Shown here one piece after another: positions 1 through 64,000 of a stretch of DNA of 64,000 nucleotides. The notes beneath the pieces are model-generated. The model searched no databases and was not told the DNA's origin. It saw nothing but the letters and a program-made list of their open reading frames with translations. Source of the stretch: Chitinivibrionales bacterium. GTDB taxonomy: Bacteria; Fibrobacterota; Chitinivibrionia; Chitinivibrionales; FEN-1185. A program made the position numbers and the translations under genes. The stretch lies in the NCBI GenBank assembly GCA_035516255.1, contig DATJAL010000013.1:1-64000 (forward strand), read 5' to 3'. Every line of letters starts with the position of its first letter. Positions within the stretch are counted from its first letter, which is position 1.

Positions 1-160
1 TCGATAAGCATGTTTTTCTTTGTGGCCCATAGGAGATAACCCCTTTCTGCTTGGGTTACCTTAATTATGAGCCTACGAATTAAAAACAGTATGTATCCGA
101 TAGGTATTCGGTTACATTTAATTTGAGCCTACGCGCCGGTCCGGGAAACGAAGTATTTTA

Positions 161-189
161 TTGAACCTTAAACCACTATAGCGTATAAT
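161..189 (+). promoter_or_regulatory. Sigma-70-like promoter for the ACP operon
   Basis: TTGAAC at 161-166 is separated by 17 bp from a consensus TATAAT at 184-189, and the first codon of the acyl carrier protein gene lies 33 bp after the -10 box. A GGGAGAAG ribosome binding site follows at 208-215. The preceding 1-160 holds no gene that I can see. It contains two copies of GAGCCTACG, near 67 and 124. Confidence 0.6.
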
Positions 190-221
190 AGTTGTGATAT
201 CGGTACCGGGAGAAGCCCTCA

Positions 222-530
222 ATGGCAGCGTTGGACAAAACAAATGATGAAGAAATCCGGCGGCTGGTGTACGATTTCTTCGCCGAAGAATGCGATATTG
301 ACCCGTCGAAGCTTTCCGACAGCACCAACATCATCGAGGAGCTCGAGGGAGACTCCCTCATGCTGCTGTCGCTGCTCGAGATCGTCCGCAAGAGGTACGG
401 CCTCAAGATAGAGCTCAAGGTGCTCGGCAAGCACCTCATGAAAAAACCGGCCAACACCATCGGCCAGGTGGTGGAACTCACGCTGAAAATTGTGAGACAC
501 GGTGACAACATCGTTAACGTGGACGTTTGA
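222..530 (+). CDS. Acyl carrier protein
   Basis: This 102-residue protein has the fold pattern of a phosphopantetheine-carrying acyl carrier protein. The attachment motif EGDSLMLLSLLE places the modified serine at residue 45 (DSL at 44-46). Acidic helix-1 and helix-2 segments precede it, and a C-terminal helix ends in VVELTLKIV. It is slightly longer than the usual 75-85 residues. The start is ATG 222 behind GGGAGAAG. It is the first gene of a three-gene operon whose second gene encodes the enzyme that would load the phosphopantetheine arm. The acyl substrate cannot be read from the sequence. A dedicated carrier for a specialised pathway is likelier than the housekeeping fatty-acid ACP, because no fab genes are nearby. 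Confidence 0.85.
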   Translation: MAALDKTNDEEIRRLVYDFFAEECDIDPSKLSDSTNIIEELEGDSLMLLSLLEIVRKRYGLKIELKVLGKHLMKKPANTIGQVVELTLKIVRHGDNIVNVDV

Positions 531-906
531 TTCCCGCCTTCCGCTGCTCTCCTGCGGCATTGATTCGGAGCGCGTTGCACGCTTTGGAAAATGGCGCAAT
601 GATAAAACAGAATTCCTGCCGTTCGTATTCACCGAAAGAGAGCGATCCCATTGCCGGATGATGCATAATCCGGCGTTCGGCCTGTGCGCGGCGTTCTGCG
701 TGAAAGAGGCGCTGCTGAAGGCAATCGGCCGTGCGTACGACTTTACCGATTGCGAATTTCTCTACCATAAAAATCCGCGAAAATGCCGGTTATCGATTGC
801 GGGAAAAACACGCGCTCGGATGGAAAAAATTCATCCAGTCGCAAAGCTTCTCAATCCGGTCGAAGGTCAAATGTCCGCCATCATCTATCTTTTCGGCGGC
901 GTATGA
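502..906 (+). CDS. 4'-phosphopantetheinyl transferase (AcpS-like)
   Basis: This 134-residue protein would transfer phosphopantetheine from CoA to an ACP serine. Two family signatures are visible: CGID near residue 21 (the Mg-binding aspartate of the AcpS GID motif) and AFCVKEALLKAIG around residues 64-76 (the W/FxxKEAxxK motif with metal-binding Glu). FTERER between them matches the AcpS F-x-x-x-E region. Length fits the single-domain AcpS class of about 125 residues. The start is GTG 502, overlapping the upstream ACP gene by 29 bp, and the stop overlaps the next start (ATGA). This implies tight translational coupling with its probable substrate. Confidence 0.8.
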   Translation: MTTSLTWTFDSRLPLLSCGIDSERVARFGKWRNDKTEFLPFVFTERERSHCRMMHNPAFGLCAAFCVKEALLKAIGRAYDFTDCEFLYHKNPRKCRLSIAGKTRARMEKIHPVAKLLNPVEGQMSAIIYLFGGV

Positions 907-2243
907 ACATACTTCTGATCAACCCTCCACGGTCTCCAGAAAATGCGATTCTGGCGCATGCGCCCGAGGCCGCGAAGCGTTTCATCCACAAGAAGCTCAT
1001 CGGCCCGCCGCTCGGACTTTTGACCGTTGCGGCGGCGGTGAAGGAACACAATGTCACCGTTCTCGACACGAAGGCCGAATACGACAGCAATCCGCATGCG
1101 CCGGCATTGGAAGCGCTTGTCCGGCAGTACTGCGAAAAAACCAAACCGGAAATCATCGGCATCACCTGCATCGCGTCCGAATTCCCGGACAGCATGAGAA
1201 TACTGGAAAGCGTGAAACAATGGGACCCCGGCGTGCTCACGGTCGCGGGCGGACTTCACGCCTCGCTGTGCCCGCAGGACTTTGCAGGTACTCTCGTGGA
1301 CATTGTTTGCTCGGGCCAGGCGGGCCAGACGTTCCGGGAGATTGTGAGTGAGCGGGCGGGAAAACGAGAATATCTTTCTATCGGCGGGACATATGTTAAC
1401 ACGCCTGCAGGGTTTCAACAGTCACAATGCCCGCCGGGAAAAATTAATGCCGTTGTAGATGATCCTATTCTTCCAGACAGGTCATATATAAAACAATGGC
1501 TCCCTGCCTACCGGATGCCGCACAGCGAAAAAAACATCACCTACATCAACACTTCCTACGGATGCCCGTTCAAATGCTCGTTCTGCTCCATATGGCCGCA
1601 GTGGAAGGGCAGGTATTTCCTGCGCGACACCGAGAGCATCATCGCCGAGCTGCGCTCGCTTGAGGATTACGGCATCGTGCGCTTTGCAGACGCGAATTCG
1701 GTCATCGACGAGGCGTACACGCACCGCTTGTTCTTCCGCATCGCCGAGGAGCGGCTCGACAAGGAATTCGTGATGGACATCCGCGCCGACACCGCGGCGA
1801 ACAACCCGAAGCTCGTGGAGCGCATGGCAAAGGCGGGCCTCAAGGTGGCGATCTGCGGGTTCGAATCGTTCCGCAAAAGCGAGCTTGACGCGTATAACAA
1901 GCATTTCGACCCTTCGCTCATCCGCAAGGCGGTTTCGGTGTTTCACGACAACGGCGTGCAGGTGCGCGGCAATTACGTGGTCCCGCCCGATTACGACGAG
2001 CAGGACTTCGATGCCCTCGCCGTGTTCGCCGACGCCCAGCGCGTGACATACGCGGGTTACACCGTGCTCACGCCCATGCCCGGCACGGAGCTTTATTCGA
2101 GCCTTAAAAATTCCATCATTGATTTTGATCTCAGGAAGTATAATTTCTTCAACTGCGTGCTCAAGACGAAGCTGCCGATTGACAAATTCCACGAGAAGGT
2201 GGGCGCGCTGTGGCTGATTAAGAAGGGTAATGAAGTTGCGTGA
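903..2243 (+). CDS. Radical SAM protein with N-terminal B12-binding-like domain
   Basis: A protein of about 446 residues starting at ATG 903, which overlaps the PPTase stop. Residues 1-140 (NILLINPP, PPLGLLTVAAAVKE, GGLHASLCPQ) match the Rossmann-like cobalamin-binding domain that precedes many radical SAM enzymes, although the B12 ligand motif DxHxxG is not evident. The 4Fe-4S/SAM triad is CPFKCSFC (Cys 221, 225, 228) in the usual YGCPFKCSFC context. The C-terminal half reads as a TIM barrel (GFESFRKSELDAYNK, VPPDYDEQDF, LTPMPGTELY). Relatives perform methylations and ring or thioether chemistry on diverse substrates, so the reaction is unknown. Co-transcription with an ACP and a PPTase suggests a carrier-bound or lipid-like substrate. 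Confidence 0.8.
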   Translation: MNILLINPPRSPENAILAHAPEAAKRFIHKKLIGPPLGLLTVAAAVKEHNVTVLDTKAEYDSNPHAPALEALVRQYCEKTKPEIIGITCIASEFPDSMRILESVKQWDPGVLTVAGGLHASLCPQDFAGTLVDIVCSGQAGQTFREIVSERAGKREYLSIGGTYVNTPAGFQQSQCPPGKINAVVDDPILPDRSYIKQWLPAYRMPHSEKNITYINTSYGCPFKCSFCSIWPQWKGRYFLRDTESIIAELRSLEDYGIVRFADANSVIDEAYTHRLFFRIAEERLDKEFVMDIRADTAANNPKLVERMAKAGLKVAICGFESFRKSELDAYNKHFDPSLIRKAVSVFHDNGVQVRGNYVVPPDYDEQDFDALAVFADAQRVTYAGYTVLTPMPGTELYSSLKNSIIDFDLRKYNFFNCVLKTKLPIDKFHEKVGALWLIKKGNEVA

Positions 2244-2278
2244 TCGCAAGATTCTACGCTATAAATAAAAATTAAATT

Positions 2279-2410
2279 GGGCGTTTGCCTCCGGCACCGG
2301 CCCTTCCCTCCGGGCTCGGCTTAGGCCTCGTTGCCGGACCGCCCGATGCCGCTTTGCGGCGGGGTCGGCCGGCAATGCGCTCCAGCGCACCCTACAGTCC
2401 GGCCTGGCGC
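2279..2410 (+). repeat. Family A intergenic repeat, copy 1 (degenerate 3' end)
   Basis: The element begins GGGCGTTTGCC and carries the family blocks CTCCGGGCTCGGC, CCTCGTTGCCGGACCGCCC, GATGCCGCTTTGCGGCG, GGTCGGCCGGCAATGCGC and TCCAGCGCACCCT. These match the copy at 17834-17981 (opposite strand) almost base for base. The terminal TAACGC is lost and the variable first hairpin is short. The rest of the 2244-2802 gap holds a family B repeat and a promoter but no convincing gene. Confidence 0.75.
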
Positions 2411-2529
2411 GGCGGCGAAGTTCTATTTAATCACCAACCTGTCCGGGCGCCGATCGAACATGGCGATCACCTTCAAGCAATCAATTTTTTCCCTGCTTCC
2501 ACCGTGTAAAGCATGTGCTGTCACTTACG

Positions 2530-2668
2530 GATCGCCAGCCACCCAGGTCTCCGCAGACAACGAGACTCCGGCGCCAAAGAGGGGGTGTGCCCCCGGATCA
2601 CCGGCGCATCCCTGATTGTAGAATTCCAAGGTATTCGGGATGCGCCGGAAGCCGGGGGCCAGGGGGAG
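2530..2668 (+). repeat. Family B intergenic repeat, copy 1
   Basis: It contains GATCGCCAGCC, GGCGCCAAAGAGGGGG, the palindrome GGGGGTGTGCCCCC, GGATCACC, then an inner hairpin with arms GGCGCATCCC and GGGATGCGCC, and GGAAGCCGGGGGCCAGGG. The same blocks recur at 44871-44980 (reverse) and 59263-59405 with different inner hairpin sequences. Confidence 0.75.
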
Positions 2669-2692
2669 AGAGACCTCTCCCTCCAAATATTT

Positions 2693-2721
2693 TTGATATT
2701 TTCATGCCTTTCATATATTCT
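2693..2721 (+). promoter_or_regulatory. Candidate promoter for the FecR-domain gene
   Basis: TTGATA (2693-2698), a 17-bp spacer and TATTCT (2716-2721) lie about 80 bp before the start codon of the envelope gene at 2803. Assigned by eye only. Confidence 0.4.
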
Positions 2722-2802
2722 AATCCCGCCACTTAACCATTTGAGAATATTATTTTACCTTTTAAGGAAACTTAACTGTCTATTTTCAGAGCGCCGGCTT
2801 TC

Positions 2803-4932
2803 ATGAAAAAATCCATGATCACCATTCTCACCTTCTCGCTCTTTGGTCTTGCCACGAATGCATTCGCCCAGAATAGTATCAAAGTTTCCTCGCTGGACGG
2901 CAGTGCAAAGGTGCAGCATGCCGGAAAAAAAGACTGGGACAATCTTTCGGCGGGCGCGCCGGTGCTCGACAACGACATGATCGAGACCTATTTCCAGACC
3001 CGGCTCGTGATGCAGCTGGGCAAGGGGAATTCCGCGATTCTGGGCCCGAACACCAAGGCGCTGGTCGGCGTCCGCATGCCGCTGCAGCAAAACGGCGAAA
3101 CAGTACTCAACATCAGCCTGACGCTTTTCAGCGGAGGCTGTTTTATAAAGGCAGTCTCCAAATGCCATGTCAGTATATTCACGTCAAATGCGATCGGTGA
3201 GACAGACAGCGGCTCGCTTTCCGCAACGCTGGATCTAAAAACCGGCGAGACCTCGTTTGAGGCCCTTGACGGCTCGGCCAAAACCAGGGCAATTTCCCAG
3301 GAAAAAAGCATAGCGCTTTTGCCCGGGCAGACCACCGCGATTTCCTCCGGAAAGGAGCCGACGCAGCCCCAGCAGATAACCGCGGGCCACGTTTCGGCGC
3401 TCAAGCGCCTTTTCGGCGAAAGTCCCATCGACTCCGGGCTCAGCGCCGCAGGGGTGAGGCCGGGCGCGGAGCAGGCTCCCGGGCCCTCGGTAGTTTCGCC
3501 GGGCATGGGACCGCAGCAGGCGCCGACTGATCAGACGAGATACAAACCACAGTTCAGCGAAAACAAAATCTGGGGCGCCATCCTTGACGACCAGGAAAAG
3601 AACGGCATTCACTATTCCTCGTTTGCCAAACCAGACGTTTACGACGAGCGGTGGTTTACCGTGGAGGAATCGAACGAGGCGGCGTTTGCGGCCGGCCATA
3701 CGTTCCCGCGGTTCATGCTCACGCCGTCGTTTTCGAGCCAGTATTTCGGCGCCGGCCTGCGGGTGCCTGTTGCCGCGAACCATACCGGTAAAATCGGCAT
3801 GTATAATTTTTCGTCCGCAAGCGGCGTGCTTGATCTGATCGATCATGTCACCCTGGGGCCGGTCGGCGATTCCACGTATCTTTCCCTCGGGCCCATCCAT
3901 GATTATACCGTCGGCAACGGGACCGTGGTGGACCATTTTAGCAACGGCAACCCGTATTCGCTTTTCCATCCGCTGGGACTTTTTCTGCAGGCCAGGCTCG
4001 GCGACTGGTGCCTGCAGGGGTTCAGCGCCGACGTGTCCTCGTTCACCATGGACGGCATATACCTTTCGTACGATCCGAACATCTATCATTTCGGCGCCGG
4101 TTTCTTTGTCGACGCAAACCAATACTACCAGGGCGGCGCCGACTCGATCGGATACCGGTTTGTCACGCTTCCCAAATCGGACTCGGCGACCGTGCTGCTT
4201 GACGCGGTGAACTACGCCCGCGTGTACCAGCTCGATTACGGCATAGACCTTGTCACCGAATATGATTTTCGGCTCAACCTTGCCGCCGAATTCGCCCAGA
4301 AGGTGGTCCAGGTCCATAACGACGGATATATTTTCAAGGGACCGATCGCCTCCCTCACCTGGAAGAACATCCTTGTAAAAGCCGATTTCATCGCCGAGGC
4401 CGGCCGCCTGGTTGCGGGTCAGTATAACGACGTCTACATGTCGAACCGGGCGCGCGTCGACACCGCGGGAGGCCATGACACCCTCATCACCCAGAACACT
4501 CTGCTTTCCCCCCGCAGGCGGTCGGGAAAAATCGAGTTTTTCTTCGGCCTGAGCCCGCACAAGGGCATCTCACTTGACGCATGGTACAAGCAGAACGTGT
4601 ACGGCAAATACCTTCTTGCCGCGGACACCAATTATACGTCGGCGGATTTGGACGCCGGGATCTCCCTTTCGGTCAATGACGGCCTGTGGAGCCCCATTAA
4701 ATACGGCTCGGTTTACTTTAGGCAGACGCACGGCGGGCTGTACCCGCCCCGGGGCCTGTTTCCGTCGTGGGGCACGCGTGCGGGATTTGACGTGGTCACC
4801 AACCCCATCCTGTTCGGCGTTGGTTTTGCAGCGGGTGCCTCGCTGTATTATCTTGACCTGAATTTCAACAACGCCGTTGATCCCTCCGATGACGTCATGG
4901 AATGCTATCTCGCCGTCAGGTACGGCTTCTGA
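2803..4932 (+). CDS. FecR-domain envelope protein with beta-rich C-terminal region
   Basis: The 709-residue product starts with a cleavable signal peptide (ending at about residue 22, NAFAQ). A FecR-like domain covers roughly residues 25-190: KVSSLDGSAKVQHAG, APVLDNDMIET, VMQLGKGNSAILGP. A Pro/Gln-rich linker lies near 215-245. The remainder is rich in alternating aromatic and polar strands with Tyr, Asp and Gly, and the last residue is Phe (VRYGF), as in outer-membrane beta barrels. It is therefore probably exported to the periplasm and anchored in, or forming, an outer-membrane structure. The function is not recognisable. The stop overlaps the nadC start by one base (TGATG), although the two roles look unrelated. 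Confidence 0.7.
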   Translation: MKKSMITILTFSLFGLATNAFAQNSIKVSSLDGSAKVQHAGKKDWDNLSAGAPVLDNDMIETYFQTRLVMQLGKGNSAILGPNTKALVGVRMPLQQNGETVLNISLTLFSGGCFIKAVSKCHVSIFTSNAIGETDSGSLSATLDLKTGETSFEALDGSAKTRAISQEKSIALLPGQTTAISSGKEPTQPQQITAGHVSALKRLFGESPIDSGLSAAGVRPGAEQAPGPSVVSPGMGPQQAPTDQTRYKPQFSENKIWGAILDDQEKNGIHYSSFAKPDVYDERWFTVEESNEAAFAAGHTFPRFMLTPSFSSQYFGAGLRVPVAANHTGKIGMYNFSSASGVLDLIDHVTLGPVGDSTYLSLGPIHDYTVGNGTVVDHFSNGNPYSLFHPLGLFLQARLGDWCLQGFSADVSSFTMDGIYLSYDPNIYHFGAGFFVDANQYYQGGADSIGYRFVTLPKSDSATVLLDAVNYARVYQLDYGIDLVTEYDFRLNLAAEFAQKVVQVHNDGYIFKGPIASLTWKNILVKADFIAEAGRLVAGQYNDVYMSNRARVDTAGGHDTLITQNTLLSPRRRSGKIEFFFGLSPHKGISLDAWYKQNVYGKYLLAADTNYTSADLDAGISLSVNDGLWSPIKYGSVYFRQTHGGLYPPRGLFPSWGTRAGFDVVTNPILFGVGFAAGASLYYLDLNFNNAVDPSDDVMECYLAVRYGF

Positions 4933-5792
4933 TGAATCCGCAAAGCAGGCACCAGCTCGCCGCGCTCATCAGGGGAGCCCTTGCGGAAGATCTCGGCCGG
5001 GCCGGCGACATCACCTCCGCCGCGCTGTTTGACGCGAAGAAAACCGGTAGGGCCGCGATCATTTCCAAGAGCGCGGGCGTGCTGTCCGGCGTCCAGATTT
5101 TAAAACCGCTGTTCGGCAGGCTCAGCCGTTCGCTTTCTGTCAACGTCCTTCTCAAAAACGGCGCGACGCTTTCACCCGGAGGCCGCATCTGCGAACTTGC
5201 CGGCCCGGTGCGGGCCATCCTCGCGGGCGAGCGCGTGGCGCTTAACTTTCTCCAGCACCTGAGCGGCGTGGCCACGGCGGCAAGCACCCTGGCGCGCCTG
5301 ATATCCCATACCAAGGCACGCCTCCTTGACACAAGAAAAACCCTGCCGCTCCTGCGCGCGCTTGAAAAGCAGGCGGTGGTCCACGGCGGCGGATTCAACC
5401 ACCGCTTCGGCCTCTTCGACATGGTGCTTGTCAAGGACACGCACGTGAAGGCCGCGGGCGGCGTGGGCCCCGCGGTGCGCGAAGCCCAGGCCTTCGTTAA
5501 AAAGCGCAAACGCGCATTGGCGATCGAGGTCGAGACCCAGTCGGTGGCCGAATTCATGGAGGCGCTCTCACTCCGGCCGCAGCGGATCATGCTCGACAAT
5601 ATGAGCGTCGCCGACATGGCCACGTGCGCAATCCTCAGGGACTCAAGCGCCCAGGTCGTGGAACTCGAGGCGAGCGGCAACGTTTCCGCCGACACCATTG
5701 TGAAAATCGCGGAGACGGGCGTCGACTTTATTTCGGCCGGCTCGATAACCCACAGCGCGCCGGCGCTGGATATACATTTGGTAATTGAATGA
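4932..5792 (+). CDS. nadC: Nicotinate-nucleotide diphosphorylase (quinolinate phosphoribosyltransferase)
   Basis: It converts quinolinate and PRPP to nicotinate mononucleotide in de novo NAD synthesis, in the cytoplasm. The 286-residue length is typical. Visible signatures are DTRKT (133-137), HGGGFNHR (151-158), VKDTHV, the phosphate-binding IEVET near 198-202, RIMLDNM and the C-terminal ISAGSITHSAPALDIHL. The family norm for the KDTH segment is KDNH, so one residue differs there. The start is ATG 4932, overlapping the previous stop. It is followed within 10 bp by birA and then coaX, a cofactor-biosynthesis operon. nadE lies elsewhere in the window (29485), so two NAD-pathway steps are present. 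nadA and nadB are not. Confidence 0.93.
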   Translation: MNPQSRHQLAALIRGALAEDLGRAGDITSAALFDAKKTGRAAIISKSAGVLSGVQILKPLFGRLSRSLSVNVLLKNGATLSPGGRICELAGPVRAILAGERVALNFLQHLSGVATAASTLARLISHTKARLLDTRKTLPLLRALEKQAVVHGGGFNHRFGLFDMVLVKDTHVKAAGGVGPAVREAQAFVKKRKRALAIEVETQSVAEFMEALSLRPQRIMLDNMSVADMATCAILRDSSAQVVELEASGNVSADTIVKIAETGVDFISAGSITHSAPALDIHLVIE

Positions 5793-5802
5793 TGATTCTC
5801 TG

Positions 5803-6549
5803 ATGATGGATTCCTCTATTAAAAAGATTCGTTCCCTTCCCGTTGTCGAACGGCTTTATCATTTCAACAGCATTCCCTCCACCAACACCTATGCGAAAGG
5901 CCTCAAAGAACTTCCCGCAAAAGGCATTGTGGTCGTCTGCGCGGACCGTCAGACCGCGGGCCGCGGCCAGCGCCAGAACACCTTTTTCTCCGGCGCAAAG
6001 GGCGGCGTTTTCGCGAGCCTGGTGTGTCCCATTGCCGGCATAGAAAAGCATTTTAACCATAACCGCGCCGTAAGCCTCGCCATCTACGACGCGATCAAAA
6101 GCGTTTGTCCTGCAGCGCGGCTCTCCATCAAATGGCCGAACGATATTTACTGGGGTGATAAAAAAGTGTGCGGCATCCTTCTGGAAAATATTCCGCAGAG
6201 CAACGGGCATATCGTGGTGGGTTTCGGGATCAACGTCAACATCGAAATGAAAACATTTCCCGAAGACATCCGCGGCATCGCGACGTCATTGTTGATCGAA
6301 ACCGGAAAGAAACACAACGAATACGCGCTTTTACGAAACATCCTTGAATGGTTCTGGAGATACCTTGGCCTTGATTCCGCAGCGGCGCATATGCTTTACA
6401 TGCACCGGCTTTACAAAGTGGGAGAGAGGTGCGAAGTGAACGGACAGAAGGGGGTTTTTGAGGGAGTGCTGGAGGATGGAAGGATGAGGCTGAAAATTGA
6501 AGATAAGGAGATATCTCTTTCGTCAGGACCGGTGAGGTTTAATTCTTGA
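5803..6549 (+). CDS. birA: Biotin--[acetyl-CoA-carboxylase] ligase
   Basis: It activates biotin to biotinyl-AMP and attaches it to the biotin carboxyl carrier protein. The 248-residue product has the catalytic core only, with no N-terminal winged-helix repressor domain, so it should not regulate bio genes directly. Seen in the sequence: STNTYAK, the biotinyl-AMP loop GRGQRQ (from Gly53), GGVFASLV and KWPNDIYW (from Lys110) with GGILLE-type KVCGILLEN. The C-terminal SH3-like subdomain ends ISLSSGPVRF. The start is ambiguous: ATG 5803, ATG 5806 or TTG 5785. I chose 5803, 10 bp after nadC. Confidence 0.92.
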   Translation: MMDSSIKKIRSLPVVERLYHFNSIPSTNTYAKGLKELPAKGIVVVCADRQTAGRGQRQNTFFSGAKGGVFASLVCPIAGIEKHFNHNRAVSLAIYDAIKSVCPAARLSIKWPNDIYWGDKKVCGILLENIPQSNGHIVVGFGINVNIEMKTFPEDIRGIATSLLIETGKKHNEYALLRNILEWFWRYLGLDSAAAHMLYMHRLYKVGERCEVNGQKGVFEGVLEDGRMRLKIEDKEISLSSGPVRFNS

Positions 6550-6574
6550 CTTGGCATCCATATATTTTAATGTC

Positions 6575-7357
6575 ATGAAACAGAATCTTGTCCTTGCCCT
6601 TGACATCGGAAACACCAACACCCATTTCGGGCTTGTTGACACGAGCGTCCTTTCCTGCAAAGGCTTCTCGCAGTTCCCCACCGCGGATATCGAAAACTCG
6701 CTTGTCGTCTCTCTTAGAAAGCTGATGGATTCGTCATCGTTATCACAGGTCCCTCCCCTGGTCATTTCCTCTGTGGCGAAAATAAACAGGGAAGATATTT
6801 CCCGTGATCTTCATAGCGCCGGCTTCCCGTCAACTTTGTGGCTTGAACCAGGCGCGGGATTTCCCTTTTCAATCGTCTATCAAAACATTTCCTCGCTCGG
6901 TGCCGACCGGCTCGCCAATTGCCTTTACGCACATGAAGCGCGCTCGGGACAAAGCAGCATCATCATAAGCGCGGGCACGGCGATAACCGTGGATTTTCTG
7001 AAGAACGGAAAGGAATTCTGCGGAGGGACGATTCTTCCCGGCATTTTCACCCAGCTTAAAAGCCTGCACGATCACACGGGCGGCCTGCCGCTCATCGAGC
7101 TTGACGAGGGCGCGACGGAATTTCCCGGAACGTCGACGCGGGCTTCGATGGTTACCGGCGTCACCTACGGCACCGCGGGCGCTCTGTCGTTTCTCGTTGA
7201 ACGGTACAGGCAGCAGTTCGGGAGCGGCGCGAAGGTGCTTGCGACCGGCGGATCATGGAACCTGGTGGAGAAGCTGGTGACGTTTGATTTCAGGTATGTG
7301 AAGGAGATGACGCTGGTCGGAACCGGATTATTCTGGACACACCATTCCCAAGCGTGA
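6575..7357 (+). CDS. coaX: Type III pantothenate kinase
   Basis: It phosphorylates pantothenate in the first step of CoA synthesis. The 260-residue product has the ASKHA-fold signatures of CoaX: DIGNTNTHFGL from residue 10, GADRLAN at 109-115 (catalytic Asp), SAGTAITVDF and GGTILPG. ATG 6575 is preferred over an in-frame TTG 6551 because DIGNTN then sits at the usual distance from the N-terminus. It follows birA by 25 bp, and birA-coaX adjacency is common in bacteria. Together with the CoA-dependent PPTase upstream, the region is rich in CoA-related functions. Confidence 0.93.
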   Translation: MKQNLVLALDIGNTNTHFGLVDTSVLSCKGFSQFPTADIENSLVVSLRKLMDSSSLSQVPPLVISSVAKINREDISRDLHSAGFPSTLWLEPGAGFPFSIVYQNISSLGADRLANCLYAHEARSGQSSIIISAGTAITVDFLKNGKEFCGGTILPGIFTQLKSLHDHTGGLPLIELDEGATEFPGTSTRASMVTGVTYGTAGALSFLVERYRQQFGSGAKVLATGGSWNLVEKLVTFDFRYVKEMTLVGTGLFWTHHSQA

Positions 7358-7691
7358 CAATACTGCTCGGCACGCTCCTGCATCTTTTTCTTTCCGGTGC
7401 TTATTTATGATCCGCCTTGCCTGTGGCTGCCTTTCTATCCTCTTTGTAAACTTTGAGCTGGCATCCTTTTTTCCTTATACATTATAAAAAACATTCAATC
7501 GCATTTTGCCGGTGCATTAATTCAACAGACGCAAAAACGCGTCTCTCTCCGATTCTCATTCCAGCCTGATTTTTTAATTTAATTGACATAATTACAATGT
7601 TTTAGAACTTATCCGCCTCTCATTGGCATCAGCTTTGCCGTCCCCCGTCAGTGTGGTTCGAAAAAATTTTTCAATAAACAAAGGAGCGGAA
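7358..7691. other. Intergenic region, no gene seen
   Basis: These 334 bp are AT-richer than the flanks and contain no convincing reading frame. TTGACA occurs at 7583-7588 but no good -10 box stands at the correct distance. The ribosome binding site AAGGAG of the next gene is at 7681-7686. Confidence 0.5.
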
Positions 7692-8645
7692 ATGAACGCA
7701 ATGAAAATAATGCTTCCGGTCATTGTGCTGGAACTGCTGCCGATATTGTGCCCGGCGCAGGAAAAGCCGCGCATCGCCGTTCTGCAGTTGAAAAATGAAA
7801 ACGCCGGGGCCCTGGAAGCCACGGTCATGACGCACTTGCTCGAAAACTACTTTGTCAATACCGACCGTTACACGGTGCTCGAACGCCGGGAAATCAACCA
7901 GGTGCTCAGCGAACAGGCCGCCGGCTTTGAAGTGGCGACCGACACCGATGCCGCTCGGTTCGGCAAGCTCCTCAAAGTGCAGGACGTCATCACCGGCACG
8001 CTGATGGTTTTCGAGGGGCGCTATCTCTGCGAAGTTCGCATGATCAACGTCGAAACGTCTTCCATCGAAAAAAGCTGCACCGAAACATGCGAGACCAACG
8101 ACAGCTTCGCCGTCGCCGCAAAAAGAATCGTTGAAAAAATCAGCGGGGAAACAATACAAAACGCCGCCCCGCTTTCGCCCGAGGAACAGCCGGGCACCGC
8201 CGGAGAAGTCAAGGAACCCAGGGAACTGGCGCATTTCCGCGGCGCCGGCCTTTCCTCGGACGACTGCGACCGCTTCCTGAAATCGGGCCTGTCCCTTGAC
8301 GCATGGGCTAGAAAATCGCGCACCTCCCCCTTGCTGGCGGGCTGCCTTGGCATGCTGCCGGTGGCAAGCGGGCATTACCTGACCCGCAATTACGGTCTGG
8401 CGGTATTTTTCTCCATTGTCAAATCACTTTCCCTGGTCGCCATCAGCCAGACCGCGGGTAAAAATGACGAACGGCAGCAGTGGGCCATCGGGTACGCCGT
8501 GGCGTGCGGCGCTGCCACGGTTGCTGACGTCATCACCTCGGCGACGTCGGCCGCGGCATTCAACAGCGGCCTCGACAAACTGTCGCAGGTTTCAATGGCG
8601 AACCCTTGCAATAATCCCGGACTTTCACTCACCATCACTTTTTAA
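7692..8645 (+). CDS. CsgG-like exported protein with C-terminal hydrophobic segments
   Basis: The 317-residue product begins at ATG 7692 behind AAGGAG. A signal peptide is followed by a CsgG/penicillin-binding-activator-like alpha-beta domain (about 22-160): PRIAVLQLKNENAG, DRYTVLERREINQVLSEQ, LLKVQDVITGTLM, and VRMINVETSSIEKS. Such domains occur in CsgG, LpoB and FlgT relatives and act in the periplasm or form outer-membrane pores. The C-terminal part (about 215-317) has hydrophobic helices (LLAGCLGMLPVASGHYL, GLAVFFSIVKSLSLVAI) resembling small membrane domains fused to periplasmic sensors. No lipobox cysteine follows the signal peptide except Cys20 in ILCPAQ, so lipidation is uncertain. 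It is co-transcribed with the 8658 gene, 12 bp downstream. Confidence 0.65.
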   Translation: MNAMKIMLPVIVLELLPILCPAQEKPRIAVLQLKNENAGALEATVMTHLLENYFVNTDRYTVLERREINQVLSEQAAGFEVATDTDAARFGKLLKVQDVITGTLMVFEGRYLCEVRMINVETSSIEKSCTETCETNDSFAVAAKRIVEKISGETIQNAAPLSPEEQPGTAGEVKEPRELAHFRGAGLSSDDCDRFLKSGLSLDAWARKSRTSPLLAGCLGMLPVASGHYLTRNYGLAVFFSIVKSLSLVAISQTAGKNDERQQWAIGYAVACGAATVADVITSATSAAAFNSGLDKLSQVSMANPCNNPGLSLTITF

Positions 8646-8657
8646 AAGGAGGACATC

Positions 8658-9236
8658 ATGAAAACGACTTTCGTCCGTTTCGCAGGCATCATCGCGCTGC
8701 TGGGAATCGCGGCAACGGCCAGCGCAAACGTCAAGCTCACGCCGTCCGAGAACCATACCATGTACGGCGTCGGGCTGTGCGTTGACCAGATCCCGGTGTC
8801 CATGGCGACCCTCACCATTCCGCTCTCCTATTTCGCGTACGAGCGGCAGTTCGCCAAACCCACCAACCTGCTCCGCGGAGGGCTTGAAATCGGCGTGTTC
8901 GGCTTTTACGGGATCCTGCCCATACCCGAAGTCGGCACGAACTTTTACGTCTTCGGCGAGGACCGTACCTTTCAGATCAAGATCGGGTGCAACGGGTTTT
9001 ATGATGTGTTCGTGGGCGGCCACGGCGGGCTTGCGGTCAAAACGGGCCTGATCGCCAACAACCGGTTCGACTTTGACATCATGGTGGTGCCGCCGGGGCT
9101 GGCCACGGATTCCCGGCGTTCCTATCAGGAGGCGCTGGGGCTTGAATCAAAGGAAACGGCGGACGCGTATTACGCAGAACATCACTACCATATAAAACTG
9201 CCGTATTTCGGGCTGCTTGTCGGTCTGCGGTTCTAA
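8658..9236 (+). CDS. Predicted small outer-membrane beta-barrel protein
   Basis: A 192-residue protein with signal peptide (cleavage near ASAN at 21-24), preceded by a strong AAAAGGAGG site. The mature part is beta-rich, with repeated aromatic strands (LSYFAYERQF, GVFGFYGILP, TNFYVFGEDR) and a terminal GLLVGLRF with final Phe, as expected for a protein recognised by the Bam machinery. About 170 mature residues suits an 8-stranded barrel. No family is recognised. It shares a transcript with the CsgG-like gene and is followed by a clear terminator. Confidence 0.65.
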   Translation: MKTTFVRFAGIIALLGIAATASANVKLTPSENHTMYGVGLCVDQIPVSMATLTIPLSYFAYERQFAKPTNLLRGGLEIGVFGFYGILPIPEVGTNFYVFGEDRTFQIKIGCNGFYDVFVGGHGGLAVKTGLIANNRFDFDIMVVPPGLATDSRRSYQEALGLESKETADAYYAEHHYHIKLPYFGLLVGLRF

Positions 9237-9258
9237 GGTAACGGGACCAATCAAAAAG

Positions 9259-9289
9259 CCGTTCCGGGAAGAAACGGGACGGTTTTTTT
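9259..9289 (+). terminator. Rho-independent terminator
   Basis: The stem CCGTTCCG (9259-9266) pairs with CGGGACGG (9275-9282) with one G-T wobble, over an 8-base loop, followed by seven T residues. It closes the 7692-9236 operon. Confidence 0.85.
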
Positions 9290-9309
9290 AATTGACAGCC
9301 GGTAATGTT

Positions 9310-9594
9310 TTATCTTTTTTTGCGCCGGAACGCGCCGAAAATCCCGCCGCCGAAACCGCCGATTCCCAGCATGAACCCGAAATCGTACCAGCGGCCGGCA
9401 TTGGGAAAGGCGTAGATCCTGATGTCAGTGAACAGGCTTACAATGAATGTTATGGGCGCGATGAAGCCGTGCAATAGGCCTTTCCAGAAACCGGGAAGGC
9501 CGTGGCCGAGAGGGAAGGGCTGGTGGGCGCAGCCGGCAGAAATGAGTACAATACTGAGTATCAGGATGATGATAAATAGTGCAGAGCGATTCAT
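9310..9594 (-). CDS. Small conserved lipoprotein/membrane protein
   Basis: A 94-residue protein starting MNRSALFIIILIL with a lipobox LISAGC, so Cys21 would be lipidated. The body has LHGFIAPITFIVSLF and GRWYDFGFMLGIGGFGGG, a pattern I recognise from small uncharacterised bacterial membrane proteins in which an Asn-x-Gly-x-WYDFGF stretch precedes a Gly-rich membrane segment. It ends in a basic RRKKR tail. The start at 9594 is chosen because it places the signal sequence at the N-terminus. It is the last gene of the leftward group that includes the RDD protein and the NAD(P)HX repair enzyme. Confidence 0.65.
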   Translation of the reverse strand: MNRSALFIIILILSIVLISAGCAHQPFPLGHGLPGFWKGLLHGFIAPITFIVSLFTDIRIYAFPNAGRWYDFGFMLGIGGFGGGIFGAFRRKKR

Positions 9595-9640
9595 AAATTT
9601 TTCTTTCTTTATGTGGGCTGTGTTACAGCACGCAAAATGA

Positions 9641-10222
9641 CTATGGAGCAATATGAAAATCCTTCATAATAGGAACTGACATTTTGTCAACAACATAACT
9701 GTCCGCCAGAAAATCATGGACGGCTCTCTTCTTTTTGTTACATGCGATAACAAGGCAATCAACAAATATTAAAAAGGAAGAAAACGAGTCAATAAAATTC
9801 ATCGGCCCGGCATAAGTAGTAATCATTTTTGACGATTCATTGATGCCGGTATATACTATACCATCCGGAATATGATGAAAAGCGTACATTTGCTTCAAGA
9901 CGGTCGCAACTGATGAAAGAAAATAAGGCAAATAACGTATCAGAGCCGATTGAACGGAAAGATATCCGCCATTTTTATAGACGATGCGGTACCCCAGAAA
10001 AAGCTTCCCCGGCGTTCCGCCAAATTTCGTCAAAAAGAAAATGTAAAAAAAGTAAATGAGTGCAGCAGTAATGATTGCCGGGACAACGGTTTTGTGATTA
10101 AAATTGAACTTAATAAGTGGGAAATTAAAAAGGATGACCGGTAAAAGAACCACACCATCAACAATCATTGCAACTACCCGCCGCCAGAATCCTATGTAGG
10201 TAATGGTTGTTTCATTTTCCAT
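9641..10222 (-). CDS. RDD family membrane protein
   Basis: A 193-residue polytopic membrane protein. Hydrophobic helices are MIVDGVVLLPVILF, VVPAIITAALIYFFYIFFL and FIDSFSSFLIFVDCLVIAC. The family marks are FWRRVVAMIVDG (Arg and Asp in the first helix), GGTPGKLFLGYRIV after the second helix and the ending KRAVHDFLADSYVV. RDD proteins have been linked to transport or ion exchange, but no specific function can be inferred here. The start at 10222 sits behind GAGGGG and seven bases after the preceding gene, indicating co-transcription. The AT content is visibly higher than in the neighbours. Confidence 0.85.
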   Translation of the reverse strand: MENETTITYIGFWRRVVAMIVDGVVLLPVILFNFPLIKFNFNHKTVVPAIITAALIYFFYIFFLTKFGGTPGKLFLGYRIVYKNGGYLSVQSALIRYLPYFLSSVATVLKQMYAFHHIPDGIVYTGINESSKMITTYAGPMNFIDSFSSFLIFVDCLVIACNKKKRAVHDFLADSYVVDKMSVPIMKDFHIAP

Positions 10223-10229
10223 TTTCCCC

Positions 10230-11768
10230 TCACTTTGCAACTGCCTTCATCGCCTTGTAAATATTCCCCTCAACATCACCCGCCACCATCGAATATTCCC
10301 CCAGCTCCTTTGCCGCCTCGTCCCCCGCCTTTGCATGGAGGTACGCGCCGAGGACCGCCGCGTCGGTGACGGAGCAGCCCTGGGCCGCAAGCGACGTGAT
10401 GATGCCGCTCAGCACGTCGCCGCAGCCGGCGGTCGCCATTCCTGAATTGCCGTAAGGCGACAAGTACGCCTTTCCCGACGCCTCGGCAATGATGGTCGGG
10501 TTCCCTTTGTAAAGGATGGTCATTGAGAATTCCTCGGCCTTCTTTCGCAGCTGTTCTATGATGCCCGCGGGTTCCGGGGGCATGGCGCCGAACAGCCGCT
10601 CCCATTCGCCCGCATGCGGGGTGATCACGAGCGGCGCCTTGCGGCCGCCGAGCAATTCGGTTTTTCCCTTGAACGCGTTGATGCCGTCCGCGTCAAGCAC
10701 CACGGGTGCCGGACATTTGCCGACAAGAAGCCGCACCAGCTTGCCGGTTTCCTCGCTGTGCGAAAGGCCGGGGCCGATACAGACGGCACTCGCCTTTTTC
10801 ATGAGTTCCAGTACCTGGTCCGATGCGGAAAACGCGGCAGCGCCGCCCGGTGTTTCTTCCATGGAATGGAGCACGACTTCGGTGAGTTTGGCCGCAAGCA
10901 CGGGTATTGCGCTCTTCGGCGACGCCAGATGCACCATGCCGCAGCCGGTGCGCAGGGCCGACATGGACGCGAGCGTGGCGGAGCCGGTCATGCCCTGCGA
11001 TCCCGCCAGTATGAACGCCACGCCGTGGTCGAATTTGGAGCCTGCCGGCTTTCGCAAGGGCAGCATTTTTTTTAAATCGGCGTATTCGGGAAGAAAAATG
11101 TTGGACCAGTATTTTTCAACAACAGGCTGCGGATATCCCAAGTCTTTTATGTAAAGAGCGCCCACGTTGGCGCGGCCGGGATAAAAGTATGCGCCTATTT
11201 TGGGAAACCCCATGGTGACCGTTGCGCCGGCCCTGATGCAGGCCTTGGCCGGCACTCCCCTGTCGTTGTCCAGGCCCGACGGCGTGTCAACCGAGAGCAC
11301 CGGCACGTTCGCGCCGTTGATTGCCTCAATAACCTCTGCGTGGAACTCATGCGGCTCGCCTTTGAGGCCGGTGCCGAGCAAGGCGTCGATGATGAGACTG
11401 CATTGGGAAAGGTTGCCCAGGTCCGCCACGTCGTCGAGCACGAGAAAATTTCCCTCGCCGGCGTCGTATGCCTCGAAGGCGAGCTTTGCCTCGCCCTGCA
11501 GCTCGTCGGGCTGGCACAGCACGTAGCACATGACCTTGTATCCCGCGTCGAGCAGGAGCTTTGCAGCGGCAAACCCGTCGCCGCCGTTGTTGCCCTTGCC
11601 GCACACGATCACGATGTCGCCGCTCCGCGGCGTGGGCACCAGGCGGCGGGCCGCGTCGAACAGCCCGGCCGCGGCCTCCTTCATGTACGAAAACCCCACG
11701 GACGTCTTGCCGCCGATTATCTTTTCGTCAATCTTGCGCATCTGCGCAACGGTAAGGACAGGAATCAT
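10230..11768 (-). CDS. nnr: Bifunctional NAD(P)H-hydrate epimerase / ADP-dependent NAD(P)H-hydrate dehydratase
   Basis: It repairs hydrated NADH and NADPH. The N-terminal YjeF epimerase domain (about 1-215) interconverts R and S forms, and the C-terminal ribokinase-like domain (about 230-505) dehydrates the S form using ADP. Motifs: GKGNNGGDG at 57-65, DALLGTGLKG, VDTPSGLDND, then AGSQGMTGSATLAS, CIGPGLSHSEETG, LVITPHAGEWERLFG and GMATAGCGDVLSG. The 512-residue length is standard for the fusion. The gene starts at 11768, about 105 bp from the divergent thpR start. Confidence 0.94.
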   Translation of the reverse strand: MIPVLTVAQMRKIDEKIIGGKTSVGFSYMKEAAAGLFDAARRLVPTPRSGDIVIVCGKGNNGGDGFAAAKLLLDAGYKVMCYVLCQPDELQGEAKLAFEAYDAGEGNFLVLDDVADLGNLSQCSLIIDALLGTGLKGEPHEFHAEVIEAINGANVPVLSVDTPSGLDNDRGVPAKACIRAGATVTMGFPKIGAYFYPGRANVGALYIKDLGYPQPVVEKYWSNIFLPEYADLKKMLPLRKPAGSKFDHGVAFILAGSQGMTGSATLASMSALRTGCGMVHLASPKSAIPVLAAKLTEVVLHSMEETPGGAAAFSASDQVLELMKKASAVCIGPGLSHSEETGKLVRLLVGKCPAPVVLDADGINAFKGKTELLGGRKAPLVITPHAGEWERLFGAMPPEPAGIIEQLRKKAEEFSMTILYKGNPTIIAEASGKAYLSPYGNSGMATAGCGDVLSGIITSLAAQGCSVTDAAVLGAYLHAKAGDEAAKELGEYSMVAGDVEGNIYKAMKAVAK

Positions 11769-11873
11769 GGTTGATCCTTTTCAAGAGTCTTTTCGGCCGG
11801 TGTCATGAATAATATAGTAGAGAGCCGCCTAAAGTCAAATAGGCGACATCCGGGAACAACTATTTTATAATTG

Positions 11874-12413
11874 ATGCACCGCCTGTTCATCGCAATAGAC
11901 TTTCCCGACGAGACGAGGGATGCCATCGCCAACATCTGCTTTGGCGTGCCCGGCGCAAAATGGGTTTCCAAAGACCAGTTGCATCTCACCATCCGTTTTA
12001 TCGGCGACGCCGACGACGGCCTGTTTTCGGAAATCGCCCAGACCATGCACGACGTGAATGCTTCCCGCTTCAATCTCACGCTCAAGGGCGTGGGATATTT
12101 TCCGCCGCATAAAAAACCGAACGTGCTCTGGGTGGGCATCGAGCAAAGCGAGGGGCTCATGCTGCTGCGCGACGAGGTAGAAGGCCTGTTGGAAGAGCTC
12201 GGGCTCGAGCCCGAGGCCAGGAAATTCAGCCCGCACCTGACTGTTGCGCGGCTGCGCCCGGAGGCGCCGCTCTCGAAAATCACCGGATTCTTATCCGCGA
12301 ACAATCTTTTTAAGGCGGAGGACGTGCCTATCACGGAATTTCATTTGTATTCGAGCGTGCTCATGCCGGCCGGGGCGGTGCATACGATCGAGGAATCGTA
12401 TCAATTGTTGTAG
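11874..12413 (+). CDS. thpR: RNA 2',3'-cyclic phosphodiesterase
   Basis: A 2H-phosphoesterase of 179 residues. Both catalytic H-x-T motifs are present: HLTI at 37-40 and HLTV at 121-124. RLFIAIDFP at the N-terminus and FSPHLTVARLR are classic for the ThpR/LigT group, which opens 2',3'-cyclic phosphate RNA ends. The start is ATG 11874 (TTG 11871 is also possible). It is divergent from the NAD(P)HX repair gene with a short shared upstream region. Confidence 0.93.
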   Translation: MHRLFIAIDFPDETRDAIANICFGVPGAKWVSKDQLHLTIRFIGDADDGLFSEIAQTMHDVNASRFNLTLKGVGYFPPHKKPNVLWVGIEQSEGLMLLRDEVEGLLEELGLEPEARKFSPHLTVARLRPEAPLSKITGFLSANNLFKAEDVPITEFHLYSSVLMPAGAVHTIEESYQLL

Positions 12414-12500
12414 TTGGCAGTCGACGGAAAAAGCGGAAAGTTGAAGGTTGAAAAATGGAACATGATTGATTATTTGTCAAGTAAATTTTATTCTGTTTTC

Positions 12501-12566
12501 GCTGACCGCTGAAATCTGACAAGTGACCGCTGTTTTCTGACCGATGACTGCTGACCACTGACCGCT
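12501..12566. repeat. Degenerate short tandem TGACCGCTG motif
   Basis: Versions of TGACCGCTG and TGACCACTG recur five to six times, interleaved with TTTTCTGACC. No coding function is seen. It fills the gap between the convergent thpR and PHP phosphatase genes. Confidence 0.5.
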
Positions 12567-12590
12567 GTTTTCTTCCGCTCTGTCACTTTG

Positions 12591-13334
12591 TTACTTTGCA
12601 TCTTTGTCTCTTTTTTGAATCCACAACCGCTTCACCTTTCTTCTCTCCTCCACAAATGCAAACGCCGATTCGGCCGTGGAATTGACGACGAGCTTCTCGG
12701 GAAACCCCGCCGCCTTCAGCAACGGCCGCACCGAATCGTCGCGGCCGACCTCGCCGAGCGCGTGCGCGTCGGAGTTCACGGCGACCCTGCAACCGGCGCG
12801 TTTGCATGAGTCAAGCAATTCGATCATGCGCTCGGGCATGACGCGGCCATTCAGCACTTTGGAGTTATTGCATTCCAGGGCGATCCCGCGCTCCTTTGCG
12901 AATGCGGCGAGCCTGTCGAATTCCAGCGGATAGTGCACGTCCTCGGGATGCGTCACGATGTCGACGAACGGGTTCTTTTCGAGGGCGCGCAGCAGAAGCG
13001 CGGTGTTGTGCCCCGGCGGTTTTCCTGTTGGAAGAGGGGGATGCAGGCCGAGCAGGACGATGTCGGCGTATTTGAGCATCTTTTGCGGAAAGTCAATGTC
13101 ACCTTCGTCGGAGACAATGTTGGATTCGAGTCCCTTGAGCAGCCGGATGCCCTCGACTGGTTCTTTCAACCTGTCCCAGAACGTGGTGGGCGGCCCGCCC
13201 TCGAGCTTCGGGCCGTGGTCGGTGATGGCAAGCGCGACAAGTCCGCGCGCCTTTGCCGTGGCCAGCATTTCGACAATTGAATGCAGGCCGCATTTGGAGA
13301 AGTGTGTGTGGGAATGGAAGTCAACGGAAAGCAT
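12591..13334 (-). CDS. PHP-domain phosphoesterase (YcdX-like)
   Basis: A 247-residue metal-dependent phosphatase of the PHP superfamily. Metal-binding motifs are DFHSHTHFS (His7, His9), ITDHGP (Asp39-His40), GLESNIV (Glu), THPEDVHYP, LECNNS and VNSDAH near residue 200. This order and the length of about 245 residues match the YcdX-type family rather than polymerase PHP domains. The substrate is unknown: relatives hydrolyse histidinol phosphate or other small phosphoesters. The final residues (KRDKDAK) run into the repeat tract. A second PHP protein of the larger histidinol-phosphatase type lies at 59434. Confidence 0.85.
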   Translation of the reverse strand: MLSVDFHSHTHFSKCGLHSIVEMLATAKARGLVALAITDHGPKLEGGPPTTFWDRLKEPVEGIRLLKGLESNIVSDEGDIDFPQKMLKYADIVLLGLHPPLPTGKPPGHNTALLLRALEKNPFVDIVTHPEDVHYPLEFDRLAAFAKERGIALECNNSKVLNGRVMPERMIELLDSCKRAGCRVAVNSDAHALGEVGRDDSVRPLLKAAGFPEKLVVNSTAESAFAFVEERRKVKRLWIQKRDKDAK

Positions 13335-13372
13335 AATGGTTGTTTGTCAATTTTACTTTCAAAAATAAGACT

Positions 13373-13645
13373 GGGCGTTCCGCGGCTTCGCCACGATAAC
13401 CTCACCCCGGCCTACAGGCCACCCCTCTCCCGCAAGAAGAGGGGAAATGCTTTTGTTTGTTTTTGTTTACCCGGGGCGCTGCCCGGGCTATAAATATTTC
13501 GCGCTTACAGGGCTCACACAAAACTACCAACTATTTTTCTGAACAACTGCCGCACGCGGGTGCGCCCGGCAGATGTGTGAAGCTTGCAACTGCAGGTACC
13601 CGGCCGCACCCAGGAGGGGGTAGCGGAGGACCGGTCGCGCAGTTT
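13373..13645. repeat. Mosaic of intergenic repeat fragments
   Basis: A family A beginning (GGGCGTTCCGCGGCTTCG) is followed at once by CTCACCCCGGCCTAC and CCACCCCTCTCCCGC (a motif also at 58450 and 60291). Next come CCCGGGGCGCTGCCCGGG and, at 13553-13645, a truncated family B unit (CGGGTGCGCCC, GGTACCCGGCCGCACCCAGG, AGGGGG). The 13335-13755 gap contains no credible gene. Confidence 0.6.
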
Positions 13646-13755
13646 TTCAGGCACGAATCCGGAGAAAATATTATAGCGCGACCGGGCCGAAGCGAGGGGG
13701 AAACTTCCACCGCCAGATTATTTTTTTGTCAGATTTATATCCAAAAGACAATTTC

Positions 13756-14499
13756 TTACTTTATATGCTGCACCACCGCCGGCGAATAATCTTTGTTCGG
13801 TTGCACCGACAGCACCTCCACCTCGAAAATGAGCGTCGCGTCCGGACCGATGTCCGGGGCCGCGCCGCGCTCCCCGTAGGCGAGGTTCGCGGGCACAAAC
13901 AGCTTGGCCTTGGTGCCCACGGGCAGAAGCTGCAGGCCCTCGGTCCATCCCGGGATCACCCTGCCCACCGCGAAGGTGGAGGGCTGCCCGCGCTTGTAGG
14001 AGTTGTCGAATTCCTTTCCGTCAACAAGCGTGCCGCGGTAATTCACGGTCACCAGGTCGCTCGCCTTGGGCTTGGGCCCGGCGCCCTGCTTCTCGATCAT
14101 ATATTGGAGGCCCGAGGCGGTGGTGATCACGCCTTTTTCGGTCTTGTTCTTTGCCAGAAATGCCTCGCCCTCCTTGGAGTTCTTTTCGCCGAGCGCCTTT
14201 GCCTTGGCGGTCTGTTCCTCCTGCACGGTTTTTGAGAACTCCTGCTTCACCCGGAATGCCTCCTCCGGCGTGAGCAGGGATTTCTTTCCCGTCAAGGTGT
14301 CTTCGATGCCCTGGAACAGCGCGGCGCGGTCGATGGTGAGGCCCATCTGCTTGAGATAGGCGCCCATGTCCTGGCCTATCGTATAGCTCACCTTCTGCTG
14401 CTTCGACGACAGCTCGGTCATCCGCTGCTTTGACGAGCAGGAGAAAAGCGCCAGGCATGCGAGCCCTGCGCAAGCCAGGATTATAAGTGATTTTTTCAT
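13756..14499 (-). CDS. FKBP-type peptidyl-prolyl cis-trans isomerase lipoprotein
   Basis: It is predicted to isomerise X-Pro bonds during folding of envelope proteins. The 247-residue product begins with a signal peptide and lipobox LFSC (Cys21). Residues 30-130 form the FKBP N-terminal dimerisation domain (VSYTIGQDMGAYLKQMG, LTPEEAFRVKQEF). Residues 140-235 are the catalytic domain (VTVNYRGTLVDGKEFDNSY, VIPGWTEGLQLLPVG, LAYGERGA, LIFEVEVLSV). The architecture matches Mip/FkpA, here tethered to a membrane by the lipid. The start at 14499 is chosen for the signal peptide. A strong terminator separates it from ppdK upstream. Confidence 0.93.
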   Translation of the reverse strand: MKKSLIILACAGLACLALFSCSSKQRMTELSSKQQKVSYTIGQDMGAYLKQMGLTIDRAALFQGIEDTLTGKKSLLTPEEAFRVKQEFSKTVQEEQTAKAKALGEKNSKEGEAFLAKNKTEKGVITTASGLQYMIEKQGAGPKPKASDLVTVNYRGTLVDGKEFDNSYKRGQPSTFAVGRVIPGWTEGLQLLPVGTKAKLFVPANLAYGERGAAPDIGPDATLIFEVEVLSVQPNKDYSPAVVQHIK

Positions 14500-14533
14500 G
14501 AACGCGGCCCCGTTTCTATTGATTGAGGTGAAG

Positions 14534-14565
14534 AAAAAAGCAAGACCGGTTGATCTTGCTTTTTT
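14534..14565 (-). terminator. Bidirectional terminator after ppdK
   Basis: A perfect 12-bp stem AAAAAAGCAAGA (14534-14545) and TCTTGCTTTTTT (14554-14565) with an 8-base loop lies 30 bp beyond the ppdK stop and before the FKBP start. It can act on either strand. Confidence 0.85.
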
Positions 14566-14595
14566 CATAGTTGCCGACACGATTTCCGGCCGCGC

Positions 14596-17394
14596 TTACT
14601 TTTTCCGTTTCGCAACCGGCTTTTTCGCCTTTGCCGCCTTTTTCGCGGCAGGCTTTTTCAACTTCTGCGCGTCTTCGACGGCCGCCTGCGCGGCGGCGAG
14701 CCGCGCAATGGGAACGCGGAACGGCGAACAGGAAACATAATTCATGCCCACGCGGTGGCAAAACTTCACCGAATCCGCGTCGCCGCCGTGCTCGCCGCAG
14801 ATGCCCACCTTGAGCTTGGGCCGCACCGAGCGTCCGCGCTCGATGCCGATCTTGATGAGTTCGCCGATGCCCTCCTGGTCGATGGTCTGGAACGGGTCGG
14901 CAAGCAGGGTCTTCTTGTTGAGATAGTCGGGCAGGAAGCTGCCGATGTCGTCGCGCGAAAAGCCGAAGCCCATCTGCGTGAGGTCGTTGGTGCCGAACGA
15001 GAAGAACTCGGCGGTGGAAGCCATTTTGTTCGCGGTGAGCGCGGCGCGCGGGATCTCGATCATGGTCCCGTACATGAACGGGATATCCTTGAGCCCCACC
15101 TTGACGCACGCTTCCGGGTATACCCTGTCAACGATCACCTTCTGGTCGTTGATCTCCGCGACTGTGCACGTCACCGGGATCATGATCTCCGGATAGGCCT
15201 TCTTGCCCTCCTTGATGAGCTCGCCGGCCGCTTCGAGGATCGCGCGCACCTGCATCTCGGTGATCTCGGGATAGGTGATGCCCAGGCGCACGCCGCGGTG
15301 GCCGAGCATGGGGTTGTTCTCGCGCAGGCCCTCGGCGCGCTTGTGCAGTTCCGTTTCGTCAACGTGGAGTTCCCTGCCGAGCGCGGCGAGCTTATCGGCC
15401 GCGTGCGGCACGAACTCGTGCAGCGGCGGGTCGAGCAGCCGGATGGTGACCGGCCTGCCGCCCATGGCCTCCATGGTGGCCTTGATGTCGTTTTTGACAT
15501 ACGGGAACAGCTCGGCCAGGGCGGCCTTGCGCTCGTCGAGCGTCTTGCTCATGATCATCTTGCGCAGCAGGAACAGCGGCTTGTCGGAGCCCTCGCCGTA
15601 GAACATGTGCTCGGTGCGGAACAGCCCGATGCCCTCGGCGCCGAACTCCACCGCCTTCTTCGCGTCCTTGGGCGTGTCGGCGTTGGTGTGCACGTTGAGC
15701 ACGCGCGCCTTGTCAACGAGCGCCATGAAGTCTTTGTAGGTGGCGTTGGCGGCAAGGTCCACGTCGATAAGCGCGAGGCCGCCTTCGTACACGAGGCCCT
15801 TGGTGCCGTTGAGCGTGATCCACTCGCCCTCGCGCACGGTATGGCCTTTCTTGGTTGTGAAGTGCTTGTTGTCGCCGCCGATCTCGATGTCGGCGCAGCC
15901 CACGATGCAGCACTTGCCCCAGCCGCGCGCCACGAGCGCCGCGTGCGAGGTCATGCCGCCTTTGGCCGTGAGGATGGCCTGGGCCTTGTGCATTCCGTCA
16001 ACGTCTTCGGGCGACGTCTCCTCGCGCACGAGGATCACCTTTTCGCCCTTCTCGGCCCACGCAACCGCGTCCTTGGAGGTGAACACGGCGCGTCCCTTTG
16101 CGCCGCCCGGGCCCGCCGGAAGGCCCTTTGCGATGGGCGAGACCACGGCCTCGGCCTTGGGGTCGATCATGGGCAGCAGGAGCTCGACCAGCTGGTTGGG
16201 CCCCACGCGCATGATCGCGGTGTTGGCGTCGATGAGCTTTTCTTTGTACATGTCAACGGCCATTTTCACCGCGGATACGCCGTTACGCTTGCCCACACGG
16301 CACTGCAGCATGTACAGCTTGCCCTTCTCGATTGTAAACTCGATGTCCTGCATGTCCTTGTAATGCTGCTCGAGCGCCTTCTGAAAGCCGAACAGCTGCT
16401 GGTAGCATTCCGGAAACGCCTTTTCGAGCGTGGCCAGGTGGCGGCTCTGGTCGTTGGCCGAGTTCGCGTTGATGGGCGCCGGGGTGCGGATGCCCGCCAC
16501 CACGTCTTCGCCCTGCGCGTTGATGAGGTATTCGCCGTAGAAGTGGTTGTCGCCGTTGCCCGGGTTGCGCGTGAACGCCACGCCCGTTGCCGAATCCTCG
16601 CCCATGTTGCCGAACACCATGCTCTGCACGTTGACCGCAGTGCCCCAGTCGTCCGGAATTTTTTCGATGCGGCGGTAGTCGACCGCGCGCTTGCCGTTCC
16701 AGCTCATGAACACCGCGCCGATGCCGCCCCACAATTGTTCCTGCGGTGTTTCCGGGAACGACTGGCCGAGCTGAGTCTTCACCATTTGCTTGAACTCGGC
16801 AACGAGCGCCTTGAGGTCATCGGCCGTGAGGTCGGTGTCGCTCTTGTAGCCCTTCTGCTTTTTCACTTCCCCGAGCCTCTCGTCCATCAGCTTGCGGATT
16901 CCTTTTCCGCCCGGAAGTTCGATGCCGGCGGCTTTTTCCATGACCACGTCGGCGTACATCATCACGAGCCTGCGGTATGCGTCGTAGGCAAAGCGCGGAT
17001 TGTTGGTTTTGGCGATGATCCCCTGGATGGTGGTGTCGTTAAGCCCGATGTTGAGCACCGTGTCCATCATACCGGGCATGGAGCGGCGCGCTCCCGAACG
17101 AACCGACATGAGCAGAGGGTCGGAAGGATCGCCGAACTTTTTGCCCATGATCTTCTCGACTTGGGCCATGGCCTTGTTCACCTGGTCCTTGAGTTCCTTG
17201 GGAAAGGTTTTCTTGTTGTCATAATAGTAGGTGCACACTTCGGTGGTGATCGTGAATCCGGGGGGCACGGGAAGTTTGAGCGCCGGATGTCCGGCCATTT
17301 CGGCAAGGTTCGCGCCTTTGCCGCCCAGAAGGTTTTTCATCGACTCGTTGCCGTCGGCTTTGCCGCCGCCGAAGAAGTACACATACTTAGCCAT
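14596..17394 (-). CDS. ppdK: Pyruvate, phosphate dikinase
   Basis: It interconverts pyruvate + ATP + phosphate with PEP + AMP + PPi, linking glycolysis and gluconeogenesis with a PPi economy. The 932-residue protein has the nucleotide-binding domain (GGKGANLAEM, SVRSGARRSMPGMMDT, QSMVFGN), the swivelling phospho-His domain (GGMTSHAALVARG, His near 484) and the PEP/pyruvate barrel (FGTNDLTQM, GICGEHGGD, CSPFRVPIARLAAAQA). It exceeds the usual 870-880 residues because of a C-terminal tail of about 30 residues made of Ala, Lys and Pro, which is not part of the family fold. Regulation in relatives is by a threonine kinase/phosphatase. No such gene is adjacent. A 2,3-bisphosphoglycerate-independent mutase is encoded at 27859. 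Confidence 0.96.
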   Translation of the reverse strand: MAKYVYFFGGGKADGNESMKNLLGGKGANLAEMAGHPALKLPVPPGFTITTEVCTYYYDNKKTFPKELKDQVNKAMAQVEKIMGKKFGDPSDPLLMSVRSGARRSMPGMMDTVLNIGLNDTTIQGIIAKTNNPRFAYDAYRRLVMMYADVVMEKAAGIELPGGKGIRKLMDERLGEVKKQKGYKSDTDLTADDLKALVAEFKQMVKTQLGQSFPETPQEQLWGGIGAVFMSWNGKRAVDYRRIEKIPDDWGTAVNVQSMVFGNMGEDSATGVAFTRNPGNGDNHFYGEYLINAQGEDVVAGIRTPAPINANSANDQSRHLATLEKAFPECYQQLFGFQKALEQHYKDMQDIEFTIEKGKLYMLQCRVGKRNGVSAVKMAVDMYKEKLIDANTAIMRVGPNQLVELLLPMIDPKAEAVVSPIAKGLPAGPGGAKGRAVFTSKDAVAWAEKGEKVILVREETSPEDVDGMHKAQAILTAKGGMTSHAALVARGWGKCCIVGCADIEIGGDNKHFTTKKGHTVREGEWITLNGTKGLVYEGGLALIDVDLAANATYKDFMALVDKARVLNVHTNADTPKDAKKAVEFGAEGIGLFRTEHMFYGEGSDKPLFLLRKMIMSKTLDERKAALAELFPYVKNDIKATMEAMGGRPVTIRLLDPPLHEFVPHAADKLAALGRELHVDETELHKRAEGLRENNPMLGHRGVRLGITYPEITEMQVRAILEAAGELIKEGKKAYPEIMIPVTCTVAEINDQKVIVDRVYPEACVKVGLKDIPFMYGTMIEIPRAALTANKMASTAEFFSFGTNDLTQMGFGFSRDDIGSFLPDYLNKKTLLADPFQTIDQEGIGELIKIGIERGRSVRPKLKVGICGEHGGDADSVKFCHRVGMNYVSCSPFRVPIARLAAAQAAVEDAQKLKKPAAKKAAKAKKPVAKRKK

Positions 17395-17515
17395 AAGGCC
17401 TCCTGCTGATTTGATATGGGTAATGGTAAAAAATGTTGGCGAAAAAGAGTATCAAAAATATATGGTTTCGAGAGTGTTTTCAATTATTCTGTGTTTTATA
17501 ATAGTATAAGAATTT

Positions 17516-17590
17516 GGGCGTTTCCCCGTCGCATAGGGGCGGTTCGCGAACCGCCCCCTACGCGACGGGGTCGGCCCTCCTTCCTAACGC
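17516..17590 (+). repeat. Family A repeat, short copy
   Basis: A 75-bp unit bounded by GGGCGTT and CCTAACGC. Its first hairpin has arms CCCCGTCGC and GCGACGGGG, with a second stem GGGGCGGTTCGC/GCGAACCGCCCC nested inside, followed by the family block GGGGTCGG. The central part found in long copies is missing. Confidence 0.75.
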
Positions 17591-17633
17591 TGGAGCTAAG
17601 ACATTCTTGCCGGCCTTGTTTTACTCCCCCTTA

Positions 17634-17672
17634 TCAAGGGGGAAACCGCCGAAGGCGGAGGGGATATTCCGC
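17634..17672. repeat. Double-hairpin intergenic motif
   Basis: CCCCCTTATCAAGGGGG and CCGCCGAAGGCGG form two adjacent hairpins between two family A copies of opposite orientation. No gene is seen from 17591 to 17833. Confidence 0.5.
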
Positions 17673-17833
17673 AGCGGTTGCGTTGCGAAGGTGCGGCGCC
17701 TTGAAAGCGTAATTGTAGAAATTCTTTTTAATGAAGAAATTATTTGGACATTAATTAATCTTAATTCGCTCGAAACGAAATTAACAGGTGACCGGAGTCG
17801 CTGCTGTTTGTAAAGAAAAAACTGTTCGCCGAC

Positions 17834-17981
17834 GCGTTAGGGGCGACTGCAGGGTGCGCTGGAGCGCATTGCCGGCCGACCCCGCCGCGAAGCGGCATCG
17901 GGCGGTCCGGCAACGAGGCGAATAGCCGAGCCCGGAAGGAGAACCGACCCCGCTTGCATTTATGCAAGCGGGGGAACGCCC
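17834..17981 (-). repeat. Family A repeat, full-length reference copy
   Basis: Read on the minus strand it starts GGGCGTTCCCCCGC, folds a first hairpin with arms CCCCGCTTGCAT and ATGCAAGCGGGG, and continues GGTCGGTTCTCC, TTCCGGGCTCGG, CTCGTTGCCGGACCGCCC, GATGCCGCTTCGCGGCG, GGTCGGCCGGCAATGCGC and TCGCCCCTAACGC. It is 148 bp long and shows the complete module order of the family. Confidence 0.8.
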
Positions 17982-17993
17982 ATCTTTTTAAAA

Positions 17994-18536
17994 TTATTTA
18001 GCGAGTATCTTCCACTCAACACGTCTGTTTTTCGCATGGCACGACTCGTCGGCGCCGCAATTGGGGAACGCGGGCCGTTCCTTGCCGTAGGAGGTGATTT
18101 CCATGCGTTTGTCGGGGATGCCGTAGGTGGTGAGGTAGTTCTTCACGGTGCGGGCGCGGCTTTCGCCGAGGCCCACGTTGTATTCGGCGGAACCGCGCTC
18201 GTCGGCGTTGCCCTCGATGAGCACGCGGATGGCGGTGTTGCTTTGCAGAAAGGGCGCGATCTTCTCGAGCTTCGACACACTCTCGGGAAGCAGGTCATAC
18301 TTGTCGTATGCGAAATAGACCGGGACCAGCACTTCTTTCATCTTGCTGTCGAGGTCCTCCACCTTGAACGAATCGCTGAGCTGCACGGCCTGCTCTTCGG
18401 CGGGCTTGGGCGCGACGGTCTCGGCCTTGGGCTTCTGCAGGGGCTCCTGCACCTTGGTCACTTTCTTCGCGCATCCCATTGCGATCAACAGACAGGCGGC
18501 AACGGCCGCTGCAATCATTGCTGTTCGACGTACCAT
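17994..18536 (-). CDS. pal: Peptidoglycan-associated lipoprotein (OmpA-like)
   Basis: A 180-residue outer-membrane lipoprotein that binds peptidoglycan through its OmpA-like domain and, in the Tol-Pal system, helps outer-membrane constriction. A signal peptide with lipobox IAMGC puts the lipidated Cys at residue 22. A Pro/Lys/Glu linker follows, and the OmpA domain spans about 75-180: VYFAYDKYDLLPES, IEGNADERGSAEYN, LGESRARTVKNYL, ITSYGKERP and KNRRVEWKI. The diaminopimelate-contacting Asp and Arg (NADERG, ESRA) are present. The start at 18536 has a GAGGAGG site upstream. tolA/tolB/tolQ/tolR are not in the window. Confidence 0.9.
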   Translation of the reverse strand: MVRRTAMIAAAVAACLLIAMGCAKKVTKVQEPLQKPKAETVAPKPAEEQAVQLSDSFKVEDLDSKMKEVLVPVYFAYDKYDLLPESVSKLEKIAPFLQSNTAIRVLIEGNADERGSAEYNVGLGESRARTVKNYLTTYGIPDKRMEITSYGKERPAFPNCGADESCHAKNRRVEWKILAK

Positions 18537-18625
18537 GATAAACCTCCTCACTGTTTTTAACAACCGGTTTTCATTCATTAAAATATCAAAAAATTTGGGG
18601 AACTGCAAACATTACCTTGCATTCA

Positions 18626-18859
18626 TCAGGATTTTTTTGCCCCGGCGGTTATGCTCGGAAGCTCGAGCCCGCATTTCGCCTCGGCGACGCGGCGGCATGA
18701 AACGCCGGTTATTTCCGCCGGCGTTCTTGATGCCGGCCACACGGCGGCACTGTTGATTTTTTCTTTTTTCGCGGCGCTTTCGATTGAGGCGCAGATCGGA
18801 TCACCGTCGCGCAGGCGCATCACCACGACCCTGCCCGCCTTTCCGATTTCATATTCCAT
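18626..18859 (-). CDS. Short PPC/DUF296-like protein, possibly truncated
   Basis: A frame of 77 residues just upstream of pal on the same strand. The first half (MEYEIGKAGRVVVMRL, GDPICASIESAAKKE, INSAAVW) resembles the N-terminal strands and helix of PPC (DUF296) domains. The second half does not continue the fold and the protein is about half the usual length. Just after SAAVW the neighbouring frame reads GIKNA, which would suit the family better. A frameshift is therefore possible, but I cannot prove it. Treat it as a gene remnant or small hypothetical protein. Confidence 0.35.
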   Translation of the reverse strand: MEYEIGKAGRVVVMRLRDGDPICASIESAAKKEKINSAAVWPASRTPAEITGVSCRRVAEAKCGLELPSITAGAKKS

Positions 18860-18945
18860 GCGATATCCCTTTACGAATAAAAGCAATAATTATATTATTA
18901 GTACAGGAAACAGTTTTTTTCACCCCACGCTACGGATCGACAACG

Positions 18946-19125
18946 ATGCTCTTCAAAAAAAGGCCGTCCTGGTACTGGTTGACCATGTGGGCCCTGGTGT
19001 TTGCCGGGTTCCTCTACAGCATTGCCCGCTTCTTTCTGCACGCCGTTGACAAAGAAACGCGCGAAAAGCCCAGAAAGCAGGTCAAAAAGTCGACATCCTC
19101 GCCGTGGGAAGAGCTGTTCGTTTAA
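18946..19125 (+). CDS. Small single-span membrane protein
   Basis: A 59-residue frame starting MLFKKRPSWYWL, with one predicted transmembrane helix (WLTMWALVFAGFLYSIARFFL, about 11-31) and a charged C-terminal tail (KETREKPRKQVKK) ending SSPWEELFV. The composition is coherent (basic N-terminus, hydrophobic span, basic tail), which argues for a real gene. No Shine-Dalgarno of note precedes it and no family is recognised. Confidence 0.45.
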   Translation: MLFKKRPSWYWLTMWALVFAGFLYSIARFFLHAVDKETREKPRKQVKKSTSSPWEELFV

Positions 19126-19238
19126 TGCGTTGATGCGTGTGTGCGAGAACGCGTAAATGCGAATAAAATCATACTCTTCTTTTTAATTTGTAACATCTTT
19201 CTCGAATTTTCGCTTGCACGCTTTCCCGCGTTTTCGTT

Positions 19239-20219
19239 TTATTTCCCGGTCAACGGTTCACTCTTCCTTGTCTTAAAATCGATGCAGAAGCTTTCGTCAA
19301 GCGCCAGAATTTCCTGGAAAAACCCGTTGAACCCGAGCCGCTCGCAGTAATACTGCACCGTTTCGTATTCCCGCCGTGAAATGCCGCGACGCAGTTCGGG
19401 AAAATTGTCCGCCTTGAACATGGGCCGGAACTGCGCCATGAGGCTTATGAAAATATCGGCCGGATCGAATGTGGCGGCGAGGAATTCCAAGACTTTTTCG
19501 GAAAACGCCCTTCCCTCGGGCAACACAAGATGCCTAACGCACATTCCCCTGTACGCGATGCCGTCTTTATCCGTTTTGAGCGGCCCCACCTGGCGGAACA
19601 TCTCGCGTATGGCTGCCTGGTTGTTTTCCACGTAATCGGGCGCTTTACAATAGCGCATTGAGGATTCGTTTGACCCGTATTTCATGTCCGGAAGGTAAAT
19701 ATCAACCACTCCCCGAAGCGGCACAAGCGTCTCGGCCAGTTCATAGCCGCTTGAGTTCCAGACAACGGGAAGCCAAAGACCTTTTGACGCCGCGATTTTA
19801 AGCGACCGGAGAATGTTCGGCAAATAATGCGTGGGCGTCACGAAGTTGATGTCATGTACGCCCGTCTCCTGAAGCCAGAACATTTTCTCCGCAAGCTTCT
19901 CTTCAGAATAATGTTCTCCCTCGCCCTCCTGCGAAATCTGATAATTCTGGCAGAAGCAGCAGCGCAAAGAGCAAAAGGAGAAAAACACCGTGCCCGAGCC
20001 GCGCGTTCCCGAAATGGGAGGCTCCTCGCCGTGATGGGGGAAAATGCTTGAGATAAAAAGTTCAGAACCCGCGCCGCAGATTCCTTTCTTTCCCGCACGC
20101 CGGTCTACGCTGCATTTGCGGGGACAAAGCATGCAGGGAGATGCAAGAGATTCGGCGGCGGAGATGCGGGAGTTCCAGTCGGATTCGGAAAGAAAGGTGT
20201 AGGAGGCGGGATGGATCAT
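19239..20219 (-). CDS. Radical SAM protein, PflX-like (pyruvate formate-lyase activase family)
   Basis: A 326-residue Fe-S protein. The SAM-binding motif CSLRCCFC lies at Cys83, Cys87 and Cys90. An N-terminal Cys cluster CMLCPRKC plus GICG (Cys29, 32, 36, 48) is characteristic of the PflX/COG1313 group and is absent in PflA itself. The barrel segments INFVTPTHYLP, PVVWNSSGYE, VDIYLPDMKYG and RHLVLPEG match that group. Members are annotated as putative glycyl-radical activators, but the target is generally unknown. No glycyl radical enzyme gene is seen in this window. Confidence 0.87.
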   Translation of the reverse strand: MIHPASYTFLSESDWNSRISAAESLASPCMLCPRKCSVDRRAGKKGICGAGSELFISSIFPHHGEEPPISGTRGSGTVFFSFCSLRCCFCQNYQISQEGEGEHYSEEKLAEKMFWLQETGVHDINFVTPTHYLPNILRSLKIAASKGLWLPVVWNSSGYELAETLVPLRGVVDIYLPDMKYGSNESSMRYCKAPDYVENNQAAIREMFRQVGPLKTDKDGIAYRGMCVRHLVLPEGRAFSEKVLEFLAATFDPADIFISLMAQFRPMFKADNFPELRRGISRREYETVQYYCERLGFNGFFQEILALDESFCIDFKTRKSEPLTGK

Positions 20220-20638
20220 GATAGGGCGAAAAATACTTTAACCCGAATCATTCATGAATTTAAAAAAATCCCTGTAGAGACTTATACCAATGCCCTCTAG
20301 TATTGCCCAAATCCCAAGCCCCAAGCATCGACAGAATCCTTCGAAACTAAGTGCAAAGTCGCCTACTGCAGGGTTTAACAAGTCTGATGCTTGATTGGCT
20401 TTCAACTCTGTACGTTTTACAATAGCTTTGCTGTCAACCGCCGATCTAACTGCTATTCCATGTCTAATTAGCCAGTCGCCCCCACAATAGAGCAACCGTT
20501 GAAAACCTCCCGGGGGAGGTTGGAGGGCGATATAATCGCATTTTCCTTAGCGGGTCTAAGGGCCGGCTAGGCCCTTCCATATCTTGAATTTATTCTCGAT
20601 TATTAATTTTTCAGACTCCGAACCAGAAATTTCGGCTC
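20220..20638. other. Intergenic region with an 18-bp palindrome
   Basis: These 419 bp hold AACCTCCCGGGGGAGGTT (20504-20521), an inverted repeat with 8-bp arms. A minus-strand frame of 85 codons (20238-20495, starting MLYCGGDWLIRHG) is open, but it has no ribosome binding site, mixed codon use and no recognisable similarity. I do not call it a gene. Confidence 0.4.
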
Positions 20639-22300
20639 TTATTCTTTATCCTTAAAATTATCCAGCGGTATAAAATCATTCTCCGCATCCGCCTGTTCCG
20701 TCGGCGCCGCGGGGATTGCCGTGAACCCGTACTGGTCCGGGTGTTCCGAGATGATGAGCAGCGCGATGACGCGCGGGATGTATTCGTTGGTCTCCTCGGC
20801 GAGGTATCCCATTCTGTAAATGTACCAGAAGTCGCGGTTGCGCATGGGATTGTCGATCTTGCGCAGCGCGCCCACCACGCGGGCCTCGCCCGCGTTGTAG
20901 GCGGCCATGGCCAGCATCACCGAGCTTTTGCCGCCGAAGATGGCGATGAGCTCCCTGAAATATTTCGCCGCGGCGTGCGTTGCCTTTTCCGGCTCGCACC
21001 GCTCGTCGACGCCGCCTTCGATCTTCAGGCCGTAGCGCCTGCCGGTCTCGGTCATGAACTGCCACATGCCGCGCGCGCCGGCGTGCGACAGGGCGCGCGG
21101 GTTGAAACCGCTCTCGAGCATGGAGACGTAGGCGAGGTCTTCGGGCAGGTTGGCGGCGTGGAAAATGCGCCTGATCATGGAAAAATATTTTTCCTTGCGG
21201 CCGATGTACTTTGCGATGGTGGCGTGCAGGTCGCCCGAGTAAACGCCGATATGGTACCGCACGCGGTCCACCATTTCCTTGGGGATGTGGTAGTCGGTCT
21301 CGCCGAACCGCATGAGCACCTCGTCGATGGTCTTTTCGAGCGGGTCGGAGTAGAACTTGCCGAAGTCGTTTTCGTGCACGTCTTTCTTCACCGCGGAAAG
21401 CTGCGTCTTTGCCTTGTCAAGTTCGTTGATGAGCGAATCGAGCTTGCGCCGGTTGGCGTCCGGGTCCTTGTTGGCGGCCTCGATCTGCGCCTCGTAGGCG
21501 TCGAGCTTGGCGCGCAGCGAAAGGCCCTTTGACAGAAGCGACTTGTACTGGTATGCCCGTATGGCGAAAAAAGAAATGGCCGTTATTGAAACGGCCACCA
21601 CGGCGCACAGGATGACGACCCATTGTTTCGACGACCGCCGGTGCGCGACCGCCGCGGTGCGCAGCATTGACGCCTGCGTGTCGCTGATCTTGCCCCGTTC
21701 GATGATCTTGTCAACGCGCTTCTCGTCGCGCATGAGCTTCTGCATGTCGCTCGCGCCGAGTTTCTTCTCCAGGATTTTTTTTTCCATGTCCATGGTCTGC
21801 GACCCGCCGGAAAACCCCGCCTCCCTGGGCATCCTGAGCTTCACCTTGGTGATAAGCTCCTGGTCTTCCTTGCCCGTAGTCTCGGAAGGCGGCTTTTTGG
21901 CGTATTGCTGCATTTCGTCTTCCACGGTGCGTACGCTCGTCGATTCGGCCGACACCATGCCGGGTCTTGCGCCCGCCGAGAGGTCCGGCTCGGTCTCGGA
22001 CCTTATGAGTTTCAGCCGCGGGCCCGCTTTACCGAACCCGAGCATGTCGCCGGGCGAGAGCTCGCGCTCCCCCACCTTTTCCTCGTTGACGTATGTGCCA
22101 TTGGTGCTTTCGAGGTCCTGCAGGGTTATCCGATCGCCGTTTTTGTAAATGATGGCATGGTGGCCGGAAACGCTTTTTTCACTCGAATGGAGCGGCAACG
22201 TGTTCTGCGAGCTGCGGCCCACGCTGATTGCGCCGTCGGAAAGAAGGTAGCGGCGGCCTTTTTCAATGCCCTGGATGACTTCGAGATAATGGTAGCTCAT
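20639..22300 (-). CDS. FHA domain - transmembrane - lytic transglycosylase fusion
   Basis: A 553-residue protein joining a phosphothreonine-reading domain to a peptidoglycan-cleaving domain. Residues 1-105 are an FHA domain: ISVGRSSQN (Arg29), SVSGHHAII (His47) and LESTNGTYVN (Asn67). A charged cytoplasmic linker follows. One transmembrane helix spans about 227-249 (WVVILCAVVAVSITAISFFA). Residues 250-310 are coiled-coil-like. The SLT/MltD-type domain (370-490) carries SMLESGFNP with catalytic Glu396, AGARGMWQFM, EKATHAAAKYF and MAAYNAGEARV. The FHA part would be cytoplasmic and the transglycosylase periplasmic. It is the last gene of the 27345-to-20639 operon, 21 bp after the Ser/Thr kinase that could phosphorylate its FHA ligand. 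Confidence 0.88.
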   Translation of the reverse strand: MSYHYLEVIQGIEKGRRYLLSDGAISVGRSSQNTLPLHSSEKSVSGHHAIIYKNGDRITLQDLESTNGTYVNEEKVGERELSPGDMLGFGKAGPRLKLIRSETEPDLSAGARPGMVSAESTSVRTVEDEMQQYAKKPPSETTGKEDQELITKVKLRMPREAGFSGGSQTMDMEKKILEKKLGASDMQKLMRDEKRVDKIIERGKISDTQASMLRTAAVAHRRSSKQWVVILCAVVAVSITAISFFAIRAYQYKSLLSKGLSLRAKLDAYEAQIEAANKDPDANRRKLDSLINELDKAKTQLSAVKKDVHENDFGKFYSDPLEKTIDEVLMRFGETDYHIPKEMVDRVRYHIGVYSGDLHATIAKYIGRKEKYFSMIRRIFHAANLPEDLAYVSMLESGFNPRALSHAGARGMWQFMTETGRRYGLKIEGGVDERCEPEKATHAAAKYFRELIAIFGGKSSVMLAMAAYNAGEARVVGALRKIDNPMRNRDFWYIYRMGYLAEETNEYIPRVIALLIISEHPDQYGFTAIPAAPTEQADAENDFIPLDNFKDKE

Positions 22301-22321
22301 AGATCCTGTATGATAAAACGG

Positions 22322-24673
22322 TTATCCAAAATATCTATTCACCAATCCCTCCAGAATACCGTACCCCGACACCGCTCCCATGTCCCGCAGCGCCCTGCAC
22401 AGGTCCTGCTCCATTGCCGCGGCCGATTCGTAGCGGTCTTCGGCCTTCTGCGCCATTGCCCTTGCGATCACCGCGATGAGCGGCTTGGGAACGGCGTCGG
22501 CGGCCAGCAGCTTGTATTGGCCGGTTGACTTTGCGGAAAGAAGGGCCGGCAGCTCGCGCTGCGGGAACGCGCGCTGGCCCGCCAGGAACTCGTAGAGCGT
22601 GGCGCCGAGCGCGTAGATGTCCACGCGGCCGGTCATTTCCTTGCCGGTCATCTGCTCGGGCGCGAGGTACGGCAGCGTTCCCACCACAAGGCCGCTTTCC
22701 ATGGTGTGCAGGCTCACGTCCTGGGGGCGGGCGATGCCGAAATCGGTGAGCTTGACGCGGCCGCTCTTGCTGAGCATGATGTTGGCCGGCTTCAGGTCGC
22801 GGTGGATCACGCCCTTGTACGACGTGCCGTAAATCACGGCGGTCTTTTTGTGCGCGTATTCGAGCGCGCGGCACACGAGCGCGCCGACGGCCGCGGTCTC
22901 CTGCGGGGTAAGCACCCGGCATTTTTTCTGCACGTCGTCCATTGCCGCGCCCGGCACGTATTCCATCTCGATGAACGGGAGGCCGTACCACTCGCCCACG
23001 TTGTAGAACTGCACGATGTTCGGGTGCTGGAGCTTTGACAGAATGCGAATCTCGGTCTCGAAGCGCGCGAGCAGGTTTTCCGACTGGCCCGGCTTGATCA
23101 CCTTCACCGCGCGGAAAACCTCGAGCCGCGGCTGCCATACGAGATACACGTCGGCCATGCCGCCGCTGCCGAGGAACTTCACGATCTTGCCGCCGCTCAA
23201 GTCCTGGAACTTCGCAGCAAAAGGCGCAGCGGCGCCTTTTGCTGCGGCAGGACGCTCGGCAACGGTGGAGCCTGTAAAGGTCTCATCGATTTTGTCCGGC
23301 GCCTGCGCAGGCGCCTCGGTGAGCTGCTCGCTCACATGCTTTGCCGTTGCAGACCGGGGAAGCTCGCGGATGAAATCCTGCGCCTGGGGCGGCGAAAGCG
23401 AGTCTTTGTCCGCTGCCGGCGGCACGTCAAACGAAAGCGCCGCGGTCTCCACGATCGAGGGAACGCCCTTTGCCGCGGCAAGGTACAAAACGGAGAACAT
23501 CCACGCGTACACCTGAAAGGCCGGGTTCCAGAAATAATGGAACTTTCCAAATGCGAAAACGCCGGCGCCCGCGCTCAGCGCGACCACGGCAAACCCCGCG
23601 GCTAGCATCAGCGCCTTCCGCTTTGACGGCACCACGAGCGCGAGCCCGGGAAAAATGAGCAGCGCGAGAAGGATATTGACAAGCGCGCCAGCGGCGCCGG
23701 CGGTACGGACCCACGATCCCTGCAGAACGTCCATTGCCGAAGTGGCCCATAGTTCAACGCCCGGGAACTGCGGCCCGGCCGGCGTGGTGAAGAAGTCTGC
23801 GCCGGCAAGCGCGTCGGTGATGCCGACGAACACCAGCTTGTCGCGCAGCAGCGCCGGATCAACCGCGCCGTTGAGCACCTGCACCGCGGAAATGGTCTTT
23901 ATAGTGCCCGGCCTTCCGCGGAAATGCAGGAGCGCGCTGCCGGCATAGGCCGACAGCGGAACATGCCTGTCGCCGACAATGACCTGCGGCTTTCCGTCGA
24001 ATACGAACCGGTCAGGCTTGACGCCCATGTACGCGGCGGCAGCGCACAGGCCGAACGACGGATAATACTCGTCGCCGGCCTTTATCACGTGCACGATCTC
24101 GCGCAGCTTCTGGTCGACCTTGTTCGTGGTGACGTTGATGGCCCCGCTCCGGCCGGCCGACGCGGCAAACGCGCCGTCGGATGCGTCCATCCGGTTTGCG
24201 GAAAAAAGACGCAGGCCGCCGAGTTTCTCCTTGCTTGTCACCATCAGAAAGCGCTGCCGGAACACCTCCGGCGGCACAACGGCGCCGGTGTCGCCCGGCT
24301 GGAAGCTCGCGCGGAACGGCAGGAGCAGATTGTTTACTTTTGCGAACGCCCTCGCGAGGCTGTCGTTTCCCTGAAGGTCCTCCTGTTTGGGCGGAAAAAT
24401 GATGTCGAGGGCGACCACGCGCGGCGAGCAGGATTGCAATTTATCAACGAGCCGCGCGATGGCGGCGCGCGGCCACGGCCAGGCGCCCATGGCGCTGATG
24501 CTCTGCGCGTCGACGCCCACGATCACGACCGAGTCGCACGCGGCCGATCCCCTGGACAGCGCGAAATTCATGTCGTACAACACGTTGTCGACCAGCCGCA
24601 GCGGCCGCACAAACATCAGCGCCGCGAGAAGCAGCGTCCCGATGCCGAGCACCGCGGCCTTTGCCTTGTTCAT
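22322..24673 (-). CDS. CHASE2-domain receptor serine/threonine protein kinase
   Basis: A protein of about 783 residues. A first membrane helix (AVLGIGTLLLAALMFV) is followed by a periplasmic CHASE2 sensor of about 300 residues (VDNVLYDMNFALSRG, VIVGVDAQSISAMGAWPWPR, VVALDIIFPP, VFVGITDALAGADFF). Several transmembrane helices follow (LVNILLALLIFPGLALVV, LMLAAGFAVVALSAGAGV, AWMFSVLYLAAA). After a variable linker comes a complete Hanks-type kinase: GSGGMADVYLV, AVKVIKPG, HRDLKPANIM (His624), DFGIARP and GTLPYLAPEQM. All catalytic residues are intact. The start at 24673 overlaps the FecR gene stop (ATGA), so translation is coupled. It would sense an envelope signal and phosphorylate cytoplasmic targets. 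Confidence 0.92.
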   Translation of the reverse strand: MNKAKAAVLGIGTLLLAALMFVRPLRLVDNVLYDMNFALSRGSAACDSVVIVGVDAQSISAMGAWPWPRAAIARLVDKLQSCSPRVVALDIIFPPKQEDLQGNDSLARAFAKVNNLLLPFRASFQPGDTGAVVPPEVFRQRFLMVTSKEKLGGLRLFSANRMDASDGAFAASAGRSGAINVTTNKVDQKLREIVHVIKAGDEYYPSFGLCAAAAYMGVKPDRFVFDGKPQVIVGDRHVPLSAYAGSALLHFRGRPGTIKTISAVQVLNGAVDPALLRDKLVFVGITDALAGADFFTTPAGPQFPGVELWATSAMDVLQGSWVRTAGAAGALVNILLALLIFPGLALVVPSKRKALMLAAGFAVVALSAGAGVFAFGKFHYFWNPAFQVYAWMFSVLYLAAAKGVPSIVETAALSFDVPPAADKDSLSPPQAQDFIRELPRSATAKHVSEQLTEAPAQAPDKIDETFTGSTVAERPAAAKGAAAPFAAKFQDLSGGKIVKFLGSGGMADVYLVWQPRLEVFRAVKVIKPGQSENLLARFETEIRILSKLQHPNIVQFYNVGEWYGLPFIEMEYVPGAAMDDVQKKCRVLTPQETAAVGALVCRALEYAHKKTAVIYGTSYKGVIHRDLKPANIMLSKSGRVKLTDFGIARPQDVSLHTMESGLVVGTLPYLAPEQMTGKEMTGRVDIYALGATLYEFLAGQRAFPQRELPALLSAKSTGQYKLLAADAVPKPLIAVIARAMAQKAEDRYESAAAMEQDLCRALRDMGAVSGYGILEGLVNRYFG

Positions 24674-25662
24674 TCCTCGTTCTCCCCGAACATCTCGGCG
24701 GCCCGCTTGTCGCGCTCCATGTTCCATTTCACCCACGAGTCGGCCTCGTCCTTCTTGAACGGCTCGACCGCCTTGGGCTTTCCCTTCTTGTCAATTCTTA
24801 TCTTCTGCATGTCTCGCACGATCGACACCCACTGCTCCAGGCTCACCTCGGACGGGCCCGGCACCTCGCTGGGGCCGCTCACCTCGCCCGGCTCGCCGCC
24901 GGACGCCGCTTTCATCGAGGGGTTGTTCTTCACCGCGACCTCGCCGTTGTACACCTTGACTTCCGATGAGCTGTCCTTGTCCACCGTGGCCTCGTACACC
25001 GTGCCGTGCACGCCCGCGATGGCGGTGGGGAGCTCGAGCTCGAACCGGCTCAGCTTGTCGCGGAACTGCTTCATCTTGGTCCACACCGAGCCGAGGTTGA
25101 ACCCCATTTTCGTTTCCCCCGCGGTCGACCCCGTGTCGCGGAACGCGTCGATGCTCGCGCGCGTGTTTTCCTTGAGCCTCACCACGGTCTCCTTGTTGAT
25201 GATCATCTCCACCCGGCCCGTTGCCAGGGTCTGCACCACGTCGCCGGGAAACACGATCGTGTTGGGAACGAGTTTCTGGCGCGCCTTGCCGCCCTTTGCG
25301 ATGAGCACCGCGTCGCCCTCCACGTAGGTGACCACGCCCTGCATGGCCTGCACCCTGCGCTCGAATACCTGGCTTGCCGGCGCCGCGGGCTTTTCGCTTT
25401 TGTAATCCGGATTGTGAAGCACGAGGGCGTCGCCCGGATGGATGACGTTGAGGTCCTTGAGCGACGGGTTGTCCTTGAGGACCGCCTTTGCGAGGTCCGC
25501 GCCCCAGTAGCCGTAGTAGTCGATGCAGACGAGGCTGACCGTTTCCCCTTTCTTGACCGTGTGCTTGAAGGTTTCCTGCGCAGGGTCGATTTTCTGCGCG
25601 GCAACGGCATTGTGGAGAAACGCCGACACGACAACGAGCGCGATGAGTCGATTGAGTTTCAT
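24670..25662 (-). CDS. LysM and FecR domain periplasmic protein
   Basis: A 330-residue exported protein. After a signal peptide (NAVAAQ near residue 22), residues 32-84 form a LysM-like glycan-binding repeat (FKHTVKKGETVSLVC, DNPSLKDLNVIHPGD). Residues 105-245 form a FecR domain (AMQGVVTYVEGDAVL, FPGDVVQTLATGRVEM, VVRLKENTRASI, GVHGTVYEATV, VKVYNGEVAV). A Ser/Pro/Glu linker and a Lys/Glu-rich helical tail close the protein. FecR domains in this setting commonly pair with CHASE2-type sensors. The gene is coupled to the CHASE2 kinase by an ATGA overlap, suggesting that it presents the signal, perhaps peptidoglycan-bound, to the sensor. Confidence 0.82.
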   Translation of the reverse strand: MKLNRLIALVVVSAFLHNAVAAQKIDPAQETFKHTVKKGETVSLVCIDYYGYWGADLAKAVLKDNPSLKDLNVIHPGDALVLHNPDYKSEKPAAPASQVFERRVQAMQGVVTYVEGDAVLIAKGGKARQKLVPNTIVFPGDVVQTLATGRVEMIINKETVVRLKENTRASIDAFRDTGSTAGETKMGFNLGSVWTKMKQFRDKLSRFELELPTAIAGVHGTVYEATVDKDSSSEVKVYNGEVAVKNNPSMKAASGGEPGEVSGPSEVPGPSEVSLEQWVSIVRDMQKIRIDKKGKPKAVEPFKKDEADSWVKWNMERDKRAAEMFGENEE

Positions 25663-25677
25663 GCCGAAATCCCCTGG

Positions 25678-27345
25678 TTAAATGGTAAAGGTGAAACGGG
25701 CCTGATGCCCGGAAATGGTCGCGTCCGAATTTATTGCAATGACAAATGACTGATGGTTTTCGACCGAAACATCCACAGGCTTGCCGGATGATAAAATTCC
25801 ACAGGCCGACAGATCTTTATCAAGAAAGTCCTCAAGCATGCCCGCAATTTCCCTCTTTGATTTCTGAGAACCATATTCCAGGATTTTCATGCCGGACAGC
25901 CTTGCGATGCGGTTGACAAGGAGGTTGAAGCAAAGGCTCCTGAAGTTGTCCGCAACGCTCTCGGGGCCGGCCACGGTGACCGCCTTGTCAAGCGATGCCT
26001 TTTCAAGGGTTTGTTCAAACAGCGTGAGCCCCATGGCCGCGGCCTCATCCGCCACCTCCCGAGAAACCGCTTGGGAAAAAACCGGCGTGTCCGTAAACAC
26101 GCTTTCCACTGGAAGCTTTTGCTCCTTTGCGCAAAAAGGGTCATTGTGGCCGACGATCATCTCCGCCCACCGGACGGCGGCATACCATTCGGAATTCATT
26201 CCCGATGCGAGCGAAGGCGCGCAGAGACACAGGCACCGTGAGGCGGTATTGTCCCTGAATTTTTTATAGGGCAAAAACCGCACGTCGTCGAAGAAATGGG
26301 AGATGCTCTTGCGGGAAGAGATGTCCTTTAAAAGCGGGTCATCCATGTCAAGCGGAGCAACCACGACGCATTTGAAGCGCTCGGCAGCGGCGCACAACGC
26401 CGCCAGCGCCTCCATGCTCGCGTTGGTAAACGTCACGCCGTGGTCCCACACCACGAGGTCGGGCGCCGAGCCTGCTTCCATGCAGGCGCCGAGCGCTTCG
26501 TCGAGCCTGTCCTGCATGTCTTGTGACGGGCATGAGATGACGCCGAGGGTGACTTCTTTTTCTCTTCCGATCACCTTTGCAAGCCGGGCGAGTCCCTGCC
26601 ATGACAAAAATCTGGACTTGAAGAAATCCTGCGATGAAACCGCCGCTGCCTGGGCGTTGAGTTCCTGATTCAATACGGTTAGATAAGCCGAGATTTTCGA
26701 TTTGTCAAACTGTTCCTCTCCTGCCGATACGGATTGAAACAAGGCATCAGTAAGGCCCGGCTGACTGCTGCCTGATTCCTTGCCCGTCTGCGGCTTCACG
26801 TCAACCATGGACAAAATCCGGTCAACGGAAGATCCCCGCGGCTTTGCTTTTGGCGCATCGACAGGTTTTTGCTGACGACCGCCTTTGGCCGGTGAAAGCA
26901 TGGATATAATTCTTGATGATTCATCAGCCGGCAGTCCTGCTTTTTTTATCAAGGCAACTGCATCATTCACGCTGATTTTCCCGTCAAGCATTTGCTGCAG
27001 CGCCAAACAAGCCCTTGTCCACGGCGCAAATACGGGAACATTTGCCGCGATGCTCTCCGCCGAAAAATCCTTCATCGTCTTCACAGGATATTCAACGAAA
27101 ACCTGTTTTTCACCGTCAATCAGCATATTTTTCGCATTGCCGGAAAGCAAAATCCCCGCGGACGCCATGAACTCGTTCCATTCCGCAATGTGAACGGAAA
27201 CCGGCTTCTTCGAAACAAATCCGAGGTCGGAGCAGACAAGAATGTTCCACGGTTCAAGGTCAATGGCAGCGGGCTTTTTGACCGGTGCAGGACCGAGCGA
27301 AACGGAAAAGGAATCGATTTGGGATTTGTCTTTGTTCACGGGCAT
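25678..27345 (-). CDS. TssB-TssC-like contractile sheath protein (fusion)
   Basis: A 555-residue cytoplasmic protein. Residues 1-130 resemble the type VI secretion small sheath subunit TssB/VipA: EPWNILVCSDLG, KPVSVHIAEWNEFM, VEYPVKTMKDFSAESIAANVP (fits the DFsPexVAxQVP signature) and ALQQMLDGK. A disordered linker (about 140-215) leads into a region resembling TssC/VipB: FFKSRFLSWQGLARL, SAPDLVVWDHG, AALCAAAERFKCVVVAP, EWYAAVRWAEMIVG, MGLTLFEQTLEK, and a C-terminal helical segment with LCFNLLVNRIARLSGM. In T6SS the two are separate genes, whereas here one chain carries both. It is the first gene of the operon with LysM-FecR, CHASE2 kinase and FHA-transglycosylase. Assignment rests on motif recognition only and should be confirmed by profile search. 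Confidence 0.55.
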   Translation of the reverse strand: MPVNKDKSQIDSFSVSLGPAPVKKPAAIDLEPWNILVCSDLGFVSKKPVSVHIAEWNEFMASAGILLSGNAKNMLIDGEKQVFVEYPVKTMKDFSAESIAANVPVFAPWTRACLALQQMLDGKISVNDAVALIKKAGLPADESSRIISMLSPAKGGRQQKPVDAPKAKPRGSSVDRILSMVDVKPQTGKESGSSQPGLTDALFQSVSAGEEQFDKSKISAYLTVLNQELNAQAAAVSSQDFFKSRFLSWQGLARLAKVIGREKEVTLGVISCPSQDMQDRLDEALGACMEAGSAPDLVVWDHGVTFTNASMEALAALCAAAERFKCVVVAPLDMDDPLLKDISSRKSISHFFDDVRFLPYKKFRDNTASRCLCLCAPSLASGMNSEWYAAVRWAEMIVGHNDPFCAKEQKLPVESVFTDTPVFSQAVSREVADEAAAMGLTLFEQTLEKASLDKAVTVAGPESVADNFRSLCFNLLVNRIARLSGMKILEYGSQKSKREIAGMLEDFLDKDLSACGILSSGKPVDVSVENHQSFVIAINSDATISGHQARFTFTI

Positions 27346-27374
27346 ATCATTTATATTGCGCGATGATATATAAT

Positions 27375-27403
27375 TTTACTTAATATATGATATTTGCTAT
27401 ATT
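27375..27403 (+). promoter_or_regulatory. Candidate promoter in AT-rich divergent region
   Basis: TTTACT (27375-27380), a 17-bp spacer and TATATT (27398-27403) point toward the Cys-rich lipoprotein gene at 27457. The 27346-27456 interval is markedly AT-rich and separates it from the divergent sheath-kinase operon, so it probably carries promoters on both strands. Confidence 0.4.
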
Positions 27404-27456
27404 TATAGGCATTAAAAAATTGCATGCACGCCTGAAATCAAGGGAAAGGCATCACC

Positions 27457-27828
27457 ATGAACAGAAGGAATTTTCTCGCCGCATCGGCGGCCGTCGCGCT
27501 CGCGTCATGCGCACGCATGGACAAGCGCGCCGCCAGGTATGACGAACACCAATGCCCCTTTTGCACCCAGAAAGCGGGCGTATGCTCCTACTGCGGCGGC
27601 AGCGGTAAGTGCGGTTTCTGCCACGGCAAGGGAAAGCGGAAGACCGTTTCGCCCAACGTCCCCGAAGAAAACATAAAGCCGGGGTTCTACGAGGAGCAAT
27701 GCCCCTACTGCAAGGGCAGCGGCGTGTGCCGCTACTGCCACGGCAACGGAAAATGCTGGGCCTGCAAGGGCACCGGCAAAGTTGACAACTGGGATTTCTA
27801 CGAACAATACAAGCAGGCCGCCAAGTAG
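27457..27828 (+). CDS. Lipoprotein with DnaJ-type CxxCxGxG zinc-finger repeats
   Basis: A 123-residue protein. Its N-terminus MNRRNFLAASAAVALASC combines a Tat-like RRNFL with a lipobox (Cys18), so it is likely exported folded and lipidated. The mature part has paired Cys motifs: CPFC, CSYCGGSGKCGFCHGKGK, then CPYCKGSGVCRYCHGNGK and CWACKGTGK. This is the DnaJ-like zinc finger layout with two half-sites, presumably binding two zinc ions. Export of such a finger is unusual, since DnaJ itself is cytoplasmic. It precedes gpmI by 30 bp on the same strand. The function is unknown, with metal binding or envelope chaperone activity plausible. Confidence 0.8.
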   Translation: MNRRNFLAASAAVALASCARMDKRAARYDEHQCPFCTQKAGVCSYCGGSGKCGFCHGKGKRKTVSPNVPEENIKPGFYEEQCPYCKGSGVCRYCHGNGKCWACKGTGKVDNWDFYEQYKQAAK

Positions 27829-27858
27829 CCCGCGCACCTCCTCCAGGAGCACCGGTTC

Positions 27859-29370
27859 ATGAAGAAAAGACCTGTCTGCCTCATCATCAGGGACGGCTGG
27901 GGACTCGGAAAAAAAGACGACACCAACGCCATTTTCAAGGCAAAAACGCCGTTTACCGACGCGTATGAAGCAGCCAATCCGGGATCGATCATCGCCACGT
28001 CGGGCCTGAGCGTGGGCCTGCCCGACGGGTACCAGGGCAACAGCGAGGTGGGCCATCTCAACATCGGTTCGGGCAGGATCATCTACCAGAGCCTCACGCG
28101 CATTGACAAATCGGTCTCCGACGGCGACTTCTTCACCAACCCCGCGTTCACCGGGGCGATCGACCTGGCCAAAAAGCGCAACGCCGCGCTCCACCTCATG
28201 GGCCTGATCCAGGAAGAGGGCGTCCACGCGGTCACGCGGCACTGCGTCGCGCTGCTCGACCTGTGCAAACGGCGCACGTTCACAAACGTCCTCGTCCACG
28301 CGCTCACCGACGGCCGCGATACGCCCCCGAAATCCGCGCGCGAGCACCTGGCGCTGCTCCAGAGCGGCATTGACAAAACAGGAACCGGCCGCGTAGCCAC
28401 GGTGATGGGCAGGTACTATGCCATGGACCGCGACAAGCGCTGGGAGCGCACCGAGATCGCGTACCGCGGCCTCATGCAGGGCCTGGGCAGGGCCGTGGCG
28501 TCCTGGCAGGAGGCGATCGACGACGCCTACGCGAGCGGCGAGACCGACGAGTTCATCAAGCCGCGGACCGTCAACTATGCCGGCATCGGCAACAACGACG
28601 TCGTCATCTTCTTCAACTTCAGGTTCGACCGCACGCGCCAGTTGACAACCGCGATCATGGAGCCCGGGTTCAAGGAATTCGCCACCGTGCCGCACCGCAT
28701 CCATTTCGTGGCCATGACCCACTACTACGACAACGGGCATTTCACCGAGGCGTATCCCGAGATCCAGAACGCCAACATCCTCGGCGAGGTGCTGAGCAAC
28801 AACGGCCTCAGGCAGCTGCGCTGCGCCGAGACCGAAAAATACGCGCATGTCACCTTCTTCTTCAACGGCCTGCGCAACGAGCCGTTCGAAAACGAGGACC
28901 GCATCCTCGTGCCCAGCCCCAAGGTGGCCACCTACGACCTCAAGCCCGAGATGAGCGCGTTCGAGGTGCGCGACAAGCTCGTGGCCGCGATCAAAACGGG
29001 CGCGTACGACGCCGTGATCATGAACTTCGCCAACTGCGACATGGTCGGGCACACCGGCGTGTTCGGGGCGACCATGAAGGCGGTGGAGACCGTTGACGCG
29101 TGCGCCCATGACGTGGTGGAAACGGCGCTTTCCCAGGGCGGGGCCTGCATCCTCATGGCCGACCACGGCAACGCCGAATACAAGAAGGCCCCGGACGGCT
29201 CCCCGCTCACGGCCCATACCACCAACCCGGTGCCCCTCACCCTGATCGGCGCGGGAAACGTCAAGGTCAGGCCTGAGGGAAAATTGTGCGACATCGCGCC
29301 GACCATCCTTGAGTTGCTTGACATAAAGAAACCGGCCGAGATGACCGGGACGTCGCTCATTGTACATTGA
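27859..29370 (+). CDS. gpmI: 2,3-bisphosphoglycerate-independent phosphoglycerate mutase
   Basis: It interconverts 3- and 2-phosphoglycerate using two Mn ions and a phosphoserine intermediate. The 503-residue length is typical. RDGWG (Asp12) and NSEVGHLNIGSGR (catalytic Ser62) are at the N-terminus. LTDGRDTPP, GRYYAMDRDKRWER, FFNFRFDRTRQLT, NCDMVGHTG, MADHGNAE and the final HTTNPVPLTLIG complete the metal and substrate sites. It functions next to PPDK (14596) in lower glycolysis. Start ATG 27859. Confidence 0.97.
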   Translation: MKKRPVCLIIRDGWGLGKKDDTNAIFKAKTPFTDAYEAANPGSIIATSGLSVGLPDGYQGNSEVGHLNIGSGRIIYQSLTRIDKSVSDGDFFTNPAFTGAIDLAKKRNAALHLMGLIQEEGVHAVTRHCVALLDLCKRRTFTNVLVHALTDGRDTPPKSAREHLALLQSGIDKTGTGRVATVMGRYYAMDRDKRWERTEIAYRGLMQGLGRAVASWQEAIDDAYASGETDEFIKPRTVNYAGIGNNDVVIFFNFRFDRTRQLTTAIMEPGFKEFATVPHRIHFVAMTHYYDNGHFTEAYPEIQNANILGEVLSNNGLRQLRCAETEKYAHVTFFFNGLRNEPFENEDRILVPSPKVATYDLKPEMSAFEVRDKLVAAIKTGAYDAVIMNFANCDMVGHTGVFGATMKAVETVDACAHDVVETALSQGGACILMADHGNAEYKKAPDGSPLTAHTTNPVPLTLIGAGNVKVRPEGKLCDIAPTILELLDIKKPAEMTGTSLIVH

Positions 29371-29379
29371 AAAGAAATA

Positions 29380-29409
29380 ACCGCAGAGACGCAAAGAGCG
29401 CAGAGAAGA
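29380..29409. repeat. Short interspersed motif CCGCAGAGACGCAAAGAGCG
   Basis: A single copy of ACCGCAGAGACGCAAAGAGC followed by GCAGAGAAGAA sits just after gpmI. It is followed by an AT-only stretch with short inverted repeats (AAAATTAAATATTAAAAATTTTTAATTTTG-like, 29415-29470). I recall similar motifs scattered in many unrelated environmental genomes. This is memory only. Confidence 0.4.
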
Positions 29410-29484
29410 ATTAAAAATTGAAAATTAAATATTAAAAATTTTTAATTTTGAATCTTTAATCTTTAATTTTCCAAGGCCTGTTAC

Positions 29485-31131
29485 ATGAAAATCGCTCTTT
29501 GCCAGCTCAACCCCGTCATGGGCGACATCGCGGGAAACACCGCCAAACTCATCGCCGCGGTGTCCGCGCATCGCGACAAAAACATAGACCTCTTCGTTTT
29601 TCCCGAGCTCATTGTCCAGGGATACCCGCCGCGCGACCTGCTCGAACAGTCATGGTTCGTCAGCCGCGGCGCCGCCGCGCTGCGCGACATTCTCGCGTTT
29701 TCAAAAAAAATCCCTGAAAGCGGCGTCCTGTTCGGCTTCGCCATGCCCAGCACGCGGAAAAACGGCAAGCGCCTCTCCAACGCCGCGCTGCTCGTTTGCA
29801 AAGGGAAAATCGTTTTCCAGCACGACAAGTCCCTGCTCCCCGCCTACGACGTGTTCGACGAGGCGCGTTACTTCGACGCGGCCGCCGGCCGCAGGGTGTG
29901 CCCGTTCAAGGGCGAGCGGCTCGGCATCACCGTGTGCGAGGACGCCTGGAACGACCCGCACATGTGGCAGCGGCTGCTCTACGACATCGACCCGGTAAAA
30001 GACCTTGCCAGAAAAGGCGCCACCATCCTCCTCAACCTTTCGGCGTCGCCGTTTTACCTGGGCAAGGAGAAAATCAGGTTCTCGCTGGTCAAGGCGCACG
30101 CCAAACGCCACCGGCTGCCTTTTGTTTTTGTCAACCAGGCCGGCGGCAACGACGAGCTCATCTTCGACGGCAACAGCATGGCGTTCGACGCAACGGGCGC
30201 CCTGCGCGCCATGCTCCCGGCGTTTAGCGAGGCCGTGCGGGTGGTCGACACCAGGGCCTTCGGCCCCGTTGTAAACCCGCCGGAGTTCGACACCATCAAG
30301 AGCGTGCACGACGCGCTCGTCTGCGGCATTTCCGACTACCTGCGCAAATGCGGGTTTACAAAGGCGCTTGTCGGGCTCTCCGGCGGCATCGACTCGGCGG
30401 TCACGGCCGCGCTCGCGGTCGACGCGCTCGGCCCGAACAACGTGTGGGGCGTCACCATGCCGTCGCGCTATTCGTCAAGCGGAAGCGTCGGCGATTCGGC
30501 GGCGCTCGCCAAAAACCTCGGCATCACCTTCACCACCATCCCCATCGAAAGCGCGTTTTCCGCCTTTACCGGGGAACTCGAGCCCGTGTTCGCCGGTCTG
30601 AAGCCCGACTTGGCCGAGGAGAACATCCAGGCGCGCGTGCGCGGCACCGTCCTCATGGCCCTCTCGAACAAGTTCGGCCATATCCTTCTGTCAACCGGCA
30701 ACAAGAGCGAGCTCGCCGTCGGCTACTGCACCCTCTACGGCGACATGAGCGGCGGCCTGAGCGTGATCTCCGACCTTCCCAAGGGCATGGTGTACAAGAT
30801 GGCGCATTACATAAACCGCGTGCGCGAGATCATCCCTGCAAACTGCATCAGCAAGCCGCCGTCAGCCGAACTGCGGCCCGGCCAGAAAGACCAGGACACC
30901 CTGCCGCCGTACGACGTGCTCGACCCCATCATCGAGCTTTTTGTTGAAGAGGGAAAATCGGCCAAGGAGATTGTCAAAAAGGGATTTGATGGAAAGACCG
31001 TGGCGTGGGTGGTGGAGGCTGTAAAGAAAAGCGAGTACAAGAGACGGCAGGCGGCTCCGGGGCTGAAGGTGACGCCCAAGGCGTTCGGGGTGGGGAGAAG
31101 GTTTCCGCTGGCGGCAAAGTATGAGTGTTAA
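29485..31131 (+). CDS. nadE: NAD+ synthase, glutamine-hydrolysing
   Basis: It amidates nicotinate adenine dinucleotide to NAD using glutamine. The 548-residue product has an N-terminal nitrilase-like glutaminase domain with the Glu-Lys-Cys triad visible in FPELIVQGYPPRDL (Glu41), HDKSLLPAYDVFDE (Lys) and GITVCEDAWND (Cys). The C-terminal synthetase domain has the PP-loop LSGGIDSAVTAALA, STGNKSELAVGYCTLYGD, LPKGMVYKMA and ISKPPSAELRPGQKDQD. The start is ATG 29485. It is the last step of the pathway begun by nadC at 4932. Confidence 0.96.
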   Translation: MKIALCQLNPVMGDIAGNTAKLIAAVSAHRDKNIDLFVFPELIVQGYPPRDLLEQSWFVSRGAAALRDILAFSKKIPESGVLFGFAMPSTRKNGKRLSNAALLVCKGKIVFQHDKSLLPAYDVFDEARYFDAAAGRRVCPFKGERLGITVCEDAWNDPHMWQRLLYDIDPVKDLARKGATILLNLSASPFYLGKEKIRFSLVKAHAKRHRLPFVFVNQAGGNDELIFDGNSMAFDATGALRAMLPAFSEAVRVVDTRAFGPVVNPPEFDTIKSVHDALVCGISDYLRKCGFTKALVGLSGGIDSAVTAALAVDALGPNNVWGVTMPSRYSSSGSVGDSAALAKNLGITFTTIPIESAFSAFTGELEPVFAGLKPDLAEENIQARVRGTVLMALSNKFGHILLSTGNKSELAVGYCTLYGDMSGGLSVISDLPKGMVYKMAHYINRVREIIPANCISKPPSAELRPGQKDQDTLPPYDVLDPIIELFVEEGKSAKEIVKKGFDGKTVAWVVEAVKKSEYKRRQAAPGLKVTPKAFGVGRRFPLAAKYEC

Positions 31132-31263
31132 AAAAAGATAAATAAAAGTTGGGCGCCCCGCGGCCGTGCCGCGGCGGCCGGGGAGAGGAAATCATGCCGG
31201 TTTTATTCCTTCTCATTGACAAATAGCAATGAACTTTTCCGGAGGGCCAGCCACGTTCATTGG

Positions 31264-31295
31264 TGTCATTGCGAGCGAAGCGAAGCTCAACGCTA
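31264..31295. repeat. Short interspersed motif GTCATTGCGAGCGAAGCGAAG
   Basis: One copy in the nadE downstream gap. A GC-rich stretch GGGCGCCCCGCGGCCGTGCC at 31150-31190 precedes it and resembles the start of family A. No gene is seen between 31132 and 31420. Confidence 0.45.
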
Positions 31296-31356
31296 ATAGC
31301 GTGTCATGAGAATTTTTTATCCTGCCGTAAAGAGGCTGATAATTTTTATATTGAAG

Positions 31357-31446
31357 AACCCGCCCCAAGTGGCGGGGATTCTTTCTTGGCTATAGAATTA
31401 GAATATTTTATAGTCGCCCGCTAACCCCGCGCCAAGTCGCGGGGAA
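31357..31446. repeat. Pair of covarying hairpins with identical CCAAGT loops
   Basis: Hairpin 1 has arms CCCGCC (31359-31364) and GGCGGG (31371-31376). Hairpin 2 has arms CCCCGCG (31425-31431) and CGCGGGG (31438-31444). Both loops are CCAAGT (31365-31370 and 31432-31437). The closing pair is C-G in one and G-C in the other, so a base change on one side is matched on the other. Confidence 0.7.
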
Positions 31447-31843
31447 TGCGCGGGCTGTGCCATTCAATCATCAAATCCCCTGCTTTCGCATGTTGCCGAT
31501 AGGAAACTCGTTCTGCGTTTCCGGTGGGATTTATTATCTGATAATGCTCAGCGAGTAATTTATCGCGTTGAATACGGATCATGGCAGCTTGAAACACGAA
31601 CGCAGAATCATCGATTTTGTTCACACGAGCTTTAACCTGCGAGAGCCTGCATAAAAAGAGTGAATCCTGTTGTTGCGTTAGATCGTCGAATAACGCGATT
31701 TGCTTTAGCGTGTCTGGTTAGAGCTTAGCATATTGCAATAACTCTTGGGAAGATTCATGGTTATCTGCATACCGGTTGAAAATGCAATTCGATAAGAACA
31801 GCACCATGGAAACGGACAGGAACATAAAACCGGCTCTGAACAC
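31421..31843 (-). pseudogene. Lipoprotein gene interrupted by an in-frame TAA
   Basis: GTG 31843 lies 6 bp after GAGGTGAGG and opens a frame with a lipoprotein signal (MFRAGFMFLSVSMVLFLSNC, Cys20 in LSNC). After 41 codons it meets TAA (31718-31720), then continues in the same frame for 98 codons to TAG at 31421. The distal part reads PDTLKQIALFDDLTQQQ, LSQVKARVNKIDD, VFQAAMIRIQRDKLLAEHY and ends PRIPRDLARG. A helical lipoprotein of about 140 residues is thus either broken by one nonsense change (a CAA codon would restore it) or miscalled. Alternatively only the 41-residue peptide is made. It follows the FG-GAP gene by 8 bp in the same direction. The distal end overlaps the CCAAGT hairpin. Confidence 0.6.
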
Positions 31844-31851
31844 AAAGTACC

Positions 31852-33672
31852 TCACCTCATCACCTTCCCCACCTCACTTCCCATTCCCTCATTCCCCGTC
31901 ACCTTCACAAAATAGACCCCGGCCCTGTCCGTCATAATTTCAAGCTCGCCTTTGTCAACCAGGCTCCGGATCGTCCTTCCCCGTGCGTCAACCACTTCAG
32001 CGGCAAAGCCTTTGTCGATATTCACCTTAACCGCGAGCATTCTGGCCTCCCCGCCGATCCTGCACCGGATCATCCCGTTGTGCGTTTCCGCGCGCGCGGA
32101 CCCCATGCCGGGCAGCGGTCTAGCCGCCGCGGTGGCGATCGGGACAAACCCGTCCCTGCGGTAATTGCCGCGACCGGTTCCCCACAGCACCGTTGCGTTC
32201 TTTGTCCCGGGCAACCGGTACGCCACGATTCCGCTCGACGACGTGTTGATCACGATCGACAGGTCGCCGCTGGTGTCTATTCTGTCAAGAGTCGGCGACG
32301 CCATTGCGCCGTTCCAGTTCGCGCCGCCGAACGTGTCCGGGAGCGCGATCTTCTGCAGCACGTTGGCCTGGTTGTCGAGGATGAACAGGTCGCCGGCGGT
32401 GTGTGAGCCCTCCTGCGTCCACGTGGTGAACAGCACCTCGGCCTTGCCGTCGTTGTCGAGGTCGGCCACCACGGGCGGGGACGCGAAACGGAAGAACGGG
32501 TCGCCGGCATGATAGACGGCAAACGGCCAGTTGCCGTGTTCTGTTTTGTCAAGGCTTACCGCGTGGACCTTGCCGTCGTACGACGAGAAGAGGATCTCCT
32601 TGAGGCCGTCGCCGTTGAGGTCGGCGACCACCGGGTCGGGCATGCAGGATTCGATCACGTTGTAGTCCTCCGACAGCGGCGCGCCGGACGCAAACGGGAT
32701 GCTCCAGTCGTAGCCGCCTTTCTTGAAACGCGTGCGGTCGGCGTTGAAAATGAACAGGCCGGTGTATTTGCTGGGCGGATAGGTCCCGCTGCAGTCGTAC
32801 ACGTCGCCCGCGGCCACGAGCTCGTACGCGCCGTCGTTGTTGACATCCGCGATCACGGCCGCGCCATCGGCGAAATTGGCGCGATAGCTTTCCACCGGCG
32901 TGCCGTCGCACAGGCCGTACCCGCGCAATTCAGGAGCGGTGTCGACCCATGCGCCCACCTCGCCCCACACCTTGGTGCCGAAAATAGAGGAGGCCGGCAC
33001 CGGCACCCCGGCCGGCGTGTAGGCGCAGATGTAATGCACGTCCGACGGCACCACGATTTCCGGCGTGCCGCTTCCCGAAAGGTCTCCGATTGCCGCGTTG
33101 TCGTTGTAAACGCCCGCGTCGTACCCCTTGTTCTTCGACCGCTGCGGCCAGCCGGGCATGATGGTCCCGTCGTACGAGCAGACCCAGGTGTTGAGCGAAT
33201 CAAGCGCGGCCTGCGTGGCGATCAGCCGGAGTTTTCCTGTTCCGTCAAGGTCGGCCGCCGCGATGCCGCGCAGTTCGGCCGAAACGATCTGTTTGGTCCA
33301 CAGGGTGTCGCCATCGTTGTTCCGCACGATGATGTTGCCGCCCGACGCCGCAACGATTTCCTGCTTTCCATCGGCGTTGATGTCCGCGACGATGATGCCC
33401 GACCAGACCCGGCTGCCGTTTTTGTTGAAGGAGGCGAGCACCTGGCCGTCGCTGCCGCGCAGGATGTTTATGGTGTAGCCGCCCGCCACCACCTCGCGTT
33501 TACCGTCGCCGGAGAGGTCGGCGACCGCGGGCGACGAATACCAGCCTGTCTCGCACCAGGAGGAATAGCAACCGCCGTGCGTCCATGAAAGGACCGGCGT
33601 ATTGACGGTTGCGGAAAGGTCCGCGGCGCAGACGATCAAAACGGCAATCGCAAGGTGAGCCATATATTTCAT
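31852..33672 (-). CDS. Secreted FG-GAP/VCBS repeat protein with C-terminal sorting domain
   Basis: A 606-residue exported protein with signal peptide (AHLAIAVLIVCAADLSA). It is built of beta-propeller FG-GAP repeats with calcium-binding D-x-[DN]-G-D/N-G motifs: VADLSGDGKREVV, VADINADGKQEIV, ADLDGTGKLRLIA, IGDLSGSGTPEIVVP, VADLNGDGLKEILF and VADLDNDGKAEVLF. The last 80 residues (VDARGRTIRSLV, GVYFVKVTG) form a small Ig-like domain of the type used for outer-membrane export and anchoring in FCB bacteria. It is probably a cell-surface or secreted protein interacting with polymers. The target is unknown. The lipoprotein remnant follows it directly. Confidence 0.85.
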   Translation of the reverse strand: MKYMAHLAIAVLIVCAADLSATVNTPVLSWTHGGCYSSWCETGWYSSPAVADLSGDGKREVVAGGYTINILRGSDGQVLASFNKNGSRVWSGIIVADINADGKQEIVAASGGNIIVRNNDGDTLWTKQIVSAELRGIAAADLDGTGKLRLIATQAALDSLNTWVCSYDGTIMPGWPQRSKNKGYDAGVYNDNAAIGDLSGSGTPEIVVPSDVHYICAYTPAGVPVPASSIFGTKVWGEVGAWVDTAPELRGYGLCDGTPVESYRANFADGAAVIADVNNDGAYELVAAGDVYDCSGTYPPSKYTGLFIFNADRTRFKKGGYDWSIPFASGAPLSEDYNVIESCMPDPVVADLNGDGLKEILFSSYDGKVHAVSLDKTEHGNWPFAVYHAGDPFFRFASPPVVADLDNDGKAEVLFTTWTQEGSHTAGDLFILDNQANVLQKIALPDTFGGANWNGAMASPTLDRIDTSGDLSIVINTSSSGIVAYRLPGTKNATVLWGTGRGNYRRDGFVPIATAAARPLPGMGSARAETHNGMIRCRIGGEARMLAVKVNIDKGFAAEVVDARGRTIRSLVDKGELEIMTDRAGVYFVKVTGNEGMGSEVGKVMR

Positions 33673-33957
33673 ATGAACCTCCGGATGAATGGGTTTTCTT
33701 TCTTCTCACCGGCCTCGTATAAGGGATCAAGGACGAAAATACCTTTTCATTATTTCGTTGGCAACACCGGCGATATTTCATTTCGCGACATATTGTAAAC
33801 AGTGTCTGGAAAAAATTTCCGGCGTCGATTATTCTTTTATATGAGAGCAAATTTGTTGCCACATTACCTGCCCCCCTTCCCCGACCCAATTTTGCGTACT
33901 TTTTGGGGTCGCGTTATCGTAATTTATTTGTAAGAAGAATAAAGGAGCAGTATCATC

Positions 33958-34455
33958 ATGAAACAAAATTCAATATCGCACAAACAGCCCCGTGACAAGG
34001 CCGCCGTTCCAAAAATCCCCCAATGCACGGCCTGCTGCGAAGGGTATCTGGAAGGTTGCGTGTACGGGCATCATTTCTATCTTGGCAGGCCCTGCCATTT
34101 CATGAAACCGGGCGGTTGTTCTATTTATGAAGACCGTCCCGTGGAGCCGTGCAGGCGATTCAAGTGCGTCTGGCTGACGGATGATATTCTTCCGGCATGG
34201 TTCCGGCCCGACAAGTCGAATGTCATCGTGACCTGGGAATCGTGGGGGCCCAACAAGAACTTTCCCTATCTCAAGGCGACCGAGCGGGGCGTCAAGATCG
34301 ACTCCGCCGTGCTGAACCTGCTTTACATGTACCACGTGGAGACGAGAACGCCCATCACCGTCCAAATCGACCGGGGGTGGAGCCACTACGGTCCTTTTGA
34401 ATTCGTCGAAGAAATGAAGCGGATAAGCCCTCCTTCCCCGCAAGGGCATTTGTAA
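33958..34455 (+). CDS. Cys-rich YkgJ-like zinc/iron-chelating domain protein
   Basis: A 165-residue protein with a strong AAAGGAG site. Cysteines cluster in QCTACCEGYLEGCVYG, GRPCHFM, GGCSIYE and VEPCRRFKCVWL, similar to the YkgJ metal-chelating domain in which eight Cys bind a metal. The C-terminal half (FRPDKSNVIVTWES, NLLYMYHVETRTPI) is not recognised. No signal peptide is present, so a cytoplasmic location is likely. The upstream 33673-33957 gap shows no other gene. Confidence 0.6.
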   Translation: MKQNSISHKQPRDKAAVPKIPQCTACCEGYLEGCVYGHHFYLGRPCHFMKPGGCSIYEDRPVEPCRRFKCVWLTDDILPAWFRPDKSNVIVTWESWGPNKNFPYLKATERGVKIDSAVLNLLYMYHVETRTPITVQIDRGWSHYGPFEFVEEMKRISPPSPQGHL

Positions 34456-34547
34456 GGGGCGGTTCCGGTCGCTCATCCGGTTGGATCATCTGAAGCGGTG
34501 GCACTGTTTGACAAATCCCCCAACGCATCCTATTTTTCTTCACTGCC

Positions 34548-35696
34548 ATGCATCTCATCTTAATAATTTCATTCCTCTGCGCAATTCTCTCAATAATTTA
34601 TTTCTCCGTCATCATTTTTCTCTGTAACGGCCTTTGCCGCATATCCCGTTCCTCAACGCCCCACCATCTTCGTTTCTCCATTGTCATCGCGGCCCGGAAC
34701 GAGGAGCGCGTCATTGAAAAATGCCTTTTGTCGGTTCTATCGCAGACAATCGGGCCGGAACGTTTCGAAGTCATCCTTGTCAACGACCGCTCGACCGATG
34801 CCACCGCTGCCATCGCGGCGTCAGTTGCAAAAAGCCATTCCAATCTTTCCGTCGTCACCATTACCGAAACGCCGCAGGGCGTTTCTCCCAAGAAGCACGC
34901 CGTAATACAGGGAATACTGCGCGCAAAAGAAGAAATCATCGTGTTTACCGACGCGGACTGCATCGTGCAGCCGGCCTGGCTCGAAACCATTGACAGATAT
35001 TTTGACGAAAACACGGGCATCGTCCAGGGGATCACCGCGTATGCGGAAACGCCCGGTATGAACAAACTCTTTTGGGGAATACAGGCAATCGATTTCCTTT
35101 CGCACGGCGTAGTGTCGGCCGCGGCCATCGGCGCGAACCTGCCGCTCAATTCAAACGCCAACAACTTCGCGTTCAGGAAAAAAGCGTTTGATGCCGCAAG
35201 CGGGTACGGCTCCGACAGCGCCGTGGTTTCCGGCGACGACGATCTGCTGCTGCAAAGGGTTTGGAGAAGCACGGGCTGGCGCATCCGGTACATGACCGAC
35301 GCGGATGGAAAAGTGAATACACGCCCCACCGAAACGATAACGGGCGTTTTCGAGCAGCGCAAGCGCTGGGGATCAAAGACCGTGCATTACAATCGGATGC
35401 AGGTCGGACTGCTCTCGTCGGTATTCGTTTTTTATCTGGCAATTGCACTATTGTTCTTCGCAGGATTTTTCAAACCGGCATTTTTCGCGCCGTTCATCGC
35501 AATGTTTCTTGTAAAGGTTTTCGGCGAGGCAATGCTCCTGGTCCCCGGGACGCGCATGTTCGGCGAAATGGGCCTGAGGAAATATATTGTCCCGGCGTCT
35601 TTGATCCAATTGCCCGTTGTGATTTTTTCGGTGGTGATCGGGGTGTTTGGGAAATTTGTGTGGAAGGAACAGAAGTTCGGAAGGACTTCCAAATAA
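34548..35696 (+). CDS. Family 2 glycosyltransferase, membrane-bound processive type
   Basis: A 382-residue inner-membrane enzyme. An N-terminal helix (LILIISFLCAILSIIYF) precedes the GT-A domain: FSIVIAARNEE, VILVNDRSTDAT, IIVFTDADC (DxD), SGDDDLL and the acceptor motif QRKRWGSK near residue 275. Three C-terminal helices follow (FVFYLAIALLFFAG, FFAPFIAMFLVKVF, IVPASLIQLPVVIFSVV). The arrangement resembles enzymes that make lipid-linked sugars or simple polysaccharides. The sugar is unknown. The preceding helices and RBS do not identify a pathway, and no other cell-wall glycan genes are adjacent. Confidence 0.85.
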   Translation: MHLILIISFLCAILSIIYFSVIIFLCNGLCRISRSSTPHHLRFSIVIAARNEERVIEKCLLSVLSQTIGPERFEVILVNDRSTDATAAIAASVAKSHSNLSVVTITETPQGVSPKKHAVIQGILRAKEEIIVFTDADCIVQPAWLETIDRYFDENTGIVQGITAYAETPGMNKLFWGIQAIDFLSHGVVSAAAIGANLPLNSNANNFAFRKKAFDAASGYGSDSAVVSGDDDLLLQRVWRSTGWRIRYMTDADGKVNTRPTETITGVFEQRKRWGSKTVHYNRMQVGLLSSVFVFYLAIALLFFAGFFKPAFFAPFIAMFLVKVFGEAMLLVPGTRMFGEMGLRKYIVPASLIQLPVVIFSVVIGVFGKFVWKEQKFGRTSK

Positions 35697-35764
35697 ATTC
35701 CCTGCTCGCAAACCTCTTGCGTTTGCGTAAATAATAACGTTCATTTTGGGGGGAAGGAAATCAT

Positions 35765-36006
35765 TTGACGACATTGACCGTTACCAGGCGCGGAAGAAAT
35801 TGTATAGCTTGCTTGACGAGGCCAACACTTCACATTCGCCGATTCTCATTGAAGGCAAACGCGGCGGAGCCGTATTAATCGGCGAGGAAGATTGGTCGGC
35901 GATCAAGGAAACTTTGTACTTGGCGTCGATTCCAGGAATGCGTGAATCCATAAAAGCAGGCATGAAAACACCCTTGCGGAAAACCAGCAAGGTCATAAAA
36001 TGGTAA
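35765..36006 (+). pseudogene. Phd/YefM-type antitoxin, frameshifted near the start
   Basis: TTG 35765 behind GGGGGGAAGGAA begins LTTLTVT, the normal start of a Phd/YefM antitoxin. The homologous continuation (QARKKLYSLLDEAN, GKRGGAVLIGEEDWSAI, SIPGMRESIKAG, TSKVIKW) lies in another frame from about 35785. One missing base in GTTACCAGGCG (expected ACC-CAG-GCG) accounts for the shift. No in-frame ATG serves the longer frame. The body of 70 residues is otherwise intact. Its stop at 36006 overlaps the toxin ATG at 36000, the usual arrangement. It may be decayed or the result of an assembly error. Confidence 0.65.
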
Positions 36007-36256
36007 AGTGGCAGCTTTACTATACAAACAAGCTCTAAAAGACGCAAAAAAGATTTCAGCCGCAGGTCTGCGATATAACGTCGAAAATCTTCTGTCAATT
36101 TTAGAATCAAACCCCTTGCATACCCCACCCCCGTATGAAAAATTAATCGGGGATTTATCCGGCGCTTTTTCAAGAAGGATAAACATTCAACATCGGCTTG
36201 CGTATCAGGTTCTCAAAGAAGAGAAAGCCGTGAAAATTATTCGCATGTGGACGTAG
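36000..36256 (+). pseudogene. YoeB/Txe-family toxin, frameshifted near the start
   Basis: ATG 36000 reads MVKWQLYYTNKL and stops. The family continuation KQALKDAKKISAAGL, NPLHTPPPYEKLIGDL, SRRINIQHRLAYQVL and ending IIRMWT runs in the next frame to 36256. Adding one A in ACAAACAAG would rejoin YYT to KQALKDAKK exactly as in YoeB relatives. A GTG at 36008 could give an altered 82-residue product (MAALLYKQALKD). The catalytic region is present. Intact relatives are ribosome-dependent mRNA interferases. With its partner also shifted, the module looks decayed. Confidence 0.65.
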
Positions 36257-36284
36257 TACGAATAAAATGAACGCCTGAAATAAC

Positions 36285-36319
36285 AAAAGGGACAGACCCT
36301 TACCCGTCCTGCCCCTTTT
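36285..36319 (-). terminator. Terminator downstream of the GH2 gene
   Basis: AAAAGGGACAG (36285-36295) pairs with CTGCCCCTTTT (36309-36319) with one mismatch around a 13-base loop, 21 bp beyond the GH2 stop on the minus strand. It could also end the toxin-antitoxin transcript from the other side. Confidence 0.7.
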
Positions 36320-36340
36320 CTAATTTATCAATCTTAAATT

Positions 36341-39163
36341 TTACTTGGTGACCATCACCCTCTTCACCACTTTCCTTCCATCCCCCAGCGACACCTTCAC
36401 AAAATAGACTCCCGCGCCCGAAAGCGAAGCGTCCTTCACCAAATGCCATCCCCGCGCCTGCAGGCTCGCGGGCAAGTGCGTGATCACCTTTCCGTTCGCG
36501 GCGAGCAGGTCGACAGCCGCCACGCACGGGTCGCTCAGGTAATAGCGCACGGTCGAGCCAAACACTCCCACCTTCACAAAAGGCAGCGGCAAGGACGATT
36601 GGTACGGATTTTTCGTGGGCTGGTACGCGATGGACGTCGGGCTTCCCACGACAAACGTGGTCGAGCCGGCGGTGAGGCCCGGCGACGTGGCGTTGACCGT
36701 CACGGTCCCGGTCGTAAACATGGTCCGCACCGCCACCTTGCACTTTCCGCCCTCGATCAGCAGCTCCGGATCGCCGGGCGCGTGCCAGGTCTTGGACTGC
36801 GTGGCGTCAACATACTGGTCGGAGCCCCCGCGGTACTGGCCCGGACCGGTCACGCTCCAGGTGATGTTGCCGGTCGCGGTGGGGCACCAGACGTTGTTCG
36901 CGTCCTGGACCGTGGCGAGGATGAGCGCCGCGTCGGAGCCGTTTGCCTTGAACGTGAATACCTCGCCGTCGGGCTTTACAATATGCGGATCCACCGTGAG
37001 CTGGATGTGGTCGGGATTGCCGGCCGTCTTCTGCGTGTCGGCGCACACCACGTTTCCGTTTCCGTCAAGGCCCTGGGCGATAAGGGTTCCCGAGGCCCAG
37101 GCGACGTTGTCCCACCACACCTCGCAGGGAAGCTGGGTGGTGGTCTGGGTGTGGTCGCTGTTCGGCGCAACGCCGGTGAGCCCGTTGGGCGCCTTTGTTC
37201 CCACGGCGGTGCCGTTGAGCAGCAGCTTTACCTGCGGGCAGTTGGAGAACCCGTAGACGCGCACCGTGCCCGACCGGTTCCAATGGTTGCCGAGCTTCAC
37301 CGCCGGTTTGGTGGCGAACGGGATCCAGCACGACTGGTAGCCATAGTACAGGAGCTTGGGGATGCGGTTGAAATCCATCATGGAGCATTCAAACGACCTG
37401 CACTTGGGATACGTCGCGGTGTTCTTGTACGGCAGCGAAATGCCGTCTTCGCCGGGCGTCTCCGACATGTACCACTGCGCCATGCCGAAGCAGTTTGCCG
37501 CACGGCTTTTCACCCAGTCGTTCATATAATCGGCGCAGAACGCGAGCTCGTAATCGTATTCGAACCGCGCCATCCTGCCGTAGTCGCTCCACCATTCGGC
37601 GCCCCAGGCCGGATTGTTGGGATACTGGTTCTTCACGCCGATTTCGCATCCGACAACCGTGCAGGAAAGAATGTAGCCGTTGGCGGGGTTGGGCGTTCGG
37701 TCGGCGATCACGTGCGTGTGGATGGGGTCCCACGTCGCCGCAAGCTGCTGAAGCGACTGCGCGAACCCGGTCGCGATGGGCCCGTTGCTGATTTCCCACG
37801 CGAGGATCGACGGATGGTTCCTGTCGCGGATGATCACGTCCCTCTGTATCTCGTACTTGAGCTGCCCCTTGCCGCCGTCGGTCGCCGACGCGCCGTTGAA
37901 AGCGCCCTCGCCTTCGCCGCTCGGCTGGATCAGCATGATGCCCTCGTTGTCGCAGGCCTCCACGAACCCGGGGCTGCACGACGAATGGCCGGGCCGCCAC
38001 AGGCTGCCGCCGATGTCGGCGAGCAGCTTGGCGTCGCGCCACTCTACTTCGGGCGGCAGCGCGGTCGCGAGCGCGGGATAGTCGTAGCGCGCGGACGCGC
38101 CGTAGAGAAGGTGCTTGTGGCCGTTGAAATACGGGAAGTTCGCGTCCCACGTGATCACGTGGATGCCGTAATCGTCCGTGAACACGTCGACCGTGGTGCC
38201 GTTTACTTTCACGATATGATACACCTTGTGCATGTACGGCGTGCCGTACGGGCTGTTGTTGGGATACCACAGGTGCGGGTTGTTCACCGTGGCGGTCTGG
38301 TCGAACACGTACGCGGTGCCTGCGCCGATGGACTGTGTCGCGTCGCCGGTCCACACCACGTTGTTGTTGTACGCGTCAACGATTTTCGTGGTGAGCGTGA
38401 CGTTGGCCGCCGCCGTCCCCTCGTTCTGCACGTTCGTCTTGATGTCGATGGCGGCCGACGACCCGTCTGTGGCCACGGACGTGGCCCCCACGTAGGTTCC
38501 CCACTGGCTGACGCATGAGTAAACGTTGAGGGGCACATGCACCTTGTCGGTGATGTGCATCCACACCGGCCGGAAAATGCCGGCGTCGCCCTGGCCGAAC
38601 CGGAACACCTCCGAGAAGCCCGGGTCGTTGTAGAACCCCTGGCTTTTCGACACGCGCGCCGCGAGCACGTTGTCGGCGCCGCCGAATTTCACCAGATTGG
38701 TGACATCGACGACGAACCCGATGAATCCGACCACGTGGGTCGCCTGCGGGTTTTCGGAGCTGTTTCCCGGCAGGAACGTGCCGTTCATGAACACCTGGAC
38801 TCCCACGTGCACGCCCTCGAACTCTATGAATATTTTCTTGTCCGCGTATTTGCTGTCGAGCGTGAAATGCTTCCGGTACCAGAACGGCCCGCCCTGCATC
38901 TCGCCGTCGCCACCGCCCGAGGCCTCGTTGAGAAACGATTCGGTGTCACACCAGGTATAGGGAATGCCGACGTCGGGATACGATGCATCGTTGAGTGCGG
39001 TGTCTTTTCCATTCGCCGGATCGGACCTGATGAATTTCCAGGGCGTCTCGCCCAGGTTGATCTTGACCCTGTTACTCGGTTCCCCGGTATAGGTTTGCGC
39101 GCCGACCAATACCGCGGTAAAAAGCAGCGCCGTCAGCGTCAGTACCATGGCTTTTTTGAACAT
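36341..39163 (-). CDS. Secreted glycoside hydrolase family 2 protein with C-terminal sorting domain
   Basis: A 940-residue exported protein with signal peptide (LLFTAVLVGAQ) and GGGGGAGG ribosome binding site. The GH2 layout is clear: jelly-roll sugar-binding domain (GGPFWYRKHFTLD, FEGVHVGVQVFMNG, FFNP-like GQGDAGIFRPVWMH), an Ig-like domain (LWYPNNSPYGTPYMHKV), then the TIM barrel (LYGASARYDYPALA, GGSLWRPGHSSCSPGF, RDRNHPSILAWEISNG). An additional Ig-like region (near 760-860) and a terminal GVYFVKVSLGDGRKVVKRV sorting domain follow. The usual acid/base motif Asn-Glu reads Asn-Gly (ISNGP, about residue 455), so either WE supplies the acid or activity differs. The substrate is unknown, with a plant or algal galactoside possible. 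Confidence 0.85.
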   Translation of the reverse strand: MFKKAMVLTLTALLFTAVLVGAQTYTGEPSNRVKINLGETPWKFIRSDPANGKDTALNDASYPDVGIPYTWCDTESFLNEASGGGDGEMQGGPFWYRKHFTLDSKYADKKIFIEFEGVHVGVQVFMNGTFLPGNSSENPQATHVVGFIGFVVDVTNLVKFGGADNVLAARVSKSQGFYNDPGFSEVFRFGQGDAGIFRPVWMHITDKVHVPLNVYSCVSQWGTYVGATSVATDGSSAAIDIKTNVQNEGTAAANVTLTTKIVDAYNNNVVWTGDATQSIGAGTAYVFDQTATVNNPHLWYPNNSPYGTPYMHKVYHIVKVNGTTVDVFTDDYGIHVITWDANFPYFNGHKHLLYGASARYDYPALATALPPEVEWRDAKLLADIGGSLWRPGHSSCSPGFVEACDNEGIMLIQPSGEGEGAFNGASATDGGKGQLKYEIQRDVIIRDRNHPSILAWEISNGPIATGFAQSLQQLAATWDPIHTHVIADRTPNPANGYILSCTVVGCEIGVKNQYPNNPAWGAEWWSDYGRMARFEYDYELAFCADYMNDWVKSRAANCFGMAQWYMSETPGEDGISLPYKNTATYPKCRSFECSMMDFNRIPKLLYYGYQSCWIPFATKPAVKLGNHWNRSGTVRVYGFSNCPQVKLLLNGTAVGTKAPNGLTGVAPNSDHTQTTTQLPCEVWWDNVAWASGTLIAQGLDGNGNVVCADTQKTAGNPDHIQLTVDPHIVKPDGEVFTFKANGSDAALILATVQDANNVWCPTATGNITWSVTGPGQYRGGSDQYVDATQSKTWHAPGDPELLIEGGKCKVAVRTMFTTGTVTVNATSPGLTAGSTTFVVGSPTSIAYQPTKNPYQSSLPLPFVKVGVFGSTVRYYLSDPCVAAVDLLAANGKVITHLPASLQARGWHLVKDASLSGAGVYFVKVSLGDGRKVVKRVMVTK

Positions 39164-39288
39164 GAAAGCCTCCCCCTTTTTGGAAAGAAAATTTTTATTT
39201 AAACGAATAAAAAAAATTCCGGCATGCCTTCTTCCTATATTTATGATACCTCAGGATAGTAAAAATATACCGTATCTTGACAGTTTTG

Positions 39289-40716
39289 TCAAAAATTATT
39301 GGAGCAATCTTTCCAGTAGGCCCGGATCATTTCGCACACTTCAGGCGCCGACGACGACCTGCTCACCCATACAATGCACAGTTCGTCCTTGCGCTGCTTC
39401 ACCCACCGCGTGGCGATTTCCTGCTCCGGAAAGTCGTCCGGCGACGGCGGGAGCGCACCGCTGAAAAAGAATTTGTCAAGCTCTGTTTCCATTGCCGGGA
39501 CGTCTCTGAAATCGGAAAAGAAAGGCCTGAGCAAGATTTTCTGGTTCTTCCTGAACCAGAACGACATGCCCTTTTCCTTCTCCGCGTGCGGCAGCAGCAC
39601 GATGCAGTCGTCAAGCGGTAAAAACGCGCCCTTGCGTTCCGCGATCGCAAGCTGCGTGTTGAGCAGGGGCGCGTGCTTCCGGATGAGCCGGTATTCATAA
39701 ATAAGGCCCTCCAGCTCGGAGCCGCATTCGTGCGTGACGAGCTTGTGCGATTCGGCGCGCAGCCGCGAGAGCTTTTCGGGCGATTCCTCGGAGTCGCGGA
39801 AATAGCTCATGAGCCTGCGCCTGAGATTGGACGCCTTGCCGATATACAGGTACGCGTCATTTTTGGCTTTAAAACCGTACACGCCGGGCGCGGCGGGCGC
39901 GGCCGCGATGTCATCGTACGAGAATTCCTTTCCCGAAAAGTCAACGCCCGCCAGATCGGTCCGCTCCTGTGCCTCCAGATGGGCGATGTCGCCGAGTCCC
40001 TGTTCGGTGAGGAGCCGTACGAGCTCCTGCACGCATTTTGCAAAGCATTCGCCGTGCTTATAGGCATAGGTGAGCTGCGGCGACGTCCCGAACAGCACCT
40101 TGTGGCATGCGTCAAGCGTGAGCGGCCGCGGGAGCGGCAGCTTGGCGCACACGAACATGGTGCTGACGAGAACGGCGCTGTCGTCGAGGAACGCGCCCGC
40201 CTCCTGGGCAAGCAGGCCGAACGCCGACTGTTGGCGCCATGAAAGGAACACGGGCCGCCGTTTTTCGCATGCGGCAGTCAGGACGCCGGCCTTCCGCTCC
40301 CGCGGCTCATCTTCGAACGGCGCGTCGCGCACGCTTCTTAAAAGCTCCTGCTCTTCAAACGGCAATGCCGAAGGATCCTCGAGCCAGCGCCCGGCAAGCA
40401 GCTGCGGCGCCTCTGCGACGGACCACACCGACGCATACACCGCCGCTTTCGGGTTGTTGGGCAGCGCAAGCAAATACGCCGCGGCCCACGGCGTCTCGGC
40501 CAGGGTGTAGCCGCCTTGCTGCGGAACGGCGAGCGCAGAGGCGTGCCAGAGATTGTCGCTGCCGAAAGAGCAGCGCCGGTCCTTTGAAAGAATCGCCAGT
40601 ATCGCCGCGTGCGCAAGTTTTTCATCAGGGTTTTTGAATTTAAGGATCTCCCGCGCAAGGACCGCGGAAGAAACCCCGTCATGAGCCCTGACATAAGCGA
40701 CCATTGCGTCGTGCAT
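39289..40716 (-). CDS. GIY-YIG nuclease domain protein (UvrC/Cho-related)
   Basis: A 475-residue protein. An N-terminal winged-helix-like segment (VRAHDGVSSAVLAREIL) and a central alpha-beta region (about 150-245) of unclear type precede a GIY-YIG nuclease domain (about 285-375): APGVYGFKAKNDAYLYIGKASNLRRRLMSYF, with the conserved Arg, and ELEGLIYEYRLIRKHAPLLNTQL with the conserved Glu. This is the arrangement of the UvrC N-terminal nuclease half and of Cho-like proteins, but there is no UvrB-binding or (HhH)2 segment. A role in DNA repair is plausible. It is monocistronic between GH2 and a family A repeat. Confidence 0.75.
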   Translation of the reverse strand: MHDAMVAYVRAHDGVSSAVLAREILKFKNPDEKLAHAAILAILSKDRRCSFGSDNLWHASALAVPQQGGYTLAETPWAAAYLLALPNNPKAAVYASVWSVAEAPQLLAGRWLEDPSALPFEEQELLRSVRDAPFEDEPRERKAGVLTAACEKRRPVFLSWRQQSAFGLLAQEAGAFLDDSAVLVSTMFVCAKLPLPRPLTLDACHKVLFGTSPQLTYAYKHGECFAKCVQELVRLLTEQGLGDIAHLEAQERTDLAGVDFSGKEFSYDDIAAAPAAPGVYGFKAKNDAYLYIGKASNLRRRLMSYFRDSEESPEKLSRLRAESHKLVTHECGSELEGLIYEYRLIRKHAPLLNTQLAIAERKGAFLPLDDCIVLLPHAEKEKGMSFWFRKNQKILLRPFFSDFRDVPAMETELDKFFFSGALPPSPDDFPEQEIATRWVKQRKDELCIVWVSRSSSAPEVCEMIRAYWKDCSNNF

Positions 40717-40769
40717 GAGAAACGCTTTCCGTGATTACTAATCTAGCGTAAGTGGTAATAATAAAGTTT

Positions 40770-40918
40770 GGGCGTTCCCCTCGCCTTCGTAAACTCAGGC
40801 TCGGGTCGGTCTCCCTCCGGGCTCGGCTGTTCGCCTCGTTGCCGGACCACCCGAAGTCGCCTTCAGCGAGGGGTCGGCCGGCAATTCGCCCTAGCTCACC
40901 CTCCGGTCCACCTAACGC
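40770..40918 (+). repeat. Family A repeat, full-length copy
   Basis: A 149-bp unit from GGGCGTTCCCCTCGCC to CCACCTAACGC, with CTCAGGCTCGGGTCGG, CTCCGGGCTCGG, CTCGTTGCCGGACCACCCG and GGGTCGGCCGGCAATTCGCC. Its middle stem uses CCTTCAGCGAGGGG where the 17834 copy uses a different sequence. The rest of the 40717-41246 gap, down to the promoter at 41175, contains no convincing gene. Confidence 0.75.
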
Positions 40919-41174
40919 TTGGCATCAGTCAAGTACCACTCTCGTTTTCCTGCCATCAGCGGTGCAACGGTGCGCGGAGGACAGGATGTGTCCGGCCATC
41001 CAGCCATTTTGTATTATTTACCTTATTAAAACTACCTTTATGTTTCACGGCGGAGCAACTTGCAGCGCGGTTCATCATCGCGCCCTATTTTACGCACCTC
41101 GCGACCGCGGCGGCTACGAGAACGGCTTGTCAAGCAATTTCATCGGCGTCATTTACACATCGTAGAAAAAATTG

Positions 41175-41203
41175 TTGCGCGGAGCGTTTCACGCTGTTAT
41201 ATT
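41175..41203 (+). promoter_or_regulatory. Promoter with a palindrome in the spacer
   Basis: TTGCGC (41175-41180), a 17-bp spacer and TATATT (41198-41203) precede the small DNA-binding protein gene. The spacer contains AGCGTTTCACGCT (41183-41195), a perfect 5-bp inverted repeat around TTC, well placed to be an operator, possibly for autoregulation. A GAGAGGAG ribosome binding site follows before ATG 41247. Confidence 0.5.
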
Positions 41204-41246
41204 ATAGGTCATTCAATCACCATCTCACGAGAGGAGAACCACCATC

Positions 41247-41528
41247 ATGGCAAAAATCGGCAGAAGTCAGCTTGTCGCCCTGCAGAAAAAACTGAAGACC
41301 GACGCCGCGATCGGCGAGCGTTTCGGTATCACCCGTCAAGCGGTCCACCAGCTCCGCCAGAAATACCGCATCGAGTCCGTGATCGCCAAAAACGGCGAGC
41401 GCAACGCCAAAATCGCCAAGGCGCACAAGGCGGGCACGTCCGGAACGGCCCTGGCAAAAAAATACGATCTGTCGGTTTCGCAAACCTACCGCATCATCAA
41501 GGACGCAAAAAAAGGCAAGAAAAAATAA
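41247..41528 (+). CDS. Small basic double helix-turn-helix protein, paralog 1
   Basis: A 93-residue, lysine-rich protein with two HTH-like segments: AIGERFGITRQAVHQLRQKY (about 21-40) and ALAKKYDLSVSQTYRIIK (about 68-85). A charged hinge joins them, and a KKGKKK tail closes the protein. It resembles transposase-type or Mor-like HTHs but lacks any catalytic domain. A close paralog is encoded at 44455. The gene is monocistronic, with a strong promoter, a good ribosome binding site and a perfect terminator, which suggests abundant expression. A nucleoid-associated or regulatory role is plausible. No named family is recognised. Confidence 0.7.
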   Translation: MAKIGRSQLVALQKKLKTDAAIGERFGITRQAVHQLRQKYRIESVIAKNGERNAKIAKAHKAGTSGTALAKKYDLSVSQTYRIIKDAKKGKKK

Positions 41529-41552
41529 TTTTGCCGCACCCTTCACCCGCAG

Positions 41553-41587
41553 CAAGGCTCATGACGATTTCATGAGCCTTGTTTTTT
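41553..41587 (+). terminator. Rho-independent terminator
   Basis: A perfect 12-bp stem CAAGGCTCATGA (41553-41564) and TCATGAGCCTTG (41570-41581) with a 5-base loop is followed by TTTTTT. It isolates the HTH gene from murJ. Confidence 0.92.
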
Positions 41588-41601
41588 GAAAACGGCGCAC
41601 C

Positions 41602-43185
41602 ATGACACAACCCGAACACGCATCCGGCGGCGCAGGCCTCAGCCGCTCCATCACCATCGCGTCGGTCATCATGATGACCTCGGTCCTGATCAGCAGGGTG
41701 ATGGGCCTCGTGCGCGAGCAGGTGCTGTCGGGATTTTTCGGCACCTCGCCCGAGATGAGCGCCTACGTCGCTTCGTTCCTCATCCCCGAAATGCTCAACC
41801 ACCTGCTTGCGGGCGGATTCCTCGCCATCACCTTCATCCCCATTTTCCAGAAATACCTCGTGAGCGGCGAGCGCGAAAAATCATGGCGCGTGTTTTCGAA
41901 CCTTCTCACGATCGGCACCGCGGTGATGGCCGTGCTGGTGGTGGCGGGCATGGTGTGGGCCGGGGCGGTCGTGGGGCTGCTCGGAAAGGGCGCCCCCAGC
42001 GAGCTCACCATCAGGCTCACCAGGATCATCATGCCCGCGCAGCTGTTCTTCTACTGGGGCGCGTTTCTCCTGGCCGTGCAGTATGCCAACCACCGGTTCT
42101 TTCTCCCCGCGCTGCTGCCGCTCTGCTACAACTTCGGCATCATCGCCATGGGGATTATCTGCCAGCATTTTTTCCATCTCGGGGTGGAAGGGTTCGCCTG
42201 GGGCGTCCTTGTCGGCGCGTTCGTCGGCAACGTGCTGGTGCAGCTGCCCGGCGCGTTCGCGGTGGGCATGCGCTTCCGCCCGCTCTTTAATGTAAAGGAC
42301 CCCGACCTCAAGCGGTACGTGCTGCTCACCCTGCCGCTCATGCTCGGCATCGGCATGACGCTTTCCAACGAGCTCTTTTTCCGATACTTCGGCTCGTTTC
42401 TCCAGAAGGGCGCGCTCGCGAGCATCAACTATTCGCTGAGGACGACCATGATATTCGTCGGCGTGTTCGGCCAGGCCGCCGGCGTGGCCTCGTATCCTTT
42501 TCTGTCAAGGCTCGCCGCGGAGCGGCGGTTCGGCGAGATGAACGGCCTGCTCAACGGCATCACCAGAAACATCGCGGCCTTTCTCATTCCGTGCGTCGGC
42601 GTCATGATCCCGCTTTCGTCGCAGATCATCGCCGTTTTGTACCAGCACGGCCGTTTCGACGCCGCGTCAACGGCGGCGACGGCGCCGGTGCTCGCGGTGT
42701 ACCTCATCGGCGCGCTCCCCATGGCCGCAAGCACCATCGTCATGCGCGGGTTCTTCGCGGAACAGAAAATGGTCTTTCCCATGCTGGTCACCACCGCGGT
42801 CGCGCTCCTCAGCATCCCGTGCTACGTTCTCTTCAGCGCGCGCTACGGGGCCATGGGCATCGCGCTCGCGTCCACCGTGGCGATGTCGGCACAGTTTCTT
42901 GTCCTTTACTGGTCGTGGGAAAAGCGGCACCGGTTCATCGCCGACTTTGCGGCCACCGTATTCTACATGGCGAAGGCCGCAGTTGTCGCCGCAGCCGGCT
43001 TTGCAATCTGCTTCGGCATCAAGGCGCTCGCGGCCCCGCACACGGGCTCAGCAACATTCATGCAGAACCTCGCGCTCGCCGCAGCGGCGGGATTTCCCGC
43101 GCTGGTCGCCGCGGCGGCCTGCCTGCATTTCGCCGGGATCGTTGATCTGCGCGAAACGGCGCTCCGGCTTCGTAAAAAAACTTGA
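41602..43185 (+). CDS. murJ: Lipid II flippase MurJ
   Basis: It moves lipid II across the inner membrane for peptidoglycan synthesis. The 527-residue polytopic protein has about 14 hydrophobic helices and MVF-family signatures: LISRVMGLVREQVLSGFFG, SAYVASFLIPEMLNHLLAGG, FIPIFQKYL, LLPLCYNFGII and TMIFVGVFGQAAGVASYPFLSRLAAE. The start is ATG 41602, 15 bp after a terminator, so it has its own promoter or is expressed by read-through. It lies between the two small HTH genes. The region has no other mur genes. Confidence 0.94.
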   Translation: MTQPEHASGGAGLSRSITIASVIMMTSVLISRVMGLVREQVLSGFFGTSPEMSAYVASFLIPEMLNHLLAGGFLAITFIPIFQKYLVSGEREKSWRVFSNLLTIGTAVMAVLVVAGMVWAGAVVGLLGKGAPSELTIRLTRIIMPAQLFFYWGAFLLAVQYANHRFFLPALLPLCYNFGIIAMGIICQHFFHLGVEGFAWGVLVGAFVGNVLVQLPGAFAVGMRFRPLFNVKDPDLKRYVLLTLPLMLGIGMTLSNELFFRYFGSFLQKGALASINYSLRTTMIFVGVFGQAAGVASYPFLSRLAAERRFGEMNGLLNGITRNIAAFLIPCVGVMIPLSSQIIAVLYQHGRFDAASTAATAPVLAVYLIGALPMAASTIVMRGFFAEQKMVFPMLVTTAVALLSIPCYVLFSARYGAMGIALASTVAMSAQFLVLYWSWEKRHRFIADFAATVFYMAKAAVVAAAGFAICFGIKALAAPHTGSATFMQNLALAAAAGFPALVAAAACLHFAGIVDLRETALRLRKKT

Positions 43186-43306
43186 TACATTCTTATAAGA
43201 AAAATGTAATATCTCTTTACTTCCGGCATGTGCGTTGTTTAATTTATGGGGGCTTTTTTTACGTGAGGAGCGCAACCAGTACCTTGATAACACGGAACGA
43301 TATCCT

Positions 43307-44320
43307 GTGACAGCAGCCGATCCCCGCCCGTCCTACAAACGGCACTATACAAAATCAAGGCCGGTGCTTTTCAGCGTAAGCGCCGCGGTCGTCGTCTGCG
43401 CCGCATTCGTCATCCACTCAAAGACAGCGGCCCCGCAAAAATCCGCGCCGCCCGCGGCCGCCGCTTCCGCGTCCGTCGACTCATCATGCCTGCTGCCGGT
43501 TGATAAATGGCTGAACAAGAAGTTCTTCGCGCTCAGGAAGCCGCCGATGTTCAGGAAATTCGGGTATGAACTGTACCTCACCAATAAACTTTCCGCGGCT
43601 ACCGCCGCCGTCGATACCGCGACCGAGGCGGAAAAACACCACGCCCGCTATTCCCTGCTCGCCGGCAAAACGCTCACGGTGACCGGCGTTGAGAAAGCCG
43701 GGCCGGAACATCTCGTCACCTTCTCGGAAGATAAGGGCGGCCGCACCTATTTCGCCAAAACGCACAACGGCGCCATCGAGGGCATCGCCCGCAGCGACGA
43801 TCTCGACGGCGCGGCGCGGCGCTGGGCCGGAACGACCGTGTATTCGCGCCGCAGGTTCATCGACACCTACGATTCGTCAACGGGCGCCTACGGCAGGATC
43901 AAGGTGAGGATCCAGGACGCCCTCAAGGTGACGGGCGTGTCGTGGGGGCTCGCGCCGCTTCCGCCCAAGCCGCTCTGGCTGAACGTGGAGACCGCCGCGC
44001 ACGAAAAGGGGTTCATTCCGGTGTGCTTGACATGGGCGAATGTCATGAGCGACAAGATCAAACCGGGGCCGCCGTGGGCCGAGGAGCTGTTCGAGACGAA
44101 CCCCACGACCCTTTACTCATGGGACAGCCTCACCTGGGCCGCCATCAACGGCCACACCATCGTGAGCGGCATGACCAAGGAGCAGGTGCAGGTGAGCTGG
44201 GGCCAGCCGCACAAGGTGACCCTCGACACGGCGCAGCGCGGCTGCAGGGAGCAATGGCTGTTCGGAACGCAATATTTGTGCTTCGATCACGATACCGTAA
44301 CCTCGGTCGGCGCGCGGTGA
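43307..44320 (+). CDS. Membrane-anchored protein with SmpA/BamE-like C-terminus
   Basis: A protein of about 337 residues. A basic cytoplasmic stretch (YKRHYTKSRP) is followed by one transmembrane helix (VLFSVSAAVVVCAAFVI), an Ala/Pro linker and a periplasmic body of unknown fold. The C-terminal 55 residues (IVSGMTKEQVQVSWGQPHKV, GCREQWLFG, LCFDHDTVTSV) follow the SmpA/BamE-type pattern G-x-T-x-x-x-V-x-x-x-W-G-x-P seen in envelope-assembly proteins. The start is uncertain (TTG 43235 or GTG 43307). I chose GTG because it leaves a normal N-terminus before the helix. It is co-directional with murJ, 121 bp downstream. Confidence 0.6.
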   Translation: MTAADPRPSYKRHYTKSRPVLFSVSAAVVVCAAFVIHSKTAAPQKSAPPAAAASASVDSSCLLPVDKWLNKKFFALRKPPMFRKFGYELYLTNKLSAATAAVDTATEAEKHHARYSLLAGKTLTVTGVEKAGPEHLVTFSEDKGGRTYFAKTHNGAIEGIARSDDLDGAARRWAGTTVYSRRRFIDTYDSSTGAYGRIKVRIQDALKVTGVSWGLAPLPPKPLWLNVETAAHEKGFIPVCLTWANVMSDKIKPGPPWAEELFETNPTTLYSWDSLTWAAINGHTIVSGMTKEQVQVSWGQPHKVTLDTAQRGCREQWLFGTQYLCFDHDTVTSVGAR

Positions 44321-44454
44321 AAATAAATACCGTATTGTAAATACGCCCGGGCCGCGGGTCGTTGTTGTTGTCAATTTATTTTTTACAAATTATGCACATC
44401 ACTTTGTACCGGTATTATATTTAATCAATCCACCTTAAAAAAGGAGAGGTCATC

Positions 44455-44733
44455 ATGGCCAGACTTACCAAACAGCAGCTTGTCGCACTTCAGAAAAAAC
44501 TGGGAACCGATCAGGCAATAGGCGATAAAGTCGGTGTCACCCGCCAGGCGATCCATCAGCTGCGCAACAAATACGGCATCGATTCGCTCATCGCGAAGAA
44601 CGCCGAGAGAAACAAGAAAATCGTCGGCAATTACAAGGGCGGCAAGACGGGAACCGACATCGCAAAGAAATTCGACCTGTCCGTCTCGCAGACCTACCGC
44701 ATCATTAGCCTTGCGGGAAAAAAGAAGAAGTAA
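44455..44733 (+). CDS. Small basic double helix-turn-helix protein, paralog 2
   Basis: A 92-residue paralog of the protein at 41247. Identical stretches include QQLVALQKKL-type, TRQA, HQLR, IAKN and DLSVSQTYRII. Both HTH segments and the lysine-rich tail are kept. It has AAAAAAGGAGAGG before ATG 44455 and its own terminator. A TATATT at 44416-44421 with a weak TGCACA 17 bp upstream is a possible promoter. No SpaceR palindrome like that of paralog 1 is evident. Two nearby copies suggest duplication and possibly cross-regulation. Confidence 0.7.
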   Translation: MARLTKQQLVALQKKLGTDQAIGDKVGVTRQAIHQLRNKYGIDSLIAKNAERNKKIVGNYKGGKTGTDIAKKFDLSVSQTYRIISLAGKKKK

Positions 44734-44769
44734 CGAACCTTTTATCGGCGATTGAATAACCGAGTTGCG

Positions 44770-44812
44770 TCCACATGGTGGTTCCGGGAATACTGCCATG
44801 TGGATTTTTTTT
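44770..44812 (+). terminator. Rho-independent terminator
   Basis: TCCACATGG (44770-44778) pairs with CCATGTGGA (44796-44804) over a 17-base loop, and eight T residues follow. It ends paralog 2 of the small HTH proteins. Confidence 0.85.
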
Positions 44813-44870
44813 ACTGTTTCTGCAATTTCCATTCTATCGGTAATGTAATTATCATTTGATGGGGGAAGTC

Positions 44871-44980
44871 TCCCCCGGCTTCCGCCGCGCCGCATATCCA
44901 CTATAAAAAGTCAACCGGCGCGGCGGCGATCCGGGGGCACACCCCCTCTTTGGCGCCGATGCCTTTAGGGCTGGCGATCA
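44871..44980 (-). repeat. Family B repeat, copy 3
   Basis: Read on the minus strand: TGATCGCCAGCCC, GGCGCCAAAGAGGGGG, TGTGCCCCCGGATCGCCG, an inner hairpin with arms CCGCCGCGCCG and CGGCGCGGCGG, and GAAGCCGGGGGA. The flanking parts match the copy at 2530 while the inner hairpin differs completely. The remainder of the 44734-45178 gap shows nothing recognisable. Confidence 0.75.
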
Positions 44981-45178
44981 TTCGAGTGGCTGTCGTTACG
45001 TCAGTGGTAATAGAGAGTTCACACGATGGAAGAAGAAATATTGTAAGGGCATAAGTCAATAACGATCTCATTTCAGCACTTGCAAACAGAAGCATTATAA
45101 GTTAATTGGTTGACTGCTGATATCTTGTTCGTCAATAAAACATCTTGCCCATTATCAGGTCAAGTTGAACTTATCCAT

Positions 45179-46018
45179 ATGCCTCTTGTCTCCATCATCA
45201 TTCCAACCTATAATCGCGCCGGGCTTGTCACCCGAGCCGTATGGTCGGTATTGTCCCAAACGTTTAACGATTACGAATGCATCGTGGCGGATGACGCGTC
45301 AACCGACAACACGGCCGACCTCGCCATTTTCACAAAGCCGCCGCCAAGGCTCAGGTATATCCGGCTTGACAATCATTCCGGCGTGTCAAACGCGCGAAAT
45401 TCAGGCGTTGCCGCGTCATCGGGCCGATGGATCGCGTTTCTGGATTCCGACGATGAATGGTTTCCCCGAAAGCTGGAAAAACAGGTGCAGTGGCACCGCC
45501 ATCATCCGGGCTTCGCCATTTCCCAGACAAAGGAGGTCTGGGTCAGGCGCGGCAGAAGGGTCAACCCGCCCAAAACGCACGAAAAGAAAGAAGGATATAT
45601 TTTTGAGCAGAGCCTCAAGCGGTGCATGGTGACGCCTTCGTCGGTGATGCTTGCGCGCAGCCTGTTCCTTGACACCGGCGGGTTCGACGAATCGCTTCCT
45701 GCCTGTGAAGACTACGATTTGTGGCTCAGGATCACCTGCCGCTTTCCGGTGGGGCTTGTCAACGAATACCTTCTCAGCCGGTACGGCGGACACGGCGACC
45801 AGCTTTCGGCGACGGTCGCGGCGCTTGACCGGTTCCGCATCCGGAGCATGAAGAACTTGCTGGATTCAAACAGCCTTTCGCCCGGGCAAATAGTACTTGC
45901 GAGAATGGAAATCGTCAGAAAGGCCGTTATTGTCGCAAACGGATATAAAAAGAGGGGAAACCGGGAGGAATATGAGCGTTACTCGCAGATCGCAAAGTCC
46001 TTTTCAATCGGAGCCTGA
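45179..46018 (+). CDS. Family 2 glycosyltransferase (soluble, GT-A)
   Basis: A 279-residue enzyme starting MPLVSIIIPTYNRAGLV. GT2 features: VADDASTDNTADLA, GVSNARNSGVAASSG, FLDSDDEWFPRKLEKQV (the DxD metal site) and EDYDLWLRI with the candidate catalytic Asp. No membrane helices are present. It would add a sugar from a nucleotide donor to a lipid, polysaccharide or protein acceptor. The acceptor is unknown. The start at 45179 is chosen because the family begins at this point. Its 3' end overlaps the ParB-like gene by 47 bp, an unusual pairing. Confidence 0.87.
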   Translation: MPLVSIIIPTYNRAGLVTRAVWSVLSQTFNDYECIVADDASTDNTADLAIFTKPPPRLRYIRLDNHSGVSNARNSGVAASSGRWIAFLDSDDEWFPRKLEKQVQWHRHHPGFAISQTKEVWVRRGRRVNPPKTHEKKEGYIFEQSLKRCMVTPSSVMLARSLFLDTGGFDESLPACEDYDLWLRITCRFPVGLVNEYLLSRYGGHGDQLSATVAALDRFRIRSMKNLLDSNSLSPGQIVLARMEIVRKAVIVANGYKKRGNREEYERYSQIAKSFSIGA

Positions 46019-46970
46019 GGTTCTCACCCTTTCGCGGGCAAACCGGTTCGAAAAGATTTCACTCCGTAATATTTTCCTGCCAAAAGACCTGCATGATGAA
46101 ACCGCGCTTTCGCGGCAATTGCCCGCCGCCCAGCTCCTCAACCCCATTCTGGTTTCGAAAAGCGATTCGGGGACATATGAAATACTCGACGGATGCAAAC
46201 GTTTTAAAACCATGAAGCAAAAAAAAATCAAGGAACGCATCTGCGGTATCCTTCCATCTCTTGATACCAGACAAAAAGGCCTGGTGAGGGTTCTTCTCAA
46301 CAGGGGAAGGGCATTAAGCATGAAAGAACAATTTCTTTTTTATTCCTGGCTGACAACGTCAGCGGGGATTAAGGAAAAAGATGACCTCCGGCGGTTTCTT
46401 GACATTCCACGAAATCAAATGAACGATTTGGACGAACTGCTCGCCAGTCCCGGCGATGTCCGCGACGCGGTGTTCGAAAACAGGCTGCATGCCGCAAATG
46501 CCGCCGAGTTCCGGCTGCTTTCAGGAAAAGACCGGAAGAAGTTTCTGGAACTTTTTGCCGGCCTCGATCTTTCATTCCAGACGGAACGCGAATTCGTCCA
46601 ATGGATGTCGGAAATAGTCCGCAATCAAAACAGCGGAATAAAGGATTTTTCAGGATTTGCGGAAATCGCATTCATCAAAAAAAACGGCGCCATCAATGCG
46701 CCTCAGAAAATCCAGAGGATAAATTCCTATCTTCGAGGCCTTCGGTTTCCGCGTTACGAAAACGCCCGCAGAAAATGGGAGGGGCTCGCGGCGAGCGTCA
46801 ATCCCGATCCGTCAAAAGTGAGCTTTATGGCAAGCCCCTATTTTGAGAAAAACCGGCTGGAGGTGCGGCTGGTTTTTTCAAAACCGCAGGAGGCCGCGGG
46901 TATCCTGAAAAAGCTGTGCGATATACCGGAGAGCGCCTGGTCAAGCCTTATCAGCCCGCACGAACTTTAG
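45972..46970 (+). CDS. ParB/Srx-type nuclease-domain protein
   Basis: A 332-residue protein starting at ATG 45972 behind GGGAGGAA. Residues 40-105 resemble a ParB N-terminal domain: ISLRNIFLPKDL, LLNPILVSKSDSG, YEILDGCKRFKTMKQ (compare the DG-x-R-R motif) and KERICGILPSL. The following all-alpha part (about 110-200, with FLDIPRNQMNDLDELL) may be the DNA-binding half. The C-terminal 120 residues are unrecognised. The upstream overlap with a glycosyltransferase indicates co-transcription. No ParA is adjacent, so it is unlikely to be the chromosome-partition ParB. It may be a regulator or a nuclease. Confidence 0.65.
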   Translation: MSVTRRSQSPFQSEPEVLTLSRANRFEKISLRNIFLPKDLHDETALSRQLPAAQLLNPILVSKSDSGTYEILDGCKRFKTMKQKKIKERICGILPSLDTRQKGLVRVLLNRGRALSMKEQFLFYSWLTTSAGIKEKDDLRRFLDIPRNQMNDLDELLASPGDVRDAVFENRLHAANAAEFRLLSGKDRKKFLELFAGLDLSFQTEREFVQWMSEIVRNQNSGIKDFSGFAEIAFIKKNGAINAPQKIQRINSYLRGLRFPRYENARRKWEGLAASVNPDPSKVSFMASPYFEKNRLEVRLVFSKPQEAAGILKKLCDIPESAWSSLISPHEL

Positions 46971-47183
46971 GTTCATGGTGAAATGGTACTTTCCCTTGAA
47001 ATTAGTTATATTAAGGGCTGCCATTTGGTTGAGTCCTTCTTCCAATGGGAACATGTTCATGAGATCTCACTTCGTGCCGATGTGCATGGGACGCGCGGAT
47101 GGCCCGGGCGATCCGTCGGTAATCACCCCTGTTTTTCTTTCAGCGACGCCAATCTGACCTTACCCTTGCCGAAGGAATACCCG

Positions 47184-47444
47184 ATGTTCCGAACTGTCAT
47201 GGGCTTTCTGCAACATCATGGATTTCACCTCATGTTGACCGGCCTTGCCGTCATCGGGATCTGCGCCTTATTCTTCGTCGTTGCCGTGAACGGGCACCAT
47301 ATGACCCTTGCCCTTAAAAACAGGATATTTTTTATCGCATTCGGAGGGCTCATCATTTACGCCGTCGGCAGGGTGCTGGCGTTTCTCGAAAACAGAAGGC
47401 AAAGAGCCGAGCCTGAACCCGGCGGCGGCAAGGATCCAGCGTGA
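47184..47444 (+). CDS. Small two-helix membrane protein
   Basis: An 86-residue protein starting at ATG 47184 behind GAAGGAAT. It has two hydrophobic helices (MLTGLAVIGICALFFVVAV and IFFIAFGGLIIYAVGRVL) and a charged C-terminal tail. It overlaps the PTS IIA gene by four bases (GTGA), indicating coupling. No family is recognised. The 213 bp upstream to the ParB-like gene show no credible gene, although a longer in-frame extension exists. Confidence 0.5.
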   Translation: MFRTVMGFLQHHGFHLMLTGLAVIGICALFFVVAVNGHHMTLALKNRIFFIAFGGLIIYAVGRVLAFLENRRQRAEPEPGGGKDPA

Positions 47445-47908
47445 AAATCCAAGACATCCTGCAAAAAAACAGCATCATCACCAACCTTGAGCCCACGGAC
47501 AAGACCGCGCTGCTGTCCCAGATGGGAAAATACCTGGCGTCGCTGTACGACCTGAGGGACCAGGACCTCATCGTGCGGAAGATCCTCGACCGCGAAGCCG
47601 AGATGTCAACCGGCATCGGCTTCGGCATCGCGATCCCGCATGCGCGCATCGAGGGCATCGACCGCGTGTACATGGCCGCGGGCCGGAGCGTGAAGGGCAT
47701 CGACTTCAACGCCATCGACGAACAGCCCGTGCACCTGGTGTTCATGATGCTGTCGCCCGCCAGCGCCTCGAGCCAGTACACCCAGCTCCTTTCTTCTCTG
47801 TCAAGGGTCATGTCGTACGAGGAGATCCGCAGCAGCCTCGTGGAGACCGATGACCCGGAAAAGTTCCTGGAGGTCATCATCCGTGGGGAGAACAAGTACG
47901 TCGAATAG
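47441..47908 (+). CDS. PTS EIIA-type (fructose/nitrogen family) phosphocarrier domain protein
   Basis: A 155-residue cytoplasmic protein of the EIIA-Fru/Ntr family, in which a histidine accepts phosphate from HPr. The active-site motif IGFGIAIPHARIEG is visible with His at about residue 67. LSSLSRVMSYEEIRSSL forms the usual C-terminal helices. The start is GTG, overlapping the preceding stop. There are no EIIB/EIIC or HPr genes nearby, which suits a regulatory PtsN-like role rather than sugar transport. A partner sensor is not evident. Confidence 0.85.
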   Translation: MKIQDILQKNSIITNLEPTDKTALLSQMGKYLASLYDLRDQDLIVRKILDREAEMSTGIGFGIAIPHARIEGIDRVYMAAGRSVKGIDFNAIDEQPVHLVFMMLSPASASSQYTQLLSSLSRVMSYEEIRSSLVETDDPEKFLEVIIRGENKYVE

Positions 47909-47965
47909 CCTCGGGCGTCACGACGTCTTCAATGCATCAATCGACATCTCCCGAAGCATTTCCCC

Positions 47966-48616
47966 TTATCTATATATCACCGCCCCGTTTCTCACCTGAA
48001 TCACCTTGTCCTCCACCAGCCTGCTCACCATTTCCTCCGCTTCGGTCTCGCTTATCTTTCTCCTGCATATGCTCACGATCTGGTTCCGCAGGGTCTTCCT
48101 GTTCTTCGGTTTTTGCGCCTTTGCATTCGCCAGTTTCCCCTTGACAAGCGTATACCAGTCCTCCGTTCCGCCGCCGCCGGGTTTTGCCGCGGGCGCCGCC
48201 GGTCTGCCCGCGGGCGCGGCGGGTTTTACGGCCGGGGCGGCCGTTCTTTGCAGCGCCAGGTCGGCGATGGACGGCGCCACCCTGCACGGTATGCCCTCGA
48301 CCTGGCTTAAAAAGTCCGCGAGCACCTTGAACCCCGTGTCCCGTGAAATGATGTGGAAGGAGGGGTCCGGAATCTCCCTTGAGAGTTTCCCGATGAAGTA
48401 GGCGATGTGGAAATCGGCCGCGTTTTTGCCCTGGCCCTTTATGGTGACGAGCTCGAATTTCTCTTTGCCGAACTCGAGCGCGAGCCGGGTGAATTCGCTG
48501 GTGAACTTCTGGTTTTCGGCGTGAAAGACCTTTATCAGCACGTCGTGCGAAAGCAGCGGCCTCAGGTTGTGTTTCTGGACGTTCTCGTAGTCGATGAGGA
48601 TGATGTGTTTCTTCAT
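47966..48616 (-). CDS. NYN/PIN-like nuclease domain protein
   Basis: A 216-residue protein. The N-terminal 115 residues form a NYN/PIN-type domain: HIILIDYENVQ with the first acidic residue, KGQGKNAADFHIAYFIG with the second, and IISRDTGFKVLADFL with the third. An Ala/Pro/Gly-rich linker (about 122-150, AAPAGRPAAPAAKP) joins a C-terminal helical domain (KNRKTLRNQIVSICRRKIS, EMVSRLVEDKVIQV) resembling a winged helix. Proteins of this layout are predicted RNases. It is convergent with the PTS gene. Start ATG at 48616. Confidence 0.78.
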   Translation of the reverse strand: MKKHIILIDYENVQKHNLRPLLSHDVLIKVFHAENQKFTSEFTRLALEFGKEKFELVTIKGQGKNAADFHIAYFIGKLSREIPDPSFHIISRDTGFKVLADFLSQVEGIPCRVAPSIADLALQRTAAPAVKPAAPAGRPAAPAAKPGGGGTEDWYTLVKGKLANAKAQKPKNRKTLRNQIVSICRRKISETEAEEMVSRLVEDKVIQVRNGAVIYR

Positions 48617-48881
48617 GAAATCCTTTCCGCGGCCTTCCCTTGTCAGAGTATACCGTGCATCCCGGGGGAATGCAATGGAATCCGTTTCGGCGCGTTAATT
48701 CTTGCCATGATTTTAAAAGATATTGATGGCTGCCCGGCGGGGGCCGACAGGCAAAATATAAATGACGCAACTTCCACAATAATAATCTGAAAGCGCGTTC
48801 ACGAGCGGCTCGTCACAAAAAAAACATCGGTGACAAGCAACGTTCCTTATTCCCCATTGCCTTCCTCAAGAATTATTTCTT

Positions 48882-51023
48882 TTACACCGCTCCAAACTGC
48901 AATTTATACAACTCGTGGTACAATCCCCTTTTCGCGATGAGCGACGCGTGGTTCCCCTGCTCGGCGATAACGCCGTTGTCAAGCACGAGGATGTTGTGCG
49001 CGTTCTGGATGGTGGAGAGCCGGTGCGCCACGATGATTGAGGTGCGGCCCTCGATCAGGTGCGCGATGGCGTCCTGGATCAGGCGCTCGGTCTCGGTGTC
49101 GATGGTGGAGGTCGCCTCGTCGAGCACAAGGATCGAGGGATCGGCGTACAGCGCTCGTCCGAAGGCCAAAAGCTGGCGCTCGCCGGCCGAAAACGTGGCG
49201 CCCCGCTCCGCGACCGGCTCGTTTTCGTGTCCCGGGAGGCGGGATATGAATTTGTCAAGGTGTGTGACGTTGCTTACCCGCGAAAACATCGCCGGATCAT
49301 AGGCGCCGCTCAGCGCCACGTTTTCGCGCAGCGTGCGGGAAAAGAGGAACACGTCCTGCATCACGGTGGCGATGGCGCCGCGCAGCACGCCGTAGGGAAT
49401 GTCGCTGATGTTGATGCCGTCGATCAGAATGCGCCCCTTTTGGACGGGATATAACCGCGACAGCAGGCTGATGATGGTCGATTTTCCCGCGCCGGTCCCG
49501 CCCACGATGGCAAGCGTCTGCCGCGGCTTGACATTAAAGGAAACGCCCTTGAGCACCCATGCGTCCGGATTATACCCGAACCAGACGTCGTCGAACACGA
49601 TCTCGCCCCGGAACCGGTCCGTTTCGCCGTGCGCCTTGACAAACGCGGCTCGGGCGGCGGCACCGGTCGCCTCGCGCTTTGCGTCCGCGTTGAACACGCC
49701 GAGGATCTTCTCGCCGGCCGCCGTGGCGCTCTGCATGATGTCGAATTTCTCCGACAGGTCGGCGATGGGCTCGAAAAACGTGCCGATGTACGAGATGAAC
49801 ATGACCACCAGCCCGTACGACACCATGCCGTCGGCGATCAGGTTCGCGCCGAAGAAAAGCACGGACCCCACCGCGAACCACCGGAAAAAATCGATGAGCG
49901 GCCTGAACACGGCGTAAATGTAAACTTGCCTGATGTTCGCGATGTACACGTCCTCATTGATGCGCCGGAACCTGACAAGCTGCTTTGCCTCCTGCACGAA
50001 GATCTGCACGATGCGGATGCCGGAGATGTTCTCGTTGATGAACGCGTTGAGGTCCGCGATCTTGGTGCGGATGATCCGGTACGCATCGCGGGCCTTGATG
50101 CGGAAGACGAGCGTCACGACGAACAGGAACGGGAACGTCACGGCGACCGCGCACGCCAGCGTGACATTGACAAAAAACATGACCGCGGTGACGCCGATGA
50201 GGATGAGGATGTCCTGGAACAGGGTGACCAGCACCGACGAGAACATCTCGTTGAGCACCTCGATGTCGTTGGTGACCCGGTTCACGAGCTTGCCGATGGG
50301 GTTTTTGTCGAAAAACGAGATTTCGAGCGAGAGGATGTGGCCGAACAGGTCCCTGCGCAGGTCCCGCATGGAGTGCTGGGAGAGGCGCATGAGCGACACG
50401 ATCTGCAGATACGACGCCGCGAACTGGACGCAGAAAATGGCGATCATGAGCAGCACGTAGCGCCCGATGCTGCGCACATCGGCCATGCGTAAAGACAGCA
50501 GTTCTCTGTTGGTAAATTCCGAAAACGCCTGAGGACGGGCCAGATATGTTTGGCCGGGGAATTCCTTGATGTCGCCCCGGGCAATAAGGCCGGAGAGTTT
50601 TTTTTGCGCGGCCTCGCCAAGCAGCGGCCGCTCAATGAGCGTATACTTCTCCGCTGAAAAAATGCCCGATGAAATGAACTTGGCGATTTGCGACTTGGAA
50701 AAAAACGAAAGCCTCGATTGGAGAATGAATGATTCCCCGCTGTTGAGTTTGATCGCCCTTGCCATGCGCTTTACAAGTTCGCCATTCCCAGCAGACGTAA
50801 TCAATCGTTCATCGACAAGATATCCCTGCTTGACAATATAGCGGTCGATGACGGTCTTTGCGATGTACGGGACGGCAAGCGTCGCCGTCGTGATGACCGC
50901 CACGCAGAACAGGGAGAAGAAAAGCTGGCCCTTGTATTTCATCACGTATCCGTAAAGGACGCGCATGATTTCCCGGTTGTACAGCTTTGCGCTGGAGGTG
51001 TCTTCTTCGTGATAGTAATTCAT
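48882..51023 (-). CDS. ABC exporter subunit with periplasmic insertion (canonical Walker B)
   Basis: A 713-residue membrane transporter half with six transmembrane helices and an ATPase. Between TM1 and TM2 (about 65-180) there is an extra soluble segment (SGESFILQSRLSFFSK, LIERPLLGEAAQKKLSG, FPGQTYLARPQAF) not found in simple exporters, which makes the protein about 110 residues longer than usual. In the ATPase, Walker A is GGTGAGKST, the signature is the non-standard FSAGERQ, and Walker B ends LVLDEATSTID with the catalytic Glu. It follows the 51275 gene in the same direction with a family A repeat between them, and forms the complementary half of a heterodimer. Confidence 0.92.
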   Translation of the reverse strand: MNYYHEEDTSSAKLYNREIMRVLYGYVMKYKGQLFFSLFCVAVITTATLAVPYIAKTVIDRYIVKQGYLVDERLITSAGNGELVKRMARAIKLNSGESFILQSRLSFFSKSQIAKFISSGIFSAEKYTLIERPLLGEAAQKKLSGLIARGDIKEFPGQTYLARPQAFSEFTNRELLSLRMADVRSIGRYVLLMIAIFCVQFAASYLQIVSLMRLSQHSMRDLRRDLFGHILSLEISFFDKNPIGKLVNRVTNDIEVLNEMFSSVLVTLFQDILILIGVTAVMFFVNVTLACAVAVTFPFLFVVTLVFRIKARDAYRIIRTKIADLNAFINENISGIRIVQIFVQEAKQLVRFRRINEDVYIANIRQVYIYAVFRPLIDFFRWFAVGSVLFFGANLIADGMVSYGLVVMFISYIGTFFEPIADLSEKFDIMQSATAAGEKILGVFNADAKREATGAAARAAFVKAHGETDRFRGEIVFDDVWFGYNPDAWVLKGVSFNVKPRQTLAIVGGTGAGKSTIISLLSRLYPVQKGRILIDGINISDIPYGVLRGAIATVMQDVFLFSRTLRENVALSGAYDPAMFSRVSNVTHLDKFISRLPGHENEPVAERGATFSAGERQLLAFGRALYADPSILVLDEATSTIDTETERLIQDAIAHLIEGRTSIIVAHRLSTIQNAHNILVLDNGVIAEQGNHASLIAKRGLYHELYKLQFGAV

Positions 51024-51049
51024 TTATTATTCCCCAAATATTTTAATCC

Positions 51050-51199
51050 GGGCGTTTCCCTCGCCTTCGTCAAGACTCAGGCTCGGGTCGGCCGTCCTTC
51101 CGGTCCCAGCTTCGCCTCGGGCTGCCACGGCCCCTCTATGCCTTCGGCGAGGGCCGGGCAGCACCGCGCCCCGGCGCGGCCTCCAGTCCTGCCTAACGC
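51050..51199 (+). repeat. Family A repeat between ABC genes
   Basis: A 150-bp unit from GGGCGTTTCCCTCGCC to TGCCTAACGC. It has CTCAGGCTCGGGTCGG and a second half different from the 17834 copy (CTCGGGCTGCCACGGCC, CCTTCGGCGAGGGCC, GGGCAGCACCGCGCC), shared with the 57115 copy. This defines a sub-type. It interrupts an otherwise continuous two-gene transcription unit. Confidence 0.75.
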
Positions 51200-51274
51200 G
51201 GCGGCGGAGATCCATAATGTTAATAACTTGCAATGGCGCCAATCGCACACTCTTTTCATTATGACAACCATCCG

Positions 51275-53056
51275 TCACTTATCAATTATCTTTTCTTCTA
51301 GCTTTTGCAACCGGTAAAGTCTTGCATAAAACCCGTCTCGCTTCAACAACTCCTTATAGCTCCCCTGTTCCGTAATTTGTCCGTCGTCCAGTACAATAAT
51401 TGAATCGCAGCGCATCACGGTGGACACCCGGTGGGCGACGACCAGCGAGGTGCGTCCCTTTATCTCTTGTGAAAGCGAGGCGAATATTTTGCGCTCGGTC
51501 GACGCGTCGACCGACGAGAGCGCGTCATCGAGCACGAGGATCTTCGGGTTGACCAGCAGCGCGCGGCTGATGGCCAGCCGCTGCTTCTGTCCGCCCGACA
51601 GCGTGACGCCGCGCTCGCCGATGGTGGTGGAAAAGCCGTTGTTAAGGTTCAGCATCTCGTCGTATACGGCTGACTGCCGCGCGACGCGCTCCACCGCCGG
51701 CCGGGACGCCGCGCCTTCCGCCATGCCGAACGCGATGTTGTTCTCCACGGTATCGGAAAATAAAAACGAGTCCTGCGGAACATACCCGATGGAGCGCCGC
51801 AGGGAATCCAGGGGGATGTCGTTGATGTCGTATCCGTCAATTATTATTCTTTCGCGCCCGAGGGGGAACAGGTGAAACAGCAGCGAGATGAGCGTTGTCT
51901 TGCCGCTGCCCGGCTTCCCCATGATGCCGAGCGATGAGCCGGCCGGGACGGTGAGGGAAACGTTTTTAAGCACGTCGCGACCGTCCGGTGTATAGCGAAA
52001 CGTAAGGCCGCGCGCCTCGATATTCCCTTTTGTCACCCCAGCGCCGGGCGCGCCGCTCTTGACTTCCACGTCGGGCCGCGCGTCCATGAGCGCGATCACG
52101 CGCTTCGCCGACGCGATGCCGCGCTGGAACATGTTGAACACCCAGCCCACGGCCATCATGGGCCACACGAACAGCCCGATGTAAAACGCGAACGAGACGA
52201 ACTGGCCCAGCGTTATCCTGCTTTCGATCACGTACCTCCCGCCGAAAAAATAGAGCAGCGACACCGACAGCGAGGCGAGAAACGTTATCATGGGGAAAAA
52301 GAACCCGAACAGCCGCACGAGCCTGATGTTCTTTGCCACGTAGCCGTCGCACTCCTTGACAAATCCGTCAAGCTCCTTCCCCTCCTGCACGAACCCCTTG
52401 ATCACGCGGATGCCCGAAAACGCCTCCTGCGTGCGCGACGAGATGTCGCCGAACGAAGCCTGCACGTCGGCGAACCTGGTCTGGATAACGGCGCCGAACC
52501 GCAGCATCACGAACACGATGACCGGCAGCGGCGCCACGGTGAGCAGCGTGAGCTTCACGTTGATCGCCATCATGAACACGAGCGACATCGTGCCCATGAA
52601 CGCCGCGTCGGTGAGGCCGATCACCCCGAGGCCCGCGGCCATGCGCACGGCGTTGAGGTCGTTGACGAGCAGCGCCATGAGGTCGCCGGTTTTTGTCTTG
52701 TTGAAATACGAAAACGACAGGCCGAGCAGCCGGCCGAACATGTCCTCGCGCATCCGCGTCTCTATTTTGCGAGCCGGCCGCATGATGCACAGCCGCCAGA
52801 AAAAACGGATCACCACCATGCACCCCGCGAGCGCCGCGATGGTCATCGCATTGGTCAAGATACCGCCGCGGGAAAAATGTTCCTCGCCGAGCAGGTCGAC
52901 GGTTTTCTGCACGATGCGCGGGATGACGAGCTGGATGAGGTCGACCATGACCAGCAGCGCGATGCCCGCCGCGACCGACCAGGCGTGCTTTTTAAGATAG
53001 GAAAGAAGAAAAACGGCGGCTTTTTTGGTGGAGACGGCGGAGTCGGGTTGAGGCAT
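51275..53056 (-). CDS. ABC exporter subunit with degenerate ATP site
   Basis: A 593-residue six-helix transporter half. Walker A GKPGSGKTT, Q-loop PQDSF and the standard signature LSGGQKQR are present, but the residue after Walker B is Asp (LVLDDALSSVD) instead of Glu. Together with the FSAGERQ signature of the partner at 48882, this would make one ATP site catalytically weak, as in known heterodimeric exporters such as TM287/288 and BmrCD. The substrate is unknown: lipids, drugs or peptides are possible. Start ATG 53056. Confidence 0.92.
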   Translation of the reverse strand: MPQPDSAVSTKKAAVFLLSYLKKHAWSVAAGIALLVMVDLIQLVIPRIVQKTVDLLGEEHFSRGGILTNAMTIAALAGCMVVIRFFWRLCIMRPARKIETRMREDMFGRLLGLSFSYFNKTKTGDLMALLVNDLNAVRMAAGLGVIGLTDAAFMGTMSLVFMMAINVKLTLLTVAPLPVIVFVMLRFGAVIQTRFADVQASFGDISSRTQEAFSGIRVIKGFVQEGKELDGFVKECDGYVAKNIRLVRLFGFFFPMITFLASLSVSLLYFFGGRYVIESRITLGQFVSFAFYIGLFVWPMMAVGWVFNMFQRGIASAKRVIALMDARPDVEVKSGAPGAGVTKGNIEARGLTFRYTPDGRDVLKNVSLTVPAGSSLGIMGKPGSGKTTLISLLFHLFPLGRERIIIDGYDINDIPLDSLRRSIGYVPQDSFLFSDTVENNIAFGMAEGAASRPAVERVARQSAVYDEMLNLNNGFSTTIGERGVTLSGGQKQRLAISRALLVNPKILVLDDALSSVDASTERKIFASLSQEIKGRTSLVVAHRVSTVMRCDSIIVLDDGQITEQGSYKELLKRDGFYARLYRLQKLEEKIIDK

Positions 53057-53358
53057 GGAAGAAAAATACTTGCTAATAAAGTTGACGCGTTAGCGGGTTG
53101 ACGTGTTGACGTGTTAAAAAAATCTGCCGGATCCCAGATCAGAATCTTTGTGCCATTTATTTCACCCGATTACTGTATACGACATTCTTTTCAGCCATGT
53201 CATAAATCTCCTTCACCGGCCCGGCCTTTTTAATTTGGAAAGGGTGTAAAATTGGTGGGAGAATGGGGGTCAGGGGATGTTTTTTCTTGATTTACAGCTG
53301 ATAATTACCCTCTTAAACACCCTCACCCGCGCCGCCATACCCGCGGCGCGGGGAAAGG
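53057..53358. other. Intergenic region with TTGACGTG direct repeats
   Basis: GTTGACGCGTTAGCGGGTTG (53081-53100) and ACGTGTTGACGTGTTA (53101-53116) form short direct repeats. A GC-rich CCTCACCCGCGCCGCC-type motif stands at 53320-53365 next to the smc stop. No gene is seen. Confidence 0.45.
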
Positions 53359-56300
53359 TCACGCCGCCTTCAGCGCCACGTCCTCGAACTTGACGCCCAC
53401 GATCGTGGAGACGCCGTGCTCCTGCTGCGTCACGCCGTAGAGCAGGTCGGCAGCCTCCATGGTGCGCTTGTTGTGCGTCACCACGATGAACTGCGTCTGC
53501 TCCGAGAACTTCTTGAGGATGCTCACGAAGCGGCCGATGTTCGCGTCGTCGAGCGGCGCGTCAAGCTCGTCGAGGATGCAATAGGCCGACGGCTTGACAA
53601 GGTAGAGCGAGAAGAGCAGCGAGATCGCGGTGAGCGCGCGCTCGCCTCCCGACAGCAGGGCGATGCCGCGCATTTTCTTGCCCGCGGGCCGCACGTTGAT
53701 GGCGATGGCCGCCTCCAGCGGATCGGCGTTCTCCTCGAGCGAAAGGTGGGCCTCGCCGCCCTCAAAGAGCGTGGTGAACATGGTGATGAAGTTCTTCTGC
53801 ACCTGCTCGAACGTGGCCACGAACTGCACGCGCGCCTCCTTGTCGAGCTTCTTGATCGCCTTTTCAAGGTCGTCGACCGCGGTCTGCAGATCGTCCCGCT
53901 GCGCCGTCATCTCGCGCAGCCGCGCGCTCTCGGCCTCGAAATCGGTGAGCGCGGCCATGTTCACATCGCCCAGTCTGCGCAGCCGCTCCTTGAAGGTGTT
54001 GATACGCTCGACCACCACGGCCTCCTCCTCTTCCACGCGGAGGAGGTCCTCGGGCGGGGACTCGAGGTCCACTTTGTAAACCTCGAACATCCGCTCGCGG
54101 ATGCGGCGTTTCTCCTGCTCGTCGCGGGCCTGGTCGAGCTCGAGGCCGTGGAACTTGTTCGACAGCTCCTCGGCCTCGGCCTGGTCGGCCTTGAGCGCCT
54201 TGCGCTGTTCCTCGATCCCGATCTGCATGGCGCTCAGCTTGTCGCGCTGCGCGGCCCGCTCCCGCTCGAGCCCGGCTCGTCGTGCGGTCTGCTGCTCGAG
54301 CTGCTGCTGCTGGCCCGCGAGCGACGATTCGAGCGCCGCCGCGTCGGCGGCCGCCTGCTGTTTTTCCTGCGCGGTCTTTTCCTTTGTGGCGGTGAAGTGC
54401 TTTACATTCTGGACAAGCCGCTCCACGTCCTGGCGCTCCTGGTTGATCCGCGCGGTAAGGCCCATGGTCTCCAGCTCGATGTTCTTGAGATGGTCGGCCA
54501 TGGCGATGCGCTGCTGCTGCATCTCGGCGAGCGCGGCGCGGGAGAGCTCCACGCGGTTTTCGACGCCCTGCCGCTGCATCACGAGCTCCTCGCAGCGCAG
54601 CTCGGCCGTCTTGATTTGCGCGTCGATCTCGACCATGCGCTCCCGCGTGCGGCCGATCTCAAGGCGCAGTTCCTGCATCGAGGCCTCCACGGCGCGGCTC
54701 TCGTTCTCGTGGTGCATGATGGTGGTCTCCTGCTCCTGCTGCTGCCTGCGGCCGGTGTTGAGTTTCTCGTCGACCTCCACGAGCGCGAACTTGGCCTCGT
54801 CGCGGTTGATGATGCAGATCTCCTTGTCGTGGATAACGCGCTGGTATTCCTTTTCGAACCTCTCAATGTCGGCAATGCATTTTTCGATTTGCTGTTTGCG
54901 CTGGAGGATGCCGGGCTGCTGCTTCTTGGGGGCGCCGGCGAGCACGCACCCGTTTTCGAGGCACACCACGCCGTCGCGCGAGGCAAACACCGCGCCGGCG
55001 TTCTCGTTGGCGCAAGAAAGGGCCTCGCCCGCGGTCGCCGTGACAAAGGCGTTGCCGAAAAGAAAATCGGCGACGCACGCGTGGCCGTCGCTCGTCTGCA
55101 CATAGCCACGAAGCGGTTCCGCGCCCGGCAGCGCAGTGGCCGAGACGGCCTGACGCCGCCGCAGCCGCTCGATGGACACCATGCGGGCCGAGCCTGCCTG
55201 TTCACGGGTGAGAAAGTCGATGGCGTTCTTAAGGTCGGCGTCCGTTGAAAACACGAGGGTCTGGATCGCCGGACCCAGCACGCGCTCCACGAGCTTGAGC
55301 AAGGATTCGTCGGGCACGCGCACGAGGTCTGCCACGATGCCGGCGACGCCGGGAAGGTTCCCGGTGAGCACGGCCTTCACGCCGCTCTCGTACCCTTCAA
55401 AGGAGGCGTCGAGCCCTTCCAAAAAGGCGCGCTGCGATTTGCACGCGTCAATCTGCGCCTCGAGTTTCTTTTCGCTTCCAACCAATGCTTGGTATTGCAC
55501 ATCTTCCTTCTCGATGCGGGCGAGCAGCGATTCGCGCGACGCCGACAGGTTCTTATGCGATACAGCGGCGCTCTCAAGCTGGCGCCGGCACAGCTCCACG
55601 GCCTCGCGGTATTCGTCGAGCCGAGCCTGCAGCGCGGCGAGCTCCTTCTCGTCGTGCTCGCAGCGTTCCGCGCCGCTGGCGTGGTTGGTCTTGAGCGTGG
55701 TCACGGCGTTTTTCTGCTCGCCGATCGCGTTGATCACCTCGATCTGCTCCGCGGCGGCCCTGTCGGCCGCCTCCCGGCACAGCGTAACCTTCCCGTCAAA
55801 CGCCACGAGCTCGCCGCGGGCGCGGCCGACCTTCTCGTTGCATGCGTCAAGCTCGGTCACGTGCTCGATGATCCCTTTTTCCAGCTGCATACGCAGGCCG
55901 TTGGCCGCCTCGACCTGTTCGTCGAGGCCGGCCTGCTCCCGGTCGCACCGGGCCATGTTCTCGCGCAAATTAACGATGTTGGTTTTTGCCACCGACATGT
56001 CGCGGTCGAGCGTGATGATGGCCTCGTTGGCCTCGGCCACGCGTTTCGCCGCCGCCTCGAGCTCCTTCTCTTGCTCGAGCGCCGCGAGCTGCGCCTGCTC
56101 GATGGCGGCCTCGGCCGAGGCGGCCCGCGTCCGCGCGACCTGGCGCCGCTGGTCGCACTCGTCAAGCTCCTTCTTCCGCGCGTCGAGGACGCCGGTGTAG
56201 GCGGTGTAGCGCCGGTGCTCGAAGCCCACCTCGAGCGACTTGAGCTCGTTGAAATAACGCCGGTACCGGTTCGCCTTTTCAACGTGGCGCGCGAGCATGC

Positions 56301-56907
56301 GCACCTGGCGGTCGGCCTCCTGCACCGTGTCGTTGATGCGGAGCAGGTCCTGCCGAGTGCGGTCGAGCTGGCGCAGGCTCTCCTTCCGACGCTCCTTGTA
56401 TTTGCCGATGCCCGCGGCCTCCTCGAACAGGACGCGCCGCTCCTCGGCCTTGTCGCTCAAAATGGAATTGATCATGGCGTTTTCGATGGTGGTGTAGGCG
56501 GTGCTGCCCACGCCGGTGTCGAGGAACATGGTGTGGATGTCGCGCAGCCGGCACGGCACCTTGTTGATGAGGTATTCGCTCTCGCCGCTGCGGAAGATGC
56601 GCCGGGTGATGGCGACCTCGGTGTATTCCGAGGGAAGGATGTTTTTCGTATTCTCTATTGTTAACGTTACTTCGGCGAAGTTGAGCGGCCGCCGCTTCTG
56701 CGAGCCGGAAAAAATCACGTCCTGCATGGTGGCGCTGCGCAGCGCCGTGGGCTTCTGCTCGCCGAACACCCACCGTATCGCATCGATCACGTTGCTCTTG
56801 CCGCATCCGTTGGGGCCGATCACCGCGGTCACGCCTTCACCGAACTCGACCTCAGTCTTGTCTGCAAAGGACTTGAACCCGAAAATCGCCAACTTGCGAA
56901 GCACCAT
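53359..56907 (-). CDS. smc: Chromosome segregation/condensation protein SMC
   Basis: An ATPase of 1182 residues that organises and segregates the chromosome with ScpA/ScpB. Head motifs: GPNGCGKSNVIDAIRWVFGEQ near residue 32, then two long coiled coils (about 165-500 and 655-1010) separated by a hinge (about 505-640, GVAGIVADLVRVPDE, GSARMVSIERLRRR). The C-terminal head has LLSGGERALTAISLLFSLY and PSAYCILDELDAPLDDAN with the catalytic Glu. The length equals that of bacterial SMC proteins. ScpAB genes are not visible here. Start ATG 56907. Confidence 0.97.
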   Translation of the reverse strand: MVLRKLAIFGFKSFADKTEVEFGEGVTAVIGPNGCGKSNVIDAIRWVFGEQKPTALRSATMQDVIFSGSQKRRPLNFAEVTLTIENTKNILPSEYTEVAITRRIFRSGESEYLINKVPCRLRDIHTMFLDTGVGSTAYTTIENAMINSILSDKAEERRVLFEEAAGIGKYKERRKESLRQLDRTRQDLLRINDTVQEADRQVRMLARHVEKANRYRRYFNELKSLEVGFEHRRYTAYTGVLDARKKELDECDQRRQVARTRAASAEAAIEQAQLAALEQEKELEAAAKRVAEANEAIITLDRDMSVAKTNIVNLRENMARCDREQAGLDEQVEAANGLRMQLEKGIIEHVTELDACNEKVGRARGELVAFDGKVTLCREAADRAAAEQIEVINAIGEQKNAVTTLKTNHASGAERCEHDEKELAALQARLDEYREAVELCRRQLESAAVSHKNLSASRESLLARIEKEDVQYQALVGSEKKLEAQIDACKSQRAFLEGLDASFEGYESGVKAVLTGNLPGVAGIVADLVRVPDESLLKLVERVLGPAIQTLVFSTDADLKNAIDFLTREQAGSARMVSIERLRRRQAVSATALPGAEPLRGYVQTSDGHACVADFLFGNAFVTATAGEALSCANENAGAVFASRDGVVCLENGCVLAGAPKKQQPGILQRKQQIEKCIADIERFEKEYQRVIHDKEICIINRDEAKFALVEVDEKLNTGRRQQQEQETTIMHHENESRAVEASMQELRLEIGRTRERMVEIDAQIKTAELRCEELVMQRQGVENRVELSRAALAEMQQQRIAMADHLKNIELETMGLTARINQERQDVERLVQNVKHFTATKEKTAQEKQQAAADAAALESSLAGQQQQLEQQTARRAGLERERAAQRDKLSAMQIGIEEQRKALKADQAEAEELSNKFHGLELDQARDEQEKRRIRERMFEVYKVDLESPPEDLLRVEEEEAVVVERINTFKERLRRLGDVNMAALTDFEAESARLREMTAQRDDLQTAVDDLEKAIKKLDKEARVQFVATFEQVQKNFITMFTTLFEGGEAHLSLEENADPLEAAIAINVRPAGKKMRGIALLSGGERALTAISLLFSLYLVKPSAYCILDELDAPLDDANIGRFVSILKKFSEQTQFIVVTHNKRTMEAADLLYGVTQQEHGVSTIVGVKFEDVALKAA

Positions 56908-57114
56908 AGGTTTTTGTTTCCTTGTTCTAGCGGGGCGGTGGTATAACGGCCTGTTTCTCCTATAGTTAAGGGCGCTACAAGAGATTGATGCTTAACTTAA
57001 ATAAGATACAATATATGGTGGGTTTTTGTCAAGAGAAGAATTAATGTAACTATTAGGTTTTTAAGGGGGTTTGTTGGGTTTAAGGAGGATTTAAATAGAA
57101 ATATTTAATGATAT

Positions 57115-57346
57115 GGGCGTTACCCTGTTTGTTGGGGCGAAATATTTTTTCAACAACGTTTCTAAAGGGTAAGGTAGTTGTGCCTTGCACATTCTATTAT
57201 GTCATTTGCCCTTTTCGCCCCTACAAACAGGGTCGGTTCTCCTTCCGGTCTCGGCCTTCGGCCTCGGGCTGCCACGGCCCCTATATGCCTTCGGCGAGGG
57301 CCGGGCAGCACCGCGCCCCAGCGCGGCCTCCAGTCGCCCCTAACGC
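57115..57346 (+). repeat. Family A repeat with expanded first hairpin
   Basis: The unit from GGGCGTTACCC to CGCCCCTAACGC is 232 bp. Its first hairpin has outer arms CCCTGTTTGT and ACAAACAGGG and inner arms GGGGCG and CGCCCC, and encloses about 80 bp of AT-richer sequence (57142-57212). The conserved GGGTCGGTTCTCCTTCCGG and the sub-type shared with the 51050 copy follow. The rest of 56908-57617 holds no gene. Confidence 0.75.
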
Positions 57347-57617
57347 GCGGGTGGGTGACAAATGCGAGATCGGAGAGTTGTGAGCGCAGGACATTGCTTT
57401 TGTTGCGGGTTCGTTTTAACCTCACCCCCGGCCCTAAAAATTAACCGGATAGTTCTTGTGAAAAAGAGAAAAATGGGGTATTATAGGGGTAATCCCACTA
57501 CAACTGCGAATTTCCCCGTGTTTTGAGTGCTGCTCCGGATTTAACAGGAGATGAGTTGCCATGTTTGTTTGCGCCTCACGGGTTAAAGCGGGCGGAAGAA
57601 AGATGAAGAGGTTTTTT

Positions 57618-58460
57618 ATGAGAAAAATAATTTTGATGGGAATGATGGGATTGGTGATGGCGGGGAATGGCGTTGCAAAAACGGAAGGTGGATTAATACT
57701 TTCTGGTCTTGATACCATTAGCACACCAAAACAAACGGGATTTGATTTTGTGACGCAAACCTGTTGCACTACTTCAATAAATATAGCGCCTTATAAATGT
57801 GTAAACCATTTCTTAATTAATGCTTATCTAGCAACTAAATATTTGTTGTCATTATGGCCTGATAATCAAAATGGCCCCGCATATTGCATAAATATGGATA
57901 AAATGAATCTCGATTCAATAAAAGCCGCTCCATCAGACAGTATTTTTTATTTACAGCCAAATGGTCACGGAGATGATATCCCTGTCGACTCCCTCTCCTC
58001 CCGCATCGGCAACGTCTACCTTATGAAGACCGCCCCCGATCCTCGGGATGGCTATCCTTACTATGCAAAGATCAAAATCATCAAATTTATTGTTGTCGAC
58101 AGCGCTCAACACCAAATAAAAATGGTTTTTTTATGGGCTGCAAATATTACTGGTTACCACGACCTCACCACCTCCGGTCTCGACACTTTCCATCTCGACG
58201 GCACACCCACTCTCACCCAAGACAACTCCCTTTCCGCAACCAGCGCCAACCGCCCCCTCACCCCTGCGGTTTTCAAAGTCGCCACAGGCAAATTCTTCAT
58301 CCCCCTTGCCTTGCAAAGCCCCGGCGCGTTTCTTTCCATCTACGACCTGTCCGGCAAACAGCTCGCGCGTGTGAGCGCGGGAACCGGCAGGGTAATTGAT
58401 TTGCGGCAATTCGGGGCGGGAAGGGGCGTGTTTGTGGTGAGGGTGTCGCCTCACCCCTGA
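57618..58460 (+). CDS. Secreted protein with C-terminal sorting-type domain
   Basis: A protein of about 280 residues. The start is ATG 57618 (ATG 57603 also possible), preceded by GAAGAGG. A signal peptide (KIILMGMMGLVMAGNGVAK) leads to a mature region with two cysteines (QTCCTTS) and no recognised domain. The last 70 residues (AFLSIYDLSGKQLARV, GVFVVRVSPHP) resemble the C-terminal export domain of FCB bacteria. The middle (57700-57960) is clearly AT-rich with codon choices unlike the neighbours (many TAT, AAT, TTA), so part of the gene may be imported. The function is unknown. Confidence 0.6.
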   Translation: MRKIILMGMMGLVMAGNGVAKTEGGLILSGLDTISTPKQTGFDFVTQTCCTTSINIAPYKCVNHFLINAYLATKYLLSLWPDNQNGPAYCINMDKMNLDSIKAAPSDSIFYLQPNGHGDDIPVDSLSSRIGNVYLMKTAPDPRDGYPYYAKIKIIKFIVVDSAQHQIKMVFLWAANITGYHDLTTSGLDTFHLDGTPTLTQDNSLSATSANRPLTPAVFKVATGKFFIPLALQSPGAFLSIYDLSGKQLARVSAGTGRVIDLRQFGAGRGVFVVRVSPHP

Positions 58461-58488
58461 CCCCTCTCCACGGGAGAAAGACTATTTC

Positions 58489-58821
58489 TCAGGCTGCATA
58501 AGGCCTTGATTGAGAATGTAAATTCGGATGGGCGGCAGTCATAAGGCGCTTGCGGACAGAGGGCATTTCTCTCATAAGTTCCAGCAGAATTTCAACGGGT
58601 TTGGGCATTTCGCTTCGACCGGTTTCCCAGTCCTGCAAGGTCCGTAAATTGGCGCCGACAGCCTCGGCAAAGACCTTCTGCGTCAATCCGAGATCTTCCT
58701 TACGGATGGATTTCAGCCTCAGCGCCCTGAATTTCTGAAGCTGTTTTTCGGTCATGAGCGAAACGCGGCGATTACCCTTCCGGGACACCCTGGTAACACG
58801 ATACTTCTGAGAGTTTTTCAT
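58489..58821 (-). CDS. XRE-family HTH antitoxin (HigA-like)
   Basis: A 110-residue DNA-binding protein. The HTH is in LGLTQKVFAEAVGANLRTLQDWETGRSE (about 45-72), typical of XRE/HigA2 antitoxins whose helix reads the operator. It overlaps the toxin stop by four bases, so both are expressed as one unit with the toxin gene first, as in higBA. It would neutralise the toxin and repress the operon. Its C-terminus is variable. Genes of this type spread by transfer, consistent with the repeats around it. Confidence 0.85.
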   Translation of the reverse strand: MKNSQKYRVTRVSRKGNRRVSLMTEKQLQKFRALRLKSIRKEDLGLTQKVFAEAVGANLRTLQDWETGRSEMPKPVEILLELMREMPSVRKRLMTAAHPNLHSQSRPYAA

Positions 58822-59141
58822 AGTATTGTCTCCTTGATAAAACGATAGAGCCTTTTCTTTTCCAGTTCGCTAAGGTCTGTTTTTTCGCTTTTTGAATAGA
58901 TGTCCAGGAACCAGACTTCGCCGCGCAGATCGACAAAGTAATATATTACCCGGGCACCTCCGCTTTTTCCGGAACCGCGGATCCTCATTCTGATTTTACG
59001 GGCGCCGCCGGTGCCCTGCACAAGCCTGCCTTTGCACGGGTTTTTTATCAACTCGTCCTGCAGTTGAAACATTTCTACCGTATCGGCAAGCCTGTCAACT
59101 TTCCTGATGAATTCCGGCGTCTCAATAAATACGATGTCCAC
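58818..59141 (-). CDS. RelE/HigB-type toxin
   Basis: A 107-residue protein with the RelE-fold pattern: FIETPEFIRKVDRLAD, LQDELIKNPCKGRLVQGTGGARKIRMRI, RVIYYFVDLRGEVWFLDIYSKSEKTDL, and a C-terminal helix ELEKKRLYRFIKETI. This is the HigB2-like group of ribosome-dependent mRNA interferases. It is the first gene of the unit with the HigA-like antitoxin. The start at 59141 is ATG. No frameshift is evident, so this second toxin-antitoxin pair looks intact, unlike the one at 35765. Confidence 0.85.
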   Translation of the reverse strand: MDIVFIETPEFIRKVDRLADTVEMFQLQDELIKNPCKGRLVQGTGGARKIRMRIRGSGKSGGARVIYYFVDLRGEVWFLDIYSKSEKTDLSELEKKRLYRFIKETIL

Positions 59142-59262
59142 AGGGATAATATACGGGATTTCCGTAGTAGTGTCAATGGGTATCGGTGTTTAGGTAATAT
59201 TAAAGGAAAAGCACCTTCGGGAAAGCAGAGGCAGGTTGGTGGTGAGGTTATCAATCGCCGCT

Positions 59263-59405
59263 CGCGGGTGCGCCCAGCAGAAGGATGAATCTTGCTACTA
59301 TCGGTACCCGGCCGCACCCAGGAGGGGGTGTGCCCCCGGATCGCCGGCGCGCGGCGCCGGAAGCTGGGGGCCAGGGATTGCGCCCGCCCAACGGAAAGGG
59401 CGGAA
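59263..59405 (+). repeat. Family B repeat, copy 4
   Basis: CGCGGGTGCGCCC, GGTACCCGGCCGCACCCAGG, AGGGGGTGTGCCCCCGGATC, an inner hairpin CGCCGGCGCGCGGCGCCGG, and AAGCTGGGGGCCAGGG follow in order. The left half matches the truncated copy at 13553-13645. No gene is present from 59142 to 59433. Confidence 0.75.
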
Positions 59406-59433
59406 AGCGCACTTCCCCCACCAAACTATTTTA

Positions 59434-60261
59434 TTATCCTAGTTTAACCTGTTTTCGCTGTTTCTGCTCAAACACCGAATAACACTGAAATCCCTTGCTT
59501 TGCAGAAGAGAATTAATCTGCGGGAACGACTTGCCCACCAGTTCGGGCGTGTGGGCGTCGGAGCCGACGGTGATGCAGGCTTGATGCTTTTTTACCTGTT
59601 CAAGGAGGACGTCGAAAAGATCGAATTTCTTCAATTCCTCCATCTGCGACCACAAGAAGCCGTTCGCGTTGACCTCGATGCAGGTCCCGTGCGCGGCGGC
59701 CAGCGCCACCGACTCCGAAATATATTCCTCGATCCGGGACGCCGGCGCGTCGGGCCAGGCCACGTACCGCCACAAAAAATCCATGTGCGCCAGGGACTGG
59801 AACAGACCCGACCGCGCGGCGGATTTCACGGCGCCGAAATACGCCTCGTACACGCGCTTCGCGTCAACCTTGACATATTCGGAAAGGTGGCGCCAGCCGA
59901 GTATGGGCAGGCAGTGGATGGAGCCGAGGAGATAGTCGAAGGGATACTGCGAGACGATTTCCTCGGCAAGGTGCTCGGCGCCCTCGATGTAGTCGATCTC
60001 GAGGCCGATGCGCACCGCGATGCGGTCCCCGTACGTTTCCTTTAAATCAAGGAGCTCGGAGAAATACCGGGCCATGTCGCGCTCGCGCATGCCCCAGTCC
60101 CAGTACCGTTTCTTCTGGTTTTTGCCGAGATAGTAGCGGCCGAGATGGTCGGAGAACCCGATTTCTTTCATGCCCAGGCCGACGGCGGTCTCGATGTAAT
60201 CGATGGTTTTCCCCTGCGCGTGCCCGCAGTAGGGGGTGTGGACGTGGTAGTCGGAGATCAC
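59434..60261 (-). CDS. PHP-family histidinol-phosphatase
   Basis: A 275-residue metal-dependent phosphatase. Motifs: DYHVHTPYCGHA (His6, His8), GFSDHLGR, GLEIDYIEG, GSIHCLP, IEVNANGF and ITVGSDAHTP. This is the HisK-type PHP arrangement that dephosphorylates histidinol phosphate in histidine synthesis, although other small phosphates are possible. No his genes are nearby. It is separated from purB by a nested hairpin. A second PHP phosphatase is at 12591. Confidence 0.85.
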   Translation of the reverse strand: MISDYHVHTPYCGHAQGKTIDYIETAVGLGMKEIGFSDHLGRYYLGKNQKKRYWDWGMRERDMARYFSELLDLKETYGDRIAVRIGLEIDYIEGAEHLAEEIVSQYPFDYLLGSIHCLPILGWRHLSEYVKVDAKRVYEAYFGAVKSAARSGLFQSLAHMDFLWRYVAWPDAPASRIEEYISESVALAAAHGTCIEVNANGFLWSQMEELKKFDLFDVLLEQVKKHQACITVGSDAHTPELVGKSFPQINSLLQSKGFQCYSVFEQKQRKQVKLG

Positions 60262-60287
60262 GCAAGCATCTTCTTCCTATTGGTAAA

Positions 60288-60352
60288 GCGCCTCACCCCT
60301 GCCTTTGGCCACCCCTCTCCACACGGTGGAGAGGGGATGGGGGTGAGGCGCC
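60288..60352. terminator. Nested double hairpin between purB and the PHP gene
   Basis: Outer arms GCGCCTCACCCC (60288-60299) and GGGGTGAGGCGC (60340-60351) and inner arms CCCCTCTCCAC (60312-60322) and GTGGAGAGGGG (60326-60336) are perfect. It belongs to a CCTCACCCCTGxCCxxx-CCCCTCTCC family also seen at 13402 and 58448. It may terminate, but without a T tract its role is uncertain. Confidence 0.5.
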
Positions 60353-60359
60353 TTGTCTT

Positions 60360-61814
60360 CTATACCGTTAAATCCTTCTTTTTGATTGATCCCAGTTTTT
60401 TGCCTCTTTCGAGCAGCGGATCGACATATTCCTTGACAAATTCATCTACCTGCTGCGGCGCGCGCCCCACGAACGCGGACACGTCGAGGATCCTGTCGAG
60501 GTCCTTTTTCTTCAGCCTGAACGCCGGGTCGGCCACGATGCGCTCGAGCAGGTCATTGGGCTTTCCGTGGAGCTTGATGTTGTTCCCCGCTTCCATGGAA
60601 TGGCGTCGGATGCGCTCGTGCAGCGCCTGCCGGTCGCCGCCCTTTTTCACCGCCTCCATGAGGATGGTCTCGGTGGCCATGAACGGCAGCTCCTCGGCAA
60701 CGTGGCGCGCGATCACCCGCGGGTAAACCACCAGCCCCGAAAGCACGTTGAGGCCGATGATGAGTATGGCGTCCGCGGCAAGGAACGCCTCGGGAATGGA
60801 CAGGCGTTTGTTGGCCGAATCGTCGAGCGTGCGCTCGAGCCACTGCTCGGCCGCGGTGTTGGCCGGCGACGACGAAAGCGAAATGATGTAGCGCGAAAGC
60901 GACGTCATGCGCTCGGACCGCATGGGATTGCGCTTGTACGCCATGGCCGACGAGCCCACCTGGCCGCTCTCGAACGGCTCCTCGATTTCCCGCAAATGCA
61001 TGAGCAGCCTGATGTCGTTGGAGATTTTATGGAACGTCTGCGCGATGCCCGACACGGCCGCGAGGGCCGACGCGTCGATCTTGCGCGAATACGTCTGGCC
61101 CGACACCGGCACGGCCCGGTCGAACCCCATTTTGCGAGCTACCATTTTGTCAAGTTTCTTCACCCTGGCCGCATCGCCGTTAAACAGGCTCATGTAGCTG
61201 GCCTGCGTGCCCGTGGTTCCCTTGACGCCCAGGAACGGGAGCGTGCCGCAGAACCGCTCGAGCTCCTCGAAGTCCATGCACAGGTCGTACAGCCACAGGC
61301 TCGCGCGCTTCCCCACCGTGGTGAGCTGCGCGGGCTGGAAATGCGTGAAGCCGAGCGTGGCAAGCGCCCTGTTTTTAAGCGCGAATTTCCTGAGCGCGGC
61401 GATCACGGCGGCGAGCCGCTTGAGCAGGATGAGCACCGCCTCTTTCATCTGGATGAGGTCGGTGTTGTCGCCCACGAACGCGCTCGTGGCGCCGAGGTGG
61501 ATGATGGGCTTTGCCGCAGGGCAGCGGTCGCCGAACGCGAGGATGTGGGCCATCACGTCGTGGCGGGTCTTGGCTTCATATTTTTTGGCCGCCTCGTAGT
61601 CGATGTCGGTGAGGTGCGCCCTCATCTCGCCCACCTGCTCCTGCTTGATGGGAAGCCCGAGCTCCATCTCGCATTCGGCAAGCGCGACCCACAATTTTCT
61701 CCAGGTGCCGAACTTGAAATCAGGGGAGAAGACATACGACATCTCGCTGCCGGCATAGCGTTCCAGCAGCGGATTGCTGTATAGAGCGGTCGTGGAATTG
61801 TTTTTTTTATTCAT
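60360..61814 (-). CDS. purB: Adenylosuccinate lyase
   Basis: It cleaves SAICAR in purine synthesis and adenylosuccinate in AMP formation. The 484-residue homotetramer has the fumarase-superfamily signatures ARHDVMAHILAFGD, GATSAFVGDNTDL, TLGFTHFQPAQLTTVGKR and GSSAMAYKRNPMRSERM with the mobile catalytic loop. The start at 61814 is MNKKNNSTTALY. It is monocistronic here. Neighbouring purine genes are not visible. Confidence 0.95.
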   Translation of the reverse strand: MNKKNNSTTALYSNPLLERYAGSEMSYVFSPDFKFGTWRKLWVALAECEMELGLPIKQEQVGEMRAHLTDIDYEAAKKYEAKTRHDVMAHILAFGDRCPAAKPIIHLGATSAFVGDNTDLIQMKEAVLILLKRLAAVIAALRKFALKNRALATLGFTHFQPAQLTTVGKRASLWLYDLCMDFEELERFCGTLPFLGVKGTTGTQASYMSLFNGDAARVKKLDKMVARKMGFDRAVPVSGQTYSRKIDASALAAVSGIAQTFHKISNDIRLLMHLREIEEPFESGQVGSSAMAYKRNPMRSERMTSLSRYIISLSSSPANTAAEQWLERTLDDSANKRLSIPEAFLAADAILIIGLNVLSGLVVYPRVIARHVAEELPFMATETILMEAVKKGGDRQALHERIRRHSMEAGNNIKLHGKPNDLLERIVADPAFRLKKKDLDRILDVSAFVGRAPQQVDEFVKEYVDPLLERGKKLGSIKKKDLTV

Positions 61815-61976
61815 GATAATCCCTGAATTTTAATGTCAAAAAATCCATGTCCAAACCGTAATAAGGGGTGAACCTCGCGGCCGCTTTATAAGGAGCGAGA
61901 GAACTTTTTAATATAGTTTATTGATATGCAGCCCTTAAAACTGGGATTGTAAAAAACAGATAATTTCAGATAAAAC

Positions 61977-62005
61977 TTGATAGAAGCGTCCTACATTGCT
62001 ATTTT
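61977..62005 (+). promoter_or_regulatory. Candidate promoter for the TPR protein
   Basis: TTGATA (61977-61982), a 17-bp spacer and TATTTT (62000-62005) precede ATG 62058 by about 50 bp. Assigned by eye only. Confidence 0.4.
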
Positions 62006-62057
62006 AATCTATTAATTAGGAATAATCCTCAATACCTTTTTAAATGGGAGCGTTTTT

Positions 62058-63149
62058 ATGAAAAAAGCAACCTTCACCTTTATTCTGTCGGTTCTCTATG
62101 GCGCGGTGATGCTCGCGGTGCCGGCGCAAGGCCAGAATTCGGTTGAGGAGCTCATGTCGCAGGGAAACAACCTGCTCAAGAACGGCGCATCCACCGAGGC
62201 AGCTTCCGTGTACAAGAAAATCCTGGCCAAGGAGCCGAGAAACTTCGAGGCGCAGGCAAACCTCGCCTTTGCCTATCTCCAGGCCGAACGATACGACAAG
62301 GCCATCGCGGAATACAACAGGGCCATTTCGCTGGACTCCCGGAACGCAGAATGCTGGGCGAACCTGGGCTTCGCGTATGAAAAGACCGGAAAGTCAAGCA
62401 AAGCGGCGGACTGCATTTCCAAATCGGTGGAGCTCAATCCGAGCAACGTGGAGGCGCGCATGAACCTCGCGGCCATGTACGAGAACGCGGGCGCGTGGGA
62501 CAAGGCGATCGCGCATTACGAGGCGGCCATCAAGACCGACGCCAAGCGCGGGGACGCCTACAGCGGCGTCGCGCGTTGCATGACCGAAAAAGGCAACATC
62601 GCGGGCGCGAAGAAATACTGCCAGGAGGCGATCGCCAACGATCCGAACAACGCCGACGCGCACTGGCAGCTCGGCAACATCCTTTGGAAAAAGGAGAACA
62701 AGCAGGCCGAGGCGCTCAAGGAATACGAAACGTCGGTCAAGCTCGATGAAAACTCGCAGATCTTTTATGAAAACCTCGCTCTTCTCCAGGATGACATGGG
62801 AAAAAAGGACGAGGCGCTGGCCACCTGGAAAAAGTACCTCATCTATCTTAACGACGCGATGAAGAAGGAAGAGGTGCAGCGGCACATCGACAAGCTTGAA
62901 GGCCATGAGACATCCGCCTCGACCACCAGCAAGGCTGACGCGAAGGCGAACCGAGAAAAGGCGGCGCAGCAGAGTGAAGAGCAGATGCAGCAGCTCAAGA
63001 GCGAGCTGCACAATGAAGGAAAGGGCGAGACAAAGCACATTGACGCGCAGCCAGTCGACGTCGGCTCCGATTTCGACAAGCTGAGCAAGGACACCGGCAA
63101 CGCGCTCGACCTCCGCCAAGAGGCCAAGAAAAAGTCGGCGGCAAAGTAA
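62058..63149 (+). CDS. Exported TPR-repeat protein with charged C-terminal tail
   Basis: A 363-residue protein with signal peptide (FILSVLYGAVMLAVPAQG, ending near residue 25). Residues 28-265 hold six to seven tetratricopeptide repeats (ANLAFAYLQAERYDKAIAEY, WANLGFAYEKTGKSSKAADC, MNLAAMYENAGAWDKAIAHY, WQLGNILWKKENKQAEALKE). The last 90 residues are rich in Lys, Glu, Gln and Ser with no fold. It should act as a periplasmic protein-protein scaffold. Partners are unknown. Adjacent genes (purB and a radical SAM protein) do not define its pathway. Confidence 0.83.
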   Translation: MKKATFTFILSVLYGAVMLAVPAQGQNSVEELMSQGNNLLKNGASTEAASVYKKILAKEPRNFEAQANLAFAYLQAERYDKAIAEYNRAISLDSRNAECWANLGFAYEKTGKSSKAADCISKSVELNPSNVEARMNLAAMYENAGAWDKAIAHYEAAIKTDAKRGDAYSGVARCMTEKGNIAGAKKYCQEAIANDPNNADAHWQLGNILWKKENKQAEALKEYETSVKLDENSQIFYENLALLQDDMGKKDEALATWKKYLIYLNDAMKKEEVQRHIDKLEGHETSASTTSKADAKANREKAAQQSEEQMQQLKSELHNEGKGETKHIDAQPVDVGSDFDKLSKDTGNALDLRQEAKKKSAAK

Positions 63150-63172
63150 GATCGTCAAGAGGGCAATTGCTG

Positions 63173-63226
63173 ATGGGTTTATGGGTTGACGAGGGCCGAA
63201 CACCATGCGTTGACCCGTAAACCCAT
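63173..63226. repeat. Imperfect 19-bp inverted repeat
   Basis: ATGGGTTTATGGGTTGACG (63173-63191) and CGTTGACCCGTAAACCCAT (63208-63226) form inverted arms with three mismatches. It lies between the TPR gene and the radical SAM gene, and resembles the TTGACGTG repeats at 53081. Confidence 0.5.
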
Positions 63227-63256
63227 TGTCGTATCACCGTACAAAGAACGTCGCCA

Positions 63257-64000
63257 GTGCTCCGTTACAACTCATACCGCTCCCATCTTAAAAAGCGCTT
63301 TGGAAAACCGGTGCTTAAAATTCCGCTCAACGCGGGGTTCTCCTGCCCCAACCGCAACGGCACCATAAGCGCGGAAGGATGTTCGTTCTGCGACAACCGG
63401 TCGTTCTCCCCTGTCGCCTTGACCGCCGCTTCCATCATTGACCAGTTGCAAGGCGCGATCGACCGGGACAACGGCAGGCACAGCGCGTATATCGCTTATC
63501 TCCAGCCATTCTCCAACACATACGGCGACAGGAAACGGCTCGCTGAAGTGTATGAGCCCGTTATCAAATATCCAGGGATTATCGGGCTTGCGGTTGGAAC
63601 AAGGCCGGATTGTTTTTCAGAAGGTGTTTTAGACTACCTTGAAGATGTATCGAAGCGAACTTATCTCTCGATTGAAATTGGTTTACAGAGCGGCAACGGT
63701 GAAGTCCTCAAGCGCAATAATCGCGGGCATGATGCCGAGTCGTTCATCAACGCTGTCAGTGAGCTTTCCAAAAGGAGAATCGAGGCCGTGGCCCATGTCA
63801 TGATTGGGCTGCCGTTTGAAACGCGCGGCCAGACAATAAATACCGCGAAGCTCCTCGCCTCGCTTCCCGTCAACGGCATTAAAATCCATCAACTGATGAT
63901 TATAGCCGGAACCAAAGCGCATGAATGGTATAAGGAAGGGAAAGTGAAGGCATTGACGATTGAGGAATATGCCGACATTCTGTGCGAGTTTTTGTCCTAT
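63257..64000 (+). CDS. YhcC-like radical SAM protein (partial, runs off the window)
   Basis: Open from GTG 63257 to the last base, 248 codons. It begins LRYNSYRSHLKKRFGKPV and contains the 4Fe-4S motif CPNRNGTISAEGCSFC (one Cys, then a pair C-x-x-C, as in the YhcC/TIGR01212 group), AYLQPFSNTYGD, VGTRPDCFSEG, SIEIGLQSGN and VMIGLPFETRGQT. The TIGR01212 family is widely conserved, with its reaction unestablished. The C-terminal part lies outside the window. A GTG start is used because no ATG is available upstream in frame. Confidence 0.85.
   Translation, partial: MLRYNSYRSHLKKRFGKPVLKIPLNAGFSCPNRNGTISAEGCSFCDNRSFSPVALTAASIIDQLQGAIDRDNGRHSAYIAYLQPFSNTYGDRKRLAEVYEPVIKYPGIIGLAVGTRPDCFSEGVLDYLEDVSKRTYLSIEIGLQSGNGEVLKRNNRGHDAESFINAVSELSKRRIEAVAHVMIGLPFETRGQTINTAKLLASLPVNGIKIHQLMIIAGTKAHEWYKEGKVKALTIEEYADILCEFLSY

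Follow-up and report, generated by a model that had tools for sequence, protein, structure and literature searches.

Intergenic repeats with a paired but freely varying hairpin in a Chitinivibrionales genome: possible folded-DNA elements of the Flavo-1 kind

What kind of element keeps the ends of an intergenic repeat constant while the hairpin between them changes from copy to copy and yet stays paired? The question arises in the window, by which we mean the whole 64,000-nt stretch analysed (G000:C13:1-64000), part of a 4.28 Mb genome of 57% GC (G000). An earlier, sequence-only reading had reported at least five well-defined copies of the repeat, here called family A, and two degenerate ones. 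The five for which positions were given all exist and carry GGGCGTT, GGTCGG, CTCGG blocks and TAACGC (Table 1); of the degenerate ones, that at 2279 can still be made out, but that at 13373 is weak and matches over only the first ~25 nt. We regard family A as a dispersed, non-coding DNA repeat of mobile type and of the Flavo-1 kind, which would act through a branched fold of one strand, and we put the probability of this reading at about one half. It draws on what was observed of architecture, strand, covariation, dispersal and presence or absence between species.

Table 1. Family A copies and their first hairpins (P2) in the window; the strand given is the folding strand.
Feature	Positions	Strand	Remarks
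Copy 1 (short body)	17516..17590	-	GGGCGTT..TAACGC read on +; R1 match, - strand, E=0.0014
P2 of copy 1	17524..17570	-	arms CCCCGTCGCA/CGCGACGGGG flanking a nested palindrome
GTAG-REP-like palindrome nested in P2 of copy 1	17534-17560		TAGGGGCGGTTCGCGAACCGCCCCCTA
Copy 2	17834..17981	+	GGGCGTT read on -; inverted relative to copy 1
P2 of copy 2	17948..17973	+	CCCCGCTTGCAT/ATGCAAGCGGGG, as read on -
Copy 3	40770..40918	-	G001 without a copy at the matching place
P2 of copy 3	40778..40805	-	class with GA/GA internal loop
Copy 4	51050..51199	-	absent site in G001: ~35 bp between conserved flanks
P2 of copy 4	51058..51087	-	GA/GA internal-loop class; almost identical to P2 of copy 3
Copy 5	57115..57346	-	
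P2 of copy 5	57123..57232	-	CCCTGTTTGT/ACAAACAGGG plus nested palindrome with inserted module
Degenerate copy	2279..2410	-	body recognisable, P2 region decayed; none found in the matching G001 interval
Possible fragment, weak	13373..13396	-	GGGCGTT and a short hairpin-like stretch only

Read as GGGCGTT..TAACGC, a typical copy measures 130-160 nt and consists, in order, of GGGCGTT, one base, a CCC-hairpin-GGG unit (P2), TCGG, a body of one or two GC-rich hairpins, and CCTAACGC. The complementarity of GCGTT and AACGC noted earlier holds, and the two segments form the closing helix, P1, whose pairing is kept in another genus (g40, genome G147) through a change from TT:AA to TG:CA. Two short segments, the 5' triplet that follows TCGG and the 5-mer that precedes TAACGC, are coupled almost without exception: TCT goes with CCACC, TTC with GCCCC, and CC[CG] mainly with CTGCC, CGTCC or CTTCC. 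Pairing of GGN with NCC, as judged from these sequences, may explain much of the coupling; the hairpin class is free to combine with each triplet/5-mer type. Beyond TAACGC (for example at window positions 51200-51260) there follow a second short hairpin and, at about +35, GTCAA or GGCGCC. GTCAA is present in 21 of 56 tails against 6 expected, and the own-arm pairing of the tail hairpin is weak (4.09 vs 3.72 ± 0.12). TTGACA, found directly before GGGCGTT, was considered as a phage promoter and rejected: it also occurs elsewhere without pattern.

The behaviour of P2 is at the centre of the question. Across 122 copies from two species, G000 and its same-genus relative G001, we counted 92 distinct P2 hairpins. 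To that extent the hairpins are indeed unrelated between copies, as had been proposed, but those at 40770 and 51050 are nearly identical (CCC-TC-GCC...GGC-TC-GGG, with TC/TC internal loops) and the CCCCGCTTCGCGGGG hairpin is repeated in many copies. Checked genome-wide, the arms proved complementary beyond chance: outside CCC/GGG, 67.5% of positions are paired when each copy keeps its own arms, against 30.4 ± 2.0% when arms are exchanged between copies (maximum 37.1% in 2000 permutations). Pairs 4-9 are standard in 61-85%, against 32-56% after shuffling, in all sets, and all four Watson-Crick types are used; because only hairpins with three or more base pairs at their foot had been used, pairs 1-3 carry no proof. 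The stronger assertion that the two sides always match was too broad, for in a large P2 class TC stands opposite TC at pairs 4-5, mismatched on the read strand. Compensatory changes in many pair types bear out the suggested selection on structure. Body identity is uncorrelated with hairpin identity (Mantel r 0.11, p 0.07 in G000; 0.13, p 0.12 in G001), and among pairs of copies with bodies at least 90% alike, the hairpins are less than 60% alike in 29 of 44 (G000) and 10 of 19 (G001). That P2 is required as a structure and free in sequence is the best explanation. Renewal of the inverted arm had also been envisaged; the whole hairpin is replaced as a block, but a dedicated mechanism is not needed, since compensatory drift, together with nested palindromes and recombination among copies, would be enough to account for the observations. 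Hypervariable yet still foldable, the hairpin offers a natural experiment in how shape is recognised.

It is not the strand used in the sequence-only reading that folds, but its complement. Mismatches on the read strand are asymmetric (112 TC/CT against 6 GA/AG; 33 A.C against 17 G.T), the complement thus carrying G.A and G.T, and a TC/TC loop corresponds there to two facing GA dinucleotides, which make a tandem G.A step. Of 51 apex triloops read on the complement, 28 have the form GNA and 3 the form TNC, and its four-base apex loops (n = 53) include 8 GNNA and only 1 GNRA, the GA/GA and loop counts being inflated by ancestry common to the copies. From the asymmetry of mismatches and loops we conclude that it is the complement of the GGGCGTT..TAACGC reading which folds. 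Closed by G-C pairs, GNA and GNNA loops form extraordinarily stable DNA mini-hairpins (PMC4686876). The choice of loops accordingly looks more like DNA than RNA, although tandem G.A steps and GNA loops can form in RNA too, which counts against this. Relative to neighbouring genes, which were predicted simply from codon usage or the longest ORF, the folding strand is co-directional with both in 44 cases and antisense to both in 56 (pooled, p = 0.27; 25/18 in G000, 8/19 in G001, 9/15 in the Bacteroidota set, 2/4 in the viral one). An intrinsic terminator or mRNA 3' element was rejected as a candidate, the copies having no fixed orientation to the upstream gene (33 vs 35 in G000). A small RNA had been entertained earlier; a DNA element is the better reading, and its folded form would be single-stranded or extruded DNA, not RNA, and protein-bound.

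Family A amounts to ~80-90 copies between genes in G000 and to ~40 or more in G001. The pattern GGGCGTTN{10,40}GGTCGG gave 93 matches in G000 and 1 for a reversed control, and a stricter pattern gave 78 vs 0 in G000 and 39 vs 0 in G001. Copies occur in clusters and in both orientations, with P2, body and tail modules combining freely. The GGGCGTT end is the gene-proximal one in 88 of 104 copies from the two genomes, whichever direction that gene runs; the start or stop of the gene is a few tens of bp away, and at the opposite end the distance to the next gene is usually 250-400 bp. The comparison of locations proposed earlier was run against G001, the only same-genus relative compared: copies 3 and 4 are absent there, and the site of copy 1 has a copy with a different hairpin. 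At one orthologous pair of loci (L075 in one species, L093 in the other), family A and, after it, a second repeat lie beyond the same gene end in the two species, and the hairpins of both repeats differ. Target-site duplications and the exact ends could not be defined, the flanking intergenic DNA being too diverged between G000 and G001.

The frame is found well beyond the genus, in Flavobacteriaceae, other Bacteroidota, Fibrobacter, a Spirochaetales MAG and IMG/VR viral contigs. The link drawn earlier to units in Bacteroidota was right, and the relative, not named at the time, is Rfam Flavo-1 (RF01705): 8 of 12 flavobacterial loci with the frame match it at gathering (42 bits) on the folding strand. 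They share the outer frame GCGTTAGGG..GCCCGA-CCC[hairpin]GGG-N-AACGCCC on the same strand, whereas copies of the window genus are larger (mostly 130-230 nt) and GC-rich. An Rfam scan of the window gave no match at gathering, RF01705 included, and six window-genus loci gave no RF01705 match even at E<=1; we therefore do not claim strict Flavo-1 membership. The Rfam model does not treat P1 and the variable P2 as pairs. Our covariance model R1 comprises P1, an inner helix and P2 and was built solely on 31 copies of Bacteroidota or viral origin, selected by pattern, so that its invariant columns are partly a matter of construction. Its pair 12-67 covaries strongly (UA 15, AU 8, GC 5, CG 2): none of 500 shuffles attained the observed covariation score. 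Run on 583 kb from the window genus, R1 found seven matches, all of them true family A copies and copy 1 among them; these were mostly short-bodied, the long ones falling below threshold. Matches occur in 68 of 150 Fibrobacterota genomes. Matching R1, family A would belong to a Flavo-1 superfamily of extended architecture. Genus g40 has a 64-nt minimal form, in which GCGTT/AACGC has become GCGTG/CACGC and varied P2 hairpins sit on near-identical bodies. A literature text search with the repeat sequence returned nothing relevant.

Mosaic copies, with P2, body and tail modules in varying combinations, were seen in Fibrobacterota, and exchange is most visible in viral contigs. One of these (L300) is 91-93% identical to two others (L373 and L361) up to the element, and the homology stops 2 nt past TAACGC; within the element the inner hairpins are replaced with pairing kept, and the right half resembles that of a further contig (L319). 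This points to an exchange with its junction inside the element, and the junction was observed there rather than directly in the window genus. Short conserved boundary sequences are known between phage modules; family A resembles them in that the similarity between related viral contigs changes over within the element or where it ends, and differs in that the boundary is a structured dispersed element, abundant in chromosomes too. No common gene was found among the proteins beside the viral copies, and INPHARED phages similar to the contigs were too few for dating the exchange.

Flavo-1 was classed as probably RNA by Weinberg et al. in 2010 (PMC2864571), and the folding strand of family A could likewise yield a real RNA, either a Flavo-1 ncRNA or a cis-regulatory leader, with P2 as an unconstrained RNA stem under selection for pairing. 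The Rfam match of flavobacterial copies on the folding strand and the covariation at pair 12-67 would suit such an RNA, as would the fact that in about half of the G000 copies the folding strand leads into a gene start, a few tens of bp off. We nevertheless think it unlikely: none of the four sets has an orientation preference to neighbouring genes, Flavo-1 matches in the F. psychrophilum transcriptome lie sense or antisense alike and many fall outside transcripts (PMC9723704), GNRA loops are almost absent with GNA triloops in their place, and unrelated stems on near-identical bodies are unexpected from RNA drift alone. Drift without function, in an ordinary old repeat whose bodies stay alike by gene conversion, would be in keeping with mosaic copies and with P2 uncorrelated with the body. 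Drift without selection, however, would not keep long stems paired in 129-152 distinct sequences from several phyla, and the excess of own-arm over swapped-arm pairing contradicts it in part; we consider this account very improbable.

BIMEs and REPs (GTAG- and CGTC-tagged; PMC3733652, PMC2817692) are likewise intergenic, palindromic and mosaic, reach tens to hundreds of copies, occur in either orientation and nest other palindromes in palindromes; as intergenic palindromic units in either orientation, family A copies form a BIME-like mosaic, composite with GTAG REPs in G147. Family A might then be one composite form of GTAG-type REPs moved by RAYT (TnpA-REP) tyrosine transposases, enzymes that recognise REPs folded from a single strand and exploit irregularities of the stem (PMC8266576). 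Most G147 copies inspected lie directly beside GTAGGGGC.. REPs, and a GTAG-like palindrome is central in 10 of 69 distinct Fibrobacterota P2 hairpins, copy 1 of the window included. Such an origin seems to us quite unlikely, for family A has neither a GTAG nor a CGTC tag at its foot, the collected copies ending in GGGCGTT and AACGC, and its fold is larger and multi-branched, with a hairpin that is free in sequence rather than family-typical. Moreover, GTAGGGGC/GTAGAGGC lie near only 6 of 82 copies in G000 and 4 of 40 in G001, Y1/RAYT transposase genes are few with no RAYT beside copies, the Y1_Tnp loci of seven genomes have no copies nearby, and a genome with 35 pattern matches (G041) yet has no PF01797 match. 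In attC sites, too, conserved ends enclose a sequence-free but paired hairpin and one strand folds, and family A shares this logic as well as a tie to module exchange, seen in the viral contigs. An attC-kind site used by the integron integrase of the same genome could be imagined, since G000, the Spirochaetales genome and G001, the last with two, have TIGR02249 integrases that clearly exceed the cut-off, and GCCTAAC resembles an R'' box. We can give this hardly any credence: the resident integron has its own attC array of different sequence, the GTTRRRY/RYYYAAC core boxes are misarranged (the folding strand reads GTT..AAC, not AAC..GTT), family A has no cassette arrays, and copy-rich flavobacterial genomes have no integrase match over the TIGR02249 cut-off. 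A reverse transcriptase profile had no match in G000, and no enzyme could be linked to the element, RAYT, reverse transcriptase and integron integrase being not adjacent or having their own sites.

If family A is the mobile-type DNA repeat that we favour, the complement of GGGCGTT..TAACGC would close with the helix GCGTT/AACGC, followed by the GGN/NCC helix and the covarying pairs; P2 would run from CCC through a stem of free sequence to GGG, in many copies with a tandem GA/GA step after CCC and a GNA loop at the apex, and one or more body hairpins would complete the branched fold. A protein would bind this folded single-stranded or extruded DNA. The diversity of P2 may have arisen through old compensatory change and, as the nested GTAG-like palindromes suggest, through palindromes inserted into the hairpin, and recombination in the short constant segments flanking P2 may reshuffle it between copies. 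The element would thus work like REP/BIME mosaics and other folded-ssDNA sites. A broader proposal, which we offer tentatively and as possible rather than probable, is that Flavo-1 comprises cross-phylum recombination or transposition sites of single-strand-folded DNA, recognised by their structure, and that an enzyme acting in trans exchanges their hairpins as cassettes between copies, in chromosomes and phages alike. Rfam has listed Flavo-1 as probably RNA since 2010, whereas the evidence here favours DNA. Its frame now extends to an outer helix and a sequence-free hairpin, with loops and mismatches that mark one strand. With copies that ignore the direction of transcription and related phages that exchange inside the element, an RNA family would become a testable folded-DNA element, common to Bacteroidota, Fibrobacterota and phages.

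Several other repeats and loci were noted along the way. A module of ~45-75 nt (GGCAAATGATACAAT..GCGCAACTACCTTAC..GAACGAAGTGACA) lies inside P2 of copy 5 at window positions 57165-57215, and the same module occurs in the opposite orientation in the body hairpins of several copies (module loci L034, L049, L064, L069, L089 and L118). A second repeat family, CTCCCCCTTATCAAGGGGGAAACCGCCGAAGGCGGAGGGG, is present at 17628-17668 of the window and also adjoins copies at L036, L046 and L087. Some ten G001 copies (L096, L099, L103, L111, L112, L114, L117, L119, L121 and L125) have a further ~45 nt upstream in common (GTGGGGGAAGTGCAGCCTGTCTCAAATCTTGACAGTAGGTTT), forming a longer composite repeat. Near the repeat-filled intergenic region at L075 lies a rearrangement breakpoint between G000 and G001, each side matching a different G001 contig (L093 and L095). 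The chromosomal integron of G000 (L422, on G000:C30; integrase at 3741-4679, array at about 240-5000, small cassettes) has attC sites of ~138 bp, GCCTAACGCCGCGCTAA..TTAGCGCGTTGTTAGGC, and G001 has two such integrases. Finally, an IS200-like transposase in G001 (L131, G001:C33:25060-25404) lies amid another repeat family (CCCGGGG..CCCCGGG, CCCTTTCAGGGT).

What the first reader, a model, noticed from the sequence alone, without database searches (positions are those of the whole stretch)
20639..27345. Operon linking a contractile-sheath-like protein to a CHASE2 kinase, a LysM-FecR protein and an FHA-transglycosylase
Four co-directional genes, with gaps of 15 bp, -4 bp (ATGA) and 21 bp, encode in order a TssB-TssC-like protein, a periplasmic glycan-binding FecR protein, a membrane Ser/Thr kinase with a periplasmic sensor, and a membrane protein with a phosphothreonine-reading FHA domain inside and a peptidoglycan-cleaving domain outside. 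In known T6SS, a Hanks kinase (PpkA) and an FHA protein control assembly, and a transglycosylase opens the wall. Here all these parts occur in one compact unit without Hcp, VgrG, baseplate or ClpV. A signal-controlled envelope-opening or sheath-anchoring system is a reasonable hypothesis.
Basis: partly seen in the sequence, partly recalled or inferred. Interest (0 to 1): 0.85.

Follow-up and report, generated by a model that had tools for sequence, protein, structure and literature searches.

The report
T6SS control operon with fused sheath
In a chitin-degrader-type bacterium of the phylum Fibrobacterota, four adjacent genes appear to form an add-on control unit for the cell's own harpoon-like type VI secretion system: a sensor kinase, a wall-cutting enzyme with a phosphate-reading domain, and an unusual single-chain version of the harpoon's two sheath proteins.

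Summary
Four co-directional genes (27345 to 20639, minus strand; gaps 15, -4 and 21 bp) encode a single-chain TssB+TssC-like protein, a FecR protein with a weak LysM, a CHASE2 Ser/Thr kinase and an FHA-TM-SLT transglycosylase. The order is conserved in 5 genomes of two families.

The stand-alone reading fails. The same genome encodes TssA-G, Hcp, TssK-L-M and ClpV on other contigs. FHA-SLT orthologues sit within T6SS clusters in relatives. In one of them the FecR-kinase-FHA/SLT operon is divergent from tssA-tssB-tssC-hcp. In the order, all 32 T6SS+ genomes carry FHA-SLT, and 0 of 8 T6SS- genomes carry an intact one (one fragmentary exception); there are two within-genus contrasts.

The fused sheath protein belongs to a 15-member family, found only in T6SS+ genomes that also have canonical TssB and TssC. 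All 15 keep a linker motif (hDxIhxM) that aligns with TssC's N-terminal ClpV-binding helix.

Best reading: a T6SS licensing module (sensor kinase, phosphothreonine reader, local wall opening) plus an accessory sheath-like protein that ClpV probably recognises. Its exact role (sheath-end ring or regulator) is inferred. It is a new variant of a known kind, with no direct experiment behind it.

The parts
25678..27345 (-). P0001, 555-aa single-chain TssB-TssC-like protein (P-type of the fused family)
   Evidence: Pfam T6SS_VipA above and VipB just below cut-off; PDB profile hits to TssB/TssC chains; hhalign; 15-member family
26896..27258 (-). TssB/VipA-like part (residues 30-150), preceded by a 30-residue N-terminal arm of the same length as the linker of canonical TssB
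   Evidence: hhalign to TssB profile E=6e-9 over residues 30-150; low-confidence AF2 model's best PDB match is M. xanthus TssB, Foldseek prob 0.98; arm lengths
26797..26826 (-). Junction motif VDRILSMVDV (residues 174-183), conserved hDxIhxM in 15/15 fused proteins; aligns with the TssC N-terminal helix that binds ClpV
   Evidence: invariant D175, I177, M180; alignment to TssC N-termini of PDB 5mxn/5urw and of in-phylum TssC; shuffled-sequence control; ClpV-binding role of that helix from PMC5048182
25681..26709 (-). TssC/VipB-like part (residues 213-555), lacking a segment of about 25-30 aa that the long-type relatives and canonical TssC keep
24670..25662 (-). P0002, periplasmic FecR-domain protein (330 aa) with hydrophobic N-terminus and weak LysM-like stretch
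   Evidence: paired with the kinase gene in relatives
22322..24673 (-). P0003, CHASE2-transmembrane-Ser/Thr kinase (783 aa); HRDLK, DFG and APEQ motifs intact
20639..22300 (-). P0004, cytoplasmic FHA - TM - periplasmic SLT lytic transglycosylase (553 aa); FHA S45/H48/N67, catalytic-type E396 and AAYNAG motif kept in 21/21 homologues
   Evidence: co-occurrence with T6SS
19239..20219 (-). Radical-SAM (4Fe-4S) protein, conserved just downstream of the module in most relatives; 419 bp downstream here; possible fifth member

Best explanation
The operon is a satellite module of the cell's own type VI secretion system. Proposed working: P0002 (FecR/LysM-like) and the CHASE2 domain of P0003 read the state of the periplasm. 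The kinase then phosphorylates a threonine on a T6SS component. The cytoplasmic FHA domain of P0004 binds that phosphothreonine and so holds its periplasmic SLT domain at the assembly site, where it opens peptidoglycan for the membrane complex. P0001, a single-chain TssB-TssC protomer, docks on the TssB/TssC sheath or on its end at that licensed site, and ClpV recognises it through the motif at the junction of its two halves. Shown here: domain make-up, conserved order, a T6SS in the same genome, strict co-occurrence of FHA-SLT with T6SS apart from one doubtful fragmented genome, cluster linkage in relatives, the homology of P0001 to both TssB and TssC, and conservation of the ClpV-helix-like motif. 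Inferred: every interaction, the order of events, and whether P0001 is a structural end-ring or a regulator.
For: T6SS core in the same genome: TssA/B/C/Hcp and TssE/F/G on C14, TssK/L/M on C31, ClpV on C2. P0004 orthologues lie within T6SS clusters in G037, G025, G022, G026, G029, G036 and G017. In G011 the FecR-kinase-FHA/SLT operon is divergent from tssA-tssB-tssC-hcp. FHA-SLT occurs in 32/32 T6SS+ genomes of the order and in 0/8 T6SS- ones at E<=1e-45; in 39/53 versus 0/115 across 168 phylum genomes. Two within-genus contrasts: G036/G010 and G035/G030. The CHASE2 kinase (E<=1e-120) occurs in 16 genomes, all T6SS+. The fused family occurs in 15 genomes, all with separate TssB and TssC. Canonical and fused proteins are separated by one branch (support 91/94). 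Junction motif 15/15, chance about 3e-4 per shuffled stretch, aligned with the TssC N-terminal helix; that helix recruits ClpV (PMC5048182). FHA and SLT key residues kept in 21/21 homologues. Known precedents: PpkA-Fha control and recruited MltE (PMC10433429).
Against: In this genome the operon is not physically next to the T6SS genes. Many relatives have the three-gene module without P0001 (G002, G006, G007, G009, G011, G032), and the long-type fused genes lie at loci unrelated to T6SS. Co-occurrence counts are not corrected for phylogeny beyond the two within-genus contrasts. G005 (83% complete, 750 contigs) has the FecR gene and FHA-SLT fragments but no TssC or TssK was found. The AF2 model of P0001 is poor (pLDDT 53). 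No experimental data.
Confidence: 0.62

Rival explanations
1. The FecR-kinase-FHA/SLT part is a T6SS licensing module as above, but P0001 is not built into the sheath: it is a soluble mimic that binds ClpV, TssA or sheath subunits and restrains or tunes assembly.
For: P-type sequences evolve fast (27-46% identity, long branches) and have lost a TssC segment; long-type members lack the N-terminal TssB linker in 6 of 7 sequences, which is needed for normal contraction (PMC5797969); the ClpV-helix-like motif is the best conserved element.
Against: P-type keeps an N-terminal arm of 30-31 residues, as long as in canonical TssB (29-32), and the C-terminal strands, which a pure decoy would not need.
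Confidence: 0.25
2. A stand-alone, signal-controlled envelope-opening or sheath-anchoring system independent of the T6SS.
For: Compact operon on its own contig region; order conserved; P0001 has its own TssB and TssC halves.
Against: T6SS core genes in the same genome; module next to or inside T6SS clusters in relatives; near-perfect co-occurrence with T6SS; no tube, tip or baseplate partner of its own.
Confidence: 0.06
3. The FecR-kinase-FHA/SLT module is a general peptidoglycan or envelope-stress system that merely shares ancestry with T6SS-bearing lineages.
For: SLT, FHA and kinases have many non-T6SS roles; co-occurrence is partly phylogenetic; G005 may have the module without T6SS.
Against: Within-genus joint absence in g10 and g22; placement inside or beside T6SS clusters in eight genomes; absent from all 115 phylum genomes without T6SS at E<=1e-45.
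Confidence: 0.1
4. P0001 is a decaying relic of an old tssB-tssC gene fusion carried along in the operon.
For: Low identity, below-cut-off VipB score.
Against: Open frames of full length in all 15 genomes, family-wide invariant residues, retained gene order across genera and families.
Confidence: 0.04

Closest known systems
T6SS contractile sheath TssB/TssC (VipA/VipB)
   Same: P0001 aligns with TssB then TssC along nearly its whole length; N-terminal arm length and ClpV-helix-like motif kept.
   Different: One chain instead of two; very divergent; a TssC segment lost; coexists with canonical TssB and TssC in all 15 genomes.
T6SS threonine phosphorylation pathway (TagQRST-PpkA-Fha1-PppA, P. 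aeruginosa; described in PMC10433429)
   Same: Periplasmic sensor protein, membrane Ser/Thr kinase and FHA reader tied to a T6SS.
   Different: CHASE2 kinase and FecR protein instead of PpkA and TagQ/R; the FHA domain is fused to a lytic transglycosylase; no PppA phosphatase in the operon.
T6SS peptidoglycan hydrolases MltE (EAEC, housekeeping, recruited by TssM) and TagX (Acinetobacter), per PMC10433429
   Same: Cell-wall cutting near T6SS assembly is the expected role; SLT fold as in lytic transglycosylases.
   Different: Here a dedicated enzyme, encoded with T6SS genes in relatives and joined to an FHA domain across the inner membrane.
Single-protein sheaths of phages, pyocins and eCIS
   Same: One polypeptide per sheath protomer.
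   Different: Sequence is TssB+TssC, not phage sheath; single origin next to canonical T6SS proteins in one bacterial order.

Membership tests
TssB/VipA small sheath subunit | Match to the family profile | tested here: met
   PF05591 28.7 bits vs cut-off 24; hhalign E=6e-9; NCBIfam TIGR03358 far below its equivalog cut-off (29.6 vs 97)
TssC/VipB large sheath subunit | Match to the family profile | tested here: inconclusive
   P0001 alone 22.6 bits vs cut-off 27; with homologues E=3e-10, sister subfamily E=1e-39 and above Pfam cut-off
TssC/VipB large sheath subunit | N-terminal ClpV-recognition helix | tested here: met
   Motif conserved 15/15 and aligned with TssC N-termini; binding itself not tested
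T6SS sheath subunit | Separate TssB and TssC chains in a 1:1 complex | tested here: not met
   Both parts in one 555-aa frame
T6SS sheath subunit | Polymerises into a contractile sheath | not testable with these tools
   Needs biochemistry or microscopy
Complete T6SS locus | Hcp, VgrG, baseplate, membrane complex and ClpV in the same gene cluster | tested here: not met
   None in the operon; TssA-G, Hcp, TssK-L-M and ClpV found on contigs C14, C31 and C2 of the same genome; VgrG and TssJ were not searched for in the own genome
T6SS PpkA/Fha phosphorylation pathway | Hanks kinase with intact catalytic motifs plus FHA protein linked to T6SS | tested here: met
   HRDLK/DFG intact, FHA key residues in 21/21; cluster linkage and co-occurrence
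T6SS PpkA/Fha phosphorylation pathway | Kinase phosphorylates the FHA protein or a T6SS component | not testable with these tools
   Needs experiment
SLT lytic transglycosylase | SLT fold with catalytic Glu (ES motif) and AAYNAG-type motif | tested here: met
   PF01464 83 bits vs 21.3; E396 and AAYNAG in 21/21

The most novel reading that the evidence does not exclude
P0001 is a dedicated single-chain sheath protomer that forms the terminal or base ring of an otherwise two-protein T6SS sheath, recycled by ClpV, and is placed by a phosphothreonine-gated transglycosylase that opens the wall only where a T6SS is licensed. This would be a new sheath component and a new direct coupling of phosphorylation to wall opening.
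Probability: 0.22. Interest if true: 0.82.

Novelty: new variant of a known kind. Interest (0 to 1): 0.62.

Why it matters
How T6SS opens the wall and how kinase/FHA signalling reaches the machine are open points. Dedicated lytic transglycosylases are described as an exception in T6SS clusters (PMC10433429). A membrane protein with a phosphothreonine reader inside and a transglycosylase outside, present in every T6SS+ genome of an order, makes that link directly testable. The protein make-up of the distal sheath end was reported as unclear (PMC5813253). A second, single-chain TssB-TssC protein that keeps a ClpV-helix-like motif is a concrete candidate for a minor sheath component and shows that the TssB/TssC pair can exist as one chain.

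Tried and rejected
Stand-alone contractile system: rejected, since the genome has its own T6SS genes and relatives place the module in T6SS clusters. Apparent further fusions in G161, G164 and G065: read as canonical tssB and tssC in one frame with stops between them; not used. AF2 of P0001 with only four sequences was poor (pLDDT 53); its Foldseek hits support only the TssB half, and none reaches E<=0.001. Promoter and terminator scans were uninformative. Literature searches found no TssB-TssC fusion and no CHASE2/FHA T6SS paper in the held library.
Full report
OBSERVATION. The four genes are present as described on the minus strand of the window: 25678-27345 (555 aa), 24670-25662 (330 aa), 22322-24673 (783 aa, ATG overlapping the previous stop) and 20639-22300 (553 aa), with gaps of 15, -4 and 21 bp. 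Pfam gives T6SS_VipA (above cut-off) and VipB (just below) in one chain, then FecR, CHASE2+Pkinase, and FHA+SLT. LysM in the second protein is weak and below both libraries' cut-offs. The kinase keeps HRDLK, DFG and APEQ; the last protein has one transmembrane stretch at 224-250 between FHA and SLT, so FHA is expected inside and SLT outside.

ORIGIN. Close homologues of the first protein lie in Chitinispirillaceae MAGs (JAFGIW, JAFGNB, JAFGHA), and the genome search lists their genomes as the same order as the window's assembly, so it belongs to Chitinispirillales, phylum Fibrobacterota. A type VI secretion system was mentioned for Chitinispirillum alkaliphilum (PMC4814513).

GENE ORDER. The same four genes in the same order, usually followed by a radical-SAM gene, occur in G001, G039, G027 and G026 (families f1 and f3). 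G031 shows the first two at a contig end. G021 lacks the middle two. G037 has the first gene with a soluble kinase. In G002, G006, G007, G009, G011 and G032 the FecR-kinase-FHA/SLT trio occurs without the sheath-like gene.

T6SS IN THE SAME GENOME. tssA-tssB-tssC-hcp lie at C14:5130-9570, tssE-F-G at C14:54393-57684, tssK-L-M at C31:194016-200165 next to another Ser/Thr kinase and a PEGA protein, and ClpV at C2:65603-68149 (1161 bits, cut-off 885). VgrG and TssJ were not searched for. The genes are scattered over several contigs, which explains why the window alone looked like a system without the other parts.

LINK OF THE MODULE TO T6SS. In relatives the FHA-SLT gene lies within the T6SS cluster (G037, G025, G022, G026, G029, G036, G017). 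In G011 the FecR-kinase-FHA/SLT-radical SAM operon is divergent from tssA-tssB-tssC-hcp. Across the order, strong FHA-SLT orthologues (E<=1e-45) are in all 32 genomes with TssC or TssK and in none of the 8 without; across 168 phylum genomes 39/53 versus 0/115 (Fisher values ignore shared ancestry). Genera g10 and g22 each hold one genome with both T6SS and FHA-SLT and one near-complete genome with neither, two contrasts that are less open to shared ancestry. One doubtful case, G005 (83% complete, 750 contigs), has the FecR gene and FHA-SLT fragments without detected TssC/TssK. The CHASE2 kinase at E<=1e-120 is in 16 genomes, all T6SS+; FecR and kinase are usually adjacent.

THE FUSED SHEATH PROTEIN. 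Fifteen genomes of the order encode one: eight of the window's P-type (532-561 aa) and seven of a long type (573-609 aa). All fifteen also have separate canonical TssB and TssC genes or, in G011 and G015, at least a canonical TssC. P-type and long type align end to end (hhalign E=1e-29 over 516 columns). Long type matches canonical TssC over 424 columns (1e-39) and TssB (1e-14); P-type gives 3e-10 and 6e-9. A profile of all fifteen hits solved TssC chains (down to 1e-33) and TssB chains (down to 1e-15). In a tree of the TssC part, canonical, long-type and P-type sequences each form one side of a branch; canonical versus fused 91/94, so a single origin of the fused family is favoured but branches are long.

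MOTIF AND ARMS. Only eight columns are invariant in all fifteen; three (D175, I177, M180) lie in the otherwise variable junction, motif hDxI[L/M]xM. It occurs in 15/15, against about 3e-4 per shuffled stretch. [quoted passage not shown] LLDEILS in 5urw. In-phylum TssC N-termini read ILEFMDI or IYQTMNL, and the EAEC TssC1 peptide that binds ClpV contains LFEKINL. A looser pattern written to cover those TssC helices fits only 3 of the 15 fused proteins, so the match is a shared core and not identity. That this motif binds ClpV here is inference. P-type proteins have 30-31 residues before the first core strand, as canonical TssB (29-32); six of seven long-type proteins have only about 11-13 (open-frame lengths leave little room for more). 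The length of this linker is critical for contraction in V. cholerae (PMC5797969).

STRUCTURE. Foldseek's best match is M. xanthus TssB (prob 0.98, E 0.08), with VipA also listed; the TssC half is not recovered. This is weak support and is not relied on.

MECHANISM. Established knowledge: PpkA phosphorylates Fha1 or TssL to license T6SS, TagQR sense the envelope, MltE is recruited by TssM for wall opening, and ClpV recycles sheaths through the TssC N-terminal helix (PMC10433429; PMC5048182). The operon places a periplasmic FecR protein, a CHASE2 kinase, an FHA reader and a transglycosylase in the same chain of events, with reader and cutter in one molecule. The simplest reading is envelope signal, kinase, phosphothreonine, FHA binding, local SLT action, T6SS insertion. 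P0001 is most likely an accessory sheath-like protein acting at the same site; end-ring versus regulator is undecided.

NOVELTY. The parts are known kinds. The single-chain TssB-TssC paralogue beside a canonical T6SS, and the FHA-transglycosylase as a near-universal T6SS partner in an order, were not found in the held library. A search of phyla beyond this one was only possible through plasmids and phages; the three plasmid loci opened showed no fusion.

Noticed in passing
window 27457-27828 (+): 123-aa lipoprotein-like protein with DnaJ-type CxxCxGxG zinc-finger repeats, divergent from the operon; homologues sit at the same place beside the module in several relatives (L023, L026, L053, L054).
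   Followed up: partly
window 19239-20219 (-): Radical-SAM protein that follows the FHA-SLT gene directly in most relatives; may belong to the module.
   Followed up: partly
G000 C31:190887-193681 (L036): A second Ser/Thr kinase (670 aa) and a PEGA-domain protein divergent from tssK-L-M; the kinase-PEGA-TssK group is conserved in relatives, so these T6SS have a further kinase input.
   Followed up: partly
L028, L029, L030, L031, L038, L039, L040: Long-type fused TssB-TssC genes lie alone at loci without T6SS genes (next to a hisD-like gene in f2, a transporter-like gene in f5).
   Followed up: partly
L047 (G026 C193): A second, divergent T6SS cluster with its own TssA-B-C-K-L-M and an FHA-SLT homologue in the same genome.
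   Followed up: no
window 2803-4932 (+): 709-aa secreted protein with a FecR-like N-terminal repeat region, unrelated to the operon.
   Followed up: no
L002 9663-10100 (-), G000 C14: Small 145-aa protein just upstream of tssA, also present beside tssA in G001; function unknown.
   Followed up: no
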